A stretch of DNA of 64,000 bases from Salminus brasiliensis. Its lineage: Eukaryota > Chordata > Actinopteri > Characiformes > Bryconidae. Location of the stretch: assembly GCF_030463535.1 (NCBI RefSeq), contig NC_132896.1, positions 26,597,709-26,661,708 of the forward strand. Reading direction: 5' to 3'. How positions within the stretch are numbered: the first letter of the stretch is position 1; the number at the start of each line of letters is the position of its first letter. The notes under the pieces were generated by a model. It ran no database searches. It saw only the letters and a list, made by a program, of their open reading frames with translations, and was not told the origin of the DNA. The translations under genes were made by a program, and so were the position numbers. Of this stretch, positions 1-64,000 are shown piece after piece.

Positions 1-151
1 TCTGAAAACGGGTGCGGACTGAAATAACGCCAGATGGACAGAGGAGCCAGAGCAGCGCCTGAGATTGATAAAGGACCCAGTCGCAGCTGAAGTGTGCACA
101 AGTTTGCACTAAGTTGCAGGCTAGCGCGAAACAAGACCACCTATTCCAGTG
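1..151 (+). other. plp1: plp1 5' UTR, first exon
   Basis: Sequence preceding the plp1 start ATG at 152-154. The donor GTGAGT follows one base after the ATG codon, so exon 1 is almost wholly untranslated. An upstream ATG at 34 opens a short frame ending TGA at 88-90. If transcription starts before 34 this would be an uORF of 18 codons. The transcription start is not visible and may lie outside the window. Confidence 0.6.
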
Positions 152-3100
152 ATGGGTGAGTAAATCCAGGTTGATCATTGGCTTATTTGGTTCAGGGGGG
201 CTTTGAGCTTTTTTTGAGCTTTACTGGAGGCAAAGTTTTTAAGTTATTTGTGGATACTCTGACTTTGCTGCTGGTCTACCTTTGTCTGCAGGATTGTCTG
301 TGTAGACTCTGTTTGGAACATTTGGTAATAAACTAACCATAAGTCTGTCTCCTCTAACGCTGTGATCAGGCTGGCATAGTAAGCTGTGAACCTTTATATA
401 CTGGGGAAAGTTCTCCTCAGTAAGTTTCTATGGGCCTTTAAACTCACTTTGCAGCCTAGCATATCCTGAAAAGTGGCCTAAAGGTTATTTCAGTATTATT
501 TTGTAGTTTTACTGTGATTATTTTACTTGATTATGATTGTACAGAGTGTTTCTTCCCACTAGGTATAAATATTGCCCACAATCCACATTAATTTTCTTCC
601 ATCCCTAAATAAGCTACTAATAAATTCACTGTAAAATGCATAGTATGTAGTCTGAATGAATTTACCTGTTTGTCTGTGAGTGAAATAGCTGGAAAAATCC
701 ATTATTGTCATGTGATATTAACTGCCTATTCAAACAAAGCCTCTTGTTCATGTTGATATCCTGAAGTTTCAACTGAATCCCCATGTCAAGTGGCGCACGG
801 ACCTGCCGTTGGTCCTGCATCCTGGGAAGGCTGGCATCTTCCCACGCCTCCTCCACCCAGTCTTCCATCTCTCCTGCAGTCACGAGCCAGCTCCCCAACC
901 CCCCCACAAACCTAAAATCAGCTTTCAAAAGTGGATGTGTTTGTGGCCGAGATGGCTGTGGCCTTTTGTTTGCTTGACATTGCTTGCCCTTGTGTCCCCG
1001 AGCTGCTCCAAGACAAAGCCCATTGTCAGCGAAGCCACAAAAGGAGACACTCTCCCTCAGCACCTCGGTCCTCCCTCTTTTCTCACACTCTCGCACTCCC
1101 AGTCTGCTCCGTCTTCCACACGCCGCACGGTGGAGAAATCCCCACTAGCCTCTTTCCTCTCTGCTGAGCGCTTTTATGGCCCCAGCTGGATGTTTAAATT
1201 GGCACTGTGTCGTCTGTGATGGAATCCGGCAGTGTTGTGCCCTGGGCACGTGTATACAGTCAATGAGATGCAGTCATTGAGTTCTGTTATTATTAATAGT
1301 ACTCTGCATTAGATACGGTTCTAAATCCATTCATGTAAAGCAAGTGTTGGTGATTGAGGGTCCCTGGAAGACAAAGACTTGACGAAGACAATAACAAACT
1401 TGTATTATGTCATTTATCCAGGCTAAGAACCATTGAGGCACTCAAATCAATGATCAGTTTCAGTTACTGTGGTTCTATAGAGAACCACTGCATTTGCTGA
1501 AGTACCTTTAATAACATTGCCCCTTTTAGGGGTGTAGCATATTTTTTTTTGGGTGTAACTCCTTCATTAAATTTGGTTTGTCTCTAGACCATGAGCACAG
1601 AAAGTCTTCAGGCTACTTCACAACAGTTTAATGATGTATGATCAGTGAGTGTTAGATTTTGAGACAAAAGGAATGTTTTGCCACCTGTAGTTACATGACA
1701 TTTCCTTTGGGACTGCCAATTAACCCACCCATACGTACATTAGGAGAGTACTGGCTTATCACATGTCTCCACCGATACATGCAAATCCAGCCACTGCCTC
1801 TTTTTGAGCTACCGCCGCCATTGCGTCATTGTCGGGCAGCCAACACACTCAGAGGAAAGTGCCTAGTCCCCAGCTCCACCACACCAGCCATCAGTTGACG
1901 TCTGTGCTGGCCAACATTGCTTTAAGACTGATGAGGGGAGAGAGCGCTATCCACCCACCCGGAGAGCGTGGCCAATTGTGCTCTCTCGGACTCTGGACAA
2001 AGATGGCAAAGCGTCATGGCTCGGTATTTGAACTTGCGACCCCCAGGCCATAGTTGTAGTGCATTAGACGTTGAGCCACTCTGAGCGAAATTTGATTGAT
2101 TTTCTAAGTAAAACTAACCTCATAAAAGCTCTGCGGAGAGCGATGTCACCCAAATACCAAAACCAAATACTAAATCAGAATTTCAAAGATTCTTCTTTTC
2201 ACTCAGATTTATACTAATAATCTAATCTGTAATGAAAACTTTGTATTCAATTAGAAAAGAATGCAAATCATTTCTTTTTACTAGCGGTCTCAGACTTTTG
2301 GACCTCACTCGATTGATGTGCTTTTCCCCTTTGCTGTTGATTTCAAGGAACATGATGGATGATCCCCCTTTTCTAAGGGATGTCTTGTTTGAGTATTTTT
2401 GTAGCTTCAGAAGGTTTAAAGTATTGTGCGAAGTCTTTGTGTGTTGAATTGAGAGGCCTGTATTGAACTGTGTTATGGGACTCCGTACATGAGCCTATCC
2501 TCTGCCAGCTGTAACTTAGTCAGGCTTTGGTTTATCTGTGTCCAATGACCAGTAAATATGTGAAAAACCTTTGATCAACAGAGCCTTTGTGTGAGAACTG
2601 TGAGGCAATGTACCTCCCCTGCTGCAACAGGAAATTCGATACATTTTTCAAACTTTCTTCATAACTTCATCATTAAGCTGAAAATCGTGTCATTCAGAGT
2701 GGTTTGATATGAAGTGCTCTACTCCTCACATAGTCTGAGTTGTTCACAGTGGTGGGGATAGAAACCAGTCTGAAGTGTTTAATGCCTCTACTCAGAAAGC
2801 TATCGCAAAAATAGACTTCCAAATAAACTACCTGAGCCTGAGACATCATTTTATATTGCTTTTGAGACAGTGTTGGCCTAAAACCTTTTTCAGATAACTA
2901 TTTTCCTTCATCAACATTACATATTGTTGTGTCATGTGGGTATATGCAATGATGACACCTTTGCAAGAATTCAGCTTTAAATGGAATAAAATTATTTTGT
3001 TCCAAGTCATTATATATAATTTCTGTTCTATTTATTATGGTTTATTTACAATGTAAAGAACAGCTGTCAGATTCAAATGATGGCAAAGTAAAAAATGATA

Positions 3101-6100
3101 ATGGCTATATACAATTGTGTAGGTTCACTTGTGGTTCTGGATAGTAAATAAAATATGTTCCATACAAACATAATACGAGCAATCTGGATGCCATCACCAC
3201 AACTGTAAAGACGTATCGGTCAGATGCACCATTTCAAAAATGGCTATAAATGCTGTGATGATTTGACACAATTTTTAAGTTACCATCAGTTAAGGTAATC
3301 TTAACATTAGCGTGCTTTTGCTAATAGCAAATGAAATCGCTACACTATATATATATATATATATATATAGTGGTGGTTTCCAGCATTCACTCACCATAAG
3401 TGGTGTTGGCATGTTCAATCAAACTATTCCTTTAAAGAGTTGCACTTGTTATATATTGTTACACATTACAAAAGCCCGGCCACTTGTTTTAAAATGGGAG
3501 TTCTCGTAACGCTCAATATGATCTTGTTTTACGAACAATATCCCGCCCTCCTGTGCAAGTACAGTAGCCAGAACAAGCTTTTTTTTTGTGCATTTTTTTT
3601 TTTTTGCTACAAAAAGTTCATGAGTTGCTTTTCCAGATTTTATCAGTCACTTAAATTAATAATAAAGAATATGTGTTTGAAATGGCTAACCTTCAGTTTC
3701 CAGTAATTTGGTCTCTCTCCGTTCATAGAGATAGAAGCCTGGATTTGTGTGACTGACAATAACTGCCAGCCAGCATTGCAAAGACGGCAGCTGAGTAAAC
3801 CAACTTGCTTTATAGGGACTTTGGTAAAAACCAATGCAAATGTACAAAGCTAGCCAGATAAAAGGCATTAGCGTAGTCACATTATCCATGAAATGTTTGA
3901 CTGACGGTTTTGACGGTCATACACTCTTAAAAAATAAAGGTGCCATAAATGGTTATTTATAAACCATTATTTAATTTGGCTTACTTCATTGAGTCGAATA
4001 AACCCAGGTCAATTGCTTGTTACCACATGAAGTCTTTTTATTTATTTATTTATTTTTAACAGTTTAGAAGAACCACTTTTGGATCCATAAAGAATTCTGA
4101 TTGCATCGGTAATGTGTGAGTGTGTAAATGTTCTTTACCAGTTTAAAGGTTCTTCACATTCTGTTGCAAACATGGTTCCTAATGGAACCAAAAGTGCTTT
4201 GTTTTTGGCAAAGAAACATTTGTAGCACCTTTTTTTTGCTGAGTGTAGTAGAAAGTAGGCCTCTCGCCTCCACAGTGTCAGAGCATGAGCAGACAGCACA
4301 ACCGCGACGTACTTCAATCCATATTTCCCCAGAGTTCCTCATTAAGACTCTGGCGTAGGAAAGCAAAGTGTTTATGAAGATGACAGAACTAACAAAGTGC
4401 TAGTCGATGATGATGGTTTTGGTGGTGATGATTATGATTATGATGATGACAAACCTGCTGTGCCTTGCAGGTTGCTACGAGTGCTGCATGCGTTGTCTGG
4501 GAGGGGTGCCCTACATCTCCCTGGTGGCCACTCTCCTCTGTTTCTCTGGCATTGCGCTGTTCTGTGGCTGCGGACACCAGGCACTGACCGAGACCGAGAG
4601 GCTAATTGAGAACTATTTTGCCCGCAACCTGCAAGACTACATCACCCTGGCCTACCTGTGAGTGTCTGTATTAACCGCCTGCATATTGCCTAAAGAGTAC
4701 AAAAACCCCTCCTCTAACTCTGACAGACCACTTTAGTGTTAAGAGTCTGAAAGCATAGTGTTCTATTCGTCTGATTGTGAACGACTACCCAGCTATACGA
4801 AACTGATCCATTATCAGCAATTTCGAGACACTAGACGCAAAAACTCGATATTGTCACTGTAGTGTCAAAATGAAAGGGCACTTTACAGGAAAAGGAAGAA
4901 ATCACAGCGATTAGGGTCATTTTGGACCTGTTCTGCTGGTCCTTTACTCATTAAATGTTCACGCAATGTAAAGGATAACTGAGATTTTTGAGGGGTAGGA
5001 CAAATTGAGTTAAGCGATGGTGTTATAACAGTGACAATGTCTCTCCCTCTCTTTCAGTATTGAGTATTTCCAGTACATAATCTATGGCCTGGCCACCTTC
5101 TTCTTCCTCTACTGCATTGCGCTGCTGGCTGAGGGCTTTTACACAACCAGTGCGGCGAGGCAGACGTTTGGGGAGTTCAGGAGCACAGTGTGCGGCCGCT
5201 GTCTCAGCACATCGGTGAGGGCTTTGTGTGTGTAAATGTTTGTTTTCTAATACCACAGGTAGCACACTTTTTAATAGAATGAGTGTTTGAATGATATTAA
5301 TGTTGAGTGGTCTACAATGTCCAAAACAATGGCATGAAAAGAAACTACATACAACAGCGTGATAAGGGAGAAATGAGTGAAACAGGCTCTACATATTATG
5401 CAGGTGGTGTCATAAAAATGTGCCATACAGTACAGTGTAAAGGTTTTAGGCACCTGTGAATTAAATTGCTCCTTATCTGAGCAGTAAGTGTTTATTTGGT
5501 CAGCAAAACACTCATATTAGAATGAACACAAATAACATTAATAGGAAAAGTGGTGGTTTTATGTCACAGTGTTTAATGAAACATCTCCACTGCTCCCCTC
5601 ATGGTAGTCTAGCATTATTTATAATTAACATTCAACACCTGGTTTGCTAAATCAGTGCTTAATGAAGTTAAATCAGACGAGCTGGGAACGGAATTGAAAC
5701 ACCCCCGCTTGGTGGGGACATCCCGGACGTATCTGGAACAAACTTGCTTGTTTTGTTACTTGTATTAACTTGTTAATTGTTGTTACTTCTGATCTGTATT
5801 TATGCTTACTTTCATTTGTCCTAATGTAAAGAAACTCTCTCATTGCAGAAATAAATCATTTTTATTGTGTTTAGGTGCCTAAAACTTAGGCAGAGTACTG
5901 TTCATCCAGCAAATATCATAGAACATGTTCACATTGTGTTTCATTTAATTTTTTTATTTTTTAGCTATGATATTAAAAAACGGGCCTTCTCTCAGGACTG
6001 TCTCAGCTTTCTAATGCACTACCACTACGGCCCAGGGGTCACAAGTTTAAATCCTGACCATGCCGTTCTGCCATCACCGGCAGGAGTCCGAGAGGGCACA

Positions 6101-9100
6101 ATTGATCGTGCTCTCTCCAGGTGGGTAGATGGCTCACTCTAAAAGCGATGGCAAAGGCGCCTGTTAGCTGGTGCGGTGGAGCTGGGGACCCGGCGCCTTG
6201 CTCTGAGCGTGTCAGCTGCCTAGCAGTTCGCTAAAAGGTGGTTGCTGGCTTTGCATGTATCGGAACAAATGTGTTCAGTCCTTACCTTCCTAGTGTTGGA
6301 AGCGTTGCTCATACTAGGCGGAGTTACAAACAGGTGGGATAATTGGGGAGACAAAAGGTGAAAATTTGATTGATAAATTAATAAATAAATAAATAAATAA
6401 ATAAATAAAGGAAGTAGCATTTACTCCTACGGCTTTGAGTAGTTTTTTCACCAAAATCTTCATATGTCAAGCCTGGTCTGCTACCCATATTCTATCAGCA
6501 AGGTCACTCCACAGCGGTATATGGGGATCATTTGTTGTACCTTGGGGGCCACATCTGCTTTACTTTTAGGGAACATCTAAAATACTAATCCTTTTTACAG
6601 GTCATTGTGATTTCCTATTTTTGGAAAAGCTAATTTTCTGTTTTTTGCTCAGTAATATTTGAGAAAAGAAGCGGCGAGTCAGATCTTCCAATTTACCCTT
6701 TGACATTTACTTTTTTAACGGGGCATCAACATTACTCGCATGTCCCTTTTCATTCACAGTTCATTGTGATCACGTATTTCCTGGCTGTCGTTTGGCTCCT
6801 GGTGTTCGCCTTGTCAGCACTTCCCGTCTACTTCTTTTACAACATGGCCACCACCTGCCATACCATCAACGTCCTCTCTGAGACGCCCTCCAGCATCAAC
6901 CAGCTGTGTGTCGATGCCAGGCAGTATGGTAATGAACTCTCACTTGAATCTTTTAATATCTTTATTGCACCTGTTTTGCCTCCTGTCGCAGCCGGAATTT
7001 GATTTGGGGCCCCTTGTAACACTGATTAAAATTCCAAGGTTGTGTCTTTTTTTTTTTTTTTTTTTTGTGCTGCTGTAATGGACGGTAAATGAGGCCATTA
7101 CTAGGAAATGGGCCATGAGTGGGGGAGTTATGTAGTCTTGATAAATAAGCCTTATTCTGAATATTTGAGACTCTACACAGAAAAATCCCTTATGGTGGGG
7201 AATTTGAACGTTAACCTAAAATGCTTTTGCTGATGGAAACATTGTAGTGCAATTTACGTTTACTGCACTAAAATGTGCGTTCATTTCTTTATTTATGTAT
7301 TTCTTGTATAAATTGACAATTTGTTTTTACTGTATTACTATTTTTAATACATATTTTCACTTGTAGTAGAGAGGTCATATCAGTACCGATGATATTGGTA
7401 TTGGGCTAATATTAGTAGAAAAGGTTGCATCTGATTTATTTTTAGAAAAAGTTATGTGGTGATGTTGATGTTCTGTCCTGTGAGGTTTTTTAGTAGTGTG
7501 AGGCTGATGGCTTTCTTTTAGACACTAGTTTTTAAAGGAAGTGCATCAGTGAAACAGCTCATTTTAAGGCTTGGTAGTTTCAAAATAAAAAGTGAAAAAC
7601 AAACATCCAGTATGCCTGGGGCCGGATTCACAAATGGTTTTCAAAGAAAACTTCAGAAAGATTACTCAAATTACGTATTTACCTTTTTTTTTGGGGGGGG
7701 GGGGGGGGACTTATGAACAATATAGCAGTGGAACCTATGAACAAAGTATGGATTATTTTCAATAAAATCTTAAATATGTTGTTATTTATGGTATAAGAGA
7801 GTTAGATTTTATTTTTATCTTTAACGGCATTTTTACGAGACTAAACTGCTGTGGGGTAGGATGTGTAAATACACTATTTTTGTGACCCCACAAACAACGC
7901 AGTTATAACGGGTTGTTAAAAAAGGTTTTGAAGCACCAAAACATCAGATTGGTTTACCTCCTTAAACCCTGTACATAGACCCACCCTTCAGTTCTTCACT
8001 CTTAAAACTGTGGTACTCTCATAATTAACATCAGTTTCATAGACCTAAACTGAACCTTGTGGGACTTCACAGAATATGCTAAACCAGGCTGTTTAGCATA
8101 GATTCTTAACAAGTTCATTTCCAAGAATAAAGTGTTTTAGGCTTTTTCTTAAGTATGAAGATACACAGGTGCACACACATATGAAAGCTAAGATCTTGGT
8201 AGCTTTTTTAATGCACTGACATTCGTTTGGGAAAGCTGTGTCATAGTTATGTTGTTATTCTTGTCACCGAGGCAGAAAAAAAAGGCTCAAAGACTTCTTG
8301 CTTCCTTTAGGTTTACTCCCATGGAACGCAGTGCCGGGGAAAGCTTGTGGGATGACCCTGTCCAACGTGTGCAAAACAAGGGAGGTAAGTCGTGCCTCCG
8401 GGTGTAGTGTGTTTCCACATCTCTCGTTCTGTGTCTCTCTCTCTCTCTTTGTGTCTCTGTGATTCCTCTGAGAGACAGCCTCAAAGGCTAGCCAGAGATG
8501 GAACTTACATCAAACGGTAACTCTGTGCCTTGGGGCATCACAGCTCTGACTTTGTGGATTCTGTCCTTCTTCGCAGTTTTTCCTGACCTATGATCTCTAC
8601 ATCGCCGCCTTCGCCGGAGCCGGGATCACGTTATTGGCTCTGGTGAGTACGAGGCCCAACAATGTAGCCAGAACGCAGCACACAATCAGTCATGTGTCCC
8701 AGTGACGCCATGCAGCGGCTGTAGGTGTGAAAGAATTCAAACCCTCCATTAGTTATGAGCTCAGCTTCAGAGCGACTCCAGTTACTGTAAAAACGGCTTT
8801 TAAATGCAAATTTGCAAAAACAGTTTGTGCCATTTCAGGCCTGAGCGAGAATGTCATGATGACATGATGATGTCTGCATGTGACTCAGTATTGACCACAA
8901 AAGAGTTTTTCTTCCTCTTTAAAGACACCTGGCTTTAGTTTTTGCAGAGGTACTGACTAAATACAGCATGCAGCTCATTTAAGAACATTAAAAAAAAATA
9001 ATAATAATGTTTTAATTAATATCTTTTTAACACTATTTTTGAAACCACTGTAGCTTATGCTACTAAGATTATACTAAGGATTCTTACTATGTATGACTAA

Positions 9101-9718
9101 TCAATGAGCAAATGACTATAATTTGATATTATTTTAAAGACCCTTATTTCATTATGATATGTATTTCTATGACCTCCACCTATGATGTTTCTATGCTTTT
9201 CTAACCTCTCCATCATCTAGAATTAGACTGGGGAAGGGGGGGGGGTAAATGTTCTGTATAGGCAAACTGCTGTTGGCTGAATTGGCAGAAATATGTAAAT
9301 TAACTTGTCTTTGTGCCATCAAAAAAACTTAAGAATTTGAGAGGTTTAGTTTTTATATCCAGGTGTGAACAATAATGCTTTGAAACTTTCACAATGTTTA
9401 GACACTCCAACAAGCCCTTATTTCAAAAAAAGGAGGGAAATTCAATTTTGCATAATAAATAATAAATGTTGTGCTTATGCTTATTAATGGAATTCCTCCC
9501 AGCCCGATGTTACTCTGATAAATCTTAACAAACAGAAATATCCTAAATAATTTTTTTCTGCCTGTTTTTAGTGCTGTTATAATAAAGCTGACTCTCTTGG
9601 CTTGTGTTCCCTTTTCTGTCTCCCTTTCTCTCTTTAGCTCACTTATGTGGTCTCCACTACCTATAATTTTGCCGTGCTGCGCTATCTAGGGAGGAAAGGC
9701 TTAGCTCCACGGTGTTAG
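152..9718 (+). CDS. plp1: Myelin proteolipid protein, DM20-type (PLP/M6 family)
   Basis: Four-pass myelin membrane proteolipid. Coding exons are 152-155, 4471-4657, 5058-5214, 6760-6928, 8311-8384, 8577-8642 and 9638-9718, giving 738 nt or 245 aa. All have GT/AG borders and continuous phase. As in mammalian PLP1, exon 1 encodes only Met plus the first base of Gly2, and internal exons of 187, 157, 169, 74 and 66 nt equal PLP1/DM20 lengths. Visible features are the N-terminal Cys cluster (C3, C6, C7, C10; palmitoylated sites in the family), the ALFCGCGH motif after TM1, the AEGFYTT motif after TM2, a third hydrophobic span about 118-145, four Cys in the large extracellular loop (TTC, QLC, KAC, NVC) and TM4 about 204-233. 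The residues ERLIENYF and RKGLAPRC favour PLP1 over GPM6A/B. Teleosts often carry plp1a and plp1b; which copy this is cannot be told here. Convergent with rab9b. Confidence 0.95.
780..1230. promoter_or_regulatory. GC-richer non-repetitive block in plp1 intron 1, possible enhancer
   Basis: Within the 4.3-kb first intron this stretch is more GC-rich than its surroundings and lacks the repeat signatures seen nearby. It contains GACAAAGCCCATTGTC at 1012-1027, two inward-facing SOX-like half sites (GACAAAG and the reverse of GACAATG), and a further ACAAAAG nearby. In mammals PLP1 intron 1 holds an oligodendrocyte enhancer and SOX10 drives PLP1. The enhancer role here is inference. Several open frames overlap the block (662-1096 minus, 809-1219 plus) but none resembles a protein I know. 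Confidence 0.3.
1714..2085 (-). repeat. tRNA-derived SINE, copy 1 of a three-copy family
   Basis: Sequence shared with 5996-6352 (opposite orientation) and 28718-28985. Read on the minus strand, the right end starts with an A-box-like GTGGCTCAACGTCTAATG and a B-box-like GCAAGTTCAAATAC, as in a tRNA-derived SINE head. The common body includes CAGAGGAAAGT and the CTGCCTCTTTTTGA segment. It lies in plp1 intron 1. Confidence 0.55.
3343..3369. repeat. (AT)n microsatellite
   Basis: Uninterrupted alternating TA of about 27 bp in plp1 intron 1. Confidence 0.9.
3921..4246. mobile_element. TIR-type MITE in plp1 intron 1
   Basis: Begins ACACTCTTAAAAAATAAAGG and ends with the approximate inverse, CACCTTTTTTTTGCTGAGTGT. 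The interior holds GGTTCTTCACA and GAACCACTTTTGG segments typical of a widespread fish MITE built from 'AAAGGTTC' words. It has no coding capacity. Confidence 0.5.
5426..5901. mobile_element. TIR-type MITE in plp1 intron 3
   Basis: Left end ACAGTACAGTGTAAAGGTTT followed by TAGGCACC. Right end GGTGCCTAAAACTTAGGC followed by AGAGTACTGT. The ends form an imperfect inverted repeat about 25-30 bp long. The interior is AT-rich and non-coding. Confidence 0.55.
5996..6352 (+). repeat. tRNA-derived SINE, copy 2
   Basis: Plus-orientation copy of the family also at 1714-2085 and 28718-28985. A-box-like CTTTCTAATGCACTACC and B-box-like CAAGTTTAAATCCTG are about 25 bp apart near the left end. The body matches the reverse complement of copy 1. 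An (AAAT)n stretch follows at 6377-6408. It lies in plp1 intron 3. Confidence 0.55.
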
Positions 9719-12175
9719 ACCTCCTGTCCTGTCCTGCAATCCATGCTGTCCAGTCTGTTCCCATCAACAGTGCACTACATGGGACACTTGAAGAAATCTC
9801 TTCACCTACCTGTTCAACATCACTCCATTATCTCTTCTGGCTTGGGGAGCAATCTTTCCTTCCAAACTGACTGCTTTCAAACTGCCCAATTTATTTTTTG
9901 CCCAGCAGGTGGTGCTGTAGTTCTGAACCATTGAGCCTGTGGGGGCGAGTGGGGCACAACTGAACACGTTAGCTATTTAATGAAGATAATTCATATTTAA
10001 TATTAATATTCTTAATAGAAGCGACCTGCACATCTTGTTTACAAATGCGGGAAAAAACGTTTTTTTTCCAGAAGCAATTCAGCTGAAAGTGTTACAAGTT
10101 TAAACGTAAAACCAATAGGGTTTGTAACCAATAAATAAAAAAACAAACAAAAAAAGTGTTATTGCAACTAAATTTGATTAGTTAAAAGGGTCTGCATCCG
10201 ACCATACATTGCATCAAAATGTATTACTGGACAGTAAAACATCACATGAAATTTTACCCCGTGGCAAATACTGCTATATTTTATTTATATGGCACCTGTT
10301 CTTCAGTTTCTACTATGAATGAATGAGAAAATGAGCTTTTCTCATTGTTTATTTGCAGAGGCTCAATTGAAACACTGTATAAAAACTAACCCCATGGTGT
10401 GGAGGCTGTATTTTATCCTCTCCAGCTCTAATTATGAGTGGTTTACATGCTTCAGAATGGTGCGGCCCTACGGCCACCAAGAGGGAGCTTAAAGGTTATT
10501 GATGTGAATTTGGAATTTGCACAATTCTGGGATGGGAAAAGTCACTTTTCCTGGTACAAAACAATCTTCAAGGTGAATCTGTAGATACATATGTCCGATT
10601 GATTTCTGAACGAGAAAGTGGCCAAAAGCTTCAGTTAGATCAAGAACATAAAACACCTGTGTTACATTTTACTGTGTTAGGTTGTGCCTCACTGTCCCCT
10701 ATAAATCATGTAAAGCCACAGTTTTGTGTGATAGTGCCTTTTCTCTCTCCCCTGCTGGACAAAAACTGTTGTGAACTTTGACACTTTGCACCTAATCGTT
10801 TCCCAGTATGGTGTTAGTTAGAAGGTTTCTTTGATTTGCGTTTGATTTTCTTTTTTGTTGCTTTTATTTTATTTTTTTAATGTAATTCTTGTTCAAGGCG
10901 CTGCTGATTATACTTGTTTTGTGTTTTGCAACTCCAAATGGCATTCTTGTGTCTTTTTTGTTATTTTTTTAAACTAGTGCCTGCATCCCTTTTATAAGTG
11001 TGTGTGGGGTGTATTTTTTTTGTTTGTAAATCATCCAACATGGGTGTTAATATGTAGAGTAATTGCGTAGTTTATTAGACTGTGTGAAACATGTCCTTTA
11101 GTTAAGGATGTAAGGAATGATGAAGAATTAGACACGCCATCCAACGAGACCTAGACTAGGGTTTTATTTGGATTCTCTTCTTCTTTTTTTCCTTTTTTGC
11201 CTGGGGTGCACCAAAAACAGCTCTCTCGTGTTGCTGATGACTGGTTACTATGGTGACAGTCTTTCACATCTGGTTGCCATGGTGGCAGACAAAGCAAAAT
11301 GTGTGCCTAGTTACTGTGACCTCAGCATTTTTTTTTTCTCCTCCCTTCTTCCCCCTTTTTTTCTCACTGTCTTGAGAATAATGGAGGTGGGCCCACTTGG
11401 TGAAGGAACCAGTCAGAGGAGGGTCCTATCAAAAACCTAACACCCTTGATAGGAGTCAGGTCCAAGTGCAAAGGGAGACCCCCCCCCATCCCATGACAAA
11501 AAAGGGGGCAGAAACCTTTCAACTAGCTGGGGTACAGAGCGGGAGAAGGCCTTATTTGATGGTTGTATTCTTTGATGTGTTGTTTGTGATGCAAGGGTTT
11601 TTTGGCCGGTTCAGACTTGTGCGTAAAAAATCAGGGAGGCTTTAAGGACCTAACATTGATCGAGGCTGGAGTGTGATTTTTTTTCTTTTTTCATATATAT
11701 AATTATACAGTATAAATATTTCAGAAGGCTGTCCCTCACCTGTCATTTAGTATTACTAGAGGGTATTGGGTTGAATGGATGCTTTGGCTCCCCCTAGTGT
11801 AAGGTGAATATTCGTCTTAAATGCAAGTGTAAGCTTAGCCATCACAGAAAGCTTTTGTATTGTCCCTGTAACTATCAGGAGAGTATTTGTAGTTATTGTA
11901 TAACACCATTTTAATTGAGCTAGATATTTACTAATCATAATTTACACTTCTTATTCATCAATTTTATATTTTTTGCTACTAACAATATTTGTTGGAACCT
12001 TTTTTTAAGTGTTTGTGTATTATATGGTGAATGCTTTGTCCAACCTAGGTTGCTGTTTTTGTTTGTTTTGGGATTTTTTTGTTAGCTGGCTCTGTTGGCC
12101 GGCTCTGTAGGTTTGCTATGTTCTTTTCAGAGAGTTTGGAGGGACTTTGGTAATAAAGTGAAATAAATGCCTTTC
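9719..12175 (+). other. plp1: plp1 3' UTR (main form)
   Basis: Follows the TAG at 9716-9718. The region is AT-rich without convincing ORFs. An AATAAA at 12152-12157, closely followed by a second AATAAA and a GT-rich stretch, is the best poly(A) signal before the alternative exon at 12281. The roughly 2.4-kb length suits PLP1, whose mammalian 3' UTR is also long. Earlier signals (for example near 10132) could give shorter forms. Confidence 0.5.
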
Positions 12176-12280
12176 AGTGTTTTCCATGTGTGACGGCAGC
12201 TTCTGTAGCAGCCTGGCATCTCTGTAAAACCATCAGGGTGTGTGAAGAGGTTCTGGATAGTTTCTTTTTCTCATTAACAG

Positions 12281-12451
12281 GTTCACTGTCCTCTGCACCT
12301 AGCCACATGGCAGCTTCTGCTGAAAGACCACCGCCGCAGAGTTAAAGAGGAGAAGAGACAATACACCCTGTACGGCCACCTCATAAAAGGCCAGAGCAGC
12401 GACGTCTGCTCCCCTTATGCTCCCAACCCCAGTTGCCCAGATGAGTTATGA
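12281..12451 (+). CDS. plp1: Alternative terminal coding exon of plp1, M6-like C-terminus
   Basis: An acceptor (polypyrimidine then TCATTAACAG) precedes an open frame of 56 codons ending TGA at 12449-12451. The phase is 0, the same as the donor of plp1 exon 6 at 8642, so splicing 8642 to 12281 is in frame and would replace exon 7 to give 275 aa. The predicted tail starts VHCPLHLATWQLLLKD and continues with basic RRRVKEEKRQ. GPM6A/GPM6B have an alternative C-terminus starting IHFLMILSSNWAYLKD, then an acidic/basic stretch. The two align without a gap over 16 positions (V/I, H/H, L at positions 5-7, KD/KD). An ATTAAA at 12581 could end the transcript. Gene assignment and splicing are inference. 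The alternative is an orphan exon of an unknown gene. Confidence 0.6.
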   Translation, partial: VHCPLHLATWQLLLKDHRRRVKEEKRQYTLYGHLIKGQSSDVCSPYAPNPSCPDEL

Positions 12452-12875
12452 TTGGACATAACTCACATTTGTGTAGCTCATATGTTTGTATATTAAGTTC
12501 AAATATTAATATTCAGGCTGATGTTAATAGTTATTCAAAAGACAGGAAAATGCTTTGCTTTCAAGCTGATTATGCTGTTTATTAAATTTTTGTTGTTGGC
12601 ATTCACAGAAGTGTCCAATCTTATCCACGATGGGTGTAGGTGCAGTTTGTCATTCCGACAAAGCAGAGCTGATAAGATTGACTGTTTGATGACTGATTAA
12701 GTCAGCCACCCCTGCGTATCATATTGAACACCTGTGCATTAAAGCATCACAGTATCTCACTATGTATCTTTAGTTAGTGGAGCAATATGAAAGAGTTCTA
12801 GTAAAAAATACATGTTGGCATTCTTTCTTTCCCATTTCAAAAGATCTAGATCTCCACACAGAAGTCCAAAAACTC

Positions 12876-15800
12876 ATGGTCAGTTTCTAAGGTTTATTCA
12901 TCGCACTGGCATCGGATACTTGCAAACTGATTTGTAAACAAAAGCAGTCTTGCCCTCCTTTATTGCGCAGGGGTGAGGGGGGGATGGGATGGGAGACAGT
13001 GGGTTGGATGTTTTGAGGAGCTGCCCAGCCATTCGCAGGCATCATTTCACAACTTGAACTCAGTTCAAAGCACATCAAGCAAACACTATGCGACATCAGA
13101 GACAGCAATTTGCTACCATGTCAGTACAGCATTTGTGAATGAACAGCCAGTGCAACACATACAGCATCTGACATCAGCTCGCCAAGCCACTGCCTAAACC
13201 CGGTATTCAGGGCAGAGATGGTGGCCCCTGTAAATAACCACAGACTTGATCCTCAACGTCATCTGGAGCAAACAAAATGTGGTTTGGAACAGTAAGCGAC
13301 ACACTTCCAAAACTGAATACTGTGGAACGAGTAGAACATAATGTGCAAATGTGTGTGCATGTATGTGTACAGTAAGGTCCATAAGTATTAGAACAGCAAT
13401 TTTGCCTCTGTACTCTGCCTGGGTAGGGACTAAACTGCAGACTTTCAGCTTTTTTTCAATGGATTTTACAAAAAATACTGCATTAATCATTTAAAAATTA
13501 CAACTATTTTCACAGGCTCAAATGTAATTGGACAAATTGTAAATATAAGGAGTGTTGTTAATATTAGGAAGCTAATATCCTATGGCTGCCTGAAGTCTGC
13601 AAGCCACTGACACAACCAGATGCTGATTTAATGCTTGTCTGTGGGTCTTGGCTTGGCTTGTTGCAGCTTCAGTTAGTTAAAAGCTACTGGTTTGAGGTCA
13701 TGTCACTGGTCAGGTGACTGGCTCTGGCATTTAAGAGCTTTCAGTTCCTTTTTCCAGTATAGTTTGCGTCACTTTCCATCGATACAGTGAGGCGCCTGCT
13801 ACCTGTTTTGGAGAAGCTGACTGAATCTGAAGCTGTCACATCCTCTATAAAACACCAGTGAACCAGTTCCACTGGCAGCTATACATCCCAATGCTGTAAC
13901 ACTGCCTTCGTCATGTTTGGATTGTGAACCCTGCCTTTCTTTTTTCATATTCGAGATAAGTTTGGTTTCATCTGTTTGAAGAATTTTGCTCCAGAACATT
14001 TTTCAGATCAGATTAGTCGGACTGTTCCGTTCTTGAGTGTTACCAGGGGTTTACATCTTGAAGTTACTCTTGATTGTAGACTTCAACAATGATAAGCCAA
14101 CCTCCTTGAAAGTGTTTTTGGCTTTTTTTCCAGCAAGGAAAGAATTCTGCATTTATCTACTTTAGCTGTTTTCTTGGCATTGCTGAGCTCGCCAGTGCAT
14201 TCCTTCTTTTTATAAAAATGTACCACAATGTTGATTTTGGCAACTTCTTAAGATTTGATCTCTTTGATAGGTTTGTTTGTTTATTCAGCTCAATTCAAAC
14301 TCAATACTTGGAATCAACTCCTGACCTGACAGGACACACCAGGCCATGAGACTGCTCATCAGTCAACAGTACAATTACTTTGAACCTGTGAAAATGGAGG
14401 GACTATGTAAAAATAAAAAGGGCTGTTATTCCAAAATGGTTTATTTAATATTTGTGTCAAACTTGGTGAATAAAAACTTTAAAACACACTTAAACCACAC
14501 TTTGATAACTGCAATTCAACTCCATTGTGGTAGTGTACAGAGGCACAATTATAGAAAACTGTCTCAATGGACCTGACCTGTATACTGTATATATACAGTA
14601 ACATAACAGTGTTAATATTATCAACAGAAATATAACTTAAGCGTACCAGAACCAGATTTTAGTTTTAAAAAACAAAACAAAACAAAAAAATAATAAAAAG
14701 ACATTGCAGCCATTTAAGGTTAACAAACTCATTCAACAAGTCTAGATACTTTAAAAAAAATTTTTAACTAGACTATTTAAACATATGCAAGACCATCCAG
14801 CTTTGATTTACATGACCAGATACCTTCCTTGGAACGCAACATCTGTAACGCAACACCTGTAACACAACACCTGTAATAAAATACTGTAAAACAAGTTACA
14901 GTAAAACCAGATCAGAATCACAGTGAACACACTGTCGCAGCTTATTGTGGTACCTCAATTTAAATATACCGTCAGCAACTGGCAGTTGAATACTGCTTTC
15001 CAATACAGAGGTCAAATACCTGTATAGCTTTACATACCAAAAAGTAAACGACCCAAAGGGGGAAGCACAGTGCCTTAACTGATTCTGTTTCACAGTGAAC
15101 TATTCTCATTAAACATCAGAGTAACTGGTAATATTGTATAGGGACTGGCAAAAGGTAGCCCACATGAGGCCCACTCTAAACAAGCAACAATACAGTAGCA
15201 TATAGCGCTGTGGCAGTTACATGCAAGTGCGAGGCAGACAAACCATTTACTGGGTTAAAAGCAAAGCTTTTCAGGCTTGGAAATGAGCATATGTCAGTAA
15301 ACTTTTGAGTTGAAGGGCATCTGAGCTACATCTGTTGCTTCGTATAGGCAGCACTAGTGAATATCAAAATTCTTACCACTAAAACTGTCAGGTCAGAGGC
15401 CACAAACCGGAATAAGTGGTCAACATCTAGTATGATTAGGCTTAAAAAAACAACAAACAAAACCCCAGAAGATTCAAAGAAAAAAAAAATCCTATCAATA
15501 ATATACAACATTTTAAGTACCAAAGCTGGGTATCTTGTCAATTAAGAAACAACAGGATTGTTCACAAGTGCTTTTTAAAAGATTAGAAACCAAGTTAAAT
15601 GCAGAACACCAGGGCAAGTGTGCTTTGGTTTTTTCACATTCAGATTAGATGGAACTGAAAGAACATGAACATGAAAGTAGTGAACTTTCTTAGTTCTGAA
15701 ACAGCCAAGTAAAAGGCAGTGAAGCAATGAGGCATCTTTTTTACTGACTTCCTTAAAACAAAAATGCTGTAGTAAACACTACAGAATAAAATTAGCGCTG

Positions 15801-16683
15801 AATTTGTACAAACTTCTTCAAAATGCGCATCCACACCAAACTACAGCAAGTCATTCAGTTTCCTGGGCCCTCACAATTCTAGAGAGCACAACAGCCCTTA
15901 TTTCCACCATGACTGTGCAGTGGAGCAAATCACAAAGCTCTATCTCACACAAACAAAACCTCTCCAAATCATACAACAGAAGTTTCCAACTAAAACCAAA
16001 AACAATAACAGAACTGTACCACAGAGTAACATAAAGTCAATGTACCTAGAAAACAATGAGCAAACAAAATCACACCTTTTTAACACCACATCAAAGACAA
16101 TTCCCTTTTCTCAACCACACACACACCTGCGTAAATCTGTAACAGACATTCTGATGTTTTAGACTTGGAAAGTAGACTCCACATCTCTCTCTGAGGTTAG
16201 CGTATCATAGAACATCAAGCAAAACACACAAGCAAAACTACGGTACCGATAACTGGCAATACAGCAGGAAAGAACTCCTCCTGATAAGCTGAAAGGAATG
16301 TTAATGACAAGCTAAGCGTTAGAGGCAGCAATGAGTTGTGCAATAAAGCCGACTGTGCTCTTGGGGACAGCAGTATGTTGCGAAGAAGACAGGAGCCTAT
16401 TGACCTTCAGGGTAAGAAAGCTGCATTGTTAGAAAACCTAACACAACACAAGCACAAGAAAGCATAAACTATGATGTTATAAGTGCCAGACTGCAGAAAG
16501 CAGATGCATGTACCTAAACAAAATGCTACCGGTGATGGTGTACCAATTACTGGTTAAATTTGTACCTAAGTAACCCAAGAATACCCCCAAACAAGGTTAC
16601 GCCCTCCTTGTGACATGTCCTCAACTCTTGCGAGTGTGTAGGCATGGCAGGACTACAAAGGCACCGTGGTAACCCATCACGCC
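12876..16683 (-). other. rab9b: rab9b 3' UTR (probable extent)
   Basis: Runs from the rab9b stop toward plp1. A minus-strand AATAAA lies at 12898-12893, the last good signal before the plp1 alternative exon, and others occur upstream (near 14276 and 14441). No plausible gene lies in this interval. It contains a Tc1 relic at 13369-14588. The end point is inferred from signals only. Confidence 0.4.
13369..14588 (-). mobile_element. Decayed Tc1-like transposon
   Basis: Left end TACAGTAAGGTCCATAAGTA is a well-known fish Tc1 terminus. The right end holds the inverse AATGGACCT followed by ATACTGTA. Minus-strand fragments resemble Tc1 transposase: at 13999-13799, LQTDETK (first catalytic Asp region) and GCIAASGTGSLV. 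The frame is truncated and interrupted, so it is inactive. It lies inside the probable rab9b 3' UTR. Confidence 0.6.
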
Positions 16684-17292
16684 TCAGCAGCAGGAAGAGC
16701 GGGGAGCCTTGCGATTGCCGTGGAGGTCAATGGTGCTGCTCAGCAAGGCGTGGTCAATCTGGTCCTCGCTGGCCAGCACCTCCCTAACAGCCGCTTCGAA
16801 GGCGGCGCTCACGTTGGTGTCATCCTTGGCACTGGTCTCAAAGTACGGGCAGCAGCCATTCTCCTCGCACCACGCCCGGGCCTCATCCTCGCCCACCTCA
16901 CGGTTTTCTTTGTCCACCTTGTTTCCCAACACCACAAAGGGGAACCGCTCAGGGTCACGCACATCCGAGTAGTACATGAACTCCTTCTTCCAGCAGCCCA
17001 GATTCTGAAAGCTTTGCAGGTCATCCACAGCGAATGTGAGGAGGCAGCAGTCAGCACCACGGTAGAAGGGTGTGCGCAGGCTTTTGAAGCGCTCCTGGCC
17101 TGCCGTGTCCCAAATCTGCAGTGTGACCAGTCGCCCATCCACCTCCAGGTCACGGTTTAGGAACTCCACACCAATGGTGTGGAAGGACTGTGAGTCGAAG
17201 CGGTCCGTCACATAGCGGTTCATCAGCGAGCTCTTTCCCACACCACCATCCCCCAGGAGGATCACTTTCAGAAGGAGGCTCTTCCCACTCAT
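16684..17292 (-). CDS. rab9b: Ras-related protein Rab-9B
   Basis: Small Rab GTPase of late endosome-to-trans-Golgi transport. 202 aa in one coding exon. Motifs in order: P-loop GDGGVGKS (14-21), switch I threonine T39 in HTIGVEF, switch II DTAGQE (62-67), NKVD guanine specificity (124-127), SAK (154-156), and C-terminal Cys201-Cys202 for double prenylation. The start MSGKSLLLK is identical to mammalian RAB9. The frame stays open upstream, but an acceptor (CTTAG at 17334) lies 41 nt before the ATG, so the upstream open frame is intron. RAB9B beats RAB9A by VEFLNRDLEVDGR and LLTFAVDD. It lies tail-to-tail with plp1, as in mammals. Confidence 0.96.
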   Translation of the reverse strand: MSGKSLLLKVILLGDGGVGKSSLMNRYVTDRFDSQSFHTIGVEFLNRDLEVDGRLVTLQIWDTAGQERFKSLRTPFYRGADCCLLTFAVDDLQSFQNLGCWKKEFMYYSDVRDPERFPFVVLGNKVDKENREVGEDEARAWCEENGCCPYFETSAKDDTNVSAAFEAAVREVLASEDQIDHALLSSTIDLHGNRKAPRSSCC

Positions 17293-18453
17293 GTCGCCAG
17301 CGAAGGCTGGGTGACACACAGGCTCAGCATAACCTAAGACACACACACACACACAAAAACACACCCATAAATATATGTAATATATCTCACTATTAGAACC
17401 ACAGAAAATCAAAAAGTAACCTTTTTGCAAGTGTAGACCAAGCATGCTGAAAGCAATGTAGCAGAGAACGTATTTAACAAAAACAGCTGTGCTTGAGCAG
17501 TGTTTATCTGGGTGGATGACCCTGAGACTTTGGACAGGGTACCTCCCTCTTGCTGGACACACAGAGATTGGATAATTACAGTGATTTGAGGCCCTAAGAA
17601 CTACACAACACTGCTTGAGGACTTAATAGACCTTAGCCTGTTATTCCGGACTCCTAAATAAAGACTAATCAACATTATTGATCCTTTGGATCAGTGGATC
17701 ACTGCCCTGCACCTTTTTACTGTATCCCCTGCCCCGAGCACACTTGTCCCAGATAATCAGCTCATGAACAAGCGTACAGTGGGTTGAAGTGTGTACCACA
17801 GCAGGGGAAACACAATAATGTGCTGTGGAAGCAGGGTTGGAGACCATATCCATAGATAACCTAGCTACCCTTCACAGTGTAAAACAACAGTCAGTGTATA
17901 TACTAAACTATATGAACGGTTATGGAATCAAAAGCATATCACTTTAGCCACGTCAATCTGTAATAATATGTAATTACGTGTAATTACGACTAAGTTAGAT
18001 AAGGAATTAAACAGGAAAACACATGATTTTACCACCCCTCCCCATCAATCTCCTTCGCGCATGCGCAAACAGCCGTGACAGGCACCAGTATTCGCACCCT
18101 GAAACTGTTGAAACTATTATTTTGTTGGTAAATAATTTCTTTCGCAAATCGAAAGCGTGAAAATGAAGTTGTATAATTCCACACATATTTAGTCTCTCTT
18201 GGCAGTGCTACCAAGTCTGAGCTGTGCAAAAAGCAGCCCGGAATCCTCGGAGGCTAACGTTAGCCTTCAGGTTTAGCTAGCTAGCTACATCATCCACCGC
18301 GTCGCTCTGTTGACGCTCGGCGAAATAAATGCAGGACTCGTTCATTAAGCTACTCTGAAACACGGCTGACCTCGACGGCAGCAAATTACAACAGTAAAAT
18401 GCCTGCAGTTCACAGCTAGTTTACTGAACTTATAATGAAACCTGTCTCTTTAC

Positions 18454-18620
18454 CTCATTCTGTGCGGAGGCGAGTGGCCGCGCGCTGTTGCCGAGATTTT
18501 GACGCGGTGCGCGTGAGGTCGGCGTCCCCGCGCGGTCCTAACGTCCATTCCCGATGCGCTAGTCTCAGTCACACCGGGATACGGGGACAGTCAGGGGGGA
18601 CAGCCAGGGGGGACAGCCAG
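18454..18620 (-). promoter_or_regulatory. rab9b: rab9b probable non-coding first exon and CpG-rich promoter
   Basis: A CpG-dense block (GGCCGCGCGC, GACGCGGTGCGCG, CCCCGCGCGG), much richer in CpG than anything nearby. On the minus strand a donor GAG|GTAAAG occurs at 18454, and the only rab9b acceptor needed is at 17334, so a non-coding exon here would complete the gene. A short tandem of GGGGACAGCCAGG-like units lies at 18577-18620. The exact transcription start is unknown. Confidence 0.5.
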
Positions 18621-18639
18621 GTGCTGGATTCACAAAGGA

Positions 18640-20050
18640 TATTCTGAGACAAAAATGTACGAAGTATCTGAAGATAAACATGAAGATAAACAGATGTTCG
18701 CTAGACCATATCTACTTAAATAAATTATTATAATTATAATTAATTAAATAATTAAATAATTAAAAATAATTATTATAATTATTACTACTTCAAAAAAAGG
18801 TTTTACTACATTTTACTAAACATGCCTGAATGTTTTTTTTTTTTTTTTATTCAGCCTTTTGTAGCCGTTTTACAGCTTATTATAAACCACCCGAGACACA
18901 TTTTTAATTTTTGGAGGAAAAACTAAGCGCTCAAAAGAAATTCTGTAAACAAGAGCTAGCAGTGGTGGTGGATGAAACAGCCAACGGAAGAGCAATCCTT
19001 TATTTTAAAGCAATCCTTTATTTTATTTAGTAATTCAACTATTTAAACTGGTCATTCAGGGGACTACTGGTACTGGTGTTCACAAAACACTACTTAGGGA
19101 AAAATCGTAGAAAGAAAAAACAGTAATAAATTCATAAAAATTGAGACCTATATAACAAACGTTATATAACAGTTTTCACGATTTTAAGATTGCTGAGAAC
19201 TTCTTAAAAAAAAAAAAACATTTGTAGGAAGATGTTGGTGAATAAATGCCGAGTGATCTTAAATGCAGTCCTTTCTAAAAATAAAAATAAAATAAATAAA
19301 TAAAAAAAACACATATGAACTTTTGTAATAAGATAAGATAAGATAAGATAGTCCTTTATTAGTCCCACAGTGGGGAAATACTCAGTGTCACAGCAGAAAG
19401 GGATAGCAAGACAGCTACAAAAAAACCTAGATAAATAATTTACACTATATACACAATATAAATAAGAATAAAAATGCAATAGCAATATTATTTACAGGTT
19501 ATTGCAAATGACTCTTAATTGCACGTGGGGGGGGGTATTGCACATAGTATTTTTACATTGAGGGACCTCTGTTCCCTGAACATGTGTGTGTAGTTAAGTG
19601 TGTAATATTATTCTATATATACAAATACATTATTAATAATATATACATATTTCTCCTTCCGTTTTTTTATTACAGAGGAGAGCAAAATAGAGGAAAAACA
19701 ATTCAGTAAACAAGAGCTAGAAAATATGGTGGAGGAAACCACCAACAGACATTTAATTCCATCTCATATCTGTTATTCTCCTTATTTAGAAACTAACAGT
19801 GCTTTACATTATTTTAAACTTTACTTAGTAAACTAAAGGCTGACCTGAGCCTAAAACCAGTGTGAGGCCATGGTAAAGTTGACAGAATATTATTATTTTA
19901 TCAAACATTATTTTAAGAATACCAGATCATTTTAGATGTTTTCGTAACAAAATGAGAAAATGCATGAAGATTTTTGAGGAATAAGTAAATGTTATCTTTC
20001 GTTTAATTCGTTTTGTCTTTTCATTTTATTTCCGTCCCACCTTAAATATT
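18640..20050. other. AT-rich spacer between rab9b and fut11 with LINE tail
   Basis: No gene was seen. The stretch contains AT-rich runs and a (GATAA)n block at 19330-19352 followed by GTCCTTTATTAGTCCCACAG, a motif common at the 3' ends of fish LINEs. A short ORF on the minus strand (19204-19485) is low-complexity and not credible. Confidence 0.5.
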
Positions 20051-20059
20051 ACAGTAGCT

Positions 20060-20319
20060 GAAGTCTGTCTCGTGAGCAGGCGCCTGAACGCAGCTACTGC
20101 CTCCTTTAAGGTGGACCTGAAAAGTCGCGCAAGGAGGCGACATCCAAAGCTGCAGGTGGCGATAAAGCTCGCTGTTTCTTTCTCATCGTCCTTAAAGTTG
20201 ACGTGGAAGAAGAAGGAAGGCTACAGCCCTCCTCCACGTATTGTGTTTTTAACCCCGTTGTTTTTCTCCTAAAGCACGAAGGCCAAAGGAGTTCAAGCTG
20301 CAGAGCATGCGGCTGAATG
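20060..20319 (+). promoter_or_regulatory. fut11: fut11 probable non-coding first exon / promoter
   Basis: Local CpG enrichment (GTCGCGCAAGGAGGCGAC) ends at a good donor, GAATG|GTAAGGAG, at 20320; a second GTAAGG follows 11 bp later. The first fut11 coding exon starts directly behind an acceptor at 21463, so an upstream non-coding exon is required, and this is the best candidate. The upstream limit is a guess. The frame at 20072-20272 is not considered a protein. Confidence 0.4.
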
Positions 20320-20853
20320 GTAAGGAGCTGGTAAGGAGCGTGTAATTGCCTGTTCGAGTCTAGTGTCGTTACCCGGTTGTGCGACTTTGCAGGAAGGCTG
20401 TCAGCTGTTCATAAATCTGGGTTCTGTGTAGATCTGATGATCGTTTCAGTCTAGTCTTTATGAGTGTTTATCGTCATCAGAAAGGGTACAGTGACAGTCA
20501 AAAGTTTGGGTGTTTCTGTAGGTGGATGAACTAACTGATCTTCAGGAGGTATAAAACTAGCTACTTGACCTCAGATAACAGGGTTTACCAGGGTCTCAGT
20601 CCATAATTAGCTTGTATTGTATTAGTATTGTGGCTTGTTCACAATCATTGTTCGCAAATCCTCAAACCGTGTCCTCCAAGTGTCTGTCTAGCACTCTGAG
20701 CATGCGAATAATTGATGCCCACAAAGCAGCAGCAGCAGGAGGATATAAGAAGAAATATCACCTCCTATAAGAATCAAGGGTTTTTTGATTTGCCCACTCT
20801 AAGACACATAGTAAACTAGGTAATGCAAGAGTCCACCCCCCCCACACACACAC

Positions 20854-20887
<34 letters not shown>

Positions 20888-21463
20888 CTACCATAAGGTG
20901 TGTCCACAAGGTAATATTGAGCCATTATTATATTGAGGTCCTGAATTTAGTCATTTGTGGCCACAAATTAATACACTAACCTGTAATGTTCTCAGTACAG
21001 TGGCCTCAATATACTATTTCATGGCCACGCCTTACTAGAAATGATCACCATGTCAAACTCTGTACTTCTGTATCACAAATATTTATGCAAGTATTTGTAT
21101 TTCAGTCGAAAGTGTTTGAATAAAGTTGTAAATCCCTGGGAATTCCTAAGCATTATTTTTTTATCCTTGTTTTCCAGAAGGAAGGATTTGTGGTAGCTAG
21201 CGTAATAGTGTGTGGAGTTTTTCCACACCCCTGTTCTACGCATTTTGGTACCTGCATAAGTCCTAAGTGACTGAGCAAGGGGACTCACTAAACATGGGTA
21301 GACCGTGGGAACCACTGATCTATTCACTGTATTCAGCAGCTGCCCAGTATTCATTACTGTTTGTGGTAACCAATGGTTGGCTACAGATAGAGATTAGGAT
21401 GAGAAACACTGCGATATTCCTTTCAATGGTAGAAACTAACCCAGACTCCATTTTCCTCCTCAG

Positions 21464-23444
21464 ATGGGTGCAGGAGCTGTGCTTGTGCTGTCGTTGTGGC
21501 TGGTGCAGCTGTGGACTCCGCAATGCAGGGGCCAGGAACCCATAGACATGATGGACAGGAGTGTGTTCCAGCCCCAGAGTGCACTTTCTGACATGGAGTT
21601 TGTCACTGTTAGCTCCTACAGAGGCCCAGGCAACACTGACCTGCGCAGCAACAAAGAACTACCTATCCTCCTGTGGTGGAGCGCCAACATTTTCCCCCAC
21701 TTTCCTGGAGACACAGAGCGGGTGGACTGCGCCCGTTCGTCTTGCCTGGTCACACGCAACCGCAAGGTTCAGCTGCAGCGCCGCACCACGGCCATCATCT
21801 TCTACGGCACAGATTTCAGAGCGTATGAGGCGCCGCTGCCCCGCTTGCCCCACCAGACATGGGCGCTCTTCCATGAGGAGTCGCCCATGAACAACTATGT
21901 CCTGTCCCATGGCCCTGGCATCAGGCTTTTCAACTACACTGCAACATTTCGGAGGGAGTCTGACTACCCTCTCACCCTGCAGTGGCTACCTTCACTGGAC
22001 TACCTGCTTAAGCCTCCCTCCGTCTCTCTGCAGGAGAAGAACCGCTGGAGACGGGCCGGGCTGGCTCCAGTGCTCTACATGCAGTCCCATTGCGATGTGC
22101 CTTCAGACCGAGACCGCTATGTCCAGGAGCTCATGAAGCATATACAGGTAACTCTGCTATATTATAACTTGGCCTGATGTTTAATATTGTGAATTTGAAT
22201 CTCATGAATCTCAATACAGAATTCATAGGGTCAAATTTGGACTCCTTAACAGTTTGCCAGCCATTTTGATGTCATACAGGTGTCTTGATTTTTCTTGCAT
22301 TGTGCCTTTACTGTTCTGATGGATTGAGCTTAGACCTCAAAAATTCATTTGTAGTTCATGTCTGGACTAATGCCTGACTCACACTGAGAGGAGGTAAGCT
22401 GGACTTCTCAATGGTGGAAATGAGTGGGATTTCTTCTTCTTTTTTTTTTTATTGTTTTTAATGAATTTATTTATTTATTCCCTGTGTAAATTCTGTGTAG
22501 GTGGACTCTTACGGGAAGTGTCTCAATAACAAACCTTTACCTCAGCATTTGGAAGACACCAGCACCGCCACTGGTGAAGACAGGGAATTTATGAGCTTTG
22601 TGGGACGCTACAAGTTTCACCTTGCAATGGAGAATGGCCTGTGCCCTGATTATATGACCGAGAAACTGTGGCGGCCCATGCATCAGGGATGTGTGCCAGT
22701 CTACAGGGGTTCATCCTCGGTAGCCGACTGGCTTCCAAACAACTGCTCTGCCATTCTCATTGATGATTTTTCTTCCCCACAAGAACTTGCTGAGTTCATC
22801 ATGGCTCTGGATAAGGACGATGAGGAGTATTTGCGCTACTTGGAGTACAAGACTCCCAGCAAGATCACCAATCTCCGCCTCCTGGAAGGGCTCCAGAACA
22901 GAGAGTGGGGTGTCAATGACATGAGCAAGCCCAACTACCTGAATGGTTTTGAGTGTTTCATCTGTGACCAGGAAAACAAACGTCTGGCAGCAGTGAAAGC
23001 TCACAGACGGCACCCAGAGAAGTACCCTATACCCATGCCCAAGATGGCCAACAACAGCCACATGGGCTGCCCACTTCCTAGCCCTGGCTATAGACCTGTA
23101 GAAGACATTGATCCCAATGATGGGTAAGTTATTTACCAAATTATAGTTATAAGCCTTACAGTTGTTCTCTGTGCCTATGTTCATATCAGCCCTGCCCTGC
23201 CACAATTTAAAGAACAAAGTAACCCCCCCCCCCAAAAAAAAAGGATGTAGTTTGGAGACGTGAATATGACCATACATGCTGTGTATTTGTGTTTAGCTGG
23301 CTTCAGATGTGGCCGCAGGACTACTGGCAGAGCCTGGACCAGGCAGAGGGTCTGGAGTCACTGATAAGACACAATGAGTCTGATCCTGGACTGCTGTGGC
23401 AGCACATTCACAGCATGGCTTTAAAAAGAGGCAGCAGCCAGTAA
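21464..23444 (+). CDS. fut11: Alpha-(1,3)-fucosyltransferase 11 (GT10)
   Basis: Coding exons 21464-22147, 22501-23123 and 23297-23444 (1455 nt, 484 aa) with GT/AG borders and continuous phase. GT10-family secretory-pathway fucosyltransferase using GDP-fucose. FUT10/FUT11 have recently been reported to act as protein O-fucosyltransferases. Residues 1-24 form a hydrophobic signal sequence. GT10 motifs: YGTDFRA (114-120), HEESPMNN (137-144), QSHCDVP, and the donor-binding block YKFHLAMEN...YMTEKLWRP...VPVYRG (265-299). Possible N-glycosylation sites are NYT, NCS, NNS and NES. LLWWS, the [10 protein letters not shown] segment and NYLNGFECF favour FUT11 over FUT10. The C-terminus has no KDEL-type signal. 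The ATG follows the acceptor AG with no gap. Lengths are close to human FUT11 (492 aa). Confidence 0.95.
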
Positions 23445-25235
23445 CACCAGGGCTTCTCGAAGGAAGTATCATACCCTGTGGTCTTCTGCATGGGAAGAGT
23501 TTCCAAATCATGGAGTGCTTTCACTGTGCCAAAGTATGTCAACCTAGGCCGAAGCCAAAATATGAAAAGCCACTTATGGTTTATCTGCCTGCTTAAGCAG
23601 AATTGAGCTACCAGAGAAGGGTCTTATACACTAAGTCTGTGAATAAAATCTTTAGGTCAGCCATCCAATCAGGTCATCAGGTAAGTATAGCATGAAAGAC
23701 ATTTTAATCAAAATATTTCAATAGTACATACAGTGCTATACAAAAGAGACCACCTGTTATTCATTTCATTGCCAGTCAAAATAGCCATTAGGTACAAGTT
23801 CATCATTCTTTACTGTCAGGAAAAAAACAGAAAACATACACTATATGTCCAAATGTTTGTGGACACCCCTTCTAATGAATGCATTCAACTACTTTAAGTT
23901 GCACATATTGCTATCACATGTGCGCAAATGCATAAACGCAGCTTGTCTAATCCCTGTAGACTAGTGTTGCCAATATAATAGGAGACTCTGGAGCAGATGC
24001 ACAGGAACCTTTTGGCACAATGCCTAATGTCAGGCATGGACTAGAAGGGTATTAAGACCCCCAACATTGAGCTGCTTCATCCAACACTTTTGGAATGAGT
24101 TGGGGTATGGAGGGGGGGGTAGTAGAAAACCTTCCAGTTATTCTAACAAAAGCAGGATAAACTTGCAGTATTGTGTGTTTCAGTGTTCACATTCTCGCTT
24201 TATCTTTATTACAGCTTACATTCTTTTCAGGAGACGCATTTTCAGTTTTGCAGGGAGTTTTTCTCCAAAGTTCAGCCTAAGAAGCCAAGAGTACTTTCTG
24301 CTTATCACCATCTTCACCACTTAAATTTAAAGTTGGTGATGGTTGTTCATTGTTCTGAGAACACCAGCTGCTTTATATTTGATCTGATCAAATGTTTCTT
24401 TTTGGTCTGTTTGCATTTCTCAGTAAGATCTTTTCTTGATCAGCTCCACATCCTTTCGGACCCACAGTGTTAAGTTTTCTTCTCACAGTGAAAAGATGAG
24501 CAGAAAGAACTGTAGATGTTTTCAGAGGCGAAATTGGAGCGTGATTGTATTTTTTCCCACTCTTCTTTTTTTAAAGATGAAAGCTTTAAGTGCTGTTTAT
24601 CCAATGAGGACCTTTTTGGTGGTTTGGCCTGGGTTGTCAAAAGTCCCTTTTTTGATCCATTTCTTGGAATCATTTTTAAAAATCTCCTGAAAAATGAGTA
24701 ACATAATGGCCATTTTGACATTTGGAAGGGTGGTCTCTGACTGAATTATACCTTTCGAGTATTTGAGTTGAAAATGACAGCAGGTTATACATCATTTTCT
24801 GAAGGCGTCCATTTTCAGTGTTTATATGCATAACTAGGTTTATATTAGGTTGCACTGTTTACAATGTAACGAGTCATTAGAGTTTGTTTAATCCATGTTT
24901 ATATGGAGACACTTTTGAACATGATCAGTGTGGGAACAGAATTGTTCTAATTTTGCCTTTATCAGTGCAGCTGTTCCGAACAAGCCCTTCTGTGATTTAT
25001 GAATAACATATTTGTCAGGCTGCCAAACTTGACGTTTATATTCAGCTGCTGCTCATGTCCAGGATAAAAGATCTCTCTGAGTAATTGTTCAGGGTTTGTA
25101 AGCCTTTTTAGCCATTGCAATGTGCACATATGTAAACTTTTTCACTCTGATATATTTATATATTTATATTTCTTTTGTACTTTGAGTATTTTGTAAGCCA
25201 TAATGACAACACTATTAAAGAGGGTGTACATGAAG
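23445..25235 (+). other. fut11: fut11 3' UTR (probable extent)
   Basis: Follows the fut11 TAA. An AATAAA at 23641 could end a short form. An ATTAAA at 25214-25219 followed by GT-rich sequence could end a long form. The long form would include the nested TIR elements at 23729-24745. Confidence 0.4.
23729..24745. mobile_element. TIR element interrupted by a second element
   Basis: Left end CAGTGCTATACAAAAGAGAC and right end GGGTGGTCTCTGA share an inverted GAGACCACC core. Inside, at 23838, the left end of a different family begins (TACACTATATGTCCAAATG); its body runs to about 24170 and matches 34422-34866 and 39975-40298. Short ORFs within (24067-24690) are repeat sequence. Confidence 0.45.
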
Positions 25236-25645
25236 TTTATTTTACTGTGTGGGTGATATTTTATATGTATGTATGTATTTATGCATATAAAATAAGGAAA
25301 TAGTAGATATTTATAGTTTATTCACAGTTATACATTCAGTATGTAGAGACTGAAACAGCAGAGGAAAGAGCACATATTATTAGAGGTCTTAAAAGAAGTC
25401 AGAAGGTGAAATAAGACTAGTAAGATGTTAGAAAAAGTGAACACCCTGCCATTTTAACACCCAGACGTATTTAATGTTATATTCAAAGGTAATTTGCATG
25501 ATCATGGTAATGATACAATGTGAGGGATAGTAAAAACGAGTTGCAGGACTGTAGAAGAATTCCTTCTGATGCTAAAAAAAGAAACTTGTGTCTCAAGGTG
25601 TCTAAATTACTATTTAACATTCAACAGAGCTGTGAAGAAGAAAGA

Positions 25646-52465
<26,820 letters not shown>

Positions 52466-52475
<10 letters not shown>

Positions 52476-52505
52476 GACTGGCTGTCCTCTGTGTCCAAAA
52501 TTCGT
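52466..52505 (-). CDS. znf185: znf185 candidate first coding exon
   Basis: A 40-nt exon bounded by a good acceptor (CTTTCACTACAG) and donor ACCG|GTGAGC. ATG at 52475-52473 gives MTT and ends in phase 1, fitting the next exon, which starts TC CGT (G+TC = Val). Mammalian ZNF185 has about 30 residues before this point, so either the N-terminus is shorter here or an earlier exon was missed; the frame stays open to the acceptor. Non-coding exons may lie at 55856-55884 and near 55985-56040, where donor-like sites occur on the minus strand. Confidence 0.35.
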
Positions 52506-52889
52506 CTGTAGTGAAAGCCTTGTTCTAATACAGAAGAAGGAGTCAGTGTGAGTTTTGTTAAATTAAATTGTATCTTACAAAAGTGGCAATCACTGTACGT
52601 CTCTGCTTTCTCGTAGAGGAAACACCGTTCAGGCAATGATTGGTTTAGCCATTGGCTGTTGCTTTTTTTTTTTTACTTAAAGGTGTGAGTTTTGCACTGG
52701 AGCTTTGAGGCTAATGTAGGAAACAGATATTGGAAGTTTATTAGCGCGGCAAAATGCCAAAAAACACATTTTCCAAAAATTCCATAAAGTTTAACATTTT
52801 GTAAAGCAATCGTTTACAGTTTTTGCCGATTGTGTACACTAAATGATTCAGATTGGTTTCTTATAATGTGCTTCCTTCTAAAGAGTCTT

Positions 52890-53025
52890 AAACATTTACA
52901 TTTACATTTATGGCATTTAGCTGATGCTCTTATCCAGAGCGACTTACAAGGTTACTCGTATTACAGAGGTGGGCCAATGTAGTGTTAGGAGTCTTGCCCA
53001 AGGACTCTTATTGGTGTAAAAGTTT
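52890..53025 (+). repeat. Dispersed repeat with GAGCGACTTAC core
   Basis: ACATTTACATTTATGGCATT, TTATCCAGAGCGACTTACAA and GAGTCTTGCCCAAGGACTCT. A very common teleost dispersed-repeat segment. The inverse copy is at 35521-35700. Confidence 0.55.
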
Positions 53026-53029
53026 TTCT

Positions 53030-56000
53030 ATAGTTTTTAAGGTAAGGTTTAGGCCTATGAACATTTTGTAGGCACATAGGGCACTGTAAAGCAAACTTTT
53101 ACCACCATTATTGTTATTATTATAGTTAAAACATACAGAGACTTAGAAGAAGTGTGTCCATTTGTTGTTTTGGACTAATAAACAATGAATAACTATATTC
53201 AAATGACTTCGGTTTGTAGACATTGCAACCCTGACTATCACTGTGAAATGCAAGCCCCTGATAGCAAAAGGAAAGGGGACCACTGTTGGCCCACTAATTG
53301 TAGAGCTGGTGGTCCAGTGGCATTTCATTCAGTGTTTTTTCCTTTGCTGGTGGTAAGGCAGAATATTAAACAAAATGCCACTTATCTTCTTTCGTTTTTC
53401 ACCAACAGTCTAAATGATTTGTTTTCCTTGTATTTCTTACTGTTATGAATTAGTGTAGTGAATAATGTTCAGTTTCAGCAACAACATTTTCATCTAAATA
53501 ATTTTATATCCAAACAATTATTATTTTTTCTCACAGTTTAGAACATTTGTCTTAGTTCATTTAATAAAATAAAAGTCTCTGTTGGAGAAGATTAAAAACT
53601 AGTTTGATCTTGTACACATGGCTGCCAGCCTTATCAAGCCAGCGGACCAATTCATGCCGGGTCTTTATTCAAACCAGTCTGAATGACTTTGTTTACATCT
53701 CAAATGACAAATGTTTTGTCCATTTTAATAATGAACAGCTTATCATACACTGTCAGAAACCTCAGAGGCAAGTCTATTTGCTATTCCTTAGCAATTTGAC
53801 ACTGTTTAAGGTAAGTGTAAACCTTGGCCACTGAACCTGTTTTGATTGATTGTCTATTTGAGGTAAAGGAGTAAACAGTGTAAATATGTTTATTGGCTGA
53901 ACTAAGTAAGTAACTGCTACCCATCATTTTGGTGGGGTGTTCACTCATTCTTCTGACATCTGGAATTTTCGATTCATTACTTAGCCACGCTGTCAAGCTT
54001 GTCCCACCACTTTCCCATCACACTATCTCTCTTTTACGCATACACATTTAACACGCCATCAGTCACTGTTTTACAGTTGCAGATTGTCCAACTGTGTTAG
54101 CAGCTATATGGTTGTGTGTAGTTTGGAATGAACTGGTCTTATTTAAATAAATATAGACATACATTGAACAGTGCCATATTTTGAGTGAACTACAGTCTTC
54201 ATTGATGGAAAAGGCTTAAGAACCTCTAGGCTAATCATTAAAAGATAACGTTAGTAGATTCCCTAATCAAAATGAGAAGGGTTTAAACTGACCTGCTACT
54301 AAAAACAAACCAGAATACTAAGCTGACGGACAGCTAAAGATGTACAAGCATACCCTGTACTCAATAACTTTCTTGAGTTCTTGGTTTTGGTTAAGTTTAC
54401 TGGCAATAAATGAGGTTCCATTAGTTCATAGATACAAAGGCTCATTAACTACCTTTAGTGTTTGTTTGAGTTGAATAAAACCAGTTAATCCACATGAGGT
54501 ATGTTTTTGGGCGAACTGACAAACTACTTAATACAGTGTAGATCATTCCAGTGGTTTACCAAACTGTAAACACAGTTAATACTCCGACCATATAAACCAA
54601 TTATTACACTGGCATGTCAGTTCTGTCCATTCTTTTTATTTCCGTGGGAGACATGTCGGAACCTTTTTTTGCCAACTGAAACAATATTACAATACTGTAT
54701 ATTACAAAGCAAGGGCAGTGATTTCCCCGGTAAAACACACAACTGATCTCATGAAAGTCTGCCAAAGTGGAATTCCACTGGTTTTTCAGCATCATTTAAT
54801 GTGAAATGGTGCACTGCCTGCAAACTTGCTGGCTTTGATTTCTTCACAGTGGTATTGATGGGAAGTAGGGGTCCACAACTCAAATACAGCTATAATATTT
54901 ACTGTCCAAATGAACCTGCTGTTATTTGTTGAAAAATGGTAAAGTCATGTTAAATGTAATAGAAAATCTATTTCCTTGGGCACTATTTTGCCTTACAGCG
55001 CCCTGCATGTATCCCTCCACCTTGAGCGGATTTTAAAAATACTTTTTTGTGCCGAAACTCTCAGGACTATCAGCAGTACTCCAGCCTCAGACAACATATC
55101 TGTAACCATAATCCATAATAAAATAGTTCCCAGTAATGTAGCTTTTAAAACTTTGAACATTTCAGATGGGTTCTACCACCACCACTGAGAACAACTGATA
55201 TTCTGTATGACTTTGCTTACATTTTGATGAGTGAATTACAGAGAAATTAAAATAATCAATAGAATTCCCCTCTAAACTCCTGAAGAACTGAAGCTTTCAT
55301 CCAGTACAAATAGCGTGAACCCTATAAACCATTGGTCTGTAGTAGCAAATCAATCACAATGCATTTGAGTGCCTGACCCAACCTCATGCTTCTGCATAAA
55401 ATGAGCTGAGTACCAAACAATGTGACACAAGATTAAACACTGTGACATTGCGACATGGAGAGACTTCCAAAAGCAAACAGGCAGGACAGGACAGGAGAGG
55501 GAAGAAAGCAATCATGGCGAGCAAACAGAGTGACAGGCAAATGGTTATATGAAGTCAAACAGTCTCAGAGCAACACACACCGTCAGAGGAGAGGCCCATT
55601 GCTTATGTATGCTGATCTAAGATCATCTCCCTTATCCATATTATCACATTCCCTAAGATTATGATAAGCATACCCTAGCTTAGCATGCTTGAAAAGGCCT
55701 CCACAGAAAGCGGGAAGCCGGCCTAAAACAATTTACAGGTGTTAATAAAAAAAGGTCTCCAATGAAAATGAATTCCATGACAAACAAGCTGTAAACTACT
55801 GCATAAGCTGAACCTTGGAGCACCATAAAACACTCTTTCACACATATAAACGTACCTTGGCTTAGGAAACACACATCCAACAGACTGCAGAACACCCAAA
55901 ATTGGCCCAGTGTGAGCTACACAAAGCTCAGACTGGACGAGATGAAGGACTGAACAGCAGGAGTACAGTACACACTTACTCACTCAGCGATACTGAGAAA

Positions 56001-56690
56001 GGCTGCCTGTTTGACAGCTGTCTCCTGGAGTGAACAGGTATAGGCGTTGGCAGAGACGGACTAGCTAAGCCAGTTAGAAGTAGGCGTGTATGCGTGTGTG
56101 TGTGTGTGTGTGTGTGTAATAGTGTAATAGGAGGAGTCCTTTTCTATTTACCCAAATCTCACATTTTTTTTCTATGTGTCATTTTTCCAGACAAAGACAA
56201 GACAAGAGGTGTATGTGAGATAAACAATTCAACACTCAGAGATCTCACACAGATTCCTCCCTCTGCTGATCACAGCAGGTCTAGGATCAGTGCTAACTGC
56301 TTGAACCTTTGACAAGACCTTCCTAGGCCAGGACGGCAACACAGCTGCGAGATCAGCCACACAGGTGCAGGATGTGTCTGACCAATGGGTTCCAAAGGGA
56401 CTATTTGTGTAAAGCTCAGTGAATAAGCACACAGTGTGCATGGTCTTCATTAGAGCGAAACATCAGGGGAATAATACAGCGGCATTAGAGTCAGAATCAG
56501 AAACCACACTCGGAAACGCTCTCTATGGTAATAGGTATGCAAGTATATGTAGTTTTGCCATGTAGTAAATGGGCTAAAGACTGATCCAGTCTGAGTGATG
56601 AAAATCTATATATTTTATTGGCCAATTACAGTTGCATGTTTGAGAAATGTGTCTTTGTTAAAAAGGACATTTTCACTACCCTTCAAATTC
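53030..56690. other. Non-coding stretch upstream of znf185
   Basis: No convincing coding exon was found. The longest frames (for example 55723-55983 minus, 53185-53448 plus) show no family resemblance. Possible znf185 5' UTR exons are 55856-55884 (good acceptor GTTCTGCAG and donor GTACGT) and one ending near 55985 before GTGAGTAAGT, both on the minus strand. A (GT)n run lies at 56092-56118. Confidence 0.4.
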
Positions 56691-56699
56691 TAGAATAAT

Positions 56700-57092
56700 C
56701 ATTCAGAAAGTTTGGAAATAATGTTGAAATGTTCGAAAACACCCTTCAAAAGTTTGGAATTGCTGATCTGTCTGAAATCACCAGTGAAAAGTTCAGAAAT
56801 ACTGTAAAAAAAAATTGGGAATCACTGCAGGACTTCTCCCTTCAAAAGTTTGGAATCACTTTTAAAATATGTGGAATTCACATTCAAAAGTTAGGAATCA
56901 CTGTTCAGAAGTTCTGAATTGCTGCTCAGAAGTTTGGAATTGCTGCTCAGAACTTTCAAAGCACTGCAAATGTTTAGAGTCATTGTTCAAAAACAGAATC
57001 AGTGTTCAAAAGTCTTTGAAATCATCAATCGACAGTTCGGAATCCTTGCTAAAAAGTTAGGAATCACTGAGTATATGTTTGGAATTACTGTA
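56700..57092. repeat. Degenerate minisatellite, unit about 20-27 bp
   Basis: About 13 diverged units around the word AAAAGTTTGGAATCACTG or CAGAAGTTTGGAATTGCTG. The translated frames (for example 56729-56917, 56869-57060) are repetitive LQKFGIT-like strings and are not considered genes. Confidence 0.7.
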
Positions 57093-57799
57093 ATAATACT
57101 GTACTAATAATACAAATGTGGTTGTTCATAAAATAACTCTTAATACTTTATATACATGTAAAAAACCTAATGCTAAAATTACAGGTTTCAAACAACAAAT
57201 AAAACGCTGTGAGAGAGCTGTAGGTGATTACACTAACTGAGAATGCAGTATAGCATTAGGAATAAACAAAACAATATATATTTAGAAGGTTTATTTACTT
57301 TGAAAAGTTAATAATAATAATAATAATTTCATAATACTGGATCATAGTGTATTGTTTACTAATATCCATGCCATAACAGTTATCCCATTAAACTTTACAT
57401 TGTACTTTACTATCAGTTTCACGTCTCACTTTTATATAACACAGCATCAAAGTTATTAATGTGACGAGTGTTGTTGTTATTGTTCATTGCTCATTTACTT
57501 AAACTAACCTTAAAATGTTCTTAAATAATGAATTAATACAACATTCATATCCATCTTTCACATCAAATCCATATTCTCCATATTATAACAGAGTGTTACG
57601 CTCTAAAAATGCATGTTGTGTCACATCACTGCTGACAGCAGGACAGGAAAAGAACTGCTGACTGGCTCTCTGTGGACAGTGTTATTTACCTGTGGGACGA
57701 GCTGCGTTGTCACTGGCAACACAAAATACGGAGGTGTGGCTCCGACAGTGCTCTGTGAAACACACACCCATAAAGCACTAGACCGTTTCACAGCTTAGG

Positions 57800-58420
57800 T
57801 GGAGGAATAAAAGCGGTCATCCTCACCTTAGGTTGGTTGGTCAGGAACAACTCAAGAACACCAGTGTCACAGTCTACAGTCCAGCAAGTCTGCCGACTGC
57901 CTTCTTCGTAATTTAACTCTATTTTCTTCAGCATAACCTCAAACCAATCAGCTAGACAGTTGAAACTTGGACACAATGTGGGTATTCCAACTGGGCAGTA
58001 TCTCCAAACTGTATCTCTCAAAGGTGGTTTGTGGAGTGGATAAAACAGGGTAACTTTAAGCTTTCAAACAAGCCTTCCCAAAGTCCTGACCTCAATCCTA
58101 TCAAAAATATGAGAACTGTGCCTAAAGGTTGGTTCTGTGCCAGGAAACCAATACATTTAATTAAACGGTACCAACTCTGCCAGAAACAGTGGTCAAATAT
58201 CTTTTCAGATGTCTGCCTGAACTTTGTTGCTGTCTACCAAAAGCTTCTGTTCAAGTGGGCACCTTTCTGATCATTTAACCAAATATTAGGTGTGTGTATA
58301 TGTATATTTTTTTACTTGACTTTTGATATCAGAAAGAAATCACTGAAAGGCCAACATTGCCATGATATTGATGTCCATAAGTGTATGTAAACAGAGACTT
58401 TACAAATGAGGAGATCGGTC
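57800..58420 (+). pseudogene. Tc1-like transposase relic
   Basis: Plus-strand translation from 58031 gives SNKPSQSPDLNPIKNM, the third catalytic region of Tc1 transposase (usual SQSPDLNPIEN), here with Lys in place of the catalytic Glu. It continues as LCQKQWSNI. Upstream sequence is frameshifted. The right end includes TCCATAAGTGTATGTAAAC, a known Tc1 end. Confidence 0.6.
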
Positions 58421-59629
58421 ACTAGTTGAAATATGAATGGGAGTCCTGTAATGCTCAACATGGCATCTGTTTACGAAAAAACGTCCTGCCTGTCAACAAA
58501 TATAGCCAATTAGCTCGCTGGTTACACCACCCCATCGCCCAATGTGTGTACCCAGAACAAGCAGCAAAATAAGGTTTTCAAGCATTTTTTAGCCAAACGC
58601 TATAAACTATTCATGAAGTATTCAGATTTTATCAGTGATTAGAGTATTTTAGCCTCTCTGAATTAATTCATATGAATCCTGGTCTCACATGACTGGGAAA
58701 ACTGCCCAGCGGTGTTGCAAAGATGGCCATCGAGTTGACAGACTCGCCTTTAAGGATATTGATGTAAATCTCTGAACACAAGTCCAGATGCTTTGTAACT
58801 TTCACACAAATAAAGATTGGCCTCCAAACTTCCACAGGTTTTGACCCAGCATCTGCATCTCCACTCAGAGTTTCTCTGTACCTTTTCCTCTTCTGCCCTG
58901 GGCTGGACAAGCGACTGCTGTGCATTCACACTCCACCAAGCGGCCCTGTAACAGTTTCACGCCAGCTACCACCTAACCCACACCACAAACAGGTTGGACA
59001 ACCTGAGCTGATGTCTCTGAGTCACAAGCTCAGCTGCAATGTGTATCATTGTTCCAAGAACGCCAAGTATCTCATCAACATCCCCCTCTGTCACCATGCA
59101 GAGAACAGGAATGCGAATAATGTGCTGTGGGACAGGCTGAGCCGCATCAGCGTCTGTGTGGTCACTGTGATGTATTGTGATGTAGTGGAGATAAATGGGT
59201 GAAAGGATCCAGGCAGAGGTGGTGAAGGGCGTTAGCGATTGAGGGCGTGGAGTGGGAATATGCGCAGCACATTGCGCAATGCAAGCACACAGCCATAGTT
59301 TGCCCATTTCTAGAACATTCTTAACCCTTGTTTATATTCATATTCTACTTCAAATTGAGGAGACACTACATCAAGATTTAGTTCATTCTGTTTGTTATTA
59401 CTTTGTATACAGTACTTACAGCATACTACTGAAGCAGAACTTAGCACTGTGTTACAGTCAGAAACCACTTTTCATTGATTTACTTTCCATTCATTCCAGT
59501 CATTCATTCTCCACTTTTAAGGAGATTAGATAAGATGATTCACCTCCATAAAGAAGGAGAAAGTCAAGTAAATAAGCTTCAAAAACTGGGAGTTGATAGA
59601 TCTCCTAACAACCGTGCAAGACCTGAGGC

Positions 59630-60440
59630 TCAGTATTGTGTGTGGCCTCCACGTGCCTGTATGACCTCCCGACAATGCCTGAGCATGCTCCTGATGAGGA
59701 TCTCCTCCCAGACCTGGACTAAATCATCCGCCAACTCCTGGACAGTCTTTGAACCTGCTTTCATCTGTGAAGAGCACAGGGCGCCAGTGGCAAATTTGCC
59801 AATCCTGGTGTTCTCTGGCAAATGCCAAGCGTCCTGCACGGTGTTGGGCTGTGAGCACAACCCCCATCTGTGGACGTCGGGCCTTCATACCATCCGCATG
59901 GAGTCGGTTTCTAACTGCGGACACATGCACATTTGTGGCCTGCTGGAGGTCATTTTGCAGGGCTCTGGCAGTGCTCCTCCTGTTCCTCCTTGCACAAAGG
60001 CGGAGGTAGCGGTCCTGCTGCTGGGTTGTTGCCCTCCTACAGCCTCCTCCACGTCTCCTGGTGTACTAACAGACACAGCAAACCTTCTTGCCACAGCTCG
60101 CATTGATGTGCCATCCTGGATGAGCTGCACTACCTGAGTCACTTGTGTGGGTTGTAGAGTCCGTCTCATGCTACCACGAACCTTCAAAAGTGATCAAAAC
60201 ATCAGCCAGAAAGCATAGTTACTGAGAAGTGGTCTGTGGTCCCTAGCCTGCAGAACCACTCCTTTATTGAGTTTGTCTTGCTAATTGCCAATAATTCCAC
60301 CTGTTGTTTATTCCATTTGCACAACAGCATGTGAAATTGATTGTCAATCAGTGTTGCTTCCTAAGTGGACAGTTTGATTTCACAGAAGTTTGATTTACTT
60401 GGAGCTATATTGTGTTGTTTAAGTGTTCCCTTTATTTTTT
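59630..60440 (-). pseudogene. Decayed Tc1-like transposase, second lineage
   Basis: Minus-strand pieces in order: [20 protein letters not shown] (60140 region, helix-turn-helix), [33 protein letters not shown] (first catalytic Asp), then the C-terminal REVIQARGGHTQY stop at 59630. The middle, with the second Asp and Glu, is deleted and the frame is broken. The flank 60330-60440 has the CTAAGTGGACAGTTTGATTT end. A plus-strand fragment at 59530-59620 (MIHLHKEGESQVNKLQKLGV) may be the N-terminus of another relic. Confidence 0.65.
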
Positions 60441-60476
60441 TAGTATAATAGTATATATATAACAGACACATAAAGG

Positions 60477-60520
<44 letters not shown>

Positions 60521-60523
<3 letters not shown>

Positions 60524-62146
60524 TCATGCCCGAAAGTATTCATACCCCTGTCAAAGTTTGACTTAAATTTACTTTTATTTAACCAGAAATTATATTTTTG
60601 CCTGGAAATGACACAGGCATCTCCCAGGAGATAACACAATGATGTACAAGAGGCATCATTGTGGGAAAAAATATTTCTCAGCTTTTATACACATTTGAAC
60701 AAAAAGTGGCATGTCCAAAATTATTCATACCCTTCTCAATAATTAATAGAAAAGCCTTTATTGGCTATTACAGCAATCAAACGCTTCCTGTAATTGCTGA
60801 CCAGCTTTTTGCATGTCTCCACTGGTATTTTTGCCCATTCATCTTTAGTGATGAGCTCCAACTCTTTGAGGTTCGAGGGTCTCCTTGCCATCACCCTGAT
60901 CTTTAGCTCCCTCCACAGATTCTCAATTGGATTCAAGTCAGGACTCTGGCTGGGCCACTGCAAAACATTAATGTTTTTGTCTGCTAACCATTTCTTCACC
61001 ACTTTGGCTGTGTGTTTTGGGTCGTTGTCGTGCTGAAATGTCCACCGGTTCCCAAGGCCAAGTTTCTCTGCAGACTGCCTGATGTTGTTGTTGAGAATCT
61101 TGATGTATTGCTCTTTTTTCATGGTGCCATTTACTGCGATCAAGTTCCCTGGTCCATTGGCTGAAAAACACCCCAAAACATTAGGTTCCCACCACCATGT
61201 TTGACAGTGGGGATGGTGTTCTTAGGGTTGAAGGCTTCTCCTTTTTTACGCCAAATGGTGCACACATCATTGTGGCCAAACAATTCAATTTTTGTTTCAT
61301 CTGACCATAAAACAGAACACCAGAAGTCTTCTTCTTTGTCCAGATGAGCATTTGCAAAGGTCAAGCGGGCTTTTGTGTGCCTTTTCTGGAGAAGTGGTGT
61401 CCTCCTTGGCCTGCGTCCGTGGAACCCAGCAGTGTGCAGTGTCCGTTGAACTGTCTGCCTTGAGATGTCGCCACCAGCAGAGTCACCTCCACCTCCAGAT
61501 TCACCAGGATGGCCTTGGTGGTGATCCTTGGATTTTTCTTCACCTCTCTCACTATTCTCCTGGCCAGCACAGGTGTCACTTTTGGCTTCCGACCACATCT
61601 TCTGAGATTTTCCACAGTGCGGAACTTCTTGTATTTTTTAATAATACTTTGCACTGTAGCCACTGGAACTTGAAAACATTTTGATATGGCTTTATAGCCC
61701 TTTCCTGACTTGTGAGCGGCCACAATGCACAGCCGCAGGTCCTTAGTGAGCTCCTTTGTCTTAGCCATGACTGTCCACAAACCAACTGCAGAGAGCTGCT
61801 GTTTTTCTCCTGTTGAGTTGATTAAAACAGCTGTTCCCAATGAATCAGGGTAATTAGGATGCTTTAAAACAGCTTGGACTATTTGGAATGGTATAGAACT
61901 TTGGATTTTCCCATATACTGTGACAGTTTTCAAAGGGTATGAATAATTTTGGACATGCCACTTTTTGTTCAAATGTGTATAAAAGCTGAGAAATACTTTT
62001 TCCCACAATGATGCCTCTTGTACATCATTGTGTTATCTCCTGGGAGATGCCGGTGTCGTTTCAAGGCAAAAATATAACTTCTGGTTAAATAAAAGTAAAT
62101 TTAAGTCAAACTTTGCCAGGGGTATGAATACTTTCGGGCATGACTG
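60521..62146 (-). mobile_element. Nearly complete Tc1/mariner element with long TIRs
   Basis: Left end CAGTCATGCCCGAAAGTATT and right end AATACTTTCGGGCATGACTG are exact inverse copies, and the inverted repeats extend about 210 bp with few mismatches. TATA flanks both ends, as expected for insertion at TA, here within a (TA)n run (60481-60520). The length of about 1.63 kb is normal for Tc1. It carries one transposase pseudogene. Confidence 0.92.
60736..61768 (-). pseudogene. Tc1-like transposase, two frameshifts
   Basis: Start MAKTKELTKDLR at 61768. N-terminal helix-turn-helix AHKSGKGYKAISKCF and VATVQSIIKKY, a GRKPK basic motif, then a frame change near 61475-61500. ISRQTVQRTLHTAGF, WSDETKI (first Asp), MFWGVF, then a second frame change near 61165-61180. 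HDNDPKHT (second Asp), SPDLNPIENLW (Glu), stop at 60736. All three DDE residues are present and the total length (about 344 codons) is that of intact Tc1 transposases. The protein is not expressible as it stands. Confidence 0.88.
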
Positions 62147-62149
62147 TAT

Positions 62150-62690
62150 ATATATAAAAGAAAAAATATATATACATACATGCTAACGTTAGAAAATCTA
62201 CACTGAACCACCTTCCTGCCTAACAGGACATGACTAGCTAACATTAGTTCTTCATCATTTTGTGTTTATCAGGCACTTCTTTTCTGCCAGATTCTTTCCA
62301 GTGGTCCTGCTCCGTTTAGTCTCTGTTACGTGTCTGTAGGCTTTTTGAAAATGTGCAAAAAACACAGATTTTTACATTTTTAAAAAGACAGGCTGATCTT
62401 TGAAGGCATGGAAAAATCTCCCGGCCGATTTGCGCAAAAATGCAAGCAAATCTGAAAAGACTGGAAGCTATGATAATGGTAAAGAGTGGATGCACTGAAC
62501 ATTGAAACATCTGGTATTATATGTAGTTGTTGAGGCTTCCGTGTCATTTTCTGTAAATTAACTCATCCTTTGCCCGTCCCCCGTGACACAGAACAATAAA
62601 TAATCAGTACATAAAGGGTTATTTAACTGGAAGTCTGTGCTTTTGATAGCAAAAATGTGTCCATTAAAAATCAAAATGTAAGACAACAAT
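62150..62690. other. Spacer between Tc1 element and nsdhl 3' end
   Basis: AT-rich and without a recognised gene or repeat. A minus AATAAA signal at 62697-62692 (within ATTTATTTATTG on the plus strand) may end nsdhl transcripts. Confidence 0.4.
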
Positions 62691-62691
62691 A

Positions 62692-63281
62692 TTTATTTAT
62701 TGAGTAATGTATTGAGAAAGTGAACTGTTCATATAAAATATAAAGTCTTTAAACTGTCTTTGTAGAACCATCAATGAATGGACATTATTCAAAAATACAA
62801 AAAACGGCACTGGGCAGCAAAATATAAAGCTTATAGCTATTTATATTGACCCCAATAAAAAACACATTGGGAGAGGTACAAAGAAGTACTTTGTTAATTA
62901 AATTGCCTACACAGTAAACATGGGTAATCCAGCATATTTCAGGTTCAAAACGCTGCAAGAGAATGAGAATCAAAGGCTTCACAGCATGCAAAGGTCTATT
63001 TTTTTTTACTGCAGTCAAGATGCATAAACACATGCAAGAACCTGACCACAGATGAGTGTTTTGTCTACATTATGCTTCATGAATAGCAGCCCAGCAAATA
63101 TTAATGACAGTGGACTAAACTCTGCAGCCAGTATCTTGAACAAAAGTTCTGTCTGTTTAAATTTACAGTGCCTGAGATCATTGGCCAAAATAAATATCAG
63201 TCTAGATCAGCACTCCTATGTTATATGAGTCTAAATTATACAGACTCATTCACAGCCAACTGAAAAGGGCTCGCTCAGATA
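62692..63281 (-). other. nsdhl: nsdhl 3' UTR (probable extent)
   Basis: Follows the nsdhl stop on the minus strand, without ORFs of interest. An AATAAA lies at its far end. The end point is inferred from this signal alone. Confidence 0.4.
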
Positions 63282-63614
63282 CTAGGCCCCCCTCCGCAGA
63301 TGTGGGTAGCTGGCCACAGTTTGGGCTATAGCCTCCTGCAAGCTCACTAGTGGCTTGTAGCCCATGTCCTGTTTGGCCCGTGCACAGCTGTAGTAGTGGT
63401 GGGTTCCAGCCAGGGCCACACGCATTGGGGTGAAAGTAGGCTTTATGGTCACCAGGGGGCGCAGCAGCAAGGTTAGCAGCCAGAGCAGCAGGGCTATTCC
63501 ATAGACCAGTGTGTAGGGCAGGTGGTAGCGAGGGGCATCATATCCCAGACCCACCAGCACCTGTGACATGAAGTCCCAAAAGCGGATAGGCTCATCATTA
63601 GTTATGTGGTAAGC
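63282..63614 (-). CDS. nsdhl: Sterol-4-alpha-carboxylate 3-dehydrogenase, last coding exon
   Basis: NAD(P)-dependent enzyme of post-squalene cholesterol synthesis (C4 demethylation), in the ER membrane and on lipid droplets. Only the last coding exon is in the window: acceptor CCTTTCCTCACAG, then 110 codons in phase 0 and TAG. It starts AYHITNDEPIRFWDFMSQ, followed by a hydrophobic segment (LVYGIALLLWLLTLLLRPL), TFTPMRVALAGTHHYYSCAR, MGYKPLVSLQEAIAQTVAS and HLRR. All match the C-terminus of human NSDHL in order. The short-chain dehydrogenase YxxxK site is encoded outside the window. The intron from 63615 to the window end shows no other feature. It lies upstream of and in line with znf185, as in human Xq28. 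Confidence 0.95.
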   Translation of the reverse strand, partial: AYHITNDEPIRFWDFMSQVLVGLGYDAPRYHLPYTLVYGIALLLWLLTLLLRPLVTIKPTFTPMRVALAGTHHYYSCARAKQDMGYKPLVSLQEAIAQTVASYPHLRRGA

Positions 63615-64000
63615 CTGTGAGGAAAGGAAAACGACAGAATGGATTTAGGGAGGCAATGCGGCACATCAAGATGTTCAGTAAATGTGGGTTCCTTTTCGAT
63701 TAAACTGGCCAATGGGAGATTTTTTTTAAATAGCCATATTTTTTTTCCTTTTAATGGACAAAGTTGGCATTATAAATTCTTAGATAAAACAATGTATGTC
63801 AACTGTCTATTTAAATGATATACACCTAATATAAACACATTTACCATAATGAAGATAATCGCTTAGACAGCATTTTTTTTATTACACAGTTCTACAATGT
63901 TTAATGTTTTAGTGATCTTCAATTCCCACTAGCTACAACATCTATCAGACGATGCCAACAATGCTGGGAAGGTGAAAGCCTCCTCTGACTCGAATCCAGC

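Follow-up and report, generated by a model that had tools for sequence, protein, structure and literature searches.

A candidate omega-type alternative terminal exon downstream of plp1 in Salminus brasiliensis

Results

In the window analysed here, a stretch of 64,000 nucleotides at C19:26597709-26661708 of the genome of Salminus brasiliensis, the plp1 gene is followed by a second possible terminal exon (12281..12451, + strand; 56 codons and a TGA stop), which, judging from its frame, acceptor, composition and omega similarity, is best explained with moderate confidence as a diverged alternative ending of the type found in gpm6 genes. The two C-termini of this family are referred to here as psi and omega, which we take to be their customary names. 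Myelin stability is governed by the dosage and the isoforms of PLP1, which are also a cause of human leukodystrophy; a further question is how PLP came to replace an M6-like ancestor. The sequence of the candidate exon, its frame, phase and acceptor, the order of the two endings and the similarity to omega, in register, over the first 16 codons are read directly from the DNA.

The plp1 gene on the + strand begins with the coding part of exon 1 (152..155, ATGG; donor GTGAGT, open joined frame) and continues through exons 2 (4471..4657), 3 (5058..5214), 4 (6760..6928) and 5 (8311..8384), identified by their joined translation and, for exon 2, also by the Myelin_PLP (PF01275) match of the 245-aa product. 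Exon 6 (8577..8642) ends in GCTCTG in phase 0, followed by a donor (gtgagt) that would be common to both endings. The coding part of the classical, psi-type terminal exon 7 (9638..9718) shares 30 and 32 of 48 nt with two psi exons from elsewhere in the genome; exons 1–6 encode 219 aa, and together with exon 7 they give a DM20-type PLP of 245 aa. AATAAA signals are found at 10130 and 10134 and again as a pair at 12152 and 12162 (12152..12167), the latter where the classical 3' UTR probably ends, with a presumed cleavage site nearby. Exon 6 is identical at 18 of 22 residues to the plp1-like gene on C1, at 14 of 22 to gpm6b and at 8–9 of 22 to gpm6a, a comparison confined to this exon; these identities and the rab9b neighbour identify the window gene, as far as sequence can tell, as PLP1 rather than GPM6. 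The rab9b-like frame lies at 16684-17292, convergent with plp1; the names of rab9b and of the other neighbouring genes are our assumption.

Further along the window, an exon-like unit that encodes Pro/Glu/Lys-rich peptides recurs on the - strand of 39768-46528 in at least 11 scattered copies, some of them 98-99% identical over 165-195 nt, which looks like a recently amplified array of repeated exons. At 57788-62032, ORFs on both strands resemble the remains of transposases, presumably of the Tc1/mariner type.

Structure and signals of the candidate exon

A preliminary description of this region had reported an acceptor, a 56-codon open frame in phase 0, a stop codon and an ATTAAA 130 bp further on, and all four are confirmed: a polypyrimidine tract and acceptor occupy 12261..12280, and the ATTAAA at 12581..12586 would probably serve as poly(A) signal if the alternative ending is used. 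The agreement in phase with exon 6 also holds: the candidate frame follows immediately on TTTCTTTTTCTCATTAACAG, in phase 0, and exons 1–6 joined to the candidate exon translate into 275 aa, the length that had been proposed for the isoform. The other two forward frames of 12281-12451 contain stops and, because an in-frame TAA sits inside the acceptor, the splice site is exactly where the candidate frame opens. Using a simple home-made scheme, the acceptor scores 8.1, which falls inside the range of the six plp1 acceptors (5.7-9.2) and is reached by 7 of the 4060 + strand AGs of the window, candidate counted. The length of the frame is unremarkable by itself: at least 56 open codons follow 582 of 8164 AG sites in the window, candidate counted. 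The maximal G+C segment within 11700-12900 is 12278-12440, nearly the limits of the exon.

The preliminary description had further aligned the first 16 residues without a gap with the alternative GPM6A/B C-terminus and had pointed out that both then become strongly charged. A hydrophobic start followed by charge is rare: with the candidate's own values as thresholds, 14 initial residues of this hydrophobicity followed by 14 of this charge occur at 2 of 1944 open sites (candidate counted), the other being a simple repeat. For the sequence of the charged tail no significant in-register similarity is seen. The codon-usage score is modest and gives no preference to the candidate frame, which obtains 8.06, compared to 8.28 and -10.99 for frames +1 and +2 and 7.07, 7.51 and 2.99 for the reverse frames. 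A score as high occurs in 4.5% of 7338 open stretches taken from outside the regions masked as coding (candidate masked too) and in 21% of 913 GC-matched stretches. The G+C content by codon position is 0.61/0.41/0.63, with a dip at position 2 that is as deep in 3.6% of the 7338 stretches and in 7.7% of the GC-matched ones.

Terminal exons of the gpm6 genes

Besides two plp1-like genes, the genome contains two gpm6a-like and two gpm6b-like genes. A search with the GPM6A tail gave four omega exons, which lie on C4, C19, C8 and C15 and each of which begins in phase 0 behind an acceptor; we take the C4 and C19 genes to be gpm6a and the C8 and C15 genes to be gpm6b, and the tails of GPM6A and GPM6B also served for comparison. 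Two printed peptides, DIKSKEEQELH (PMC3197635) and EEQELHDIHSTRSKER (PMC11326636), back the M6A tail used here, and the former paper also reports three such gene pairs for zebrafish.

Both of the genes read as gpm6b show exon 6, then a PLP-like psi exon and then omega downstream, all in phase 0 (C8: exon 6 end L012:6577, psi 8187, omega 9864; C15: exon 6 end L014:7624, psi 8400, omega 9810). For both genes read as gpm6a, tblastn at E below 0.05 gave no psi exon in the interval from exon 6 to omega, which was covered minus 30 bases for C19. In plp1, the psi-type ending at 9638 precedes the candidate at 12281; since the order in gpm6b is exon 6, psi, omega, a plp1 gene with both exon 7 and the candidate exon would match the gpm6b layout. 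A genome-wide query with psi gave 3 places, exon 7 of the window not among them; such searches are therefore not exhaustive, and the same caution applies to the tail of the candidate, for which the candidate itself was the only match found in its own genome (2 first-look candidates scored). As no second copy of the tail was found, an origin of the exon from a repeat was dropped.

Similarity to omega exons

Over its first 48 nt, the candidate shares 20-22 identities with each of the four omega exons (mean 21.25), compared to a mean of 11.8 (sd 2.7) for in-register comparison of the AG sites of the window, and a value of at least 21.25 is reached at 2 of 8159 AG sites, candidate counted. Over longer spans the candidate's identity is matched at 5 of 8157 sites (60 nt), 4 of 8156 (78 nt), 3 of 8154 (99 nt) and 1 of 8147 (147 nt), the candidate counted in each case. 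Values of 0.001-0.003 were obtained from codon shuffles, and none of 300 slid registers reaches the candidate's 48-nt value. Similarity to the psi exons is less than that to omega (14 and 16 of 48 nt). As a control, the classical exon 7 matches the omega exons at 16-18 of 48 nt, and part of the identity between candidate and omega may therefore be general to such exons. Codons 17-49 taken alone give an in-register p of 0.2, and shifts of 7-8 codons fit the purine-rich codons better: this may reflect a deletion, or composition alone.

At the peptide level the evidence for omega kinship is weaker than at the DNA level. The candidate is identical to the omega exons at 4-5 of 16 residues (shuffle p 0.0045) and, scored against the four omega exons, ranks fifth of 3559 open window sites, the five including the classical exon 7; against the M6A and M6B tails used for comparison it is joint third, with 4 of 3559 open sites reaching its score, itself included (shuffle p 0.002). 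With an HMM built from the four omega exons, it was absent from the best 15 of the 3559 window peptides, and in a MAFFT protein alignment the ungapped register was lost, with a long gap within the first 16 residues. The NWAY core, the DIKSKEE motif and the serine context of the M6 proteins are not kept in the candidate. Gapped DNA alignments of candidate and omega exons were set aside: these alignments wander.

We also combined acceptor, frame and omega similarity in one test that covered 143,477 bases, the window plus eight stretches from paralogues, with an acceptor at least as strong as the weakest plp1 acceptor and at least 45 open codons as cut-offs. These leave 46 of 18,674 AG sites, a count from which the gpm6 omega exons are missing owing to their position at the very edge of the stretches retrieved, and the candidate leads with a score of 14.0 vs 3.0 for the next site. 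Thus, the claim that this is a GPM6-type exon is partly supported: boundary, phase, gpm6b-like order and the first 16 codons agree with it, and codons 17-49 show no significant similarity in register. Homology to omega is weakly suggested by these comparisons, and it is the first 16 codons that carry it.

Database searches

The Myelin_PLP family matches the alternative 275-aa product with E 3.8e-92 and the classical 245-aa product with E 4e-98. Exons 1–6 alone obtain 301.7 bits, which rises to 309.3 with the first 25 candidate residues and 308.7 with the whole candidate exon, the alignment running through the candidate exon to profile position 230 of 231; the classical product obtains 328.3 and a product ending in a gpm6b omega exon 333.4. 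Three shuffles gave 302.6, 303.9 and 304.9 (gain 0.9-3.2) and two hand-picked chance peptides 307.7 and 313.1 (gain 6.0 and 11.4), the latter beating the candidate. The Pfam result is thus helpful for the candidate, not decisive.

A Pfam scan of the 56-aa tail alone returned one family below the cut-off (E 0.069), and phmmer against the PDB gave best E values of 0.18 for the tail and 0.026 for the 275-aa product; all of these are taken as chance matches. The same holds for a scan of genome contigs, in which 76 pattern matches yielded one bacterial locus (L001, uncultured Litoreibacter) matching tail residues 5-26 with 55% identity and an E of 1e-6 that is relative to the candidate stretches only. 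Among 12 pattern matches in viral contigs there was no relative, and neither contig scan contained a fish homologue. In the literature, the titles and abstract openings among the matches listed name no alternative terminal exon of a fish plp1; Werner 2001 and Moebius 2008 stand outside this comparison.

The second plp1 gene

The second plp1 gene lies on the minus strand of C1 near 28.596 Mb (C1:28596247-28596306 and flanks, L019-L022); its exons 2-7 are recognisable, exon 3 with 82% identity across 50 residues. The region reaching from its exon 6 to ~12 kb beyond holds 366 AG sites followed by 16 or more open codons, and among these no omega- or candidate-like start with a usable acceptor was listed, the classical exon 7 excepted; the nearest sites, ~11 kb away, have omega scores of 11.5 and 11.25 and poor acceptors (-11.0 and 0.6). 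The exon is thus not common to both plp1 copies. Independent loss in the C1 copy is possible, but the absence costs support. No rab9b-like match was obtained near this gene (tblastn E up to 1, 38 kb). Downstream of it, L020 carries long open repetitive stretches of the VFLLQVPLPQ type at ~160-3060.

Discussion

The explanation that we favour is that plp1 would have two mutually exclusive terminal exons. Splicing from 8642 to 9638, together with cleavage a short way past the AATAAA pair at 12152-12167, would give the 245-aa DM20-type protein. Because the likely classical signals at 12152 and 12162 precede 12281, the alternative ending needs both a skip of exon 7 and a bypass of the classical poly(A) site; exon 6 would then be joined to 12281 and the RNA would end after 12581. 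In the resulting 275-aa form, TM4 from its middle onward would be replaced, together with the cytoplasmic tail, by a brief hydrophobic segment and an extended tail, strongly basic at first, whose predicted cytoplasmic part begins KDHRRRVKEEKR. The mean hydropathy of the first 14 residues (1.03) is close to that of the classical ending (1.13) and of the M6A and M6B endings used for comparison (1.05 and 1.17), which would be enough to complete TM4 in the topology that we predict.

As to its origin, the candidate exon may derive from the omega ending that gpm6a and gpm6b carry. The ancestor of the family would have possessed psi followed by omega, of which gpm6b kept both and gpm6a is left without psi; one plp1 copy would have lost omega and the other would keep it in diverged form. 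An ancestral PLP/M6 pair of terminal exons with different losses per gene is the most economical account, although we infer the splicing, the protein, the descent and the loss history of the alternative ending alike from sequence. A more far-reaching proposal, which we put forward tentatively and hold to be rather doubtful, is that a teleost PLP1 gene still makes an M6-type isoform, the choice of terminal exon being older than the PLP/M6 split, with psi lost from gpm6a and omega from other PLP1 genes, and thereby keeps a form with a long basic tail beside the form of compact myelin. If this were true, a PLP1 with an M6-type ending would make both endings ancestral, and the function of the tail could be addressed in fish by deletion of a single exon.

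The same observations can be read in other ways. The exon could be a relic, derived from omega and no longer spliced or spliced only as noise, with its tail decaying: its absence from the plp1 paralogue, the restriction of similarity to the first 16 codons, the loss of the NWAY and DIKSKEE features and a codon score no better than that of frame +1 would all fit. Decay is harder to reconcile with a strong acceptor, an unbroken frame, an intact poly(A) signal, a G+C block near the exon limits and an intact G+C pattern over the codon positions, and we regard this reading as unlikely, though the most serious of the alternatives. Somewhat less credible still is the view that a cryptic acceptor in the plp1-rab9b interval happens to be followed by an open frame, with no kinship to omega at all. 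Open frames of this length are common after AG sites, a few other sites have similar peptide scores, the codon score does not single out the frame, the Pfam, PDB and omega-HMM scans contain nothing convincing for the tail and one chance peptide surpasses it in Pfam; against this stand the position, which is that seen in gpm6b, the candidate's DNA identity, matched at 1 other of the 8159 sites, and its omega score, found at 1 of the 46 open sites with good acceptors.

An exon belonging to another transcription unit, whether a small gene, a read-through or a non-coding RNA, in the interval where plp1 and rab9b converge would account for a location past the likely classical poly(A) signals. The frame, however, opens exactly at the acceptor and in the phase of plp1 exon 6, and no further gene was noticed between plp1 and rab9b in the ORF list: we consider this very improbable. 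A diverged omega-type terminal exon of plp1 thus remains our preferred reading.

Comparison with known systems places the candidate within the PLP/M6 family. With the classical PLP1/DM20 form the product would have exons 1–6 (219 aa) in common and would differ in the end of TM4 and the tail, at 275 vs 245 aa. In Drosophila, the M6-D form is described in the available part of the source as a C-terminal variant that arises through a frameshift and is without the last transmembrane domain, whereas here a switch of terminal exons is proposed. The omega exon of GPM6A (M6A) occupies the homologous place in its gene and encodes, like the candidate, a hydrophobic stretch ending in KD followed by a charged tail; in the GPM6A-read genes omega is the only ending found, whereas plp1 here has the psi-type ending and the candidate. 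For zebrafish M6Ab, S263 in the tail is needed for filopodia according to the available text of PMC3197635, and the membrane-tubulation activity of M6a maps to the N-terminal half according to that of PMC3230579. The M6A tail serine has no evident counterpart in the candidate tail, and hence we do not claim an M6 function for the latter. GPM6B (M6B), with its two C-termini, resembles the candidate in the exon boundary, in phase 0 and in the order of psi and then omega in both of the gpm6b-read genes: its omega exons comprise 49-50 codons compared to 56 in the candidate, which is strongly diverged and follows no clear register after the first 16 residues.
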